Below, piece by piece: positions 1 through 48,295 of a DNA stretch of 48,295 nucleotides (the first letter of the stretch is position 1; every line of letters begins with the position of its first letter). Source of the stretch: a virus. The notes beneath the pieces are model-generated. The model saw only the letters and a program-made list of their open reading frames with translations. It was not told where the DNA came from and searched no databases. The position numbers were made by a program, and so were the translations under genes. The stretch spans positions 1-48,295 of the IMG/VR virus record IMGVR_UViG_3300036832_000399, one strand, 5' to 3'.

Positions 1-256
1 GCGGAGACGTTAGAACGAGTTTCGAACTGAGAGATGACCTGGAAAAGATCATTATAAAATGTCCTACGAATCCTCTCACGAATCTCATTAAGATCCTCTG
101 AAATCTCGGCGATTCCGGGCTTCCAGTTTCCGTAGGCTGGTGCGAATCCTGCATTGTTGGCCTGCATCATTCCCGCTACATAAGTGGTTCCACCAGGAAG
201 CAAGGATGCGGGTTGGTTCTTAAGTTGTATATCAGCAACCATCGGTGGGTTAACAG
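1..256. repeat. Left copy of terminal overlap
   Basis: The first 256 bases match the last 256 (48040-48295) except at two positions: T99 versus C48138 and T129 versus G48168. Both lie in portal codons and are synonymous (Ser and Gly). This is the signature of a circular or circularly permuted genome assembled slightly past closure from a mixed population. The non-redundant length is about 48,039 bp. Confidence 0.93.
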
Positions 257-1211
257 TTTTATCGATTGCTTGAGCTTTGCGTCTAACTTCCTGTTGGAGT
301 TGTTTGATATCTGGCAAAGCATCCATTCCGGGAGATCGTCCGTATGCATCGTTAGAGACAAGGTCCCAACGAACAGCAATACAAGGATTTTCATGGAAGC
401 CCCGCTTACGCAAGAAGCCGGGAGCATAGCTAATACCGCCCTGCGGCGAGGTCGAGCCGCCCCATTCCCAATAACACTCTCGGAAGGCGAAGTGATCTGG
501 AACGCCAAACCTCCGGGCATCATCGTTCGGCTCGATCCCGTGAGCTACGATGATCTCGCGAGTTAGACCAGCCTTGCCCTCGTCATAGAGACGCTGGACC
601 TGAGTGGAGGAATTCTCGTAACCAAACTGATTGACCACTTGATCGATGGTCATTGTGAATTCACGAAAGAAGATCGTTGGGTTGTATTTGCCGTCGTTAT
701 CGAGATAAAACTCGCCGAAGCAAGGATTATAGCAGTGAATAACATTATCGAAATCCTCGTATATGAGCATCACTGCTGTCCCAAAGATAACCAGATCGAA
801 ATATACAATCGCTACGGAATTGTAGAAATTGGATTCCTGGAACACGAGCATCATCAGACGTTCGCACTCTGAGAGCCACAAAGATGTCGGGCTCGTCTGA
901 GTAGAATCGATCCGGCCAATCTTCAATCTGAACCAGGGTCTGGTCGGAGAGGAGATACCTGACATCATCCCGGACGCTAAGTTCCTGGCCGCAAGAGTCC
1001 CAGTAGAGTCTAATATGTGCTGATTGATCGGAGAACCACGGGTCATCTGGTTTGGAGTAATGAGCCATTTATACCTACGTGGAAGAAGGAAGTCGGCTAG
1101 TTCGCGAGCGTGGACCCACCAGCTATAGCGATTGACACGCAGGCCTAGCAGCCGCTCATTCACATGGCGGTGGTAGGCAAGGTCTTCATCGCTGACGTAA
1201 TTAGCGGGCAT
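1..1211 (-). CDS. Portal (head-tail connector) protein, N-terminal part
   Basis: This is the N-terminal ~400 residues of the portal, the dodecameric ring at the capsid vertex through which DNA is packaged and ejected. I read it by hand: it starts MPANYVSDEDLAYHR with ATG at 1209-1211, sharing one base with the TAA of the upstream gene (TAATG). The frame is open to position 1 and continues in phase into the C-terminal part at the right end (47511-48295), giving about 579 residues. The stretch around AIDKTVNPPMVADIQLKN and QPASLLPGG is typical of T7/BPP-1-type head-to-tail connecting proteins. The sequence holds no frameshift; the gene only looks broken because the contig was opened inside it. 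Confidence 0.92.
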   Translation of the reverse strand, partial: MPANYVSDEDLAYHRHVNERLLGLRVNRYSWWVHARELADFLLPRRYKWLITPNQMTRGSPINQHILDSTGTLAARNLASGMMSGISSPTRPWFRLKIGRIDSTQTSPTSLWLSECERLMMLVFQESNFYNSVAIVYFDLVIFGTAVMLIYEDFDNVIHCYNPCFGEFYLDNDGKYNPTIFFREFTMTIDQVVNQFGYENSSTQVQRLYDEGKAGLTREIIVAHGIEPNDDARRFGVPDHFAFRECYWEWGGSTSPQGGISYAPGFLRKRGFHENPCIAVRWDLVSNDAYGRSPGMDALPDIKQLQQEVRRKAQAIDKTVNPPMVADIQLKNQPASLLPGGTTYVAGMMQANNAGFAPAYGNWKPGIAEISEDLNEIRERIRRTFYNDLFQVISQFETRSNVS

Positions 1212-1606
1212 TAAATTTGCTTCCCTTTCTTCCTCATTTCCTCCATCTGCTTACCAACAGCCTCATCGCTTATACCGCCTTGCATATACATTTCTTGAGT
1301 TTTGAGGCCTTTATACTTATTTCCCGGATCAGTGACTGACCGAAGGTCTCCTGGCTTCATTGACGTCTTTTCGGCGCCTCGCTTAACAATGAAACCACCA
1401 TCGGGGTGCCGGTTGATCTGCTGCCAATCCTCTGGAAGATTATTGAGGTTATGATGTAACTCCTCGCCAGGCCCAAGGCCATCGGTTCCACCGAACCGGC
1501 GCCTCTGGATATCCGCGCCCAGCTCCATAGCTCGCTGCACATCACCGTTCTTGCGCATCGTACCGGTGGACCAGCCGTTTTCCGGATATTGAAATTGCTC
1601 AGGCAC
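1211..1606 (-). CDS. Hypothetical protein in packaging cluster
   Basis: A 131-residue hydrophilic protein that I do not recognise. It overlaps the transglycosylase gene by 8 bases at its start and shares a base with the portal ATG at its end, so it is translationally coupled within the late operon. It is rich in Gly, Gln and charged residues, with a basic C-terminus (EEMRKKGKQI). There is no signal peptide or membrane segment. Its place between a peptidoglycan hydrolase and the portal suggests a minor virion or head-vertex protein, but that is inference from position only. Confidence 0.75.
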   Translation of the reverse strand: MPEQFQYPENGWSTGTMRKNGDVQRAMELGADIQRRRFGGTDGLGPGEELHHNLNNLPEDWQQINRHPDGGFIVKRGAEKTSMKPGDLRSVTDPGNKYKGLKTQEMYMQGGISDEAVGKQMEEMRKKGKQI

Positions 1607-2327
1607 CGTTACCTCCTGATGGGATGGAAGCCAAATACGGACTTTTCCTCATTCTGAATCGCGCAACCGGCCGAATCTCAACCGGCTCAACATCCGGACC
1701 CGTCGAGATATCAAGTTCGGGCACGGGTTTCGGTGCAGGTGCGCCTTCTGGTGCGGTTCCGGCCTCGGTTGGTATAGCCTCGTGCCTAGCACGACTTCGC
1801 GTCATCGCTGTAGAAGGCGCCTGGCCCTCGACTTTCCGACTCCAGTCGCCAGTAAAATCTCCAGAGGTCACATTCTCGACCGAGCCGTATTTGGCCTTCA
1901 TCGCTGGTGTCATATTGCCCCAAATTGCAGTTTTGGCCCAACTCGCTGATTTGCCGCTGGCCCTTTGCTCGTTCTGCCAAGCTGGCGCATCTGGATTGGC
2001 CAGATGAGCATCATACCCAGCGGCGCCCTGTTGATGGATCATGTAGATGTCTGGCAGCGTGGCAGGTCGACCGTGCTTCCGCTCGAATGTCTGCTTCTCC
2101 TGAGCTATCTTGTTTGCTGCAGCCCTCGTGTTTTGTTGTGGATCGTAGATGTCGCCTGTACCACCACCTGCGCGGAACTCTGAATGCGATAGCTGAAAGA
2201 GCCCATGATAAGAGCCCGTTTGTGCGTTAGGATTTCCGCCTGATTCCACAGCCATTATCTTTCGCAGCCAGCTTTCGGGGATATCTGTGCGACCAGCATT
2301 CTGCGCGATGTAGTCATCGTCAGGCAT
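1599..2327 (-). CDS. Lytic transglycosylase (SLT-like), virion-associated
   Basis: A 242-residue peptidoglycan hydrolase. The N-terminal ~150 residues resemble the soluble lytic transglycosylase fold: a catalytic Glu in AVESGGNPNA (around residue 28), then the GLFQLS motif that follows it in this family, and a helix-rich IYDPQQNTRAAANKIA segment. The C-terminal third is Pro/Ala/Glu-rich and probably unstructured. There is no signal peptide, as expected of an enzyme carried in the virion to make a local hole in the cell wall during DNA entry. In T7 this activity is part of gp16; here it is a separate gene between small virion genes and the portal. It overlaps both neighbours by 8 bases. Confidence 0.82.
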   Translation of the reverse strand: MPDDDYIAQNAGRTDIPESWLRKIMAVESGGNPNAQTGSYHGLFQLSHSEFRAGGGTGDIYDPQQNTRAAANKIAQEKQTFERKHGRPATLPDIYMIHQQGAAGYDAHLANPDAPAWQNEQRASGKSASWAKTAIWGNMTPAMKAKYGSVENVTSGDFTGDWSRKVEGQAPSTAMTRSRARHEAIPTEAGTAPEGAPAPKPVPELDISTGPDVEPVEIRPVARFRMRKSPYLASIPSGGNGA

Positions 2328-2496
2328 CAGCTAAAACCTTCGCCAATCCCTTCCGCAAGCGGCGGCTGGAGATCCTAGCCAAGGCGGCTAGGATCGTCTG
2401 AGCATCCTCGTGCTTCGCACCTTTAATCAGCCACCCTTTGACATCGTGGTAGCTCATGTGGCTATACAGGTTCTCGAAGCTTGTATCCCTGCTCAA
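2320..2496 (-). CDS. Small basic protein, TTG start
   Basis: A 58-residue protein beginning MSRDTSFENLYSHMS and ending RRLRKGLAKVLADA. I chose the TTG at 2494-2496 because it overlaps the TGA of the upstream gene (TTGA) and is preceded by a strong GGGAGGG ribosome site about 8 bases upstream. The next in-frame ATG (2455-2457) would shorten it to 45 residues. It looks helical and has a basic C-terminal half (ISSRRLRKGL). The function is unknown; it is co-translated with a holin-like gene upstream and the transglycosylase downstream. Confidence 0.65.
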   Translation of the reverse strand: MSRDTSFENLYSHMSYHDVKGWLIKGAKHEDAQTILAALARISSRRLRKGLAKVLADA

Positions 2497-2654
2497 TGGA
2501 AAACCCTCCCTAGGCCACCGATCAGCTCGCTCGCGATCCAGAACGCGATCGCCGCCCAGCCGAAGTGCCAACGGCCCTGCGCGGTCATGATGCACGCTGC
2601 GATTACGGCGAACACAAAGGCGAAGCACAACAGGATCAATCCGACGTTTGCCAT
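2493..2654 (-). CDS. Small membrane protein, holin-like
   Basis: A 53-residue protein starting MANVGLILLCFAF, read from the sequence. It is almost entirely two hydrophobic segments, residues ~4-24 and ~31-46, separated by a short polar turn (TAQGRWHFG). Size and topology fit a small phage holin or another inner-membrane protein. It lies five bases after the preceding stop and runs into the next gene through a TTGA overlap. It is far from the amidase/spanin pair (22042-23321), so assigning it to lysis is inference from topology. It could instead be a membrane protein used in DNA entry. Confidence 0.6.
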   Translation of the reverse strand: MANVGLILLCFAFVFAVIAACIMTAQGRWHFGWAAIAFWIASELIGGLGRVFH

Positions 2655-2659
2655 GAGCG

Positions 2660-2935
2660 CTATCCCAGTTTCGATTTCGCTATTTGACCAGGACCGGCGG
2701 CTGCTCCAAGGAACGTTGGAACGCCTGCGTTGATGCTCGCCTGCCGCGATTGCGCTGGAGTCGCCTGTGGGGCGAAGCTCTGTGGAGCTTGCGCTGCGGT
2801 AGGCGCCGGTGGCGGAGTTGGAGGTGCGAGCGGGGCCGGAGCAGCAACAGCCGGCGGGACTGGAAGAATTGGGTTGGCGGGAGAACCCAACGGAGGCGCT
2901 CCGCCACCACTGAAGAGATGACCAAGGAAACTCAT
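2660..2935 (-). CDS. Pro/Ala-rich small virion-type protein
   Basis: A 91-residue low-complexity protein starting MSFLGHLFSGGG. The N-terminal ~10 residues are hydrophobic. The middle (residues ~20-60) is a Pro/Ala repeat (PPAVAAPAPLAPP), and the C-terminus is Ala/Gly-rich. The start is well supported: GGAGGAA lies upstream and the ATG overlaps the large terminase stop (ATGA). It is not recognised as a named family. Position next to the terminase suggests a minor structural or morphogenesis protein. Confidence 0.7.
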   Translation of the reverse strand: MSFLGHLFSGGGAPPLGSPANPILPVPPAVAAPAPLAPPTPPPAPTAAQAPQSFAPQATPAQSRQASINAGVPTFLGAAAGPGQIAKSKLG

Positions 2936-4473
2936 GCAGCGTTCCTCCGCTCGTCGGCGACGCCATCCATCATGAACTTGGGATCGAATGGGTTATACTC
3001 CGATTCGACCAAAGGCTTCTCCGGACCATCGCTCCTTCCCTGATGCGGGGCGACAGGCATAGCGAAGGTCAATGCAAGTGCGTCTGCGAGGTCCGGAGAA
3101 TCGATGCCCCGGTGCATCATATCTTCTTTCTTTTCGAGCTGGATTTCGTTCTTGACAGTATAGGTATACGTCGGGCCAACAAGCTGCGTTTTAAGATCAG
3201 CATCCGAAGGAATGGCTCCGTGGGATAACCAAGCCCGCATTGCGCCCCACATTTCCGCGCGTTTGTTCGCATAACGCTCGCCTTCGTTGCCAGTGGCCCA
3301 GCCCATACCTTGCGGTTTTGAGCCGAAATTTATGTCGAAGACGTGAATATGCAGAGCCCTAAGCTGATCAACAACGCCGCCGCCAACGCCTCCACCATCA
3401 ACGAAGATGCCGTCGACTCTGTATCGGTAGAAGGCTTCTGAGACTTTTCCGGCGAGGTCCACTGTAGAGATGCCTCTAAGTCGCACAGGCGGAATGGTAC
3501 GAGCATCCCGGCCTTTACGAAACCAGATGACTGATTCGTTTGCTCCGTATCGCGCAACATCAACTCCTATCACTAGGGGATCGTTAGGAGTGGAATAGGC
3601 TTCTGCGAGACAGGCGGCCTCGACAACTTCCGAGGAAATGAACTCCATCTCGCCAGTTCGCGGGAACACTCCTCGCACGCGCACGCGCACGAAATCGGAA
3701 TCCTCGCCATAGAGAGTTATCCATTCTTGATGGAGCTTCGCGTTAGTGTTGAATGGCACTTCTCGAGCGTCGATCGTTTCTGTATTCCACACTTGGGCGA
3801 AACGCCCGAAACAATCCCTGAATCGACCCACGCTGCGAGTTGGATTCCCAAAGACACACCACAGAATTTCTGTATCGATATCCGTGAGGGCGCCTTCGGT
3901 GGTTTCCCAGATGCTATCGCTGATGTAGCTCGCCTCGTCGAAGATGACGAGCAGGCGTTTGCCTTTGTTGTGGAGGCCGGCGAACGCCTCTGGGTTGTTC
4001 TCGGACCACGGGATGAAGTCCAATCGCCATGTCATCTCGTGGGTAGGATCACTGGACATAATAGAAGTGGCAGTCATTCTAAACAGATGACTGCCAAAGA
4101 ACAATCGGTGCCACTTGGCAAGCTCAGCTCGCGTCTTTGTCTCGAGCTGGGTTTTCGTGTTCGCGGTGACTACACCGCGCGTATCTGGAAACGTTGCCAA
4201 TGCCCAGAGGATGATCCACGCGACACACGTTGACTTGCCGATTCCATGGCCAGAACTTCGTGCGATTCGTATCATGGCTTCGTTGATCACGTTGCCTGGT
4301 CGATACCCTTCCTTCAGTTTGGCACTTATGTGATGCAGCACGCGCAACTGCCACTCGGTTGGGCCGGTCATTCCCTCGAGTTCCCCCTGGCCCCAAGGGA
4401 AACAGAACTGAACGAAGTCAGCAGGGTCGTGCACGAAAGCGACCAGCTTATCAAAATCCAGAGGTTCTCTCAC
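2932..4473 (-). CDS. terL: Terminase large subunit
   Basis: A 513-residue DNA packaging motor and headful/terminal nuclease. The N-terminal ATPase carries a Walker A-like SGHGIGKST (residues ~74-82), a Walker B LLVIFDEA (~174-181) and a coupling segment GNPTRS (~209). The C-terminal RNase H-like nuclease shows acidic residues in VIGVDVARYG (~301-310), GIFVDGGGVGGG (~355-366) and DSPDLADALA near the end. Length is normal. The ATG overlaps the small subunit stop, so the two are translationally coupled. It acts at the portal to translocate genomic DNA into the prohead. Confidence 0.95.
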   Translation of the reverse strand: MREPLDFDKLVAFVHDPADFVQFCFPWGQGELEGMTGPTEWQLRVLHHISAKLKEGYRPGNVINEAMIRIARSSGHGIGKSTCVAWIILWALATFPDTRGVVTANTKTQLETKTRAELAKWHRLFFGSHLFRMTATSIMSSDPTHEMTWRLDFIPWSENNPEAFAGLHNKGKRLLVIFDEASYISDSIWETTEGALTDIDTEILWCVFGNPTRSVGRFRDCFGRFAQVWNTETIDAREVPFNTNAKLHQEWITLYGEDSDFVRVRVRGVFPRTGEMEFISSEVVEAACLAEAYSTPNDPLVIGVDVARYGANESVIWFRKGRDARTIPPVRLRGISTVDLAGKVSEAFYRYRVDGIFVDGGGVGGGVVDQLRALHIHVFDINFGSKPQGMGWATGNEGERYANKRAEMWGAMRAWLSHGAIPSDADLKTQLVGPTYTYTVKNEIQLEKKEDMMHRGIDSPDLADALALTFAMPVAPHQGRSDGPEKPLVESEYNPFDPKFMMDGVADERRNAA

Positions 4474-5105
4474 TTGTCACCCTCCGGTAGGAGGGCGGGC
4501 GATCCAGCCGAGGCGGAAGCATGGGAGGGCTTCCGGGTGGCGGGATCAGCTGAATCGCCCAAGCTGCGAAGATAAGCGCGTCGCGCTGCCTCGATGCGAT
4601 CGGCCAGGCCGTTGGCATCCACATTGACGTTCGTCTGGGTTTTGCCGTGGCCAAGTCGATCTGCGAGATTCACGACGTTATCGAGAATAACACCGGCGGG
4701 GAGCTTCTCGCCTGCCTCGTGCGCATCAGCATAATCGTCGAGGAGGTCGCTTTGCAAGCGGAGCGACTTGACAAAGTTCTGCTGGAGCATCTGTCGAGCA
4801 TCCATATGCCCTTCGATGTCCTGCTCGGCAAATTCGCGCCGATACATCTGTACTAGGTTCTGGAAGGTCGGGTCGGCCAGGAGGATCGAGATTCGGCTGA
4901 TCGAATAGCCGGTTTCGGCTGCCACCTCGAAATGTCGCTTCCCCATCGCGATAGCGCGGGCAAGCCAATGATGGCTATCGCGAATCCGCTGGAGTGGTTG
5001 CAGGGGGATGAGCCGAGCCTTGCCCGCGTCGATGTCGAGCAGTTCCTGGTCGAGCTTCGTAAAATCCAGCTGCTTCACATCGATCACCCGATCGATGGCC
5101 AGCAT
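4470..5105 (-). CDS. terS: Terminase small subunit (DNA recognition)
   Basis: A protein of up to 211 residues directly upstream of and overlapping the large terminase. Residues ~50-90 (KRHFEVAAETGYSISRISIL) look like a helix-turn-helix, as expected for the subunit that recognises viral DNA. The middle is helical and acidic, and the C-terminus is Ser/Ala-rich and disordered. The start is uncertain. The ATG at 5103-5105 has no ribosome site and overlaps the -10 (TAGAAT, 5109-5104) of a strong promoter, so the transcript would begin inside the gene. GTG codons at 5085-5087 or 5076-5078 (the latter preceded by GGGTG) are then better starts, giving about 202-205 residues. Confidence 0.85.
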   Translation of the reverse strand: MLAIDRVIDVKQLDFTKLDQELLDIDAGKARLIPLQPLQRIRDSHHWLARAIAMGKRHFEVAAETGYSISRISILLADPTFQNLVQMYRREFAEQDIEGHMDARQMLQQNFVKSLRLQSDLLDDYADAHEAGEKLPAGVILDNVVNLADRLGHGKTQTNVNVDANGLADRIEAARRAYLRSLGDSADPATRKPSHASASAGSPALLPEGDK

Positions 5106-5131
5106 TCTACACCGCGTCGCGGTGTTGTCAA
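5104..5131 (-). promoter_or_regulatory. Late-operon sigma70-type promoter
   Basis: On the minus strand TTGACA (5131-5126) is followed after 16 bases by TAGAAT (5109-5104). That is a perfect -35 and a 5-of-6 -10. It points into the small terminase gene and is the only strong promoter I found for the packaging/structure/lysis unit. Its -10 overlaps the first ATG of the gene. Confidence 0.7.
5109..5125. promoter_or_regulatory. Perfect 17-bp palindromic operator in late promoter spacer
   Basis: ACACCGCGTCGCGGTGT has two perfect 8-bp half-sites around one central base. It fills the spacer between the -35 and -10 of the late promoter. A bound dimer would block RNA polymerase, so this is a strong candidate operator for keeping late genes off early in infection. 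The binding protein is not known; small ribbon-helix-helix-like or HTH-like early proteins (12482-12655, 8990-9163) are candidates by inference. Confidence 0.65.
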
Positions 5132-5439
5132 GCCGATAGTTACAGATGGATGTAATAAACGCCGTTTGGGGTACCTAAGAGGTACCTTGCGGATTCGAGC
5201 GGCAAAACTTTGGAGGGGTGTATGTTGGGGGCCGAGCCCGAGTTTTGGCCCCCGGTGGGGCCTCGAGCGTCTCTGGGGCCTCAGCCTCGCTGCCGCGAGG
5301 CCACGAAGCGTAGTCAGCGCTTGGCCACGCGTATACGCTCAGTAGTTGCCCTGATGTTACGGTCGACGACTCTCATGGGACGCGATCGACTCATATCCAG
5401 TTTTTGCGCATTGTCATTCTCATGGTGCAGTGCGGTAGT

Positions 5440-5463
5440 AGGTACCGCGTGGGATTACCACGA
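5440..5463 (+). repeat. Copy 1 of 24-bp GGTACC/CGTGG dyad element
   Basis: AGGTACC, one base, CGTGGGATT, one base, CCACGA. It matches 22 of 24 positions with the minus strand of 15821-15798. It contains an internal dyad CGTGG-GATTA-CCACG, as expected for a dimer binding site or a hairpin. Confidence 0.7.
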
Positions 5464-5508
5464 TGTATCGTCAGCTGGCCGCTCGAAAGAGAGAGAAGAG
5501 TAATGAGA

Positions 5509-5523
5509 TTTTTTTTTTTTTTT
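5509..5523 (+). repeat. Homopolymer of 15 T
   Basis: An uninterrupted T15 run following a purine-rich stretch (GAAAGAGAGAGAAGAG). No stable stem directly precedes it on either strand, so it is not a normal intrinsic terminator. It could be an easily melted or bent element in the control region, or a length-variable tract. The exact length may be uncertain in the assembly. Confidence 0.7.
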
Positions 5524-5669
5524 CAGTCACCAGCTGGAAAAACTGAGAACGGTCCCCCCAGTGTTAGGCTTATCAGTACATGGCGTCCCATGACGGGACG
5601 TCACCGTAACCCCAGGGTCATTACCGAGCTGTGGCATAATTGCAACAGGCTCAGCAATTTTATTTCGTA

Positions 5670-5706
5670 CGAATTTACGCCGAATTTACGCGGAGCGTGA
5701 TTGACA
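5670..5706 (+). promoter_or_regulatory. Tandem 11-bp repeats before a TTGACA -35
   Basis: CGAATTTACGC occurs twice in direct succession (5670-5680 and 5681-5691), a spacing of one helical turn. TTGACA (5701-5706) follows 9 bases later. A good -10 is lacking at 16-18 bp (best CATTCT at 5724-5729). The arrangement fits an activator-dependent promoter for the first early gene. Confidence 0.45.
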
Positions 5707-5769
5707 ATCGGCTCGAACAGAGCCATTCTCGCGTCATCGGCAAACCCGCCGAAACAATGGGAGACCACT

Positions 5770-6213
5770 ATGGAAGTCCTTATCAAGAAGTGTGACCGCG
5801 CGATCACCGTCGACGAGAGCCGCGTGCCAGCGCACGTCAAAGCGTACATCGCCGAGTATGGCTGGCGTCAACGTCTGAACGACTCCATCGCGTCGTTCAA
5901 GGCGGACGAGTCCGACGCGGACGAAATGTACGCCCATGTTGAGGGCATCCTCGCGCGTTTCTATGAGGGTGACATCCGCGCAGCGCGTGTTGGTGCGCCT
6001 CGCACGGCCGAAGGCCTTGCCCTCACGAAGGCACGGGCGACGGTTGTGGCGGCTTGGAAGCGGCAGAATCCGAAAGCCGATCTCAAGTCGTTCACCAAGA
6101 AAGACGCCTTCGCGCGGGCATACCTCGCGAAGCACCCGGAACTGGTGGACATCGCGCGGCAAGAACTTGAGGTTTCCAAAGACCTCGACCTCGACAGCCT
6201 CGAAGTGGCGTAA
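5770..6213 (+). CDS. First early protein, unknown function
   Basis: A 147-residue protein that I do not recognise. The ATG at 5770 is preferred over upstream codons because GGGAGA lies 6 bases before it. It is charged and mostly helical, with an acidic tail (DLDLDSLEVA). There are no cysteines beyond one near the N-terminus, no membrane segment and no signal peptide. It is the gene nearest the divergent control region on the early side and is followed by hairpins and a second small gene before a terminator. That position is typical of host-takeover proteins, which is inference only. Confidence 0.75.
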   Translation: MEVLIKKCDRAITVDESRVPAHVKAYIAEYGWRQRLNDSIASFKADESDADEMYAHVEGILARFYEGDIRAARVGAPRTAEGLALTKARATVVAAWKRQNPKADLKSFTKKDAFARAYLAKHPELVDIARQELEVSKDLDLDSLEVA

Positions 6214-6226
6214 CCAGGCCGAAACG

Positions 6227-6272
6227 GGACGGGGGCGCGAATGCCCCTGACCGTCCGAGCGTAATGCGCTCG
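6227..6272 (+). other. Two adjacent hairpins after first early gene
   Basis: GGACGG (6227-6232) pairs with CCGTCC (6251-6256) and encloses GGGC/GCCC. Directly after it, CGAGCG (6256-6261) pairs with CGCTCG (6267-6272). Neither is followed by a T-run, so RNA processing, stability or attenuation is more likely than simple termination. Confidence 0.45.
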
Positions 6273-6318
6273 CTGATGATGGCCAGTCCGCCACCGATCA
6301 TTACGCTGGGTGACAGCC

Positions 6319-6489
6319 ATGACCAGTGAAGAGTTTATCCGGAAATGGGGAACGCACAGCGCTTCCATCGTCATTCGTCATTTCCTCAATGGCCATTACG
6401 ATGCGAACGAGTACGAAACGCTAAAGCAAACAATGCTCGAAATAGCCGATGATTTGGCCAGGTTGTTGGAAGCAAACCAACAACGCTGA
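6319..6489 (+). CDS. Small early protein, unknown
   Basis: A 56-residue protein (starts MTSEEFIRKWGTH) read directly from the sequence, with a CTGGGTGA site 5 bases upstream of the ATG. It is helical and charged, with leucine-spaced heptads in the C-terminal half (YETLKQTMLEIADDLARLL) that suggest a short coiled coil. It is followed within 22 bases by a 13-bp-stem terminator, so it is the last gene of the first early transcript. No family recognised. Confidence 0.6.
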   Translation: MTSEEFIRKWGTHSASIVIRHFLNGHYDANEYETLKQTMLEIADDLARLLEANQQR

Positions 6490-6510
6490 ACACCGCCAAC
6501 GGCGGTCGCG

Positions 6511-6558
6511 TCAGGGCGATGGTTTCAAACGGACCATCGCCCTGAACATTTCTTATTT
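6511..6558 (+). terminator. Intrinsic terminator closing first early unit
   Basis: A perfect 13-bp stem (6511-6523 with 6533-6545) with a 9-base loop, followed by T-rich ACATTTCTTATTT. It lies just before the promoter at 6566. The T-tract is interrupted, so efficiency is uncertain. Confidence 0.6.
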
Positions 6559-6565
6559 GAGACCA

Positions 6566-6594
6566 TTGACAAAATGGCGAGCTTGTGGTACACT
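6566..6594 (+). promoter_or_regulatory. Strong sigma70 promoter of main early operon
   Basis: TTGACA (6566-6571), a 17-base spacer, then TACACT (6589-6594) with an extended TGG just before the -10. The -35 and spacing are consensus. Transcription would start near 6601, about 36 bases before the first supported start codon (6637), and would drive the long series of overlapping genes ending at 22045. Confidence 0.8.
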
Positions 6595-6636
6595 AAACAA
6601 TGGGCAAATCGCCCCGCGAAAACCATAGGAACACAA

Positions 6637-6780
6637 ATGCAAATTCAAATACCAGATGTAGTGGCAATTCCGCTGACCATCGAATATTTGCGCGGCATTG
6701 AAATTGAGGATACAAAAACGCGCCAATATATCGAGATGGCCATCCAACGTTTATTGAAAGTGCAACGGGAGGCGCGCTAA
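6637..6780 (+). CDS. First small protein of main early operon
   Basis: A 47-residue protein starting MQIQIPDVVAIPL. The ATG at 6637 is chosen over 6574 because 6574 lies inside the promoter, while 6637 follows the predicted transcript start and has AGGA 6 bases upstream. The C-terminal half is a charged helix. Its TAA shares a base with the next ATG (TAATG). Function unknown. Confidence 0.65.
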   Translation: MQIQIPDVVAIPLTIEYLRGIEIEDTKTRQYIEMAIQRLLKVQREAR

Positions 6781-7130
6781 TGCGCCTCCATCCATTCAGC
6801 GAAGTCGTTACCGAAGTCGGTCGCTTGATCGACGACGGCGTAACCATCTACCAGCAATTCAACTGCGTCGTGTGCGGCATCAAGCAAACGATGGCAGAGC
6901 CAAACAAGCTCTACACCCAGGGCGTGTGCGAGGAATGCGGCGCGACCACGAACATCCAAGAGGATGGTTGCAATTACGCAGCCGTTTTCGGGAGGGCACA
7001 GCCCAGGCAATTCCATTGTAAGTGTGGTCAAGCCTTTCGCACACAGCGCGAATTGACAGTCCACATCGGGCTGCTCAATCCGCACTGGCCAAGAAGCTCT
7101 CCGAGCGACGAGCATGGAGTCCGACTATGA
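6780..7130 (+). CDS. Zinc-finger protein, unknown role
   Basis: A 116-residue protein with two CxxC pairs (CVVC ~29-32 and CEEC ~49-52) that could bind one zinc. Near residues 79-99 there is a C2H2-like finger: FHCKCGQAF, then LTVHIGLLNPH. Such small zinc proteins of phage early regions often bind DNA or host proteins; the specific role is unknown. The ribosome site GGGAGG is good, and both ends are start/stop overlaps (TAATG and ATGA), tying it to the operon. Confidence 0.7.
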   Translation: MRLHPFSEVVTEVGRLIDDGVTIYQQFNCVVCGIKQTMAEPNKLYTQGVCEECGATTNIQEDGCNYAAVFGRAQPRQFHCKCGQAFRTQRELTVHIGLLNPHWPRSSPSDEHGVRL

Positions 7131-7246
7131 TCAGGACCATCATCACCCACCACTGGCTCTGCGGCGATTTCACTGTTAACTATGGCAGCGCCGCTTGGCC
7201 GTCGCATTCCATTCTCACGATATTCTATCCAGAGGACCTGTCATGA
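7127..7246 (+). CDS. Very small protein, unknown
   Basis: A 39-residue reading frame (MIRTIITHHWLCG...) that starts in an ATGA overlap with the zinc-finger gene and ends in an ATGA overlap with the next. Exact chaining at both ends is the main support. It contains several aromatic and His residues (HHW) and no clear domain. Confidence 0.5.
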   Translation: MIRTIITHHWLCGDFTVNYGSAAWPSHSILTIFYPEDLS

Positions 7247-7404
7247 CCAACGGCGAGCAGCGCTCCGATCTCAAAGGCGAAGCGGCGATCTTCGAGCGGC
7301 TGTGGCGCGCGTCGGAGAAAGAGTGCGCTGAGTTGCGAGATGAAATCTCGCGGCTAAAAGCCGAATTGAGCAATGCAATGCGAACGCTCAAGCAAAAACC
7401 ATGA
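7243..7404 (+). CDS. Small coiled-coil protein
   Basis: A 53-residue protein beginning MTNGEQRSDLKG, with AGAGGA 6 bases upstream of an ATGA-overlap start. Residues ~12-48 form a charged heptad pattern (ECAELRDEISRLKAELSNAM) typical of a coiled coil, so it probably oligomerises or binds another helical protein. The target is unknown. Confidence 0.65.
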   Translation: MTNGEQRSDLKGEAAIFERLWRASEKECAELRDEISRLKAELSNAMRTLKQKP

Positions 7405-7583
7405 CCACCGAGCAGCGCGCCATGCTCCACGCGCTTAGCGCCCTTCGGCTCTGCCGGGACGAGATGATCGCGATCAACGAGCCATGCGATCATGACGTTG
7501 GTATATGCTGGTGCGCGTTCCATTTCGCGCTCGATAAGGCGCAAGCCGCCATCGATCTGCTCAACAAGGAGACCTCCCGATGA
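7401..7583 (+). CDS. Small Cys/His-containing protein
   Basis: A 60-residue protein, ATGA-coupled on both sides. It has Cys at ~18, ~29, ~36 and ~38 with His at ~31 and ~41 (PCDHDVGICWCAFH), a possible metal site, followed by a helix. No family recognised. It lies in the run of tiny early genes typical of host- or defence-modulating functions. Confidence 0.6.
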   Translation: MTTEQRAMLHALSALRLCRDEMIAINEPCDHDVGICWCAFHFALDKAQAAIDLLNKETSR

Positions 7584-7765
7584 AGCGCGAACATTGGCAA
7601 GTCATAGCAATATTCATCGCGTTTTTCGCGTTGGTTTACGTTATAGAGGTGTGGCAGCTCGAGATCGTCAAAGCGACGTTGTTTGGGCTTTCGCTTATGA
7701 TAATCATGGTTGTTGCACTCGTTGGCATAGCGAGCGCAGTGATAGGAGATTCGCGACGTGAGTGA
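7580..7765 (+). CDS. Two-span membrane protein
   Basis: A 61-residue protein with a short basic N-terminus (MKREHWQ), a hydrophobic segment at ~8-24, a charged turn (QLEIVK) and a second hydrophobic segment at ~32-54, ending in a charged tail (DSRRE). Predicted to sit in the inner membrane. Expression from the early operon argues against an ordinary late holin; superinfection exclusion or membrane signalling are possible but unproven. Confidence 0.65.
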   Translation: MKREHWQVIAIFIAFFALVYVIEVWQLEIVKATLFGLSLMIIMVVALVGIASAVIGDSRRE

Positions 7766-8078
7766 CTATCCTGTTCCACGCCACGCAGCCTACATCTGGG
7801 CAGCGGGCGACAAGCTGATGGTGGGACTCCCACCGCGCAGCGGTGAATTGCACGGCCACACTGTGGCGTTGCCATACAACCAGCATGGCGTAGCTATGCT
7901 TCTGCGCACGTTGCGCGAGCGCTCCGAGAAGCCGGAGTCATTTATCGGCACGAAAGCTGAACCAACACAGTATCAACTCGATAAATGGCTCTCAGCCATG
8001 GCCGCGCAAAAGCGCGAAGCGGCAAAGGCGGCGGTAGCCGCTGAGATAGAGGAGGGCCTCGCGGCCCTAGGACTATAA
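7758..8078 (+). CDS. Hypothetical early protein with -LGL C-terminus
   Basis: A 106-residue protein with a GTG start (7758) preceded by TAGGAG. The N-terminal half has beta-like segments (AYIWAAGDKLMVGL). The C-terminal half is a long Ala/Lys/Glu helix that ends GLAALGL. The last residues resemble the C-terminal LEELGL motif of the proteins at 8419-8718, 12636-12830 and 19019-19402. No enzyme motif seen. Confidence 0.65.
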   Translation: MSDYPVPRHAAYIWAAGDKLMVGLPPRSGELHGHTVALPYNQHGVAMLLRTLRERSEKPESFIGTKAEPTQYQLDKWLSAMAAQKREAAKAAVAAEIEEGLAALGL

Positions 8079-8117
8079 CGATGAAGTTGACGCTTGATCT
8101 AAGGGGATTGGGCAATT

Positions 8118-8414
8118 ATGCTTGAGAAGCAGCCCCTTAGCGCAGGAAGAGGGTATGCCCAATATATCCTCTTCCTCTCTGTTTGGTTTCTCGTGTTTGA
8201 CACCGCTGATGCAGGCGAGCGTCAGCTATGCCAGCTTGAGCCTAAGGACGCATCGTGGCACTTCAGAACCAAAATCCCTCCGATCGACGCCAAATGCTGG
8301 TACGACGGCCCTCGGATGAAGCCTCGAAGTGAACTATACTGGGCCGAAGCACCAGCATGGAACCTCGATGGACGCTTCAAGGGCGCTCCCGAAGGATGGG
8401 ATCACAAGGAATAA
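8118..8414 (+). CDS. Putative exported early protein
   Basis: A 98-residue protein with a likely signal peptide: a polar, basic start (residues ~1-14), a hydrophobic core ILFLSVWFLVF (~17-27) and a cleavage-type DTADAG around residue 33. The mature part is about 65 residues, Trp-rich (five Trp) with two Cys (~38 and ~61) that could form a disulfide in the periplasm. Start ATG 8118 follows AAGGGGA. Function unknown; export of an early phage protein suggests a role at the cell envelope. Confidence 0.6.
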   Translation: MLEKQPLSAGRGYAQYILFLSVWFLVFDTADAGERQLCQLEPKDASWHFRTKIPPIDAKCWYDGPRMKPRSELYWAEAPAWNLDGRFKGAPEGWDHKE

Positions 8415-8418
8415 GCCA

Positions 8419-8718
8419 ATGCCCTATCTAATCCTACACAAAGTTCGGGGCCAGCCAGCGTTCGACGTGGCGGAGCCGATTCAGATCGGCAGCGAGCACG
8501 AGAGGGGCTGGATAATTCCAACCAGCGGGCACAGAGCCTACCCTTATAGGCATTGGGACCTTAAAAGCCTGGAGTACGCGCTTCCTGGTGGTCTCGAAGT
8601 GCTTCTATTTCCACCTTGGTATTACATTCCCGACGACTGGCCCGACCATTACCCAAACGTCAAGCAACCGCCAACGGCGCCTCGCGAATACAACTCACTA
8701 GAGGAGTTAGGATTATGA
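8419..8718 (+). CDS. Hypothetical protein ending EYNSLEELGL
   Basis: A 99-residue protein (MPYLILHKVRG...) starting at the ATG with AAGGAA upstream; the longer in-frame ORF lacks support. It is rich in aromatic residues and Pro (PPWYYIPDDWPDHYPN). Its last 12 residues (PREYNSLEELGL) nearly duplicate those of the LAGLIDADG protein at 19019-19402, with different synonymous codons. Its stop is an ATGA overlap with the next gene. Function unknown. Confidence 0.65.
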   Translation: MPYLILHKVRGQPAFDVAEPIQIGSEHERGWIIPTSGHRAYPYRHWDLKSLEYALPGGLEVLLFPPWYYIPDDWPDHYPNVKQPPTAPREYNSLEELGL

Positions 8719-8990
8719 ACCAGCGCGACCTCGACAAGGTGATGACTGAGACCCTCGACAAGATCGAAAACCAGCTAATCCCTCCAGGTTCTCACGTTCC
8801 GTACAAGAATCAGACTGAACTTAACACTGCCGAGAAAGCCATCGCCAAATCAGGGCCGAGGCCGCGTGGCACGGACATTATCGAGCTTCTCAATCGAGTA
8901 ACCGATCTTCTGGATGAAACGAAGAGTCGAGTTGATGACGTTCGCGACAGACTCTCGCTAATTCAGCGATCCATCGGAGGCGAGTCGTGA
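8715..8990 (+). CDS. Helical protein, unknown
   Basis: A 91-residue hydrophilic protein (MNQRDLDKVMTETL...). The C-terminal ~35 residues (LNRVTDLLDETKSRVDDVRD) show heptad spacing suggesting a coiled coil. The ribosome site GAGGAG lies inside the end of the upstream gene, so translation is coupled through ATGA. No domain recognised. Confidence 0.65.
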   Translation: MNQRDLDKVMTETLDKIENQLIPPGSHVPYKNQTELNTAEKAIAKSGPRPRGTDIIELLNRVTDLLDETKSRVDDVRDRLSLIQRSIGGES

Positions 8991-9163
8991 TGGACCCAAC
9001 TCTTCGACTTGAATGCATTATTAGCTTGGTTGAAGCGTCCGAGTTGACCGGGCTGTCAATCGCCACTCTTCGTCGCCGCTATAAACATCTGATTCGACAT
9101 CTCAGTCCACGCCGGATTGGCATAAAGCTGCGCGACGTGCTGTCGATCGGCGAGCCCATCTGA
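8990..9163 (+). CDS. Small HTH protein, AlpA/excisionase-like
   Basis: A 57-residue DNA-binding protein, read from the sequence, starting MDPTLRLECIISLVEASEL. Residues ~15-40 (VEASELTGLSIATLRRRY) match the winged-HTH pattern of AlpA/MerR-type small regulators: a 'switch/select' helix, a turn, and an Arg-rich recognition helix. The start overlaps the preceding TGA and the stop overlaps the next ATG (TGATG). With no integrase present, a transcriptional role is more likely than excision; it is a candidate ligand for the palindromic operator at 5109-5125. Confidence 0.65.
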   Translation: MDPTLRLECIISLVEASELTGLSIATLRRRYKHLIRHLSPRRIGIKLRDVLSIGEPI

Positions 9164-9444
9164 TGAGCAAAGTTCCCAACCGCCTTAGAAACCAAATGCA
9201 AGACTCGTTGCTTGTGGGAAGGTGCACCCGCTGCAAACAGCCTTGGGGCACGTTTCGCGTGGATTGCTATCTTGTGATACGTTTCGGCTTTGGCACCAAG
9301 TTTTGCGAGGATTGTTGGGAAAAACTTTATCCGTTAGTTCAATGTATGGCAGCGGTTGAGAATGCTCGTAGACACTGCATGGAAGTTTTAGAACAATCCG
9401 AATCCCTCGGATTGTACATAGAGAGAGGAAGTCATGACAAATGA
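9163..9444 (+). CDS. Four-cysteine zinc-ribbon-like protein
   Basis: A 93-residue protein with CTRC (~21-24) and CEDC (~48-51) pairs separated by a short beta-rich stretch, the layout of a zinc ribbon, followed by a helical C-terminal half with two more Cys. Function unknown. Its end overlaps the start of the next gene by 11 bases. Confidence 0.65.
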   Translation: MSKVPNRLRNQMQDSLLVGRCTRCKQPWGTFRVDCYLVIRFGFGTKFCEDCWEKLYPLVQCMAAVENARRHCMEVLEQSESLGLYIERGSHDK

Positions 9445-9733
9445 AAATGGAAGTGGTAACGTCGAGAAGATGTCTGACCCGTTTGTGATTGAACGCTCGC
9501 TTATCGGAGTTGCTCACGGCTTCACTGAGATCGCCGAGCGCGTTGTCAATCACACTCTCGAGCCAAAGGAGGCGCGGGAGGCCACAATGGCGCTGAACGG
9601 CGTTACCAATGTGACTAAGGTTCAGCTCGCCGCCATTAAGGTGTTCGAGCAAGCCAGCCAGAGAGCGAAGGAGGAGGCCGCTCGCATCCTCGGTATCGCC
9701 GCTCCGGCCCTGACAGACCAGACTTCGAAATAG
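9434..9733 (+). CDS. Helical hypothetical protein
   Basis: A 99-residue, Ala/Glu-rich protein predicted to be largely helical. The ATG at 9434 has GAGAGGA 5 bases upstream. No cysteines, membrane segments or recognised domain. It is followed by a hairpin (9750-9774), the first break in the chain of overlapping genes. Confidence 0.65.
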   Translation: MTNENGSGNVEKMSDPFVIERSLIGVAHGFTEIAERVVNHTLEPKEAREATMALNGVTNVTKVQLAAIKVFEQASQRAKEEAARILGIAAPALTDQTSK

Positions 9734-9749
9734 TGTCTGTTCCAACTTT

Positions 9750-9774
9750 GGGAGAGCAGTCCGTCTGCTCTCCC
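9750..9774 (+). other. Perfect 10-bp stem-loop between early genes
   Basis: GGGAGAGCAG (9750-9759) pairs with CTGCTCTCCC (9765-9774) around a 5-base loop. No T-run follows; instead the ribosome site GGAGG of the next gene lies 6 bases after it. It could be a processing or stability element, or control access to that ribosome site. Confidence 0.55.
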
Positions 9775-9793
9775 ACCTTGGAGGTAACAAGTC

Positions 9794-9994
9794 TTGAGCG
9801 TCCCAACAATCGGCGACGAATACTCCCAGCTTATGGAGAACCTCCGCAAGGCCGAGGAACACGCGGCGATGATCGCCCACCTCCATAACGCCGAGCGCAA
9901 GACCGAGATCGGCGTGATGTGGCTGGCGGTGAGCGAGAACTTCAAGAAGCTTCAACACCAGCTAACGCAATTGGCAATGGGGAGGCTGCAATGA
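9794..9994 (+). CDS. Small helical protein, TTG start
   Basis: A 66-residue protein beginning at TTG (9794), justified by a strong GGAGGTAACAAG ribosome site. It is almost entirely helical (EDYSQ-like start, then ENLRKAEEHAAMIAHLHNAE), with probable coiled-coil character. The position after the hairpin and the rare start suggest tuned expression. No family recognised. Confidence 0.6.
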   Translation: MSVPTIGDEYSQLMENLRKAEEHAAMIAHLHNAERKTEIGVMWLAVSENFKKLQHQLTQLAMGRLQ

Positions 9995-10254
9995 AAGAGG
10001 AACTCGGAAGAACTTGGCTGGTTTATACAGTCAGCTTGCGAGCAATAAAGGATGACGCCATTAGAGAGTTTATTGCCTCTAATGGTGGAGTCCTGGTTTC
10101 GGTCAGAACGCCAAAGCGAAAGAGAAAGGCTCAGGAAGTCACAACTCCCCCGGCTCAGGAGCCTCCAGGAGGATTGGCTAATTGGATGAAGCAGAAGGAA
10201 CCTTCAGATAGCGAATGGTTCGCTGCTGGAGGAGCTACTAAGGATAGAAAATGA
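9991..10254 (+). CDS. Hypothetical protein with basic patch
   Basis: An 87-residue protein in an ATGA overlap. The N-terminal ~38 residues look like a beta-alpha-beta unit (WLVYTVSLRAIKDDAIREF). This is followed by a strongly basic patch (TPKRKRKAQ, ~44-52) and a disordered Pro-rich tail. The basic patch suggests nucleic-acid binding, which is inference only. Confidence 0.6.
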   Translation: MKEELGRTWLVYTVSLRAIKDDAIREFIASNGGVLVSVRTPKRKRKAQEVTTPPAQEPPGGLANWMKQKEPSDSEWFAAGGATKDRK

Positions 10255-10451
10255 CAGTCAGAGCGCTTACAAAAAGGGAAGAGGCCAGGCTAGCCAAGCT
10301 TGGAGACCCGTTTAAGTGGGTTCTTATTGTTCCTGAGGTGAACTCGCCGTCCAGAATTTACGGTCCATTTGCTACGTTAGAAAAAGCTCGCGCATACCTC
10401 CCTGGCGTGGATGGCTTCATTCAGGCTCTTTCAAAACCAGAGGAACACTAA
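10251..10451 (+). CDS. Small hypothetical protein
   Basis: A 66-residue protein with a charged N-terminal helix (TKREEARLAKLGD) and a small alpha/beta C-terminal part containing IYGPFATLEKARAYL, a pattern seen in small phage proteins that handle partner proteins. ATGA-coupled to the previous gene and one base from the helicase start. Function unknown. Confidence 0.6.
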   Translation: MTVRALTKREEARLAKLGDPFKWVLIVPEVNSPSRIYGPFATLEKARAYLPGVDGFIQALSKPEEH

Positions 10452-10452
10452 T

Positions 10453-11925
10453 ATGACATATGTCCTAGAATACGACGGCAAAACGCTCGAAGCTACCGAG
10501 GAGCAGACCTCTATTATCGAGGAGGCTCTCAACTGCAAGGATAGCCTCCTCATCAACGCGCTCGCCGGCGCGGCCAAAACGAGCACCTTGCAGTTCCTCT
10601 GTAAGTACTTGCCCAACGACATGCCGATCCTCTCACTCGCCTTCAACAAGCGCATTGCCGAGGAAATGCAGAAGCGCCTTCCGGCCAATGTGGCCGCTAT
10701 GACGCTGAACAGCATTGGTCATCGCGCCTGGTCCGGTCAGACTGGCCGGCGCCTGACCGTCAACAAGGACAAGTCCTACGACTTCCTTAAGGCGCATATC
10801 GGCGCCCTATCGCGCCGGAGCCAAGAGGTTCAATACGATATGTTTGCAGACACTCTTGCGGCTATCCGACAAGCTAAAATTGCTGGCTACATCCCTGAAT
10901 CGATTGGCAGAAAAGGTCTCTGCACTGGTGAAGAGTTTTACAGCTCGCTAGAGGAGGACTGTTACCGTGATACAGTTGATGCGGTCCTTCGCCAGTCTAT
11001 CGCGTCGTCCCTCGAGGGCGTCATTGACTTTGACGATCAGATATACATGCCCACACTGTTTGGAGGCGTTTTCCCAAGATATCCGCTTACAATGGTGGAC
11101 GAGGCTCAAGACCTTTCGTCGATTAACCATGCCATGCTCGAAAAGCTCGTGCCCAATCGCCTCATGGCAGTGGGCGATCCGTGGCAATCAATTTACGCTT
11201 TTCGTGGGGCAATCACTTCCAGTATGCAACGACTCAAAGAGCGCTTCTCAATGCGAGAAATGACGCTGAGCGTCAGCTTTCGCTGTCCTCAAGCTGTCGT
11301 TCGCAAAGCGCAGAGCCGCGTCCCTCACATGAAATGGGCGCCTTGGGCGCTTGAGGGCGCTGTTAGCGCTCGAGCCCCTTGGGCTATCAATGGCGACACG
11401 AGCAGCACTGCGATTATCTGTCGCAACAACGCTCCGCTCTTCGCGTTGGCGCTCAAGCTTCTTCGCGCCGGCCACGGCGTTCAGCTTATTGGAACAGATA
11501 TTGGCGCGGGCTTGCTTCGCACCATGAAGAAATTTGGTCCGGACGAAATGCCTCGCAAGGACGTTCTCCAAGCTATTGAAAGGTGGACAAGTGAAAAAAT
11601 CGACAGTGGCAAACCGCCTGGGCCAATCTACGATAAAGCTGAATGTTTCCGCGTTTTTGCAGAATACGGAGAGACACTCCGGGACGCTGTTGCATACGCG
11701 GAGCTTCTCTTTAAATCCAAAGGACCCGTCCAACTTCTCAGTGGGCATAAGGCTAAGGGTCTCGAATGGGATTTCGTATATCACCTTGATCCTTGGCGAA
11801 TACCCAGCAAGTGGGCCAAAGAACCAGAAGCGCTCGAGCAGGAGCTTAACGTCGAGTACGTCATCACGACGAGGGCGAAGCGCGAGTTGTTCTTAGTTAA
11901 CCTGGAGGACTTCAGTGAGCTTTAA
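10453..11925 (+). CDS. SF1 (UvrD/Rep-like) DNA helicase
   Basis: A 490-residue ATP-dependent 3'-5' DNA helicase candidate for replication or recombination. Motifs in order: Walker A region LAGAAKTST (~37-45), motif II VDEAQD, motif III GDPWQSIYAFRGA, motif V LSGHKAKGLEWDFVY, and motif VI VEYVITTRAKREL. It is compact compared with UvrD (~720 aa) and probably lacks large accessory insertions. The P-loop is odd: the usual GTGKT is GAAKT, keeping Lys-Thr but losing the second Gly. The start at 10453 removes a 14-residue extension that would overlap the upstream gene. Confidence 0.88.
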   Translation: MTYVLEYDGKTLEATEEQTSIIEEALNCKDSLLINALAGAAKTSTLQFLCKYLPNDMPILSLAFNKRIAEEMQKRLPANVAAMTLNSIGHRAWSGQTGRRLTVNKDKSYDFLKAHIGALSRRSQEVQYDMFADTLAAIRQAKIAGYIPESIGRKGLCTGEEFYSSLEEDCYRDTVDAVLRQSIASSLEGVIDFDDQIYMPTLFGGVFPRYPLTMVDEAQDLSSINHAMLEKLVPNRLMAVGDPWQSIYAFRGAITSSMQRLKERFSMREMTLSVSFRCPQAVVRKAQSRVPHMKWAPWALEGAVSARAPWAINGDTSSTAIICRNNAPLFALALKLLRAGHGVQLIGTDIGAGLLRTMKKFGPDEMPRKDVLQAIERWTSEKIDSGKPPGPIYDKAECFRVFAEYGETLRDAVAYAELLFKSKGPVQLLSGHKAKGLEWDFVYHLDPWRIPSKWAKEPEALEQELNVEYVITTRAKRELFLVNLEDFSEL

Positions 11926-12211
11926 TCGGACACCGCTAGCGCTCGAAGATGTAAAGCGGGTTCTCGATAGAGCGCTCAACGCGACGCGAGGGCTAGAAGT
12001 CAATTTCAAAACGAGAGGCGAAGCTATTTATTGGCGCGGTCGAGCCAATTACTTTCGGCGGCTCGATCGACGTGAGAACGCTCAAATCTATGACGAGACA
12101 CACATCCTACACAAGCAGTCGATCTACGACAAGCTTCGTCTCGAATTAAGCGGGACGGCAGTTCTTATCAAGAAGGTCGAAATGGCCCTGCCGGATATGA
12201 GGGAGATCTGA
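11915..12211 (+). CDS. Hypothetical protein after helicase
   Basis: A 98-residue basic, helical protein with a GTG start (11915) preceded by GGAGG; it overlaps the helicase end by 11 bases. It is Arg-rich (IYWRGRANYFRRLDRREN). There are no metal or membrane motifs. It might bind nucleic acid or assist the helicase; this rests only on charge and coupling. Confidence 0.6.
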   Translation: MSFNRTPLALEDVKRVLDRALNATRGLEVNFKTRGEAIYWRGRANYFRRLDRRENAQIYDETHILHKQSIYDKLRLELSGTAVLIKKVEMALPDMREI

Positions 12212-12270
12212 TGTCCGAGAAAATTCGAAAATGTGAAAACTGCACCTTTTTTGACGAAGAGGGACCATAA
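12211..12270 (+). CDS. Micro-protein with CxxC (19 aa)
   Basis: A 19-residue reading frame, MSEKIRKCENCTFFDEEGP, starting at the stop of the upstream gene (TGATG) and ending in TAATG with the next. It has one CxxC pair, so a dimer could bind a metal. Support is the perfect chaining on both sides and a GGGAGA site upstream; it could also be just a translational bridge. Confidence 0.4.
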   Translation: MSEKIRKCENCTFFDEEGP

Positions 12271-12461
12271 TGACTCATGACGAAATCAAAATTCCATTAA
12301 TGACTCTTGAGGGTTTGGAATACCTGATTATTAAACCCTCCCGCTTTGGTGATCCAAACAGTGTAACCGTGGTGATTCCCAAAGGCGCTTTAATAACCGG
12401 AGTCATGGAGCTACCACGTAGCTTCTTTGACCTGGTGGCAAAGTCCAAACTGACCTGCTAA
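12270..12461 (+). CDS. Small hypothetical protein
   Basis: A 63-residue protein, likely a small beta-rich fold (EYLIIKPSRF, SVTVVIPKGALITGVMEL). It is coupled to the micro-gene through TAATG. No domain recognised. Confidence 0.6.
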   Translation: MTHDEIKIPLMTLEGLEYLIIKPSRFGDPNSVTVVIPKGALITGVMELPRSFFDLVAKSKLTC

Positions 12462-12481
12462 CGGAGGGTAAAGGTGGAATA

Positions 12482-12655
12482 ATGCCCCGTCGCAAGACTG
12501 ACCTCTATCACCTCCACACACGGCTGCGCCCCGATCAAGTGGCGAAGCTCAAGGAGAACTTCCCTGCCAAGCCCATGGCCATAATCCTTCGAGAATTAGT
12601 CGATATGTTCCTTAAGAACGCAGAGGAGGCGAAGCGTGCCCGACACAATCGCTGA
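12482..12655 (+). CDS. Small basic protein, possible ribbon-helix-helix regulator
   Basis: A 57-residue protein read from the sequence: MPRRKTDLYHLHTRLRPDQ, then a helix (VAKLKENF), a turn and a second helix (MAIILRELVDMFLKNAEE). A basic beta-strand followed by two helices is the order of Arc/CopG-type repressors, which act as dimers on palindromic operators. It is a good candidate to bind the 17-bp palindrome in the late promoter. The match is by pattern, not by a clear signature. Confidence 0.55.
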   Translation: MPRRKTDLYHLHTRLRPDQVAKLKENFPAKPMAIILRELVDMFLKNAEEAKRARHNR

Positions 12656-12830
12656 ATTATTTGCAAGGAACCCGCTTGAAAAGCGCTACACCGACGAGGA
12701 ACTCGACCGAGTGATCGCCTATATGCGTGAGCGCCGTAAGCAATCGCTGCTTGGCAAGGCCGCCCCAAAGCCTAAGAGCGAAAAGCCGATTGGCAAAGAC
12801 CCTGACAGCCTGGAGGATTTGGGACTATGA
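12636..12830 (+). CDS. Hypothetical protein ending DSLEDLGL
   Basis: A 64-residue protein with a GTG start (12636) and a strong GAGGAGG site inside the upstream gene, which it overlaps by 20 bases. It is a helical, Arg/Lys-rich N-terminal half, then a Pro/Lys-rich linker and the C-terminal DSLEDLGL, a member of the tail motif shared with 8419-8718 and 19019-19402. It ends in an ATGA overlap. Confidence 0.6.
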   Translation: MPDTIAELFARNPLEKRYTDEELDRVIAYMRERRKQSLLGKAAPKPKSEKPIGKDPDSLEDLGL

Positions 12831-13042
12831 CAAGAGATGAACATCTAGAATGGTGTAAGAAGCGGGCGCGAGAATATCTCGATCGTGGAGATATCCAAAA
12901 TGCTATCGGTTCAATGGGCTCTGACCTAATGAAGCATGAGGAACTTAAGGACATTTCTGCTAGCATGATGCTGATAGGCTTATTCTATCTTAGTACGCAT
13001 GATATGGATGGCGCAAGACGATGGATTGAGGGTTTCAGATGA
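12827..13042 (+). CDS. Small helical protein
   Basis: A 71-residue protein with TPR-like helical pairs (EWCKKRAREYLDRGDIQNAI, then LIGLFYLSTHDMDGARRW). The spacing resembles tetratricopeptide-type helices, so protein-protein binding is plausible. ATGA-coupled on both sides; one of a chain delivering the nuclease gene. Confidence 0.6.
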   Translation: MTRDEHLEWCKKRAREYLDRGDIQNAIGSMGSDLMKHEELKDISASMMLIGLFYLSTHDMDGARRWIEGFR

Positions 13043-13938
13043 GCACCGCAGCGGTAAGCCCTTACGACGGCAACATCCAGTTCGCGTGGGACTCCACCAG
13101 CCTTGGCTGGCTCAAAGACTGTCCTCGCAAATACTTCTATCACCAAATAGAGGGATGGCGCGCAAAGAGCGAGAATGTCGCTCTGACCTTCGGCCAGTTC
13201 TATCACCAGGCTTTGGAGCTTTGGGACCGCCTCCTCATCGATGGTGTGGATAAGACCCACGCTCTCAGGGAGGTTATTGGAATAACCTTAGTCAACAGTT
13301 ATGGCTGGAACAGCGACGACACGAAGCGCAATCGCGAAACCCTCATTCGCTCCATCGTTTGGTATCTGGATGAGTTCGCCACCGATCCACTTAAAACCGT
13401 GACGCTCGAGAATGGCAAGCCCGCCGTTGAGCTTTCATTCCGAATGGAGCTTGACTGGGGACCGCCTGGCGGTCCCCCATATCTGCTCTGTGGTCATCTC
13501 GATCGCATAGTAGAATTTGGTGGTGGTCAGTACGTTACTGATCGCAAGACCACCTCGCACACTATCGGCTCAGACTATTTTGGTCGCTTCGACCTCGACA
13601 ATCAAATGTCCCTCTATACCATTGCTGCCAACGTGGTGTTCCACACCCCCGTTAAGGGAATCATCATCGATGGTGCTCAAATAGCCGTAGGCTTTACGCG
13701 CTTTGCGCGTGGAATGACATATCGAACACCTGCGCAAACGCAGGAATGGCTTAACGATCTGATATTCTGGTTGCGCCAGGCCGAGACCTATGCCGCAGCG
13801 AACTACTGGCCAATGAACGAACGAAGCTGTATGCTTTGCAGCTTCAAGCGAGTATGCTCGCAAGACCCGTCGGTTCGACAGATGTTCTTGGAGAGCGACT
13901 TCGAGCGTCGTCCTTGGAATCCGCTAGAAATCCGCTAA
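13039..13938 (+). CDS. Cas4/AddB-like PD-(D/E)XK exonuclease with Fe-S cysteines
   Basis: A 299-residue nuclease for DNA end processing or recombination. The core has H56 (FYHQALE), D155 in GHLDRIVEF, D168-R-K170 (the D-x-K active site) and Q189 in the following helix. One cysteine near the N-terminus (C28, LKDCPRKY) and three at the C-terminus (C264, C267, C273; CMLCSFKRVC) form the 1+3 pattern of the 4Fe-4S cluster in Cas4/AddB nucleases. It sits with a RecA-like ATPase and an ssDNA-binding protein, so a phage recombination module is likely rather than CRISPR adaptation. Confidence 0.88.
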   Translation: MSTAAVSPYDGNIQFAWDSTSLGWLKDCPRKYFYHQIEGWRAKSENVALTFGQFYHQALELWDRLLIDGVDKTHALREVIGITLVNSYGWNSDDTKRNRETLIRSIVWYLDEFATDPLKTVTLENGKPAVELSFRMELDWGPPGGPPYLLCGHLDRIVEFGGGQYVTDRKTTSHTIGSDYFGRFDLDNQMSLYTIAANVVFHTPVKGIIIDGAQIAVGFTRFARGMTYRTPAQTQEWLNDLIFWLRQAETYAAANYWPMNERSCMLCSFKRVCSQDPSVRQMFLESDFERRPWNPLEIR

Positions 13939-13955
13939 CAAATGGGAGATTTATC

Positions 13956-14120
13956 ATGCGCGGACATAAGTGGAGTGCTGCACAACATGCGAAGTTTAAA
14001 GCCTCGATGAAGGCCAGAAAAATCACACCGGTCAGTCATAATCATCGGCCATTACTTTACACAGTCAGAAACGGACGGATCGTCCGCTATCATCCAAGAG
14101 TCCGAGTGATCGTTACATGA
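13956..14120 (+). CDS. Small basic protein
   Basis: A 54-residue strongly basic protein (MRGHKWSAAQHAKFKASMK...) with GGGAG upstream of the ATG at 13956. An N-terminal Lys-rich helix is followed by a beta-rich Arg/Val tail (RYHPRVRVIVT). Likely to bind nucleic acid. Ends in an ATGA overlap. Confidence 0.6.
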   Translation: MRGHKWSAAQHAKFKASMKARKITPVSHNHRPLLYTVRNGRIVRYHPRVRVIVT

Positions 14121-14317
14121 CGAAGCAACTCAGATTCATCTTACCACTCGCCAAAGTCCCCGTAACCGAGCGGCGTGGCAACTATATGCTAATTCGGTTA
14201 AGTGGCCCGAGCGGTGAACCCTACAGTATGCTGTGTATGCTGCCCGATAGCGCTGATGTCCGCGTAGGCGACATCTTAACGCTTTACACAGAAGTACTCC
14301 GCAAAAGCCCCCACTAA
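14117..14317 (+). CDS. Small beta-rich protein
   Basis: A 66-residue protein dominated by alternating hydrophobic strands (LRFILPLAKVPV, YMLIRLSG, YSMLCMLPDS, GDILTLYTEVL), suggesting a small beta-barrel. The function is unknown; an OB-like or translation/DNA-handling role would be speculation. It lies between the nuclease and the RecA-like ATPase. Confidence 0.6.
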   Translation: MTKQLRFILPLAKVPVTERRGNYMLIRLSGPSGEPYSMLCMLPDSADVRVGDILTLYTEVLRKSPH

Positions 14318-14329
14318 TGAGAGATGCAT

Positions 14330-15112
14330 ATGCCAACATTAGACAAGCTGACGGCAAGCCCCGTAGTCAAACTCCTGATGATAGGCGATAGTGGCACAGG
14401 CAAGACTGGCTCCCTCGCCTCCCTTGTGAAGGTCGGTTATGACGTTAGATTGCTGGATATGGACGCCGGGTGGGAAAGCCTCGCAGCGGCTGTTCGACGA
14501 ACATGCCCTGAACGACTTTCTTCGGTCCAAGTCGAATCCTTCCGAGATAAGTATCGCCCGTCTGCAGCCGGCCCAATTCTTGAAGGAGCACCAACAGCGT
14601 TTACTAAAGCTTTCGGTCTCCTGGATAAATGGGGAGATCTTGGAAATCCTCGCGAATGGGGACCAAATGCCGTCCTTGCTATCGATAGTCTTACCTTTCT
14701 TAGTGACGGAGCTTTCAACTGGGCCTGGGCCATGAACCCAGGAGCCAAGGATCAACGCCAGATATACGGAGCCGCACAAGATGCCATCGAACACGTCCTC
14801 AATTACATTACGAATAGAGACTACAATACCAACGTCATTGTTACAGCGCATATCAGATTCATCGACCTTCCGGATGGAACTAAAAGAGGCTATCCAACTG
14901 CTGTTGGGCAGGCACTTAGCCCTACAATCCCTCGGTATTTCAATAGTGTGGTCCAGTGTGTCACCCGGCCCGGGGGAGCCCGCACAATCCAAACAGTCTC
15001 CACCGCCCTCATAGACCTGAAGAACCCTGCGAGCTTCGAAATGGCCAAAGAGTTGCCGATTGAGACGGGGTTGGCAACTTTTTTCCAAACCGTCAAGGGA
15101 GCAAAGAAATGA
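14330..15112 (+). CDS. RecA-like ATPase (AAA_24/Sak4 type)
   Basis: A 260-residue P-loop ATPase with Walker A GDSGTGKT (~19-26), an acidic segment LLDMDAG (~43-49) and Walker B-like VLAIDSLTF (~122-130). The late IVTAHIRF segment is typical of the RecA-core family that includes phage Sak4 single-strand annealing proteins. It probably loads on ssDNA for recombination-dependent replication, working with the adjacent nuclease and the DUF669-like protein. The ATG at 14330 is preferred to 14324 by spacing from GAGAG. Confidence 0.82.
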   Translation: MPTLDKLTASPVVKLLMIGDSGTGKTGSLASLVKVGYDVRLLDMDAGWESLAAAVRRTCPERLSSVQVESFRDKYRPSAAGPILEGAPTAFTKAFGLLDKWGDLGNPREWGPNAVLAIDSLTFLSDGAFNWAWAMNPGAKDQRQIYGAAQDAIEHVLNYITNRDYNTNVIVTAHIRFIDLPDGTKRGYPTAVGQALSPTIPRYFNSVVQCVTRPGGARTIQTVSTALIDLKNPASFEMAKELPIETGLATFFQTVKGAKK

Positions 15113-15342
15113 ACGAAAGCCGACGAAAGAAACTCGTATCAGTCATAGACCTCATCGAGAGAGCAAAGGTCGACATCGAAGAAATTAAATCCGACGAAGA
15201 GGACAGTCTGGAAAACATGCCAGAAGGCATTCGCAGCGGAGAGGAAGGAGAACGAACAGAGGAAATCGTAAACGAACTCGACGAAGCAGTAACATCGCTT
15301 GGTGATACACAAGATAAACTCAATGGAGTCATAGAGCAATGA
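15109..15342 (+). CDS. Acidic coiled-coil protein
   Basis: A 77-residue protein, very acidic (KSDEEDSLENMPEG, SGEEGERTEE), with a helical N-terminus and a C-terminal helix with heptad spacing (IVNELDEAVTSLGDTQDKL). It sits between the ATPase and the ssDNA-binding protein with ATGA overlaps at both ends. It may be a DNA mimic or an accessory to those proteins; no homologue recognised. Confidence 0.65.
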   Translation: MNESRRKKLVSVIDLIERAKVDIEEIKSDEEDSLENMPEGIRSGEEGERTEEIVNELDEAVTSLGDTQDKLNGVIEQ

Positions 15343-15776
15343 GCACCCTCGAAGAAATCCTGAATACACGCGCGAAGGACATCGAGCCGCCAAAGGCACT
15401 GCCGTCTGGTACGTACCTCGGCATCGTGGATGGAATGTTCGAGCGGATCGAAAGCCGTGAGAAGAAGACTCCCGGCTATCGCTTTCGTGCCAAGCTTATC
15501 CGCCCGATCGAGGTCGCCGACGAGCAAGGCCTTGCCGATGCGGGTGGTTGCGAAGGTAAGTCTGTCAGCATCGACTTCTACGTGACCGAGAACAACAAGT
15601 ATTTCATAAAGCAGTTCCTCGTTGAGCACCTCGGTATCGAGGAGGGTGAGAAAACCATCCTGGAACTAATGAGTGAGAGCCCTGGGCGCCAGGTCGGCGT
15701 CGTCCTTCGACAGCAGTTGTCGAGGGGCACTGAACCTCGTATGATCCACGTTCTCGCAGGGACGGTGCGGGTCTAA
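15339..15776 (+). CDS. DUF669-like ssDNA-binding protein
   Basis: A 145-residue beta-rich protein beginning MSTLEEILNTRAKDIEPP. The pattern PSGTYLGIVDG, YRFRAKLIRP, VSIDFYVTEN and a helix FLVEHLGIEEG resembles the DUF669/OB-like proteins found beside Sak4 ATPases in many phages. Its presumed role is to coat ssDNA and recruit the ATPase. It is the last gene before an 81-base gap holding a strong hairpin. Confidence 0.75.
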   Translation: MSTLEEILNTRAKDIEPPKALPSGTYLGIVDGMFERIESREKKTPGYRFRAKLIRPIEVADEQGLADAGGCEGKSVSIDFYVTENNKYFIKQFLVEHLGIEEGEKTILELMSESPGRQVGVVLRQQLSRGTEPRMIHVLAGTVRV

Positions 15777-15787
15777 CAAGCGAGCTG

Positions 15788-15824
15788 GAGGGGTGCTTCG
15801 TGGGAATCCCACGAGGTACCTCTC
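15788..15824 (+). other. Long perfect hairpin (17-bp stem, 3-base loop)
   Basis: The arms 15788-15804 and 15808-15824 pair over all 17 positions in RNA, with three G-U pairs, around a loop of AAU. No T-run follows (CAAAACACGG), so it is not a classic terminator. It lies 34 bases before the GTG of the next gene. It overlaps the 24-bp repeated element at 15798-15821. Likely an RNase target, an attenuator or a protein-binding site. Confidence 0.7.
15798..15821 (-). repeat. Copy 2 of 24-bp GGTACC/CGTGG dyad element
   Basis: Read on the minus strand this matches 5440-5463 at 22 of 24 positions. Its inner part is a perfect palindrome, TCGTGGG-ATT-CCCACGA. The flanking GAGAGGTACCT also resembles AGAGGTACCT near 5176-5185. 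Confidence 0.7.
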
Positions 15825-15857
15825 AAAACACGGCGACCTCCAAAAACGGAGAATCAA

Positions 15858-16184
15858 GTGGACTTAAAAGCAGAAATGACCAATTTGGCTGCTCGTTATT
15901 GGAGAGAGCAAGATTTGAAGAATACTGGCACCTATTTTATTAAGTGTCATAACTTTGTAAAGATTGGTTATGGTTCTGATTGTAGACAGAGGCTTATCGA
16001 ATGTCAAGTTGGCAATCCATACAAACTACAACTTACTCTCGTGTTGCCAAGTAATTTTGAGTACTCCTTGCACGCTAAGCTTAGAGACTTGCATCATCAA
16101 GGCGATTGGCATCACATAGCGGGAAGGCTTCAAGACTTTCTCGAGAAAAACTCAATACTTCCTCCCAACGAATGGGGAGCATGA
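15858..16184 (+). CDS. GIY-YIG-like nuclease (T5orf172/MUG113 type)
   Basis: A 108-residue protein with a GTG start and GGAG upstream. The order TGTYFIKCHNFVKIGYGSD, RQRLIECQVGNPYKL, a beta segment, LHAKLRD and a Trp-containing GDWHHI follows the T5orf172 branch of GIY-YIG nucleases, with YFI and KIG replacing GIY and YIG. These are often selfish homing enzymes. The gene is distinctly more AT-rich than its upstream neighbours, consistent with recent transfer, and is ATGA-coupled to the methyltransferase. Confidence 0.7.
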   Translation: MDLKAEMTNLAARYWREQDLKNTGTYFIKCHNFVKIGYGSDCRQRLIECQVGNPYKLQLTLVLPSNFEYSLHAKLRDLHHQGDWHHIAGRLQDFLEKNSILPPNEWGA

Positions 16185-17473
16185 TGACTTCTGGCGAATT
16201 CAAAGCAGTCGAGCTCTTCAGTATAATAATCAATCGAGACGCACGCCAGCGGCGCGAGCTAAAAGGTATCGATGAACTAGCAGAGTCTATTCGCAATCGC
16301 GGGCTCATTCATCCACCAGTAATAACGCGGGACTATCGGCTTGTCTCTGGCGAATGCAGAGTTGAGGCTTGCAAGATTCTTGGGTGGACTCATATTCCTA
16401 TTCAATGGGTAGACGAAGTCGATCTTCATGAGCTTAGAGCAATAGAACTTGAGGAGAATATAAAGCGCGTCAACCTAGAATGGGAGGACGAATGTCTCGC
16501 TGTGAGAGAGTACCACGAGAATAGACGCACAATAGAACCAGAATGGAGCCAGGACGACACGCAAAAAGCTCTTGGATTCGGCGATCGCTCGATCGTTACA
16601 GACCGGCTCACAGTCGCTGATGCGATTGTTGCTGGTAAAATAGATCCAGCTAAGATGACAGGCATTAGTGTTGCTCTAAATATACTTACGCGAGCAGCTG
16701 ATCACGCTCGTGCAGAGCAAGAAGAACTCAGTCGCACTTCTATCGCTCAAATGTTTGGGGCTACAGCGCCACCACATATTGATGAGTCAATACTTATAAC
16801 AGATTTCGTTCACTGGATCAAGACCTACGATGGTCCCAGATTTAATTTCATTCACTGCGACTTTCCCTTCGGTATTGGCGCTGGTAAAGTTCAACAAGGC
16901 ATTGCAACTCAGGTAAGAGGAATCTACGATGACACGCCAGAAATTTATAGAACACTTTGTGGCGTACTGTTTGATGGGCTCGATCGGATTTGTTCTGATA
17001 GTGCTCACATCGTCTTTTGGTTCTCAATGGCTAACTACACTGACACCCTCCGACTCCTCAAGACTCGTTTCGAGGTCAACCCCTTCCCTCTTGTCTGGTT
17101 CAAATCCGACAACGCTGGTGTATTGCCTGATCCCCAGCGAGGGCCCCGACGTATTTATGAAACGGCCTTTTTTGGTCATAGAGGTGATCGCCAAATTGTG
17201 CGAGCCGTCTCGAACGCTTACGCTGCCCCAACCGTCAGGGACGGTGGTCATTTGTCCGAGAAGCCAGAACCGATGCTTCGCTATTTCTTTGGAATGATCG
17301 TTGACCAGTTCACCTCGATCTTCGATCCAACCTGCGGTAGCGGCTCTGCGCTCCGCGCGGCTGAGAGCCTCGGCGCAAAGCGCGTTCTCGGACTCGAGAT
17401 GAATGAGGAGTTTGCTAAGCGAGCCAGAGTTAGATTATCACAAGCACGAACTCTAAAGGAGCTGTCAAAATGA
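16184..17473 (+). CDS. ParB-like / DNA methyltransferase fusion
   Basis: A 429-residue protein. Residues ~10-115 are a ParB/Srx-like domain: IDELAESIRNRG, then SGECRVEACKILGW (the GERR-type motif as GECR) and ENIKRVNLEWEDE. Residues ~200-429 are a class-beta DNA methyltransferase, with catalytic motif IV as CDFPFG (~225-230; usually DPPY) before the SAM-binding motif FDPTCGSGSAL (~380). Such fusions modify phage or host DNA, or act as solitary methylases. No restriction endonuclease is nearby. The start is ATG 16184 or 16181 (GGGGAG just upstream); both overlap the preceding stop. Confidence 0.85.
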   Translation: MTSGEFKAVELFSIIINRDARQRRELKGIDELAESIRNRGLIHPPVITRDYRLVSGECRVEACKILGWTHIPIQWVDEVDLHELRAIELEENIKRVNLEWEDECLAVREYHENRRTIEPEWSQDDTQKALGFGDRSIVTDRLTVADAIVAGKIDPAKMTGISVALNILTRAADHARAEQEELSRTSIAQMFGATAPPHIDESILITDFVHWIKTYDGPRFNFIHCDFPFGIGAGKVQQGIATQVRGIYDDTPEIYRTLCGVLFDGLDRICSDSAHIVFWFSMANYTDTLRLLKTRFEVNPFPLVWFKSDNAGVLPDPQRGPRRIYETAFFGHRGDRQIVRAVSNAYAAPTVRDGGHLSEKPEPMLRYFFGMIVDQFTSIFDPTCGSGSALRAAESLGAKRVLGLEMNEEFAKRARVRLSQARTLKELSK

Positions 17474-17646
17474 TTAAGGAAAAATGGCCTAAACTAACAG
17501 TTAAGGAACTTCACGAGTTACAAATGAGGTTTAATCGAGACTGGCAAAAAGGCATAGAACTCTACGTTCCCGGATATAAGGGCGGTCCAAGCGGGGACAT
17601 AGTGCTGCACATGATCGAGATGGGCTGGCGCCCAAAGCGGCGATGA
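17470..17646 (+). CDS. Small hypothetical protein
   Basis: A 58-residue protein (MIKEKWPKLTVKELHELQM...) read from the sequence. It has a helical N-terminal half and a basic end (MGWRPKRR). It overlaps the methyltransferase stop (ATGA) and the UDG-exonuclease ATG (ATGA), which is the main evidence that it is real. No family recognised. Confidence 0.6.
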   Translation: MIKEKWPKLTVKELHELQMRFNRDWQKGIELYVPGYKGGPSGDIVLHMIEMGWRPKRR

Positions 17647-18731
17647 TAGCGCTCATCGGCGAATCCTGGGGCGAGAACGAAGAACGCCTTCAGCGTCCCT
17701 TCGTGGGAACCTCAGGTCTCGAACTCGCTAAGATGTGCGACGAGGCTGGTATCATCAAGATGTCGTTTCATGACCGCTCGATGGCGCAGGCGTACTGGTC
17801 CACTCGAGACCCCAAGTTCGTAGCTGCGATATGGGACGCCCATCCAGAACTCTACCTCACGAACGTGTTCAACATCAGGCCGAGGCCGACCAATGACATC
17901 GCAAACCTATGTGGCAGTAAAGCTCAGTCTATCCCTGGCCGTCCCAGTCTCAGCCTTGGAAAGTATATTCTTGCTAAATACGCTTCTGAACTTAATCGGC
18001 TTGAGAAAGAACTACTATCCCTTAAGCCCAATCTTGCGATCGCAGTTGGAGGAACTGCTGCGTGGGCTCTCCTTGGACAGCCCGGCATTCTTAAAATTCG
18101 AGGAACTGTCGCTTGGTCCAACCTTGGTATCAAGTGCATTCCAATCGTCCACCCCGCTGCCATTCTCCGCGAATGGAAGCTCCGAGTCATCACCGTCAGT
18201 GATCTGATCAAAGCCCGACGCGAAAGCGCATTCCGAGAAATTCGCAGGCCGCAACGCGCCGTCTGGACAGAACCATCGCTAAGTGATATGGAGACCTTCT
18301 ATGAAACATACATCCGCGAATGCAAACTCCTCTCCATTGACATTGAGACAGTTGGAACAGAAATTACTTGTATTGGATTCGCTCCCAATGAGCGAGTTTC
18401 ACTTGTTGTTCCGTTCGTTGACCTCAGAAAACCAGATGGAGCTTATTGGATCAATCTTGACCATGAACGCGCAGCTTGGAAGTTTGTTAGCCGCTGCTTA
18501 CGCCATCCATGCCGAAAGGTTTTCCAGAACGGAGCCTTCGACCTCTCCATCCTCTATAACGTTTACGGTCTAGCAACCGCTGGTGAGTGTGAGGACACGA
18601 TGCTGCTGCATCACGCGCTGCAGCCGGAAATGCAGAAGGGCCTCGGGTTCCTTGGGAGCGTTTACACGAACGAGCCGGCCTGGAAGCTTATGCGATCGAA
18701 GCACATGGAGACCTTGAAAAGAGATGAATAA
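17643..18731 (+). CDS. Uracil-DNA glycosylase fused to 3'-5' exonuclease (N-part of split polymerase)
   Basis: A 362-residue protein. Residues ~1-195 match the UDG superfamily: IGESWGENE (~5-13), PFVGTSG (~19-25), LTNVFNIRPRPTND (~72-85) and the HPAAILR motif (H170). Residues ~225-355 are a DnaQ-like proofreading exonuclease with Exo I SIDIET (D233, E235) and Exo II FQNGAFD (D300). Exo III is missing here; it lies at the start of the gene at 19399. The protein ends METLKRDE, just where an intact phage polymerase would continue. It therefore looks like the first half of a UDG-exo-polymerase gene broken by an insertion. Confidence 0.85.
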   Translation: MIALIGESWGENEERLQRPFVGTSGLELAKMCDEAGIIKMSFHDRSMAQAYWSTRDPKFVAAIWDAHPELYLTNVFNIRPRPTNDIANLCGSKAQSIPGRPSLSLGKYILAKYASELNRLEKELLSLKPNLAIAVGGTAAWALLGQPGILKIRGTVAWSNLGIKCIPIVHPAAILREWKLRVITVSDLIKARRESAFREIRRPQRAVWTEPSLSDMETFYETYIRECKLLSIDIETVGTEITCIGFAPNERVSLVVPFVDLRKPDGAYWINLDHERAAWKFVSRCLRHPCRKVFQNGAFDLSILYNVYGLATAGECEDTMLLHHALQPEMQKGLGFLGSVYTNEPAWKLMRSKHMETLKRDE

Positions 18732-18891
18732 GAAACACTTGAAGCTCGTAATAAAGGATGGTCTCAGCACGATTTACTACGAATTTGATTCGGTGCTGAA
18801 CAAAGCTTTGGCTCTGCATTACGTACAAGAGATGTGTAGAACCTATCAACTCGTTAGACCAGGCTACAAGAGTAAGAAGAAAAAGAAATGA
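18724..18891 (+). CDS. Small Lys-tailed protein inside the polymerase split
   Basis: A 55-residue protein (MNKKHLKLVIKDGLSTIYYEF...) overlapping the end of the exonuclease gene by 8 bases and ending in five lysines (KSKKKKK). The basic tail suggests nucleic-acid binding. It is the first of three small genes separating the two polymerase parts. No family recognised. Confidence 0.6.
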   Translation: MNKKHLKLVIKDGLSTIYYEFDSVLNKALALHYVQEMCRTYQLVRPGYKSKKKKK

Positions 18892-19022
18892 CCAGCATCT
18901 TCCCAGCGATGCTTATTGTGCTCGACCTCGGTGCCAGCGCCGTTTACACCGCCTATGGCGACTGGCGCCGAGCAGTTTACTGGTTTGCGGCGGCGGTCCT
19001 AACCTTGACGGTGACGATATGA
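18888..19022 (+). CDS. Small membrane protein inside the polymerase split
   Basis: A 44-residue protein with hydrophobic segments at ~4-18 and ~30-43 separated by YGDWRRAVY, so probably two short spans. ATGA overlaps on both sides. GC-richer than the gene on either side. Unknown function. Confidence 0.5.
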   Translation: MTSIFPAMLIVLDLGASAVYTAYGDWRRAVYWFAAAVLTLTVTI

Positions 19023-19402
19023 CAGAATTAGAACTGGTCTGGCTTGCTGGCCTGCTCGAAGGAGAAGGTAGTTTTCATGTTGGCCGTAATTACTCAGGAA
19101 GAGGTTGGTATGTTCAGGTAAGAGTCAACATGATCGATAAGGATGTAATAGCTAAAGCGGCAGCTTTGATGCAATGTAGTTGCCTTCTTCGATACGAACC
19201 ATCTATGCGGCGAAGAGGGTATAAACCTCAATATAAAGCAACGCTGCATGCGCAACGTGCAATCGATCTTATGTACAAGTTACTTCCTCATATGGGAGAT
19301 CGCAGATCAGCGCGAATAAAGGAGATCATAAGAGTGTGGGAAGATAGATATAACCATAAACCAGCTCGCGAATACAATACGCTTGAAGAGCTTGGTCTAT
19401 GA
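19019..19402 (+). CDS. LAGLIDADG-type homing endonuclease-like protein
   Basis: A 127-residue single-domain protein with the motif LAGLLEGEGSF (~10-20), the hallmark of LAGLIDADG endonucleases, including its acidic catalytic position. It is followed by the expected beta strands and helices. One motif implies it acts as a homodimer. It is AT-rich relative to the surrounding replication genes. It lies between the two halves of the polymerase, so it may have moved into this conserved gene. It ends AREYNTLEELGL, almost identical to the tail of 8419-8718, and its stop overlaps the polymerase ATG. Confidence 0.82.
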   Translation: MTELELVWLAGLLEGEGSFHVGRNYSGRGWYVQVRVNMIDKDVIAKAAALMQCSCLLRYEPSMRRRGYKPQYKATLHAQRAIDLMYKLLPHMGDRRSARIKEIIRVWEDRYNHKPAREYNTLEELGL

Positions 19403-20862
19403 AGATTATTTACACTGACAAGCTTGAACGCCCTCCAAGCTCTGAAACAGAGAAGTTGTGGATTTATAACGGCCTGGATACTATGGTAACTCAAGAAGTT
19501 TTCAGAGCAATAGAGACTGATCTGAATGAAACAACACGAGCCACGTATGAATTCTCGAAAGCTCTTCAGGGCCCTACGATGGAAATGAAACTCAGGGGAG
19601 TTCGCATCGATGTCCAAGTCAGAGATCAGTTGGTTCGAGACTTTGAGAGCGAGATTGGAGAGATCGAATATCATCTGCAACGAATCCTTATTGGAGGAGT
19701 TGGTGTCTCAGCTATCAACTGGCGATCCCCTGCACAAGTGTCTAATCTCCTTTATAATGTCCTTGATTGCCCGCCCGTGCGACGAGCCGGTAAGACTACT
19801 GTCAACCGAGATGCGCTCGAAAAGCTTAAAAGCTATTTTCTCGCAGAGCCTCTTATTAATCATATCCTCGCGTGCCGCGATCTTCACAAGAAGATTGGAG
19901 TTCTCAAGACCGAGATTGATTCTGACAATCGGATCAGAACAAGTTATAATATCGCTGGAACAAACACTGGACGATTCAGTTCCAGCTTCAGCGACTTCGG
20001 CACCGGAACAAATCTCCAAAACATAGAGAAGCGGCTTCGCCGTATTTTCGTCGCCGATTCAGGAATGAAGTTCGCGCAGTTGGATGCAGAGCAGGGAGAT
20101 AGTCGCTGTGTCGGAGCAATCGAATGGAACCTCTTCCGCGACGGTGCTTACCTTGACGCTTGCGAGTCCGGAGACCTCCACACCTCAGTGTCTCGAATGG
20201 CGTGGCCAAATATGCAATGGACTGGAGATATACGAGCTGATCGTGAAATTGCAGAGCAGCCCTTTTATCGACAGCATTCATTTAGACATATGGCCAAAGT
20301 TCTCGGTCATGGAACTAATTATATGGGCACCCCCTCAACGATGGCTGTTCATACAAAAATTGATTCGGGAGTCATTGAGAAGTTTCAGTCCGCATACTTT
20401 AGAGGCTTTCCCGGCCACCTCTCTTGGCACATCTCCGTCGCCAACGTGCTTAAGCGAGATGGGTTTCTTGTTAGCCTCATGGGGCGAAGGCGACACTTCC
20501 TAGGGCGGCTAACCGAAGCAGAAACCATTCGCGAAGCAGTGGCCTACGACCCACAGGGATCGTGCAGCGATATCCTTAACAACGGGATGTTGCAGGTCTG
20601 GCAAGCCAATATCTGCCAAGTTCTTATGAATATCCACGATGCTATTCTGGTCCAGTATCCACAGGAGCGCGAAGATGAAATAGTCCACCAACTAAAATCA
20701 CTGATGCGTCACCCCGTAGTGCTCCAGCATGACCGGGTTATGGAACTGCCCTACGAAGTCAAGACCGGCTGGAACTGGGCAGACCACTCCAAGGATAACC
20801 CCGACGGGCTAAAAAAGTACAATGGCTGTGACAGCCGCTGTCGCTCCGAGGAGATTAAATGA
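19399..20862 (+). CDS. Family A DNA polymerase (C-part of split gene)
   Basis: A 487-residue DNA polymerase. Near its start it has IYNGLD (Y23, D27), the Exo III Y-x3-D motif belonging to the exonuclease domain whose Exo I and II are in 17643-18731. The polymerase core then follows: thumb, motif A LDAEQGDSR (D229), motif B RHMAKVLGHGTNYMG (R296, K300, Y308) and motif C NIHDAIL (H412, D413; the usual HDE is HDA). It has its own ATG in an ATGA overlap with the endonuclease gene. To proofread, it would have to assemble with the upstream product. Confidence 0.93.
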   Translation: MKIIYTDKLERPPSSETEKLWIYNGLDTMVTQEVFRAIETDLNETTRATYEFSKALQGPTMEMKLRGVRIDVQVRDQLVRDFESEIGEIEYHLQRILIGGVGVSAINWRSPAQVSNLLYNVLDCPPVRRAGKTTVNRDALEKLKSYFLAEPLINHILACRDLHKKIGVLKTEIDSDNRIRTSYNIAGTNTGRFSSSFSDFGTGTNLQNIEKRLRRIFVADSGMKFAQLDAEQGDSRCVGAIEWNLFRDGAYLDACESGDLHTSVSRMAWPNMQWTGDIRADREIAEQPFYRQHSFRHMAKVLGHGTNYMGTPSTMAVHTKIDSGVIEKFQSAYFRGFPGHLSWHISVANVLKRDGFLVSLMGRRRHFLGRLTEAETIREAVAYDPQGSCSDILNNGMLQVWQANICQVLMNIHDAILVQYPQEREDEIVHQLKSLMRHPVVLQHDRVMELPYEVKTGWNWADHSKDNPDGLKKYNGCDSRCRSEEIK

Positions 20863-22045
20863 TTGGGTTAGAGGCTTCGTTAGGCGTACCAAGCACTTCC
20901 CGTCGCCTGAAATCCTAAGAACATGGGCGGGAATTTCAGCGGTGGCTGGAGTTCTCGAGCGTAAGGTTTGGGTCCAGACGGGGGGAGACTCTCTCTATCC
21001 TAATCTCTACGTCATTCTCGTGACGCCGCCTGGTGTAGGTAAGACCGTCATGCTCACCCAGGTCGAAAGACTATGGCGTGAGATCAGTGAACTTCATGTC
21101 GCGCCCACGAGCATTACTCGCGCCGCTCTCGTTGACTCGCTCTTCGAAGCGAAGCGAACTATTGTAGATATTCGCAATCAGCAGACGCTCAACTTTAATT
21201 CTCTGCTTGTGGTGTCGGGGGAGCTTGGTGTCCTAATTCCAGTTTATGACAGTGAGTTTATGAACTCGCTCACGGCCATCTACGACGGAGCGCCTTACGA
21301 CGAACGCCGACGCACAGCAAAGCTGCATATCAAAATTGAAAAACCCCAGTTGAACCTTTTAGCTGCAACTACCCCCTCGTATCTTAACAACCTCATGCCG
21401 GACGGGGCTTGGGATCAGGGATTTATATCTAGAACAATTCTAGTCTATTGTGGTGATCGCGAGATCGTTGATGTGTTCACAGAGAACGTTTTCGATCTCG
21501 ATCGAATGGATTTGGTTATCGATCTCAAAGCCATCTTTGGCCTTCATGGCCGAATGACTTGGACTGATACTGCGAGGGATATCGTTCGTGATTTTCACTT
21601 AGCCGATGGCAACGTGCAAGGAATGCAAGAGCCGCCAAAGCACCTAAAGCTCAACCACTACAAGACCCGGCGTACAGCCCACTTGATAAAACTCTGCATG
21701 GTTGCCTGCGCCTCGCGTGGCAATGACATGCTGATTAACGATGGCGATGTCGGCTGTGCCTTCGGCTGGCTCCTCGGAGCCGAGCGCGTTATGCCAGAAA
21801 TATTCTCCGCGATATCATCAGGTGGTGATCACGCTATAATCGAGGATGCCGCCCTGTTCATTCAAACTCAGTTCTTTCGAACTGGGAAGCCAGTTCCAGA
21901 ATACGCCCTCGTAAGCTTTCTGAAGAACCGCGTTCCAGCTCACAACGTTCTTCGTATGATAGATATTATGGCGAGGGCCAAGATTGTCAAAGCTGCGATT
22001 GGTCAGGCTGGCGGTATCGTGTTTAGTCCTGGAACGCAAGACTAA
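20822..22045 (+). CDS. P-loop ATPase, primase/helicase-like (DUF3987 type)
   Basis: A 407-residue ATPase likely acting at the phage replication fork. It has Walker A VTPPGVGKTVML (~67-78), a Walker B-like LLVVSGELGVL (~125-135) and ATTPSYLNNLMPDG (~190). The organisation matches DUF3987/phage primase-helicase-like proteins, which often stand beside a family A polymerase. It overlaps the polymerase by 41 bases; no later in-frame start with a ribosome site was found. It is the last gene of the plus-strand unit and its TAA overlaps the TAG of the convergent spanin-like gene. Confidence 0.78.
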   Translation: MAVTAAVAPRRLNDWVRGFVRRTKHFPSPEILRTWAGISAVAGVLERKVWVQTGGDSLYPNLYVILVTPPGVGKTVMLTQVERLWREISELHVAPTSITRAALVDSLFEAKRTIVDIRNQQTLNFNSLLVVSGELGVLIPVYDSEFMNSLTAIYDGAPYDERRRTAKLHIKIEKPQLNLLAATTPSYLNNLMPDGAWDQGFISRTILVYCGDREIVDVFTENVFDLDRMDLVIDLKAIFGLHGRMTWTDTARDIVRDFHLADGNVQGMQEPPKHLKLNHYKTRRTAHLIKLCMVACASRGNDMLINDGDVGCAFGWLLGAERVMPEIFSAISSGGDHAIIEDAALFIQTQFFRTGKPVPEYALVSFLKNRVPAHNVLRMIDIMARAKIVKAAIGQAGGIVFSPGTQD

Positions 22046-22419
22046 GGTCTAACCTCATGCTCGCGTTTTATGATGGCTTGCAATGCTAATCCGTAAGCTC
22101 GTCGCGCATTGCCCAATCCGTTTTGGAAATTGCCTGGATGGCGTGCACCATCGGCAAGCCACACCCCCCACAGTTTCAGGAGCTGCGCGTGATAAGCCTC
22201 ATCAAGTGCTCGTCGGTCCAGACGCAGCAAAGTGGTATCGAGTGGCACGTCGCCATAGAGATTAATATCAGTTATTGCTTGCGCTGGTGCCTCGTCCCAT
22301 CTACCACTGATGAAACCGGCAACCGCCATCGCAAATAAGATCACAAGCACGATCACGACGGTCAACGCAATGCGCTGTCCAATCGTCATCTGCTCGAGTG
22401 GTTTTAGGCGAATCGCCAC
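22042..22419 (-). CDS. Spanin-like inner-membrane protein
   Basis: A 125-residue protein with a short cytoplasmic start, one N-terminal membrane span (~18-38, ALTVVIVLVILFAMAVAG) and a periplasmic, helical Ala/Arg-rich remainder. This is the topology of an i-spanin (Rz) that disrupts the outer membrane at lysis. It begins at GTG (22417-22419) inside the end of the amidase gene and is the last gene of the late unit. No embedded outer-membrane lipoprotein (Rz1) was identified, so it could also be another lysis accessory. Confidence 0.5.
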   Translation of the reverse strand: MAIRLKPLEQMTIGQRIALTVVIVLVILFAMAVAGFISGRWDEAPAQAITDINLYGDVPLDTTLLRLDRRALDEAYHAQLLKLWGVWLADGARHPGNFQNGLGNARRAYGLALQAIIKREHEVRP

Positions 22420-23321
22420 TTGACTTTGCCCTTGCCAGAGATACCGATCTTATCGGCTAGCGCCGGTGTCAGATCTATTCCCGCATCATTAGTCGGAACT
22501 TGTCCATTCTCAGCCTCAGTCTGGTTCTCGTACTGACCCTCGACCGCTGGCCGAAAGCCCTTGATGACGTAGCCCTCGTCATCAAGATTCCAAGGGCCTC
22601 GGTCCACTATAGAAGCTTTGGAGGCACCCTTCGGTCCCTCGACGATAACCGTCGGAGCAGGTTCGTCGTACCACTTGTACGGCAGCGCCACTGCCGGGAC
22701 AGTTGGATCGACTGGCTTGCCAGTGTAAGCACTATCTTGCGGATCGCCCTTGCCACCAAAAACGGTGGCAGTGATATCTTCTCGCCACCTCGTATCGAGG
22801 GGCGGCGCCTGCCCCGAGGCGCTATCCGCAATAGCTTCGCAAATCACGCCAAACTTGTTGTGGTAAATATCAACGTCAGCCTGAGAGTCCACGAAACAGA
22901 CCTCGATGAGGATCGCAGGCTCTTCCGTCTTATTTAAAAAGAACAGGTCAGTTCTCTTCTTTGCCCCTCTATTCTTTAGACCGGAGGCAGCGCAGATAGC
23001 GCTGGCGACTTCTCCAGCCAAACCGACCTGAGTGACGTATAGCACCTCGCAGCCCATCGGGCTGGGGGTTGTCTTGTTAGCGTTGAAATGGACGCTGATA
23101 TCCAAATCTCGCGTTTGCGAGTTATGAAACGCAACTATCCGATTCAGATTCTGGCTTTGCGTCGTGCTTACATCGTCGTGAAACTCCACGACCCCGACGC
23201 CGATGGCTTCCAGGTCAGTCGCCACACGAGCAACGACCTTTCGAGCTTCATCGACTTCATCGATAAATCCGCTCGCGCCGCGAACCTTCAGGCCATGTCC
23301 AGAGCTTATGACAATCTTCAT
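22404..23321 (-). CDS. Endolysin: N-acetylmuramoyl-L-alanine amidase with DPBB-like tail
   Basis: A 305-residue cell-wall hydrolase. Residues ~1-175 are an Amidase_3 zinc enzyme: H9 (SSGHG), E25, H78 (ISVHFNAN) and the catalytic E140 (ILIEVCFVD). Residues ~190-305 resemble an RlpA-like double-psi beta barrel: ATVFGG, VALPYKW, SIVDRGPWN, then AGIDLTPALADKIGI and VKWRF. The ATG at 23319-23321 with GAGGAGA upstream is chosen over a longer ORF. There is no signal peptide, so release by a holin or another route is needed. It cleaves the amide bond between muramic acid and the stem peptide. Confidence 0.88.
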   Translation of the reverse strand: MKIVISSGHGLKVRGASGFIDEVDEARKVVARVATDLEAIGVGVVEFHDDVSTTQSQNLNRIVAFHNSQTRDLDISVHFNANKTTPSPMGCEVLYVTQVGLAGEVASAICAASGLKNRGAKKRTDLFFLNKTEEPAILIEVCFVDSQADVDIYHNKFGVICEAIADSASGQAPPLDTRWREDITATVFGGKGDPQDSAYTGKPVDPTVPAVALPYKWYDEPAPTVIVEGPKGASKASIVDRGPWNLDDEGYVIKGFRPAVEGQYENQTEAENGQVPTNDAGIDLTPALADKIGISGKGKVKWRFA

Positions 23322-23335
23322 GAATTGATCTCCTC

Positions 23336-26300
23336 TTAGTGCCCCCTCGGGGGCTTGGCGTGTCCAGTAAAGAGCGCACGCATCCATTGATCGAAGGTTA
23401 CTGGTTGATTCTTGCCGTGTAAATAATCAACTGTAAAGGTTCCAGTCCTTCCAACCTGCGGACCCCCAATACCGAGACCGCCGCCGATTGCAGCGGTGAA
23501 ATGAGTTGCCCAATTCTCGCTCAATTTCTTTCCAGTAATTAAATGCTGTGCATCGGTTCTGGCTGCCTGCGCCGTTCGTGCAGCAGTAGTAAGCATTCCT
23601 ACAGAAGGCTCACGCCCATCGAGTACCCAATTAGAAACTTCTCGAACGCCTGGGATCATACCGCCAAAGAAGCGACCCACTGCTTTCGCGAGTACCGAAC
23701 CCCAACTTTCGTGTTTATCACTCCAACTTAGGTTAGCGAATTCCTCCACGAGAATAGGGACCATCGCTGTTTTGAATATCTTGTTGGCCAGGCTTGGAAT
23801 GTTTGCTCCAGGCTCCTCGGCCCCTCTAGCATAAGCCGCTAAATCCCAACCTATTTGCGTCTGAAAGTTGGCAGCGTGATTCCAAAAATTATAGAACGGT
23901 GTAAACCAACGATAGAGTTCGTTTCGACTTCGAGTAGCAGCTGGCTTGTCCATTAGCAGCGTCGAACCGTGCGCTCGCGTAACAGCTTTATCGGCCTGCA
24001 AGGCCGCTTCCTCACGAGAGAACCCTTCACCGAAAACCCGTTTATAGTTCATCAGCCACGTTGGGAACGCTGAGAAAGCGTCCGACCATGCAACTGGTGT
24101 TCGGCCTATATCCATTGTAACCGCTCGGATATTGAAGAAGGTTCGGAGTGTGCCAGCTTCCGATGCTTTCTTGTAAGCTTCTCGAAGAGAGTCATTAAAT
24201 CTGACTTGACGATTTCGCATCATGGGCGAGTTATCCATGATAAACTGCATAGTGCTCTGGCCTTTTTCTCCCTGATCAGTAAGCTCCTTCAGAGCATCCA
24301 CGTACTCTGGCGTAGGCGGCGCCAGTTTGGGCGAGTTCTGAATATCCCTTATACTACTTACCATTTCTTTAGCCCAAAGTTCAGCACTCGCTTTCGCGAG
24401 CGGTCTGAAGCCGCCTTGCGTGGCGCTAAGCGCCGTGGCCGTCAAGCCGTGTTTAGTTACAGTTCGAGGATTGAAAAAGATTAGACTCGAAGTGAGATTC
24501 TGCCTAAAGAATACTGATGCTCGCGTCCATGACTGAACATAACTATCATCGATGTTCTGAACATTTGCCAAATCTCGAAGCCAGCGAGGAAACATATCAT
24601 AGATTTCTTTGCCCCACTTGTCTATCATAGCATCTCGAAAATCAGGATGTCGAATGATTTTATCAACGCTGCGAATCGCTTCGCGAAAAGCAATATCATG
24701 AACCATTCCCATGATCTTGGATGGCATCAGAGCGCCCGTAAGATCAAGTGGTTCGGCATACTGCGTAAGCGCCTTCGTATAACCTTTCTGAGTTGAAGCC
24801 CACTGATAATTTGGCTCGAATAGATCGTGCCCAACAGGCACCTGGCGAGTCTCTAGCTTGTCATAAACTAGTGGCGTGTAGCCTCCATCGACCTTGCCCA
24901 TTATCGTATTCATCGAACGTCTTGGCGTCTCATCTACAGGTACGCCAGTATCTCGAATGTGAGTAGCATCGGCCTCTGGTTTCAGGTAGTCAAAAATTCC
25001 CCAGTGCCCAACAACCCATCGCCAATCGTTCTCGGTCATATTGTCCTTCAGAAATTTTTCCACCTTCGCGAACGCGTCGTTAAGAATCTCGCGAGAATTC
25101 GCGCCGTAAAATTCTTCGATTGTTGGATCAACAAGACCAAAGCCCTTAACGAGCTTTGTCGCTCGTTCCTCATCGCCCATATAAAGGGCGATCATTCGAA
25201 GATTATGGCGGTTCAGTCGCATAAACCCTGTTCCGTTCCGTTTGCTTGGAATCAAGTTATTAGGGATCATATCATTGATTGAGGAATCTGTGTACTTCTG
25301 CATGTCTTGCAGACGCGAGCGCACCTGCTCTTGCAATTCTAATTCACGAGCGGATGCCTGTCTGAGCGGATTATCGATATACCGCATCATAGGTCCATTA
25401 GGATCATTCTTATCTGAGTAATCCATAACGCGCTCTGCGAGAAGCAGCTTAGCTTGAACCAATCTCCAGTTAGAACCAATCCTCTGCTTTACCGTTGGGT
25501 TCAATCGATCCTGCGGAATCAGCTTGAACCTATCGAGTCCCTCCTTGAGTTCTTTCGCTGCGGTATCGAGATCGGCTTTGCCTTCCGCGACTACAACCTT
25601 CCTGGCATCTCGTCCAGCCTCGATCAATGATCGCAGACTGTCAGAAAACGCTCGATACTGATCAACAGTTAAATCCTTATAAGCAGGTTTATCACCGAGG
25701 TCTTTTAGCCAGTAGGCTACCTCCACCTTCCCTTCAGAAGATCGAACAAAACCTTCTAATGAAGGCGTATTCTTTGGTATTGGAAATCGCTTTCCAAGAC
25801 CCATATCTCCCAGGATGTTATGAATCTGATCAACATAGGGCTGGTCCACGCTTTCAACGATCTGCTTTTGACCATACCGTTTTACAGTATTTTCGGTCCA
25901 TTCGACAGTTTTTTCGAACTTTTGCGCCTGACGCATAAACTGGAAAGCAACGAACCCCTTTTGCTTGGCCTGGAAGGCCGCTTTAATATCGCCCTTAAGC
26001 AGCGCTGCTTCGGCTTGACGCTGAGCCTTGCCGACGTCTCTGACGAACGTCTCGACGCTTCGCGACTGCGCAGCCTTAGAAGCTCTGAACAGATCATTAA
26101 TTCGACCCTCAATATATTCTCGTGTAAATTTTGCAGGCATTCGATCTTCGATTGGGAGCATCTCCGATCGACCGAGCGTGAACATCTCATTCGCGAGGAT
26201 GTCGGCTTGGCCACCTGTGCCCACCGCTTCGCGAGTCTCTTTGAGGATGTTGTCCTGCAGAACGCCGTACTTGGCTTCCATCTGTCGATTGGTCTCGGCG

Positions 26301-28129
26301 TCGATCAGCTGGCGTATGTGTGTTGCTGGCTGCGTTTCACCACGTCGTTGATCCAGCGTTAGCAAATCTTCGAGCATAGCTCGACTACTATCGTAGCCGA
26401 AAAGACCAGCAATATCGTCGGGGTGAACACCCCCCTTAGGCACTGTATAACGCTCGAAGAGTTGATTGTAACGAACAGGAACATCCCCTCGATTAAGTTT
26501 GAAATCCCTGACTTTCTCGCCAAAGTATCTTCCGGTTCGTAAGAACTTGTCAGCCATAATAATTGGCTTCTCTTGGAAGTCGGTGTTAACATCCTCGCGA
26601 ACTTTCTCGCGATTCGTTTTCCATTCAGTAGTTTGCCGCTTCGCTATCTCGCGCTGCTGACGTGCGAACTCTGCAGAATTGGCTTCGGTAGCCTCCATTT
26701 CAAAGGATTTTGAATAATCTGCGAAAACGCTCTTGGTCATGAATCGGCTGAAAGTATTTTCATCAAAGAGCGGTTTCAGCCAAAGCTCTCGCTCTACAGT
26801 TTGCCGAGCAGGGCTTTTTGGCTTGATGGTCTGACGATCGACGAGCGATTTACGAGCTTTAAGAAGGTCAATATCCTCAGGGCCGAGCCCAACTTTTTCA
26901 GCCTCGGCAATCTGCGTCTTGAGACTTTCGGACAGGGCTTTAAGCTGCTCGTTATCAACATACAGTTCATCTGGTGGGTATTGCTCCGGCTTTGCCGTCT
27001 CGAGTGCCTCGCGTTCTCGCGGCGTTAATCCTGCTGGACGAACTCGCGTATCACCTTTCAGAGCTTCTCTAAGTTCTGGTGTTGCAAACGCATTCCAGTC
27101 ATCAAGCCTAACACTTACGTCTCCTCCACCCTCTCGAGCCATCTGTAACTGTTTTTGAAAGTCTGGCTGCCACTTAAATTCTTCTGCCGCTCGATCTCCA
27201 AGGATCGAGTCGATCGCATCTGCAGAAATGCTAATTCGCTTATCGCCAACAGCAGATTCTACGAATCCCTTTGTAGCCTCAGGGCTGAGTTGCTTCGTCT
27301 TGGTGGCGTCCAGCGCTTTGGAGGTTGCCTCAAGGTTTGCATTGTCAGTTTTTGATTGCTCGATATTTATACGATCCAAATTATAGTCAACACCTGGCTT
27401 TGGCGATTCACCGGCAGCATGATAAAGTCCTGCTGTGCTCAGAGTCGTATGAATGGCGGCCAAGCCCGCCATAGTCAAACCTTCCGTAACCTCTTTTGGA
27501 AAGCCTGTCGCCTCTTCAATAGGCCTCGAGACCAAAGCTCGATAAGCGCCTATGGCAGGCGAGGCTAAAGCTGTAAACGGCCCAAATAAGAGCCCTTGTA
27601 ATGCTTCGTTACGAACGAGGGTTGAGCGAATTCGATCTCCTTCGAGTTCAGCCTTGTCGGGAGCAACTCCATGCTCGACCATCCAGTTAACTGTTTGTTC
27701 GACAGTGTCTTGAACCTCTTTAGAGGGAGGGACCGTTCCAATCAGTTCTGGGATAGCTTCAGCAGTTTGTTTGACGCCTCCAGCCGCTACATCATAGATG
27801 TCCCTTCCTACCTGCCGTAGCATATTGCCCGCTTTAGCGAGCTGTTGCGTATCAACCTGTGAAATCGATCCAGCCCAATCATACGTTGCGAAGTAGTTTC
27901 GAAGGACGGGGTCAGTTCTCGCGAGATTAGCGTTCTCTGCTGACTCGACTTCTTGATTGAATCGCTCGGGATCACCACTCCCAGTCGAGTATGGCACGCC
28001 AGCTTTTGTCGCATTTCTCAGCGTTCGCGCAGCCGCTTCCGGCGAAGCCTCTGGCGTGCTAGCGTTAATCCCCGCCGCACTCGAGTTCGAGTCTCTTATT
28101 ATATCGCGCCACTCTGCTTCTGTCGGCAT
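23336..28129 (-). CDS. Very large internal virion / DNA ejection protein
   Basis: At 1597 residues this is the largest protein of the genome, in the T7 gp16 position after the other internal virion genes. It is mostly helical, with long charged coiled-coil segments, and has a hydrophobic Ala/Gly/Leu-rich stretch at ~185-245 that could insert in a membrane. No transglycosylase motif was found in it; that activity is the separate gene at 1599-2327. Its presumed role is to form a channel across the cell envelope for DNA entry. The ATG shares a base with the preceding TAA (TAATG) and follows AAGGTGA. Its function is inferred from size, position and composition. Confidence 0.75.
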   Translation of the reverse strand: MPTEAEWRDIIRDSNSSAAGINASTPEASPEAAARTLRNATKAGVPYSTGSGDPERFNQEVESAENANLARTDPVLRNYFATYDWAGSISQVDTQQLAKAGNMLRQVGRDIYDVAAGGVKQTAEAIPELIGTVPPSKEVQDTVEQTVNWMVEHGVAPDKAELEGDRIRSTLVRNEALQGLLFGPFTALASPAIGAYRALVSRPIEEATGFPKEVTEGLTMAGLAAIHTTLSTAGLYHAAGESPKPGVDYNLDRINIEQSKTDNANLEATSKALDATKTKQLSPEATKGFVESAVGDKRISISADAIDSILGDRAAEEFKWQPDFQKQLQMAREGGGDVSVRLDDWNAFATPELREALKGDTRVRPAGLTPREREALETAKPEQYPPDELYVDNEQLKALSESLKTQIAEAEKVGLGPEDIDLLKARKSLVDRQTIKPKSPARQTVERELWLKPLFDENTFSRFMTKSVFADYSKSFEMEATEANSAEFARQQREIAKRQTTEWKTNREKVREDVNTDFQEKPIIMADKFLRTGRYFGEKVRDFKLNRGDVPVRYNQLFERYTVPKGGVHPDDIAGLFGYDSSRAMLEDLLTLDQRRGETQPATHIRQLIDAETNRQMEAKYGVLQDNILKETREAVGTGGQADILANEMFTLGRSEMLPIEDRMPAKFTREYIEGRINDLFRASKAAQSRSVETFVRDVGKAQRQAEAALLKGDIKAAFQAKQKGFVAFQFMRQAQKFEKTVEWTENTVKRYGQKQIVESVDQPYVDQIHNILGDMGLGKRFPIPKNTPSLEGFVRSSEGKVEVAYWLKDLGDKPAYKDLTVDQYRAFSDSLRSLIEAGRDARKVVVAEGKADLDTAAKELKEGLDRFKLIPQDRLNPTVKQRIGSNWRLVQAKLLLAERVMDYSDKNDPNGPMMRYIDNPLRQASARELELQEQVRSRLQDMQKYTDSSINDMIPNNLIPSKRNGTGFMRLNRHNLRMIALYMGDEERATKLVKGFGLVDPTIEEFYGANSREILNDAFAKVEKFLKDNMTENDWRWVVGHWGIFDYLKPEADATHIRDTGVPVDETPRRSMNTIMGKVDGGYTPLVYDKLETRQVPVGHDLFEPNYQWASTQKGYTKALTQYAEPLDLTGALMPSKIMGMVHDIAFREAIRSVDKIIRHPDFRDAMIDKWGKEIYDMFPRWLRDLANVQNIDDSYVQSWTRASVFFRQNLTSSLIFFNPRTVTKHGLTATALSATQGGFRPLAKASAELWAKEMVSSIRDIQNSPKLAPPTPEYVDALKELTDQGEKGQSTMQFIMDNSPMMRNRQVRFNDSLREAYKKASEAGTLRTFFNIRAVTMDIGRTPVAWSDAFSAFPTWLMNYKRVFGEGFSREEAALQADKAVTRAHGSTLLMDKPAATRSRNELYRWFTPFYNFWNHAANFQTQIGWDLAAYARGAEEPGANIPSLANKIFKTAMVPILVEEFANLSWSDKHESWGSVLAKAVGRFFGGMIPGVREVSNWVLDGREPSVGMLTTAARTAQAARTDAQHLITGKKLSENWATHFTAAIGGGLGIGGPQVGRTGTFTVDYLHGKNQPVTFDQWMRALFTGHAKPPRGH

Positions 28130-29886
28130 TATTTCACCTTACCAGCGGCTTTCGCCTTAAAATACTGATTGTAGATATTAGCAACAGTATCAGGAATACC
28201 TTCGGCTCGAAGCGCTGCGCCAAGCTTCTGGTATTGGTCGTCAGGGATATCGAGCTCGTATCGAGGTGTTCCAGCAAGGTGAAGGAAGCCCTTCCCTGGG
28301 CCACCAGGCTGATTAAGCAGTAGGTCGGTCGCTATCTCATTAAGCTCTTTATAATTTGGTGTTTTACCTGGGTGAGCTTCTTTGAAGCGGTTAAGCGCTT
28401 GAGAAAACTTTCCCTTAAACGCCAGTTCCTCATCAGAATCGTGGCTGATTCCAGCGTTTCTTACACGCCCTCTAACCGACGAATAATAACGGTCAACATC
28501 CTCGTCCGGGTCGGATTTTGCGAGCAACGCGTCCTTGCGCTTCTCCAGCAGCTGCACTTGTTTATATGTCAGGTTCTCTCCTAGAAGGTTAAGCCCGACG
28601 AACTGTTCTTTCGTAGAGTTCGACCGCGACATTCCGTAGAGCCTATCAAAGTTGTTATCCTGCTCGGGTGTTGATTTCTCATATAGGCGCTTTGTCTTGG
28701 CCATAAAATCCAAAGCAACCTTCTGATTTTGAGCGGATAGGGAGTCAAAAGTAGAACTCATTTCTGGGTCGTTGCGAAGTGCGTCCATATTGACAATACG
28801 CTTTTCATCACTCGAACCGATAATAAAGTTTTCAACTTTGTTGAGGCTGGCGATCTGCGTGTCTCGATAACCAGATAAACCAAGATTAACAATTCCACGA
28901 ATTCTAGACTCGGTATTCTCCTTTAGATAGGGGTTTTCCGATCCCTCAGTCGCCTTCTTCCCACGTTCTAGCATTTCTTCGAGCTGCCCTGGTCCCTTGG
29001 ACGGATCAAAATCACGAGTAGCACGTTGCGCTGCGAGCAGCGAGCCAGTCCCGGCCTCGCCCCGCAGAACAGCAGTATGCGCTTGTTCACGAGTGTCCGG
29101 CTCCATAAAATTCTTATACTCTTCGTAAGATTTTCGAGCCAAGTCAGGATCGCTGTAGGCGATGTCCTTTATTCCTTTTCCAATCGCACGACCAGTGTTA
29201 TGCTTGATACTCAACTGGCATGTATCGGCTTCATCACCCCTGTGTTCGCACTGAGCAATGCTCTCTTCTCGAATATTTTTCAGGTTAGATCGAACGGCGT
29301 TAGGGTTATGCAAATCGATAGCATCTACATAAGCGTCTAGGCGAGCTTTACTCGCTCGATCAGCAGCGATCTTCGCTTGATTGCCCGCACGAGCGCCAGC
29401 GTCTACAATGGCATAGCCGACTTGGCGTGCCATAGAGTTGTCAAGCATACTCTTCGCTTCAGCATTCGGAGCCGTAGCCAAATATTTCTCGCGAATACCC
29501 TTTATTTGTTCTTGAAATCCTGGCAGGGCGTTTACAGCATTCTGCCCTTCAAGCTTGTCGTATTCGGCCTTGGCTTGGCCGATTTCCGTCAGAACTTTAA
29601 CGTCATTGTCCTTAGCCCACGTCTCATTATTTAATTGCTGAAATGCTATGGCGCTTTGCGCTAGCTTCTCGCCGACTCCTTCCTCAGCCCCTCCAAGCCG
29701 TGCGATCTCCTTACCTTTCTCCCTAAGTTGCCCTCCATAGCCAATAACCTGACCGCCATACTCTCGTTGAGCAGCACCAATACCACCGCCAAAGGCGGTC
29801 TCTTCCGCGCCTCGCGCCTGAAACGTCGGAAGCGGCCGGACCTCCGGCGCAACTTCAGGAACTGCTCTGTAGGGAACCTGAGGCAT
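28129..29886 (-). CDS. Internal virion protein (ejection core)
   Basis: A 585-residue, predominantly helical, hydrophilic protein. It starts with a Pro-rich leader (MPQVPYRAVPEVAPEVRPLP) followed by Gly/Gln/Lys heptads (YGGQLREKGKEIARL). Length and order match the T7 gp15-type ejection protein between the gp14-like and gp16-like genes. Two Cys are close together (CEHRGDEADTC, ~214-224). It probably sits inside the capsid and is injected with the DNA. Identification is by synteny. Confidence 0.72.
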   Translation of the reverse strand: MPQVPYRAVPEVAPEVRPLPTFQARGAEETAFGGGIGAAQREYGGQVIGYGGQLREKGKEIARLGGAEEGVGEKLAQSAIAFQQLNNETWAKDNDVKVLTEIGQAKAEYDKLEGQNAVNALPGFQEQIKGIREKYLATAPNAEAKSMLDNSMARQVGYAIVDAGARAGNQAKIAADRASKARLDAYVDAIDLHNPNAVRSNLKNIREESIAQCEHRGDEADTCQLSIKHNTGRAIGKGIKDIAYSDPDLARKSYEEYKNFMEPDTREQAHTAVLRGEAGTGSLLAAQRATRDFDPSKGPGQLEEMLERGKKATEGSENPYLKENTESRIRGIVNLGLSGYRDTQIASLNKVENFIIGSSDEKRIVNMDALRNDPEMSSTFDSLSAQNQKVALDFMAKTKRLYEKSTPEQDNNFDRLYGMSRSNSTKEQFVGLNLLGENLTYKQVQLLEKRKDALLAKSDPDEDVDRYYSSVRGRVRNAGISHDSDEELAFKGKFSQALNRFKEAHPGKTPNYKELNEIATDLLLNQPGGPGKGFLHLAGTPRYELDIPDDQYQKLGAALRAEGIPDTVANIYNQYFKAKAAGKVK

Positions 29887-30572
29887 TAAGGCGTTCCCCC
29901 GGGACTGAATACCCCAGATTTATAGAATCCAAGAGCACTCTTCGAGATCGAACCCGCGCTACCGAGGAGCGAAGCTTGTCCCGAAATGCCAATGGCTTCT
30001 TCTTGCAATTTATAGCCAGCCGCCTCGGTGTCGTAACCAGCCACACGATACTGTCCGGCGGTTATAGCGTTTTGAGCCGAAGCCGTCTCAAGGTCAGATT
30101 CGGCTTGATAATTCAATCCCTGAATTTTGTAGCCATAAGCTTGCCGGGCGGCATCCGATCTAATTGTAGCCTCATCGAAATCTGCAAGATTGATCTCACT
30201 CTCGCGAACACGAGTCGCTGAGGGACCAGAAACAGACAAACCACTAGCCGCTTGCGCTACTGTAGTCAGTCCTAATTGTTCTCGAGCGGCCATACCCCGC
30301 TGTTGAGCTTTAACATCACCAACTGCGGTGGCATAGGCTGCATTTGAATCAGTAAACTGCTTATTGAGCTGAGCCACGGCGGCTCGATAAGTATGCATGT
30401 TAGCTTGCGCTTGGGCCTCCAGCGCCGCGCCCTGCGCCTGAACTAGCGCGCCATGAGCTTGAAGCTCAGCGCCTTGCTGCTGGATCGGTATGGCTTTTTG
30501 AGCTTCCTGCGCTCCAGCAATACTCGATCCAAGCGAAATGATGCCAAGCGTCGCTGCAACTGGATCAGTCAT
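29886..30572 (-). CDS. Internal virion protein, Ala/Gln-rich
   Basis: A 228-residue protein. The first ~20 residues are hydrophobic (AATLGIISLGSSIAGA); then come Ala/Gln/Glu-rich repeats (QAHGALVQAQGAALEAQAQA) of strong helical, coiled-coil character and a Gly/Ser-rich end. This layout is typical of the T7 gp14-like ejection protein, which spans the outer membrane after injection. It overlaps its neighbours by a base or so on both sides. Confidence 0.72.
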   Translation of the reverse strand: MTDPVAATLGIISLGSSIAGAQEAQKAIPIQQQGAELQAHGALVQAQGAALEAQAQANMHTYRAAVAQLNKQFTDSNAAYATAVGDVKAQQRGMAAREQLGLTTVAQAASGLSVSGPSATRVRESEINLADFDEATIRSDAARQAYGYKIQGLNYQAESDLETASAQNAITAGQYRVAGYDTEAAGYKLQEEAIGISGQASLLGSAGSISKSALGFYKSGVFSPGGTP

Positions 30573-31018
30573 CAGGTCCTCCTGAGATGAAACCTAATAA
30601 GACCATCACGAGGCGTCGCCACACGAAAGCCTAAATGAGGCGCTTCCATACGAAAGCCTAACCATTTCAACCAGCGAATACTTCGGGCTTCGCCCTCGAT
30701 GACATGACCCTCTATAACTTTAAACATTTTGAGTATATCTTGAACAACCATCTGCGAATGTCTCACCAATATAAATGGGTGCTTACCAGCCAAATCCGTA
30801 GTCACCAGCCATAGATAAGCTCGATCGCTCAGGATCGTTGGTGCTATCAAACCCCAGACGGCGGCAACCTCGTCATCGATTAGCCCCGCCCAAGACTCGA
30901 AGCTAAGCGCGAGAAACCTCTTGAGATCGCGTTCTGCGGTTGGTTGATCTTTGATGTTACTTCGCGCCACGACAGCAGCCACATCGATGAGATTGGCTCG
31001 TTTAATTTCTACTTTCAT
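30572..31018 (-). CDS. GNAT-fold internal virion protein (T7 gp13-like)
   Basis: A 148-residue protein starting MKVEIKRANLIDVAAVV. The segments EVAAVWGLIAPTILSDRAYLWLVTTDL and SIRWLKWLGFRME follow the acetyltransferase-like fold often found between tail tubular protein B and the ejection proteins of T7-type phages. It may be an assembly factor; acetyltransferase activity is not implied. The ATG 31018 is preferred because it overlaps the upstream stop; the longer ORF intrudes into the tail gene. Confidence 0.68.
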   Translation of the reverse strand: MKVEIKRANLIDVAAVVARSNIKDQPTAERDLKRFLALSFESWAGLIDDEVAAVWGLIAPTILSDRAYLWLVTTDLAGKHPFILVRHSQMVVQDILKMFKVIEGHVIEGEARSIRWLKWLGFRMEAPHLGFRVATPRDGLIRFHLRRT

Positions 31019-33660
31019 TTGCCGCTCCCTGTATCTCCCACAGTGATTTCGGGCACGACGCCAAGCACCGTACAAGGCAGCGGATCATCGACCTGAAGGC
31101 AAATCTGTCCAGGAACGTCCCACAGCGGGTCCATAATAATGCGTTCATCTGCAGTAATTAGCGGAATATTCTGATCTATAAGAGTTGTACGATTAAGCTC
31201 TTTAATCGGAACCAGCGTACTGAACGTCCTTCCCGCCTTGAGGCCGCGAGAATCCTTAACCCGCACTGTTAAAGCATTGACCTTCTTCCGCTTTCCTTGA
31301 ATGGTGTTGGCTTCTTGTCCAAGATCAAGATACATTGTCTGGAGCTGAGCTTGGAAGCCGAGACCGACAGTGACGTGAGTGACTGGCGCTGGAAGGACTA
31401 CAGCCGTATTCTGTACAGTCAATCCTCTAATAACACCACCATCGGCCAATACAGATACCGTTTGACCTTCAAGATGGGATAGACCAAATATTGTATCACT
31501 CGGTTGATCAATAGCCCAGAATCCGTTAAGGACTAAATTCGGCCGGCCCCTTGGATTTACATCATCTTGCAACAGATCAGTGAATGGAAGGGTTATCCTA
31601 CCAAGCACAGCACTATCACTCGCAAATGAAATGACGGTTGCCTTGCCACCAGCAGCTCTAATAACCCATCCAACCATTTCAGGCCCGAAGGTAGCTGGAG
31701 AGGCAGCGCTAAAAGAAACCTCTGCACCAACAAAATTGCCCCTCGGTCCTATGATAATGTTTAGATCTGATGTCGGAGTAAAATGGCCAGACGTAGCCCC
31801 AGCATCTACACACCAAGCATCCTCTGCACCAAATTGAAATGTTCTCTCTGCTATGCGTTCTATCATCTTTATAAAGGTTCCATCCGGTCTTGGTCTATCC
31901 ACTACTACATAGGTAGCGTCAACTGTGCCTTCAGTAACTGTGCAGATGGACTTAAAGTTTCCCAAAGTATCATGTTTGGCCCAACCATACATATCTTGCT
32001 CTTTAACCACAGTCAGCGAAAGCAAAGCTCCATCATCCCTAACTGCCCAAACAATCTTAAACGGCTCCTCCGCATAAGCCCATTCAATAATTTGGTGACC
32101 GTAAAATAGGTGGCTCGACATTACAGAAATGTCATTGCCCGTGAAGATATTGGCATAAATATTATAAGCTAGATCACGAACTATAGAGCCTTTCTGTTGA
32201 ACATACAATATATCGTAGTTGATAAGAATAGGCGGGACGTCATTAGCTCCAACATAAGCTTGGGCAGTGGCTGTCACAGTAGTTGGCGTTATCGGGCCTC
32301 CCTGCGTAGCTACACCGCCCGCTCCACCACTTACTTGCCAGGCCCCTTTCGTGGTCATCATGATAAGGCCAACAGGCATTGGGATCATGCTCTTAATCTC
32401 ATTAACTTCAAGGCTAACCAGTCGAGCATCGACTTCATCGGTGGCTTGAGATGGATTAGAAAAGTCAAAGTTGTAGAATGCTCCGGGCTTACTCATAATA
32501 AATTCGTCCGTGTTATTCCCGCCAAAATTAGCATATACAAGCCGCTGCTGGAAGAAAGCCGAGACCTGAGGATTTGCGAAGACGCCAACAAATGGATCGT
32601 TAGGTATCGGTGGAGATGTAGCGAAATCAGGCGCAATGTTAGAATCGACAAACGTAACCCCTGGAGCTTGCGTTATACCAATAAATCCAAATTGAGTATC
32701 TGCTGGCACAGGATCGCCAGACAACGAGGGTATTGCGCCATAAACATTGTAAGAATCAGCACCAGGCACCGCATCCCAAACTATCGTGATCGATCCACTA
32801 GTAGTTCTTAAATCCAAAACTGGCTCAAGATGATTTTGCGGCGCGGGTCCAGATTCTTGGCCATTACCATCTACAGATGTTACGGTATATTTATAGGATG
32901 CCGGCCCGCTAGCTGATGCACCAAGATTGACTACAGTAGGCGGATTAACCGTTGCGCCAAACACGGCTGGTAACAGAGTCCAATTAGTGGCTGAGATAAG
33001 AGTTAAGATGTATGGTGGAGTAAATGGAGAGGTTATATTTAATTGCGAAGCTCTTTGAGAGAACTTCAGTAGTGGCAACATAGTGAAATCCCAAGGAGTG
33101 GCTATAGTGTAAACTCTTTGAACTATACCTGCCCCAGCCGCCGGATTCCATGGATCGTACGCAGTCGAGTCGATGTCTTGGCCAGTAAATGGATCGAGAG
33201 CAAAGAAAGTATTCGTAGCAGGAGAACCGACTGTAACATATCTATTATTCATTTCTCTAATACCTATTTCGGAAATAAATATAAGATCACCAGCATTGTA
33301 ATTGCCATCAAAGGCTATATGCGTAGTGAGGCCTCTAACGACGTTTGTGACTCCAATAGCCCCCTCTACAACAGATCCGCCAAGAGTTATAAATCTCAGG
33401 TAATGATCGCCGAATTCCAAAGCATAAGTAACATTAACAGATTGCTGAAATCTAACTAGCCTTACATCACGACCGGGCCCGCCAGCACATGGACGAATAA
33501 ACTCCGTCCCAGCTCTCGTACTCGCGCCAGATCGATAATCAACGAAGAAATTCCGCATTCTAGCCGCGCCAGAATGGTATTTCGTGATGTCAACCCTTGC
33601 GAAGAGGCTTGGGGACAATTCGCCAGATGCAAATGATGCCTGGATGACATTGTCAGACAT
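31015..33660 (-). CDS. Tail tubular protein B (nozzle)
   Basis: An 881-residue beta-rich tail nozzle protein. The start, IQASFASGELSPSLFARVD, then YHSGAARMRNFFV and SGASTRAGTEFI, is a highly conserved signature of this family. The protein forms the distal tail tube that carries DNA and fibres. The C-terminal third holds repeated beta modules. The gene is AT-richer than the packaging genes. It begins one base after the end of the preceding gene region, directly next to tail tubular A. Confidence 0.92.
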   Translation of the reverse strand: MSDNVIQASFASGELSPSLFARVDITKYHSGAARMRNFFVDYRSGASTRAGTEFIRPCAGGPGRDVRLVRFQQSVNVTYALEFGDHYLRFITLGGSVVEGAIGVTNVVRGLTTHIAFDGNYNAGDLIFISEIGIREMNNRYVTVGSPATNTFFALDPFTGQDIDSTAYDPWNPAAGAGIVQRVYTIATPWDFTMLPLLKFSQRASQLNITSPFTPPYILTLISATNWTLLPAVFGATVNPPTVVNLGASASGPASYKYTVTSVDGNGQESGPAPQNHLEPVLDLRTTSGSITIVWDAVPGADSYNVYGAIPSLSGDPVPADTQFGFIGITQAPGVTFVDSNIAPDFATSPPIPNDPFVGVFANPQVSAFFQQRLVYANFGGNNTDEFIMSKPGAFYNFDFSNPSQATDEVDARLVSLEVNEIKSMIPMPVGLIMMTTKGAWQVSGGAGGVATQGGPITPTTVTATAQAYVGANDVPPILINYDILYVQQKGSIVRDLAYNIYANIFTGNDISVMSSHLFYGHQIIEWAYAEEPFKIVWAVRDDGALLSLTVVKEQDMYGWAKHDTLGNFKSICTVTEGTVDATYVVVDRPRPDGTFIKMIERIAERTFQFGAEDAWCVDAGATSGHFTPTSDLNIIIGPRGNFVGAEVSFSAASPATFGPEMVGWVIRAAGGKATVISFASDSAVLGRITLPFTDLLQDDVNPRGRPNLVLNGFWAIDQPSDTIFGLSHLEGQTVSVLADGGVIRGLTVQNTAVVLPAPVTHVTVGLGFQAQLQTMYLDLGQEANTIQGKRKKVNALTVRVKDSRGLKAGRTFSTLVPIKELNRTTLIDQNIPLITADERIIMDPLWDVPGQICLQVDDPLPCTVLGVVPEITVGDTGSGK

Positions 33661-33661
33661 T

Positions 33662-34474
33662 TCAGTAGTACATTGTTAGTGCTGGACCCCAGTCGAACAT
33701 GATGTTTGGCGAGAACTCCCAAGCCTGATAACTGATGCCTCGAGTTCGTATCCAGTCAGGAGTCACGTCGTTGATCGTTAAGCCCTCGTTCCCGTCGCCC
33801 TGGCGAGCGAGCATTATGAATTGGTTAGCCTCCTGCGTTTTCAGTTGAGCGAGGCCCTTGTCACCTGTGAGTGCGATTGCAAGTCTTGCTCCAAGCGCTG
33901 CAACAAGAGCCTGCTGGAATTGATCATCCCACACATCCGGGTTGACAACTCTTCTAATGTAGCAGAGAATAGCTTGTTGTTGATTTGTGAGTATAACTCT
34001 CTGATCAAGTCCTCCGTCTTGAGGCCTTCCGCCAGCGCCGATCTGATCGATTCCAACGTGGAATCTGACGGGAGGTCCATTCCAGAACGCTGGCGCTCCT
34101 CCTGTGACAGCAGTTGTAATTGGCACTCCACTAGCAAATCCCGTACTAAACTGAGGTACGATATATATTGCTCGTATGCAATCGGAGGGATAGGCATATT
34201 CGTAACTCCAAGGCGGCGGAGGAATCCCTCGATGCCATTGCGTATCGCCAGGATTTGGATTTTCGGGCGTGCCTGGGGCTGCGCAAATCAAATCGAGATT
34301 GCGCACATTCTTCGCGCAGTTCCACGGCGCAAGGCGCAGCACTTCATCTCGAAGAGGCTCCAACAAGAGGTTGCATTGAATGCTCTCGTTGGAGCCCTCA
34401 TCGAGGGATGCTATCTGAGACCGCGTGCCGATCGCAGATAGCGCTCGATTGGCGATGTCAACTTCTGCTGTCAT
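33662..34474 (-). CDS. Tail tubular protein A (gatekeeper/adaptor)
   Basis: A 270-residue adaptor between portal and nozzle. The start, MTAEVDIANRALSAIGTRS, then PLRDEVLRLAPWNCAKN and a middle YEYAYPSDCIRAIYI, is a strong family signature. ATG 34474 was chosen because it overlaps the TGA of the Acb2-like gene (ATGA); the four-residue-longer form is unlikely. Length is normal for T7 gp11-like proteins. Confidence 0.93.
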   Translation of the reverse strand: MTAEVDIANRALSAIGTRSQIASLDEGSNESIQCNLLLEPLRDEVLRLAPWNCAKNVRNLDLICAAPGTPENPNPGDTQWHRGIPPPPWSYEYAYPSDCIRAIYIVPQFSTGFASGVPITTAVTGGAPAFWNGPPVRFHVGIDQIGAGGRPQDGGLDQRVILTNQQQAILCYIRRVVNPDVWDDQFQQALVAALGARLAIALTGDKGLAQLKTQEANQFIMLARQGDGNEGLTINDVTPDWIRTRGISYQAWEFSPNIMFDWGPALTMYY

Positions 34475-34713
34475 TCGAGCTTCCAAGTTCTAGCTTTAAC
34501 TGCCCACATCTGGGCACTTTGGGCTTCGGTGATGGCAACAGAGAACAAGCGTCTTTGCTCTTCGTTGCTGCTTGCATCCCGAAGGTTGTTCAACTCGTCA
34601 ATGATCTTTGCGTAGTCCCGTTTCATATCGTTGACTACCGGATCACCACTCGGGTTGAAGGTCAGACCTACAGCTTTCTCGCCATAGGTCATTTCTCGCT
34701 GGTCCACGGTCAT
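34471..34713 (-). CDS. Acb2/Tad1-like cyclic oligonucleotide sponge (anti-CBASS candidate)
   Basis: An 80-residue helical protein. Its segments GEKAVGLTFNPSGDP (~11-25), YAKIIDELNNLRD (~34-46) and AITEAQSAQMWAVKA (~60-74) match my knowledge of the Acb2/Tad1 hairpin-domain proteins. These assemble into hexamers and sequester cyclic nucleotides made by CBASS, and in some cases Thoeris, defences. The ATG 34713 overlaps the upstream stop (ATGA); a second possible ATG is at 34692. It is embedded in the tail operon between a small virion gene and tail tubular A. The alternative is an unstudied helical virion accessory. Confidence 0.68.
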   Translation of the reverse strand: MTVDQREMTYGEKAVGLTFNPSGDPVVNDMKRDYAKIIDELNNLRDASSNEEQRRLFSVAITEAQSAQMWAVKARTWKLE

Positions 34714-34979
34714 CCTCGCTGCGATCCGCTCTTGTGAATAGTGTGACCATGCCCTGGCGGTATCCCACGACAATCATCAGCATCGGGCACTGGCTTGTGA
34801 GCCATACCATGATTCCCGCCATGAAGGCCAGGGCTTGCTGGATCATGAATGTTAGTCGGCCCTTGCGGCGGGCTGTAGTTCATCACATCCCTAGCTCTAG
34901 TAATTCCACCGCTGCCAGCGCGAGGCGCTTGCGGCTTGTGGGCCTCCTGCCCGTATTCACTCAGAATGTCTCTTGCCAT
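34710..34979 (-). CDS. Small Gly/His/Pro-rich virion-type protein
   Basis: An 89-residue low-complexity protein (MARDILSEYGQEAHKP...) with NHG and GHGH motifs and the C-terminal HKSGSQRG. The tail resembles the HPSGSQG tail of 35183-35413, suggesting related small virion or assembly proteins. Start ATG 34979 follows GGAGAG; a GTG one codon earlier is possible. Function unknown. Confidence 0.65.
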   Translation of the reverse strand: MARDILSEYGQEAHKPQAPRAGSGGITRARDVMNYSPPQGPTNIHDPASPGLHGGNHGMAHKPVPDADDCRGIPPGHGHTIHKSGSQRG

Positions 34980-35173
34980 CACTTCTCTCCTCTATGTTGC
35001 GCCTTCGGAGCTTCCTTCGAAGCTTTATTATGTTCTGAGGCTTTCTCATCCTCGATCTCCTTAGCAACTTTGGCGAGCTCGATTTGAGCTTCATCAAAGA
35101 TGGCCTTCAGACTTGGATAATCTCTCGACAGATCAGCCACATTAAGAAGATCACTTACCAGCTTCACATCCAT
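34979..35173 (-). CDS. Small helical protein
   Basis: A 64-residue acidic-then-basic helical protein (MDVKLVSDLLNVADLSRDY...) ending in a Lys/Glu-rich tail. Three consecutive ATG codons mark the start; the third (35171-35173) has the best spacing from GGAG. Unknown function, within the small-virion-gene cluster. Confidence 0.6.
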   Translation of the reverse strand: MDVKLVSDLLNVADLSRDYPSLKAIFDEAQIELAKVAKEIEDEKASEHNKASKEAPKAQHRGEK

Positions 35174-35182
35174 CATCATCTC

Positions 35183-35413
35183 CTACTTGTGTTTGCCTTG
35201 TGAACCACTCGGATGAATTTCACGGCCACCGCCGGGGCCGAGAGCCGGTCGGCTAGTAGTAGTTGGGTTATAGCCAGGACCGTCAAAGATGGGCCTGTGC
35301 TTGAAAGCCAGGGCCCGGCCTTGTTGATCAACGCCCTCCAGATTTCCAGCTTTCCCTTTGGGCTCGGCCTTCCAACTCTCCCGGCCGCTCTTATCCGCTC
35401 TTCCTTGTCTCAT
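35183..35413 (-). CDS. Small basic virion-type protein with SGSQ tail
   Basis: A 76-residue basic, Gly/Pro-rich protein starting MRQGRADKSGRESWKAEPK, with GGAG upstream of ATG 35413; the longer ORF overlaps the preceding gene too far. The C-terminus (HPSGSQGKHK) recalls small proteins seen in tail-fibre regions of T7-like phages and the neighbour at 34710-34979. Overlaps the preceding gene by 23 bases. Role unknown. Confidence 0.65.
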   Translation of the reverse strand: MRQGRADKSGRESWKAEPKGKAGNLEGVDQQGRALAFKHRPIFDGPGYNPTTTSRPALGPGGGREIHPSGSQGKHK

Positions 35414-35678
35414 ATGAGTCTCCTTTCCTAAAAGCACCACCTTGACTGTGTTCGCGGTCAAGTTCGCTTAACAGAACTTTCTCTGCTCGACCCATTTCCC
35501 TTTTGGTCCACTCCGGTGGCTGCTGACCAATACTTTCGTAGAAGGCTCGAATATAAATAAGGTTGTGGAGATGCTGAGCCAGCCGCATGATCCTCGGCGG
35601 GACCATAAGATCGATGTCGCCGTCCTCAAGCATCTCCACAGGACTCAACGGGTCAGCCGTTCCCAATGGATTGGTCAT
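35391..35678 (-). CDS. Hypothetical helical protein
   Basis: A 95-residue protein with a helical centre (RIMRLAQHLHNLIYIRAFYES) and a charged C-terminus. ATGA overlap with the upstream poly-Lys gene. Probably a minor virion or assembly protein by position; no family recognised. Confidence 0.65.
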   Translation of the reverse strand: MTNPLGTADPLSPVEMLEDGDIDLMVPPRIMRLAQHLHNLIYIRAFYESIGQQPPEWTKREMGRAEKVLLSELDREHSQGGAFRKGDSYETRKSG

Positions 35679-35830
35679 TTATCGTTGCCTTTCTTCTTCT
35701 TCTTCAGCATTCCAGTCTTTTTGTCAGCCGCATGAAACTCCTTTCCAACAGATGGAGGAATTCCGATGTTGCCTTTACCCTTTGCGGCAAGCATCATTGC
35801 GATTGCTTGCTTACGTGATGTGCTAGGCAT
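35675..35830 (-). CDS. Small Lys-rich protein (51 aa)
   Basis: A 51-residue protein read from the sequence: MPSTSRKQAIAMMLAAKGKG, then a Pro/Gly turn, then a C-terminus with five consecutive lysines (MLKKKKKGNDK). GGAGG lies 6 bases upstream of the ATG. Its basic character suggests DNA contact in the virion. ATGA-coupled to the next gene. Confidence 0.65.
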   Translation of the reverse strand: MPSTSRKQAIAMMLAAKGKGNIGIPPSVGKEFHAADKKTGMLKKKKKGNDK

Positions 35831-35839
35831 GTCCGCCTC

Positions 35840-36784
35840 CTAAAAGAACCACACGCCGCCTCCGTCTGTTTGGATGAATATAGTTGTGTCGCCACCAGCG
35901 GCTTCCATGACAAGCGCCTCACCCATAGCCAACGGATCGATCGAGTCTCCAGCATCTGGAATAACATTGACTACATGACTTCTACTGTTTATCCAAACTC
36001 CCCAACCATTCCACAGCGTCGAAACCTTTGGAAGAGTGATATTAAGAGTAACATCGCAAATAATCCTGGACATGTGATCAAATGTATCGAGAATAGTATC
36101 GGTGGCGACGTGAACAAGTTGTATATTTTGATCCAGGTTGCCGGGAGCAGAAACTCCGAATTGTAGGCCGAAAGCTGGTGTTCCAATGCCCAGAGCAGTT
36201 GCGGCTACTTGAACAGTTGCAGCCGTAACGACCGGAACCATAGCTGGGGAAATAACAACATTCCCGAGGACAACCCCGGCAGCGGGCATTGGGTTGCCCA
36301 TAGAATCAAATGCTAGAAACATATTTGCCCTAACAGCAGCCGGAGGAAGCTGTGCCATAGCCGGATCAATCGGACTGCCTTGTATGCACCTATCTGTTAC
36401 CTCTTGGAGCTGTTGAGTCAGCATTGTTACAAAATCGAAGGTCTGTTCTATAACAGTCTGGTATAAAACACTTTGATTAGCAAACGAAGTCTCCTGAACT
36501 GTAGTCTGCTGCCTATATATTGTTATAGTTTGTCCGACGGGTACCGGAACGCCACCACCAACCACTGGATATAAGACTGATCCGCCGACGGGAGTTGGAT
36601 TAGGAGCTACTGGAGGATTAAGAAAAACTTGGTATGTGGCTGGATTACCCAGTATTACATCGGTGCCAGTGCTTATGAAGATAATGATATCTGTTGGATT
36701 AATAACAGGAAATGGAAAGGCAAATAGCGTAGTAACGCCATCGCCCTGATATGTGATTGAGACATTTATGGCTGATACAGTCAT
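35840..36784 (-). CDS. Tail fibre / tailspike base protein (T7 gp17 N-domain-like)
   Basis: A 314-residue protein whose first ~150 residues resemble the T7 fibre N-terminal domain that docks on the tail: a beta-rich start (NVSITYQGDGVTTLFAFPFPVI), IFISTGTD, then TITIYRQQTTVQETSF and the helical FDFVTMLTQQLQEV segment. The remainder is a beta-rich shaft. It probably anchors the adjacent fibre/tailspike proteins to the tail. It overlaps the upstream Gly-rich fibre gene by ATGA. Confidence 0.78.
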   Translation of the reverse strand: MTVSAINVSITYQGDGVTTLFAFPFPVINPTDIIIFISTGTDVILGNPATYQVFLNPPVAPNPTPVGGSVLYPVVGGGVPVPVGQTITIYRQQTTVQETSFANQSVLYQTVIEQTFDFVTMLTQQLQEVTDRCIQGSPIDPAMAQLPPAAVRANMFLAFDSMGNPMPAAGVVLGNVVISPAMVPVVTAATVQVAATALGIGTPAFGLQFGVSAPGNLDQNIQLVHVATDTILDTFDHMSRIICDVTLNITLPKVSTLWNGWGVWINSRSHVVNVIPDAGDSIDPLAMGEALVMEAAGGDTTIFIQTDGGGVWFF

Positions 36785-38433
36785 GATCCGAAGTGCGCCT
36801 CAAAGATGATTCTGCCAACTGCACCATTGCCGCCAGCGAAGTCAGAGCCGGTTCCACCACCGCCGCCAGTGCCGACGGTGTAGGTGTAGGTAGCAACTGG
36901 GCTATTAATTATGGTCTCGCAGTAAGCTCCAGAGCCGCCACCGGGCCCAGTTTGTGAATTAACAGTAGACCATCCGCCACCTTGGCCACCGCCACCAGTA
37001 TTGGATATAGCGGCTTGTCCTATACTTGCGAATGAATTCCGGCCTCCGCCACCTAGAACAGGAGAATCACCACCTGCGGCACCGTTGTTCACATTGATCG
37101 ATGAAGGACCGCCGCTTCCACCAGTTACAGCAAGCTCATTGCAAGTCCCGCTGCCAGTCACTGTGCCACCTGTGCCACCAAAACCGCTGATCACAGTTCC
37201 ACCATTGCCGCCGCCAGCAGACAGAACTGGAGTCGTGCAAGCCGGGGAAGAGGTATTTAGGCAAGATGGAAGGCCATTCGAGCCATTACCTTGAGTAAGA
37301 CCACCACCACCTCCTCCACCACCACCGCCCCAAATCTTGATTCTGATCCAAAGAGCGCCAGCTGGAGTTGTGTAAGTAGCGTTGGTGCCAAAGGTAAAGG
37401 CTTGGACATTTGGAAGAGTTTGCCGGGCAGCACTAAGGGCAACGGTGACGTTAGGGGCAGCAACAGTTGCGGTTAGACCTGCGCCCGCAAGAACGCTTGC
37501 TGGACCTGTAATACCATTGAGTGAAGCAACACCTGCAACACCCGAGGTCGAGCAGACACCAATCTGGCATTTGCGGATCGCATTATCAGCGGCGGAGAAA
37601 TAAAGAATATAGTCGTTGGTGTTGTTAGGCGTATTATTGGCTACAAGCCCAGTAATAGTTGATGGGCTGGTTCCGAGGCTTGCCGAACTAAGAGTTCCAA
37701 ATGTAAGGACTCCACCAGTGTTGAAAGCTCCATTGACATCGAAGTCAAATGCTCCTGGAGTTTTGTTAATTCCGACTCTGTTATTTGTTGTATCAACACG
37801 GACAACCTGATTTGTTCCAGCAGCATTTGTAATTTGAACAGCTGTTGTTGAATCTGTATTAGGCTTAATGATCGGGACGTTAATTCCAGCGAATCTTGGG
37901 ACATCGGTTATAGCTCCTATTACACCTGTTCCACCAAGCGGGATCGTACCCGGCGCAGTAAGGCCGACGCCTGTACCAGAATTGATAGTTATCGATCCAG
38001 AACCACCACCGCCTGGTGGTGTTGCCCAGGTTCCGTCAGCACGAAGGAAATTAGTAACACCACCGCCAGAAGCAGGGACAGCGCCAGGTAGGCTTGAAGT
38101 AAAGACGTCGATAAACGCTGTCGCATCCGCACTGGTCATCTCCCCTAAAAGCCCGGAATTGGCAAAGAGTGGGCCATTGACAATACCACCAAGAACGACA
38201 GTAGTGCCAACAGTTAGAGTATCACCTCCACCACCTCCACCACCGCTACCACAAACTGGATCTTGTCCTATGGTCGGCCACACAAGCGTTTGTCCAGCAG
38301 AGCAAGGACCAACCGTTCTCCAACCAACAACGCCAGGGCCGCCACCAACTGGAACGGCGTGGTTAGTGATATCCTGCGCAAGAGCGGCGGACGAGGCCAA
38401 AAGCAGAGCTATGAGCGGAAGGCGTTTAACCAC
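36781..38433 (-). CDS. Gly-rich receptor-binding fibre with signal peptide
   Basis: A 550-residue protein. It starts with a textbook Sec signal (MVKRLPLIALLLASSAALAQ, cut after ALA-Q), unusual for a virion protein. It continues with HAVPVGGGPGVVGW and a disulfide-capable CSAGQTLVWPTIGQDPVC. Residues ~80-165 repeat a module also found in 39514-40656 (TVGTTVVLGG ... VPASGGG ... NFLRADGTWA). The last ~190 residues are poly-Gly loops (IKIWGGGGGGGGGG), the layout of polyglycine receptor-binding tips, ending VGRIIFEAHFGS. Confidence 0.75.
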   Translation of the reverse strand: MVKRLPLIALLLASSAALAQDITNHAVPVGGGPGVVGWRTVGPCSAGQTLVWPTIGQDPVCGSGGGGGGGDTLTVGTTVVLGGIVNGPLFANSGLLGEMTSADATAFIDVFTSSLPGAVPASGGGVTNFLRADGTWATPPGGGGSGSITINSGTGVGLTAPGTIPLGGTGVIGAITDVPRFAGINVPIIKPNTDSTTAVQITNAAGTNQVVRVDTTNNRVGINKTPGAFDFDVNGAFNTGGVLTFGTLSSASLGTSPSTITGLVANNTPNNTNDYILYFSAADNAIRKCQIGVCSTSGVAGVASLNGITGPASVLAGAGLTATVAAPNVTVALSAARQTLPNVQAFTFGTNATYTTPAGALWIRIKIWGGGGGGGGGGLTQGNGSNGLPSCLNTSSPACTTPVLSAGGGNGGTVISGFGGTGGTVTGSGTCNELAVTGGSGGPSSINVNNGAAGGDSPVLGGGGRNSFASIGQAAISNTGGGGQGGGWSTVNSQTGPGGGSGAYCETIINSPVATYTYTVGTGGGGGTGSDFAGGNGAVGRIIFEAHFGS

Positions 38434-38995
38434 TGTACCACCCCGTCAGATCATTCAGTGGATACAAGCGAAGTAACTGACGATTCTGCACCATTATGAA
38501 GCTCTGAACCAGCAAATCTATGGTCTGAGCCCCAAATGGTGCCACAATTATGTTACTTGCGGCAGCATTACCCCCGAGGTCTTTGATCCAGATAGCACGC
38601 TCGAATCCTGTAGCTGGCTGATAGGCTATTTCTTGAACCCACTGCACGACATCAGGAAGCTGAATTGTGACCCCACCTACGGCATTGACAAGAATGATCG
38701 AATCCCCTGGAGTAACGAAGTACGTCCCCAGAGATGTGACTAAGGTGGTTGGTTTGACTTGGACTTCCTTCCATCCAAGCGATGGGCCAAGATAAACTTT
38801 AGATTTGTGCCAAGAGCTACCACTCATATCCAAATCGAGGTTTCTGGTATTGCTGCCAGCTGGCACTGCGGGCGGCAATCCAATAACCTGAAAGGAATTA
38901 TTCTGAAATGCTGTATCTACAAAGGCAGGACCAGTCACAGCACCACCCACTTGCTGAAAGGCGTTGATTTGAAAGGCATTAGCTTGGAAGGACAC
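38426..38995 (-). CDS. Virion-associated protein with AFQ repeats
   Basis: A 189-residue protein. I chose a GTG start (38993-38995) preceded by AAGGAAG. It opens with a repeat of the type FQANAFQINAFQ (residues 3-14) and again TAFQNNSFQ (~30-38); the rest is beta-rich (VTIQLPDVVQW, IIVAPFGAQTIDL). An AFQVNN unit also begins 43654-43902, so these may share an assembly or trimerisation element. Probably a fibre or fibre-associated protein. Confidence 0.65.
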   Translation of the reverse strand: MSFQANAFQINAFQQVGGAVTGPAFVDTAFQNNSFQVIGLPPAVPAGSNTRNLDLDMSGSSWHKSKVYLGPSLGWKEVQVKPTTLVTSLGTYFVTPGDSIILVNAVGGVTIQLPDVVQWVQEIAYQPATGFERAIWIKDLGGNAAASNIIVAPFGAQTIDLLVQSFIMVQNRQLLRLYPLNDLTGWYSG

Positions 38996-39158
38996 ATTGA
39001 GCTTCCTTACTATTGCCTGATGATGGCTGCTGCTGCTGGGCGTTGATCTGCTTTTGTATCTCGAGCAGAATAGGCGCAGCAATCCGATATGGAGCATTCT
39101 CCAAGCAAGCACCGATATCCTTGATCATTTGTTCCGTGAACGTGAATGTGAACATCAT
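38979..39158 (-). CDS. Small helical protein in fibre cluster
   Basis: A 59-residue protein starting MMFTFTFTEQMIKD with GGAGAG upstream. It has one helix (MIKDIGACLENAPYRIAAPIL) and a Gln-rich stretch (INAQQQQ). It overlaps the next gene by 17 bases. Possibly a fibre chaperone or assembly peptide; no homologue recognised. Confidence 0.6.
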   Translation of the reverse strand: MMFTFTFTEQMIKDIGACLENAPYRIAAPILLEIQKQINAQQQQPSSGNSKEAQCVLPS

Positions 39159-39166
39159 GTTCTCTC

Positions 39167-39499
39167 CTACGCAATTGTGATTGGCGGCGGGACTTGCGGA
39201 GGTAAGGTCTGCTGCTGCTGCACACCAGCTGTTGTTGTCCGCATAAATCCATCGAACCAAGCAACAAAAATCTGAACGGCCAAAACCGTAACTGGCGGTG
39301 GACTATTACCCACTAACACAGCGTTATAGGTTTGAGCGATCCAAGACATCATCTGCTGTATGTCAGCGTCACTGATGGTGAAACTCTTCGTGCCGTTGAT
39401 TGAACCGCCAGCGGGCCAGGTTATGTTGGCCGACCAGTGAGTAGGCGCTGTGCTCGGCAGAGCAGCAAAGCCGGATGATGTGACTGTGACAGTTCCCAT
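39167..39499 (-). CDS. Fibre-cluster hypothetical protein
   Basis: A 110-residue protein starting MGTVTVTSSGFAALP; TAGGAGA lies upstream of the ATG at 39499, and the longer frame intrudes into the fibre gene. It has a beta-rich N-terminal half (ANITWPAGGSINGTKSFTISDADI), a short helix MMSWIAQTYN and a Gln/Pro-rich tail. Probably a small virion or fibre-attachment protein. Confidence 0.65.
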   Translation of the reverse strand: MGTVTVTSSGFAALPSTAPTHWSANITWPAGGSINGTKSFTISDADIQQMMSWIAQTYNAVLVGNSPPPVTVLAVQIFVAWFDGFMRTTTAGVQQQQTLPPQVPPPITIA

Positions 39500-39513
39500 T
39501 GGTCTTTCTCCTA

Positions 39514-40656
39514 TTAGTTGCCTGCCATGATGACCCAATTCGTGCCATCGGACACGAGTTCTGCCCAAGTGCCTGCTACAGCTGCGAGGATCGCCGTACC
39601 GGCAGAGCCGCCAACACGTGGGACGACATTGGATGATGCACTCACAACAGTAAAGGCTGCGATGGTCTTCACCCAGAGTTTCATTCCTGGGAACAACGAT
39701 GGAGCTAGCAGCGTAAGCGTGATCGAAGCACCTCCATTGAAGATCAGAAATTCATCACCTATCGCATGAGTATAAGCTGTTGTCTTTACGAGAGGCGCAG
39801 TCGTTACATACGCGGACCCAGTGCATATCCCCTGGAAATTGACATTAAAGGCCAAATTACTACTCGGGCCAAAAACCCTAAATGCGCTAGCGGTAAGATT
39901 GGCAGCAGTCTGGGTTACAACAACGGTTCCATCAGCATTAGCGTTAAGAAAAGTATTACCATTGACCTGAAAATCTAATATCCTAGACGCAGCTGCACTC
40001 GCGGTATTAATAATATTCAACAACATTCCAGTAAATGAAACGCCGGCAGCATTCCAAGTCTGTGATAAACTAAGAATCGGGTGCGAGGTCGTTACCGTTG
40101 CTCCAGTCAGCGTCAGCGCACGATTAGCATCGTCCCAGCTCGTCCCCGACATGCCAGCAAAAGCACTAGTGTTATTCCACTGAACTTGCCCACTCGTGCC
40201 GCCAGGTGCACCACCACTAGCAGGCGCAGCCCATGTCAAATCAGCGCGCAAAAAGTTAGCAGTGCCACCACCAGAAGCTGGAACCAGGCCTTGCAAACCT
40301 GATGTTGCTAGATTCAGAACAGCTGTTGCCTGGGCTGGTGTTCGCTCTTGAAAAATACCGGCATTATTGTAGAAGAAGTTCCCGCTTGTGCCACCAACGA
40401 CAGTCGTAGTGCCGACTGTCAACACAGTGCTGCTCGCAGCTGGTGCTGCCCAGGTACCGTCGCCTCTCCAGAATGTCGAAGACGATGCACCAGCTCCAGA
40501 ATTGAGATTTGCAACTGGAAGGTTGCCACTAACATCTGTGACAAGGCTGATGTTTCCAGCGATGGTATGGGTTGCATTCCAGTTGCTTGGCTTCACAAGA
40601 GTTGCATCAGAGCCATCGCCCAGAGTGCTTACAAAGGTGTGGGTTATCGTGAGCAT
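39514..40656 (-). CDS. Tail fibre protein, modular
   Basis: A 380-residue fibre. The N-terminal ~55 residues (TITHTFVS ... [15 protein letters not shown]) are paralogous to those of 42532-43110 and look like a docking module. A middle module ([10 protein letters not shown] ... [19 protein letters not shown]) is shared with 36781-38433. The C-terminal part is a beta-rich tip ([21 protein letters not shown]). Gly/Ala/Thr-rich composition and repeats fit a trimeric fibre. Confidence 0.75.
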
Positions 40657-40663
40657 GTGAGCC

Positions 40664-42532
40664 TCATGGAGTGATTATCCTGATCCAATCCCATTGTGCC
40701 GTGCCGCCGCCAAAGAAGAATGGCCAGTGCTGCGTCGTGTCTTCGTTAAAAGCATCGGCGGGGACAGCTAGAACAGGCACATTGACAGCTGGCCCGTAGG
40801 AGAATGCCCTTGCAAGACAACCATCAAAGAATTTGACTATCAGCCCAGATGTTGCTTCAGTCGAACCGGTAATCGGTATCCAAATGGTGCCGTAGGTATG
40901 GAATAGGCTGAAGTCTATCGGCACAGGGCCATTATTCGAGTTGCCACCTATCATAGGGAAGATATATGGGCCTGATCCGGCGTATTCTGTGGTGCTTTGG
41001 TGCCAATCAATAAGTGCATCGCCTGGAACCATATCATTGACTATGTTCTCGACGTAATCATGCTCCAAGGCATTTACGCCTGGCGGGAATGCAGCATTGG
41101 GATCGGGAACTAGCATCCCTTCCATAGCAAATGCCCAGAACACCGAAGGCACAGTATTGTGGTCATGCGCATCAAATTGTCCGTTGATCTCGAAATAAGC
41201 CGGCGGTTGCCAAACCCTACCCACATAATTGGCGGTGCTGTAGCCAAATGCTGCATAACTCCACATTATAGTATTGGTGAGAACCTGCGTTCCAGTTACT
41301 GAATAGGTCCCAGCTCCGCCAATAATCCCGCTTAGCTGTCCAGTGACTTGAGTGGTTGCATTTGGTACATTGGAGGCGGTTATGTGTTGGCCGGTGGTGA
41401 CCTTACCAAACACTTGTGGCATACCTGGGCCAGAGGCATTAACAGTCAAAACGCCAGCATTCAGATTGCCATTGAACTGCGCGCAGTCCTTCGCATACGC
41501 TGCCGAGCATAAATAACCATTGGTACCAATGTTATTGAGGAATGAAATCTTCGAGCCTGATACCACTATGTTAGCAGCCAAAGTTGGATTCGGTCCGGCA
41601 ATCCCAGGCCAGAAATTGTTGACGTAGATGTTGAACCCAGGAGCACGAGTATTGTTCATATCGATTCCACTTGTGTCCAAAAAGTCCTCGAAGAAAACCT
41701 GATTGTTGAATCCCCATGCGGTAGGCGGCAGCAAGCATGTCCGCCATATGAGAACTCCTGACGTTCCATCACCAAGATAAGAGTCGCTCTTGGCGGCAGT
41801 GCCAGAACCATTATCAAGTTTAATAACACACTTAACTATACCACGACCAGTAGCGTTCTGATTCGGCTTAACAAAGTCTACTGTGCAAAAGTACCAACCA
41901 GGGCTACCCGCTAATGGAGCTATTGTTGCCGGACCCGCAACAAGCCAACCTGTACCGAATGCTGTACTGACCACGGCTACCTGTCCGCCCGCTAGATCGA
42001 AGACAGCTTCGACACCGCCAGGATTAGCCGAAGGCAGAACAGGACCGACTACCGAGTTGGCGGACTCTTGATCAGAATCATTTGCTAAAATAGCGATACG
42101 TGTTCTTCCAGCCACTTGAACAACTATACCAAGGCGCAACGCGTATGTCGTAAGATTTTCGAGGGTAAAATATCCCGCGGTGATATAGTGCTGATTGTTA
42201 TTGGCCGCCTCTATAAGTTTCACCGCTGTCAAAGTACCATCCGGCGCTGTGCTTGTAGCACCAAAACTCACCGTCGCAGTCGTCACAGGAGTTGAGCCAC
42301 TAAAGATAATACCATATGAATTGGGATTTAGCCCTATGGCCCAGTCCTTGCCATAGAAAGCAGGATTAACAACATCAGGGATTGACCATGTTGGAGACCA
42401 AGCTGTGCCGCCGACATTATTCCAAATCGTCTGTCCAGGCCGCAACATAGTGACTCTGCTAGTAATCAAAGGCAGCACCGCTGGCACTACAGCGTGCTTA
42501 AAATTTGGTATTGTGGTAGGAGAGAAAAACAT
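40664..42532 (-). CDS. Tailspike with GH16-like polysaccharide depolymerase domain
   Basis: A 622-residue protein. The N-terminal ~200 residues are a beta-sandwich of carbohydrate-binding type ([22 protein letters not shown]). The C-terminal ~200 residues resemble a GH16 concanavalin-like jelly roll: [23 protein letters not shown], then EHDYVE (~490-495), which fits the E-x-D-x-x-E catalytic motif, followed by [12 protein letters not shown] and [16 protein letters not shown]16 enzymes cleave beta-1,3/1,4-glycans, including rhizobial exopolysaccharide, so this spike probably degrades host capsule or slime. The start ATG at 42532 adjoins the previous stop (TGATG). Confidence 0.7.
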
Positions 42533-43110
42533 CACTGATGTGCCGCTATCCTGAAACCCGCTATGGCATTGATGCGCCAGATCGTGAACGTGAATTTGTG
42601 TCCGTTAGTAGTGTCTAGTGCATCTCCTGGGCTAGTTGGAATACTAAAACCGGTGAAGCTGATCGTTCCGGCAGTGGCACCATTTGTGACGAGCAGCATC
42701 ATCGAACCATCTGCGGCCGGAGCCGCCAGCGTAAAAGCACCGTTGTTGGTGACGTATTGAAGTGGGCAGCGTCCGCAGTCTGGTGTTAATGTTCCGCTGC
42801 TCTGCGTGCCAAGATTTGAGGAATTGACAGTTGCTCCGCCAGAAACTAATTGACCTTGAAGATCAAGACAAGCAATCGATTGAGATGAATTAGGCAAGGT
42901 AAAGATTCTGGTGGATGTCGTCGGGCCACTAAACTGAGTAAATCCATTGCTCGTGCCGCCATTAGTCGAGGGTAGTATCCCAACAACATCCAACGCCAGG
43001 TTTATATTGCCAACAATAGCATGGACAGCATTCCAGTTCGACGGCCTGACGACCGTCGGATCAGGCCCGTCAGGAACAGTGTCTACGAAGCTGTGAGTGA
43101 TGGTAATCAC
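42532..43110 (-). CDS. Short fibre protein, paralogue of 39514-40656 N-domain
   Basis: A 192-residue protein with a GTG start (43108-43110) overlapping the upstream stop. Residues 1-50 (TITHSFVD ... RPSNWNAVHAIVGNI) repeat the N-domain of 39514-40656. The rest is beta-rich, with a Cys pair (CGRC, ~113-116), and ends in a sandwich-like segment (HKFTFTIWRINAIAGF). It may be a short fibre or the anchor for the depolymerase encoded immediately downstream. Confidence 0.7.
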   Translation of the reverse strand: MITITHSFVDTVPDGPDPTVVRPSNWNAVHAIVGNINLALDVVGILPSTNGGTSNGFTQFSGPTTSTRIFTLPNSSQSIACLDLQGQLVSGGATVNSSNLGTQSSGTLTPDCGRCPLQYVTNNGAFTLAAPAADGSMMLLVTNGATAGTISFTGFSIPTSPGDALDTTNGHKFTFTIWRINAIAGFRIAAHQ

Positions 43111-43112
43111 TA

Positions 43113-43649
43113 TCAGACCTTTGACTTAGGCTCTAGCTGCTGCGCTTGAAGCTTGGCATTCTGTTCCATTAGCTGCTTAACCGTAGCCTGCAGCTCGTCG
43201 AATTGCTTCTTAGTGACAGCGCCGGCCGAGACATTAGGGGCTTGGACTTGAATCTTATCTACGACGCCCTTAACCATAGCCTGCTCTAGTTCACTGAGAA
43301 TACTCTGGGAGTAGGTCATATTCAGGGATTCGATTGGATGCTTCCACATACCTCTATCGACATAATCTTGCGAGATTTTCTTGGCCTCCTCATCAATCGG
43401 TTCCATATCTGGCGTCGGATCGCCAGTAAACACAATATCTCGAGGATATTGCGGATCTTCCTTATTGCTAACAATTATGACTTGCTCCGATCGATAGTTC
43501 CAATCTTCCTCGTTCTTTGGATTGAGATAGAGTGGGACCTCGAAGACTTTGCGAAGCCGCCGGCCCGTCTCGCGGTCGGTCTCTTGATACTCCCACTCAG
43601 TCCCGGGGACACTGAGATAGTGAGCGTCCTTTAGTGTCCATCTAGCCAT
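43113..43649 (-). CDS. Hypothetical virion-cluster protein with coiled-coil tail
   Basis: A 178-residue charged protein (MARWTLKDAHYLSVPG...). The first ~90 residues are alpha/beta with many acidic residues. The last ~45 (KKQFDELQATVKQLMEQNAKL) form a clear coiled coil, as in trimerising fibre or head-fibre proteins. No family recognised. Lies between Bbp16-type capsid genes and fibres. Confidence 0.65.
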   Translation of the reverse strand: MARWTLKDAHYLSVPGTEWEYQETDRETGRRLRKVFEVPLYLNPKNEEDWNYRSEQVIIVSNKEDPQYPRDIVFTGDPTPDMEPIDEEAKKISQDYVDRGMWKHPIESLNMTYSQSILSELEQAMVKGVVDKIQVQAPNVSAGAVTKKQFDELQATVKQLMEQNAKLQAQQLEPKSKV

Positions 43650-43653
43650 AACA

Positions 43654-43902
43654 TCACCCGTCTATACTGTTAACGCCGTCGATCCGATAGGATGGAGTGC
43701 TGGCGAATCTCGAGGCATTCATTATGGTGGTTGCACCAGCGTCTAAAGGCACAAGGCCAGGAGACATACCTGCTGATGTGCCGACCGTTGCCCACACTAC
43801 ATCGCCAGCAAGTGCGTTTCCGGTGGTGTCGGCATACGTCTGCCCGGCCTTGTATTTCTTATTGTTGACCTGAAAGGCTTGGGTTGAACCGAATCTTGCC
43901 AT
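43654..43902 (-). CDS. Small virion-cluster protein
   Basis: An 82-residue protein starting MARFGSTQAFQVNNKKYKAG with AGGAGG upstream. It is small, beta-rich and Gly/Ser/Thr-rich; its length and composition suggest a head-decoration or fibre-attachment protein. The AFQVNN unit recalls the AFQ repeats of 38426-38995. Confidence 0.65.
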   Translation of the reverse strand: MARFGSTQAFQVNNKKYKAGQTYADTTGNALAGDVVWATVGTSAGMSPGLVPLDAGATTIMNASRFASTPSYRIDGVNSIDG

Positions 43903-43911
43903 TTGAGCCTC

Positions 43912-44307
43912 CTAGAACTGGGTATAGTATACTGTCCACTGAACCGGCCCGGTGCCGGTGATCACCATGCAAAGGTTATTGCCGCCGACAAGCGAGTATC
44001 GACCTGGCAGGGCACTAGAGCTGGAGAGCACACTTTGTGCGGTCAGAGTATGAGCGGCCGTGATATTCACCGTGTTAGTGCCGCAAGTAGCGCCGCCTCC
44101 TTCTACTAGCTGGAAAGTGGCAGCTGCCGTAGAGGTTATGTCCCATCCACACAGATGGACTCGGAAGGTTGGTCCTCCACTGACGAGTAGCGTTGTTGCT
44201 GCGGCACTGGCACCATTTACGATTCGGCCACACTGGGCAAGTTGGGCTACCGCTGGCTCGACAGGGAAAGCCAGCAATAGCCCGAGTGCGAATAGGAGCT
44301 TTTTCAT
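43912..44307 (-). CDS. Signal-peptide protein in capsid cluster
   Basis: A 131-residue protein starting MKKLLFALGLLLAFPVEPAV, a clear Sec signal cleaved near AVAQ. The mature part (~110 residues) has four Cys (CGR, HLCGW, ATCGT, NLCMV), suggesting two disulfides, and is a Thr/Ser/Gly-rich beta fold. ATG 44307 overlaps the stop of the preceding signal-peptide gene (ATGA). Export of a protein encoded between capsid and fibre genes is odd. It may be released to the periplasm or the tag may have another purpose. Confidence 0.68.
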   Translation of the reverse strand: MKKLLFALGLLLAFPVEPAVAQLAQCGRIVNGASAAATTLLVSGGPTFRVHLCGWDITSTAAATFQLVEGGGATCGTNTVNITAAHTLTAQSVLSSSSALPGRYSLVGGNNLCMVITGTGPVQWTVYYTQF

Positions 44308-44786
44308 CGGACTCTGAACCACGTTAAGCTAGCGAAGTTGAACTGCCACATCACCGATGTGCCAGCTGTGAGAGTCTGAGCCGAGTAGGCTGGAGACAAC
44401 GCCACTTGTACCTGCGGGGTGTTTGTAGTTTGGGCCGTAACCATTGTAGTCAGCGTGGTGTTAGTTCCTAGCGTCAGAAGCTCTCCGTCAAATGCTGGAT
44501 TTGGAAGGGTGACTGTCCAAGTTGTCGGAGCGGCACCATTCCACATCAACACCTGCTGCTGCTGCGTGGCGATCGTTGTGGCGGCCCCGGAGCCGGTGAT
44601 CAGGGCCATTGCCGTCCCGTTGCGGACTAGATTGATGCAGAGGAACGAACTCGGACCACCCGGTCCTTGCCCGGCATTCCAGCATTCGTTGCCGCTAACG
44701 TTGTTCTGTGCGACTGGTTGGGCTATCACAGCGGTGGCTAGGGCAACAAGCGCTGCCCCAACCAACCAGCCCTTAACATTCCGCAT
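44304..44786 (-). CDS. Second signal-peptide protein in capsid cluster
   Basis: A 160-residue protein with an N-terminal signal (MRNVKGWLVGAALVALATAV, cleavage near AVIAQ). The mature protein starts with two Cys (NECWN, FLCIN) that could pair, followed by a Thr-rich beta domain (TTWTVTLPNPAFDG ... SVMWQFNFASLTW). It follows the Bbp16-type capsid gene directly and is coupled to the next signal-peptide gene. It resembles a small receptor-binding or decoration fold with an export tag. No named family. Confidence 0.68.
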   Translation of the reverse strand: MRNVKGWLVGAALVALATAVIAQPVAQNNVSGNECWNAGQGPGGPSSFLCINLVRNGTAMALITGSGAATTIATQQQQVLMWNGAAPTTWTVTLPNPAFDGELLTLGTNTTLTTMVTAQTTNTPQVQVALSPAYSAQTLTAGTSVMWQFNFASLTWFRVR

Positions 44787-45346
44787 CAGTTCGCTACAAT
44801 CACCCCAGGCGGATAGCCGCCAAGGATGTTATTTGCGGTTGCGTTGTAGAACTGGTCGTGACGATCGAGCACGATACAGGCTTCGATCAGACCGGCTCCA
44901 TGGGTTCCAGCAGAAGTGAAGAGCATCTGAAGGAACCTTGGCTCTACAACACCGGCTGGAGGCCGAGGCATATCCATGTCGTACAGGCGAGCGCCTGCGA
45001 CAAGAGTAGCTTCGGCGTATACTGGCGAGAGCCACCAGGTCACGAAGCCCAACGGGGCTCCCGAGCCGTTATCCGGTGAACCCTGCAAGGCTACTTGAAG
45101 GCTGGTCCCGCCTGTGAAGGTAGCGGTAACCAGAACCAAGAGCTTCATTGCAGGATCATCACCGATGCCGATGTCCCTTGCACCCTGACCTGATGCAAGG
45201 ACAGGGATACCCAGCATGTGTAGGTCGATGATGTTGGTGCTGGTCTGAGCACCAGTCGTTGGCTTGTCCGTGTTGGCACCAGATGCGATGCCAGAGGACG
45301 TGCCGTTGCTGGTGCCAGTGAACATTAGAAAATTGTCGAGGATCAT
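44786..45346 (-). CDS. Bbp16-family capsid (decoration) protein
   Basis: A 186-residue protein resembling the Bbp16 family found next to the major capsid gene in BPP-1-like podoviruses: MILDNFLMFT start, STNIIDLHMLG, ATFTGGTSLQVALQGS, then PRFLQMLFTSAGTHGAG and a C-terminal VLDRHDQFYN. Likely coats or reinforces the capsid. A clear AAGGAG lies 10 bases upstream of the ATG. It shares its last base with the next start codon. Confidence 0.78.
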   Translation of the reverse strand: MILDNFLMFTGTSNGTSSGIASGANTDKPTTGAQTSTNIIDLHMLGIPVLASGQGARDIGIGDDPAMKLLVLVTATFTGGTSLQVALQGSPDNGSGAPLGFVTWWLSPVYAEATLVAGARLYDMDMPRPPAGVVEPRFLQMLFTSAGTHGAGLIEACIVLDRHDQFYNATANNILGGYPPGVIVAN

Positions 45347-45361
45347 AGCCGAATCTCCTTT

Positions 45362-46405
45362 CTAGACCACTCGGGCCTCGTTGTTCAGGATCGCATCACA
45401 GGTCCGAACAGGGATAGACCTGAACGTGGTGACAGGCTTGCCATCGAACTCCTCGATCCGCAACAGAACGTTCGTCTTGTTCATGGCTTGGAGGTCGAGG
45501 TAGGTTCGGATGACACGGTTGGCATAGATGACGGTACGACCCATATTCGCCCGGACCTCAGGGGTGTCTGAGGTCTGAATCGTCGTCGCGCCAGCTGGCG
45601 CTGTCGGTAGACGGTAGAGACCTCGAACGAGTAGGTTGATGAGGTTTGCTGCGTTAACACCCGTGAGTTGTGTAACGTCAATATTGGAGATACGGACAGC
45701 GTAACGCCAATCTCTGGCAACGAGCCCGATTTCCCACTTGAAGTGGTCTCGGTAGGCTTGGAACGTGTTACCACTTGCATCTTGCACAGGCCACTCGCCC
45801 ATGTCCCTGTGTTGAAGGCCAGTCACTTTTCCCTTGGGGAAGGTGGCGTGCCAGGTGTCGGGCCCCCAGACGACGATCCAGAGGGACGTATTGGTGGAAG
45901 CTGTACCGCCGCCATCAAGAACGTTGGCCGCCGTCTGGGAGTTAGCTTGGTTAAGCGTGCTGTAGCGAGGTGCCAATCCGGTAAAGCGTTCCGGGTTGAT
46001 GAACTGGTTCCCGTAGATCAACGTGGCGGCCACTTGCTGAGACATTCCCTCAAGGAATGCTTTGACTTCGGAGAGCCGGAAGTCCGCAGTGTTGCCGTTC
46101 AGATCAGCCACATCTTTGTCGATAACTGCGTAAGTCTCAAGGTTTCCGCAGGTATCGACGATCTGAGCGGTTGTTGACTTGGCGTTGGGCACGCCCTGGT
46201 TCAACAGCCGCCACGTTGCCTGCGGAAGGCCGGTGCGCACAGTGGTCTTGTGGCCCGTCGGAAGGTTGCCTTCCACTACCAGCATGTCATCAAGTATTTC
46301 GTTGGTCTGGGACAGAAGCTCAATGATGACGGCGACGTGATAGCCATCATCCATCCGCTTGGCCCAGTCAGCGTAGGTTAGGGCAGTTGCCCCAATGGTA
46401 GCCAT
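45362..46405 (-). CDS. Major capsid protein
   Basis: A 347-residue capsid subunit (MATIGATALTYADWAKRMDD...) of the HK97-like, BPP-1 Bbp17-type branch: YADWAKR start, LPTGHKTTVRTGLPQATWRLLN, MSQQVAATLIYGNQFINPERFTGLAPRYST and a C-terminal VRTCDAILNNEA. GGAG lies 6 bases upstream of the ATG. It is preceded by a short non-coding stretch (46406-46493), the only sizable gap in this part of the operon, which may separate expression of capsid from scaffold. Confidence 0.92.
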   Translation of the reverse strand: MATIGATALTYADWAKRMDDGYHVAVIIELLSQTNEILDDMLVVEGNLPTGHKTTVRTGLPQATWRLLNQGVPNAKSTTAQIVDTCGNLETYAVIDKDVADLNGNTADFRLSEVKAFLEGMSQQVAATLIYGNQFINPERFTGLAPRYSTLNQANSQTAANVLDGGGTASTNTSLWIVVWGPDTWHATFPKGKVTGLQHRDMGEWPVQDASGNTFQAYRDHFKWEIGLVARDWRYAVRISNIDVTQLTGVNAANLINLLVRGLYRLPTAPAGATTIQTSDTPEVRANMGRTVIYANRVIRTYLDLQAMNKTNVLLRIEEFDGKPVTTFRSIPVRTCDAILNNEARVV

Positions 46406-46493
46406 GTCAGGCTCCTAAATTCGAGTTATCTCCTTTCAACTATCTGAGTTGAGTCCATCTGCGCCTTTGCGGTTCATCCTCTCTGAGGCTGGA
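46406..46493 (-). other. Leader between scaffold and capsid genes
   Basis: Eighty-eight bases without a supported gene. On the minus strand it holds a TCAACT/AGTTGA dyad, two ribosome-site-like GGAG elements and a 13-codon open frame (46436-46477). No clear promoter hexamers were seen. The high expression needed for capsid protein makes a leader or processing site plausible. Confidence 0.4.
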
Positions 46494-47225
46494 CTATCCA
46501 GACGGTAAATTCGGGTACATCGCTTGGGCAGCGGAGGGCATCGCGCCTTCTCGACGCTGACCGGCCGGAGACGGCCCTTTGCCTGCGACATGGCCGCCTT
46601 CGGTGAGTCGCGAGGCCATCTCGTAGAATAGCTTGATGAAGTCCGGGTGATTTCCCACACCAGTAGAATCCATCACCTGACGAAAGCCCTCTGCAAGCTT
46701 TGGATTGCCGGCCGAAGCCAAGTCGATCGCTTTGCTAATCGCGCTAGTCACCTGATTGAGCCTCGGGCCAAGAAACGGATCGGACTTAACTTGTTTGATC
46801 CACTGCGCTTGCATATCATTCCAAGCTTGGTATGGAGCGTTAAAGGCTTCGTTGGATTGCTTGACATGAAAGTCAACCAATTTCTGAGCTTGGGTCTGAT
46901 TGAGACCATATTCTTTGAATATAGCGCCAGCTTCCTTGATAGTCTCTTCATCTAAGGTATAACCTTCCGGGACGGTAAATGGCTCGTAAGATTCCGGAGC
47001 GCCTGCGGGAGGCTGCTGATTAGCGAGTGACTTTTCTTGGGCCTGGTTGACTAGGGACTTTTCAGTCGTATCTGACGTGCTGGCCGGGGTAGTAGCCAGA
47101 GTTTCCGTCGTCGTCGAGGTCTGCGGTGTCGTCGCCATCGGAGCCGTCGTCTGGCCCTTGTCCGCTATCTGGCCGGTCGGGGTCCTTTCGATCTGACCTT
47201 CGGTCGATGGTTGATTGTCGGGCAT
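46494..47225 (-). CDS. Capsid scaffolding protein candidate
   Basis: A 243-residue protein directly before the major capsid gene. The first ~75 residues are Thr/Ser/Gln-rich and disordered (TPQTSTTTETLATTPAST). The centre is helical and acidic (YTLDEETIKEAGAIFKEYGLNQTQAQKLVDFH), and the end is Gly/Pro/Ala-rich. This pattern fits an internal scaffold, possibly with a capsid-binding C-terminus. The start is firm: GGAGGAAAGAA precedes the ATG at 47225. Its first 164 bases overlap the 3' end of the upstream gene in another frame. Confidence 0.75.
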   Translation of the reverse strand: MPDNQPSTEGQIERTPTGQIADKGQTTAPMATTPQTSTTTETLATTPASTSDTTEKSLVNQAQEKSLANQQPPAGAPESYEPFTVPEGYTLDEETIKEAGAIFKEYGLNQTQAQKLVDFHVKQSNEAFNAPYQAWNDMQAQWIKQVKSDPFLGPRLNQVTSAISKAIDLASAGNPKLAEGFRQVMDSTGVGNHPDFIKLFYEMASRLTEGGHVAGKGPSPAGQRREGAMPSAAQAMYPNLPSG

Positions 47226-47511
47226 TTCTTTCCTCCATCATCTCCATGTATTCACTGGGGCAGGATGCCATGACGTCAGCAAGCAGCCTGATTCCAACCT
47301 CACGTTGACCTTCCATAAAGGCCATTCGGTGCGCCACATCGGAGTAGCTGGTAGAAAAGATGTGGCAGTGTTCGAGCAGTTCACAAACCCACTTACGTCC
47401 GGGAGCAACTGACATAATACCACCAACGACTTCACGACGCTGCTGCTCCTCCAGTTTCGCTTGTTTCTCCGCTGCTCGAACGTCTTTCCGATTTCCTGCA
47501 TCATAGGCCAT
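47062..47511 (-). CDS. Small head-cluster protein with overlapping C-terminus
   Basis: A 149-residue protein starting MAYDAGNRKDVRAAEKQAKL at the ATG overlapping the portal stop. The first ~95 residues are ordered (GRKWVCELLEHCHIFSTSY, FMEGQREVGIRLLADVMASC), a pattern I associate with small proteins following the portal in BPP-1/T7-related phages. The last ~50 are acidic and disordered (GPDDGSDGDDTADLDDDG) and overlap the scaffold gene. It may act in head-vertex or prohead assembly; the exact role is unknown. Confidence 0.78.
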   Translation of the reverse strand: MAYDAGNRKDVRAAEKQAKLEEQQRREVVGGIMSVAPGRKWVCELLEHCHIFSTSYSDVAHRMAFMEGQREVGIRLLADVMASCPSEYMEMMEERNARQSTIDRRSDRKDPDRPDSGQGPDDGSDGDDTADLDDDGNSGYYPGQHVRYD

Positions 47512-48295
47512 TATCCAGGTGCTCCCATCATTGCCTGCAAGGCGTTGCGGCCACCACCGACATCAGTTTCACTCAGTGTCTTCGCACCTCCCGCGAGCTT
47601 GGCGGCTCGCTCTGCCATCATATCCTGCTGCTGCTGTGCGGCTTGCTGCTGGCGCTGCTGACGTCTTTGCGCAAGGGCTTCCGGCGAGCGGATCATCTTG
47701 GGGTCGTTGTTCATTAAGTTGGAATATTTCTGGAGAGTAAAGTCAGTATCAAGGTTGTCCATGACGGAGGGATCAACTCCGACGAGGCCGCCTGCCAGTT
47801 GTAAGGTCCGCTCAATTCCTGAGGTGGCTGCTGCCTGCTGAGCTTGGGAGAGCATTGAGACGTATTCGATATTGATATTTGCTCCTTGAATATCTGGTGG
47901 AGGTTGGGGCAGGACTCCGGATCGAGCCATGATCCCAAAGACTCGCTCGATTGCTGGGCTGAGGAGTTCATATTCGATCCTTTCTAGCACCGGCCCGATC
48001 ATGACAAGCGCTTCAGAACGCCGTGCATCAATTTCGGTGGCGGAGACGTTAGAACGAGTTTCGAACTGAGAGATGACCTGGAAAAGATCATTATAAAATG
48101 TCCTACGAATCCTCTCACGAATCTCATTAAGATCCTCCGAAATCTCGGCGATTCCGGGCTTCCAGTTGCCGTAGGCTGGTGCGAATCCTGCATTGTTGGC
48201 CTGCATCATTCCCGCTACATAAGTGGTTCCACCAGGAAGCAAGGATGCGGGTTGGTTCTTAAGTTGTATATCAGCAACCATCGGTGGGTTAACAG
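47511..48295 (-). CDS. Portal protein, C-terminal part
   Basis: The C-terminal ~260 residues of the portal, continuous in frame with the N-terminal part at 1-1211 through the 256-base overlap. It contains QPASLLPGG, the long stem and wing helices (ISEDLNEIRERIRRTFYND, then RIEYELLSPAIERVFGIMAR) and a Gln-rich C-terminal crown (QQRQQQAAQQQQ). The stop overlaps the ATG of the next gene. The crown/barrel helices face the capsid interior and contact DNA and ejection proteins. Confidence 0.93.
   Translation of the reverse strand, partial: VNPPMVADIQLKNQPASLLPGGTTYVAGMMQANNAGFAPAYGNWKPGIAEISEDLNEIRERIRRTFYNDLFQVISQFETRSNVSATEIDARRSEALVMIGPVLERIEYELLSPAIERVFGIMARSGVLPQPPPDIQGANINIEYVSMLSQAQQAAATSGIERTLQLAGGLVGVDPSVMDNLDTDFTLQKYSNLMNNDPKMIRSPEALAQRRQQRQQQAAQQQQDMMAERAAKLAGGAKTLSETDVGGGRNALQAMMGAPG
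48040..48295. repeat. Right copy of terminal overlap
   Basis: Repeats positions 1-256 with C48138 and G48168 in place of T99 and T129. Both variants leave the portal protein unchanged. Confidence 0.93.

Follow-up and report, generated by a model that had tools for sequence, protein, structure and literature searches.

In a single phage, several otherwise unrelated proteins have a short C-terminal peptide in common, and comparison of their predicted sequences across related loci shows this end to be conserved at the level of its amino acids and to change in concert from one phage to another. That the tail peptide itself is under selection in this family of phages is very probable, and it is the firmest claim of the analysis. 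The starting point is the window, the whole 48,295-nucleotide stretch of an IMG/VR virus record. The last tripeptide LGL is common to four of its proteins, P1 to P4 (Table 1), as LEELGL (twice), LEDLGL and LAALGL, and family clustering of the called genes places them in four separate families.

Table 1. Tagged proteins of the window, their tails and neighbouring features
Feature	Position	Strand	Remarks
P1, 106 aa	7758..8078	+	ends GLAALGL, then stop; tail codons 8058-8075
P2, 99 aa, YLILHKVRG family	8419..8718	+	ends PREYNSLEELGL, then stop
P2 tail REYNSLEELGL	8683..8715	+	
AGAGGAG, Shine-Dalgarno (SD)-like word within P2 tail	8700..8706	+	8 nt before ATG at 8715
Gene after P2	8715-8990	+	ATGA overlap with P2 stop at 8715
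f7	11915..12211	+	untagged in window; RRx tag in clade B
P3, 64 aa	12636..12830	+	ends PDSLEDLGL, then stop; DSLEDLGL at 12804-12827
Sak4-like recombinase	14324..15112	+	untagged in window; RR-type tail in clade B
OB-fold single-strand-binding-like protein	15339..15776	+	no C-terminal tail; ordered to its end
P4, LAGLIDADG-type endonuclease	19019..19402	+	ends AREYNTLEELGL, then stop; between UDG/exonuclease and polymerase genes
P4 tail REYNTLEELGL	19367..19399	+	13-codon end in common with P2

Concerted tails in two clades

The initial annotation had singled out these four proteins as unrelated apart from a common end. Its coordinates are exact, and the sharing is far above chance: four LGL ends are seen where 0.033 are expected among the 65 called genes of the window (Poisson P(>=4) = 4.7e-8, or 3.8e-4 after multiplication by the 8000 tripeptides). 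When T7, lambda, PaP2, Tiera, TM4, Kuura and ctMlz233 served as controls under the same gene calling, none of these seven phages had a tripeptide at the end of three proteins. P1 is the weakest member of the set, sharing only LAALGL and having no relative among the called genes of related loci on family clustering. The start of P2 at 8419 is backed by relatives whose N-terminus reads ..YLILHKVRGxPAFD, and AF2 predicts P3 to have ordered helices at 5-10 and 20-41, followed by a linker of low confidence and a short helix at the very end. The P2 and P4 genes are identical at 29 of 39 nt at their ends and at 11 of 51 nt just upstream; their last 12 sense codons differ by seven synonymous and three non-synonymous changes (P = 2.8e-3, for 8.7 synonymous and 27.3 non-synonymous sites). 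Since the match is limited to 13 codons and the changes within it are mostly synonymous, this end looks like the product of a single copying event, after which the peptide was maintained. The REYN extension appears to be private to the window phage, the DNA pattern for EYN[ST]LE[ED]LGL finding no match in IMG/VR.

Relatives were collected by way of the DNA polymerase in four IMG/VR scans; the matches listed, of roughly 400 to 475 IMG/VR relatives, reduce to 149 non-redundant loci with the window counted in. These loci, many of them partial or fragments, contain 2405 genes by heuristic calling and come from a family of soil phages that is large and uncultured. Among annotated phages, megablast with the window finds nothing related; P2- and P3-type proteins have no tblastn match in cultured or annotated phages, and searching IMG/VR with P2 and P4 alone gives none either. 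The polymerase tree separates clade A, which has 55 tips with the window among them and a support of 0.991, from clade B, a contrast that rests on one deep split. GTDB genomes yielded a single relative, L225 (JAIQFF010000206.1), a contig of 7.4 kb from a Terriglobia (Acidobacteriota) MAG, which offers a weak hint at the host.

In clade A, 26 proteins have LxxLGL within their last 14 residues, against 0, 1 and 0 in three windows upstream; the motif lies near the end of 7/7 P2 members and 18/24 P3 members. The enrichment at C-termini of related phages that had been proposed as a check on the initial annotation is thus found. The motif is an acidic-hydrophobic L-x-x-L-G-L, with tails such as IDLEELGL, IDLNELGL, INLEELGLL and LLKDLGL; P3 also takes N-L-D-D-I-L forms (NLDDIL and IDLEDIL are found in L028). 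The P3 proteins of three loci (L180, L187 and L202) have the motif twice in tandem (LLKELGLASSGDLLKDLGLK), as would be expected of a binding motif and not of a ribosome site.

In clade B, a phage has between two and five unrelated proteins that end R-R-x, among them P2, P3, f7 and often Sak4; x is the same within a phage and varies from one phage to the next (F, V, Y, G, R or L). The tags are KRRF (G004, G005), RRV (L052, L053), RRY (L055), RRG (L072), RRR (L063, L082) and RRL (L135), with IMRR (L073) and KRRSW (L037) as related variants. Non-homologous pairs within a locus share their last three residues 76 times, against a permutation mean of 17.0 (maximum 29 in 300 permutations), and internal and N-terminal controls give 9 and 10 pairs. 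Among the 106 RRx proteins, which come from 50 loci, 47 cross-family pairs out of 110 have the last residue in common, where the null averages 13.8 and reaches at most 28 over 2000 permutations; leaving out Sak4, which tracks its phage's x only loosely, 43 of 88 pairs agree (null 12.4, maximum 25). The concordant pairs are spread over 17 loci and several different x. Mismatches in the last RRx codon number 54, 39 and 73 at positions 1, 2 and 3, against 77, 66 and 80 under the null; the first two positions fall below the null and the third does not, which indicates selection on the last amino acid. Some clade-B proteins are bipartite, with LxxLG[LIV] followed by a Pro-rich linker and a basic end; DLLAKLGLAKPLEPLKRRSW and IDLAALGLSKKAEEPPPAPMKRRSW, both from L037, are examples.

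What the tail may do

Our preferred reading, on which our confidence is evenly balanced, is that the tail may be a short linear docking motif, presented at a free C-terminus to a common putative partner. Carried on a flexible or disordered linker, the peptide would bind one partner, either a phage replication/recombination protein or a host protein varying from host to host, and the tag would bring small accessory proteins, the recombinase and acquired endonucleases to one place. Such a partner would co-evolve with the tag and so account for the joint switching of x on all clients of a phage. Where a stop overlaps the next start, the bases of the tail can double as a Shine-Dalgarno site. The tagged proteins lie in or near a replication/recombination region comprising the exonuclease, Sak4, the OB-fold protein and the split UDG/exonuclease and polymerase, their "early" status following from gene order. 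The OB-fold protein is a possible partner. The tag's presence outside replication genes and the loose following of x by Sak4 speak against docking.

Two such genes outside the replication region have been seen. The gene immediately before the large terminase gene of G004 (38198-39055, minus strand) ends FKRRF, and a structural-region gene of G005 (9964-10479, plus strand) ends NRRF; the tag is accordingly not confined to replication genes.

C-terminal tails of this general kind do work in phages: on SSB-coated DNA, binding of Sak4 depends on the last six residues of the HK620 SSB (PMC5928155), and the acidic C-terminal tails of T7 gp4 bind gp5 (PMC12593628). The tails described here resemble that of SSB (DDDIPF in E. 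coli, NDYPPF in HK620), which recruits DNA-processing proteins, in being short free C-terminal peptides on a disordered linker, and the window resembles the HK620 setting in having Sak4 together with an SSB-like module. They differ from it in their placing, on several small unrelated proteins instead of on the OB-fold protein, and in a sequence that is particular to each phage and shifts on all of them together; the ends are LGL or RRx, whereas an SSB tail is an acidic P-F end on an OB-fold protein, and the OB-fold protein of the window is tailless. With T7 gp4, whose tails serve to couple the replisome, they share the placing of C-terminal tails on phage proteins; the gp4 tail is acidic and recognized by charge, whereas here a defined LxxLGL or RRx end is found on two to five proteins. 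No description of a concerted, phage-specific tag shared by unrelated proteins was found in the literature searched.

If docking is the right reading, small phage proteins that now lack a function would gain a shared and testable role, and finding the partner of one peptide would lead to the function of several families. Dark-matter phage genes could then be grouped by their ends instead of by homology, and the case would be one of a protein tag that evolves in concert in unrelated genes of the same virus, superimposed on ribosome sites. In a bolder version, offered tentatively, the tail might be a phage-encoded C-terminal barcode: the phage would mark a set of its own proteins with one short peptide that is read by a dedicated, co-evolving receptor, and incoming mobile endonucleases would be domesticated by taking on the resident tag.

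The partner might instead belong to the host, the tail docking to its replisome, RNA polymerase or clamp for the sake of takeover and not to a phage protein, which we consider unlikely. Concerted change between phages would suit differing hosts, the evidence on which consists of the one Terriglobia contig. E. coli Pol IV ends in the clamp motif QLVLGL, and LGL at the C-terminus resembles it and the more general sliding-clamp motifs (QL[SD]LF, QLxLxL), a resemblance that is a lead only. As a clamp-binding motif the tail was tried and rejected: the clamp-type glutamine at position 1 and leucine at position 2 are missing from LEELGL, LEDLGL, LAALGL, LKDLGL and LNELGL. It is comparably doubtful that the tail is a degron sending early proteins to a host AAA+ protease, with tags varying because hosts differ. 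A free C-terminus with a short hydrophobic or basic ending on a disordered linker would fit such a signal, and small early proteins would be plausible clients, but there is no ssrA-like AA ending, F, V, Y, G, R and L make a broad range of x for host proteases, and the tag is also found on the recombinase, the pre-terminase gene and the structural-region gene.

Ribosome sites at tagged ends

According to the initial annotation, selection appeared to act on the peptide and not only on a ribosome site within it. The clade-A enrichment, the synonymous codons and the sister clade bear this inference out, with one qualification: many tagged ends are also under the constraint of a genuine ribosome site, and both constraints act. 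RR is what AGGAGG encodes ahead of a TRATG junction, and 48 of 114 SD-bearing TRATG junctions do encode RR. Half of the RRx tails (53/106) combine an SD word with a stop/start overlap (48 TRATG and 5 ATGA), whereas 34/106 have no SD word. AGG codons are favoured in RR tails (the same codon in 44%, against 27% expected), which points to selection at the DNA level as well. In the window, three of the four tails lie on ATGA overlaps: the SD word near the next start is good in P2, usable in P3 (GGAGG, overlap with the gene at 12827) and weak in P4 (GAAGAG, with nothing better, overlap with the polymerase gene at 19399). P1 has a TAA stop, no overlap with the next gene and no SD word.

Might translational coupling then account for everything, the tail being a coding by-product of an SD word and an overlapping stop and start, with one initiation word per phage? 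The junction counts just given favour this, and there is a precedent in the start-associated sequences of mycobacteriophages, a case of phages in which a single SD-containing word is used repeatedly (PMC3203893). Those sequences, like the tails, stand beside starts, and they adjoin non-structural genes; they are DNA repeats, however, whereas the tails keep their peptide and vary at silent positions. Several observations make coupling by itself distinctly improbable. An element that served initiation only would be conserved regardless of codon position, but positions 1 and 2 are kept and position 3 is free; the differences between P2 and P4 are mostly synonymous, and third positions drift in clade B, so that conservation at the DNA level only, which had been named as grounds for abandoning the peptide, is not what is found. 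The SD word does not reach the last residue. Some shared tails have no overlap, and others no AGGAG-type SD word, as with IMRR (L073), ARRF (G003) and, in clade A, the IDLNELGL/IDLEELGL common to the proteins of L085, and in some relatives P3 contains two copies of LxxLGL. The SD word alone thus leaves x, its free third codon position, the SD-less tails and the LGL type unexplained.

It is most unlikely that the tails are functionless copied gene ends, a cassette of tail and next start spread by recombination and not yet diverged: the match of P2 and P4 over exactly their last 13 codons, with chance identity upstream, is what copying would leave, and such a copy would bring its start signal along, but silent sites have diverged while the peptide was kept, and three to five proteins per genome have the same x in different codons.

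Mobile nucleases and neighbouring genes

Two acquired nucleases bear the tag of their own phage. One is P4, a LAGLIDADG homing endonuclease by its motif (LAGLLEGEGSF), its match to phrog_5046 (E = 1e-16) and ~40% identity to annotated phage LAGLIDADG endonucleases, with a Pfam score under the cut-off; the other is a GIY-YIG-like protein (L049:57-434; E = 0.009, below the Pfam cut-off) that ends ..LREALGISKFPRRF. The pair suggests that mobile nucleases may acquire the tag of the resident phage. LAGLIDADG genes at the exonuclease/polymerase junction of L019 and L146 are without the tag.

The A-family polymerase of the window is split (17643-20862): of phrog_17, the stretch 554-789 is matched by the gene for UDG and the 3'-5' exonuclease, and 804-1241 by the polymerase gene. 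The same split is seen in relatives, where small ORFs or a LAGLIDADG gene frequently lie between the two parts (L005, L019 and L146). Rfam finds nothing in the window at gathering thresholds, and hence no recognized intron at the split.

The OB-fold protein has no Pfam or PHROG match, and its nearest solved structure is the ssDNA-binding PrgE of plasmid pCF10; it is possibly a new SSB family. Family 17 (L019:3484-4068 and 24 relatives), which is widespread, mostly in clade A, and has a conserved ..ALNQTxHENLRNNFA.., is likewise without a convincing database match; some of its members end SLESLGL or SLDDILG. A LAGLIDADG relative in L020 (1294-1722) has ELNLDELF near its C-terminus, resembling the NLDDIL form of the clade-A motif.
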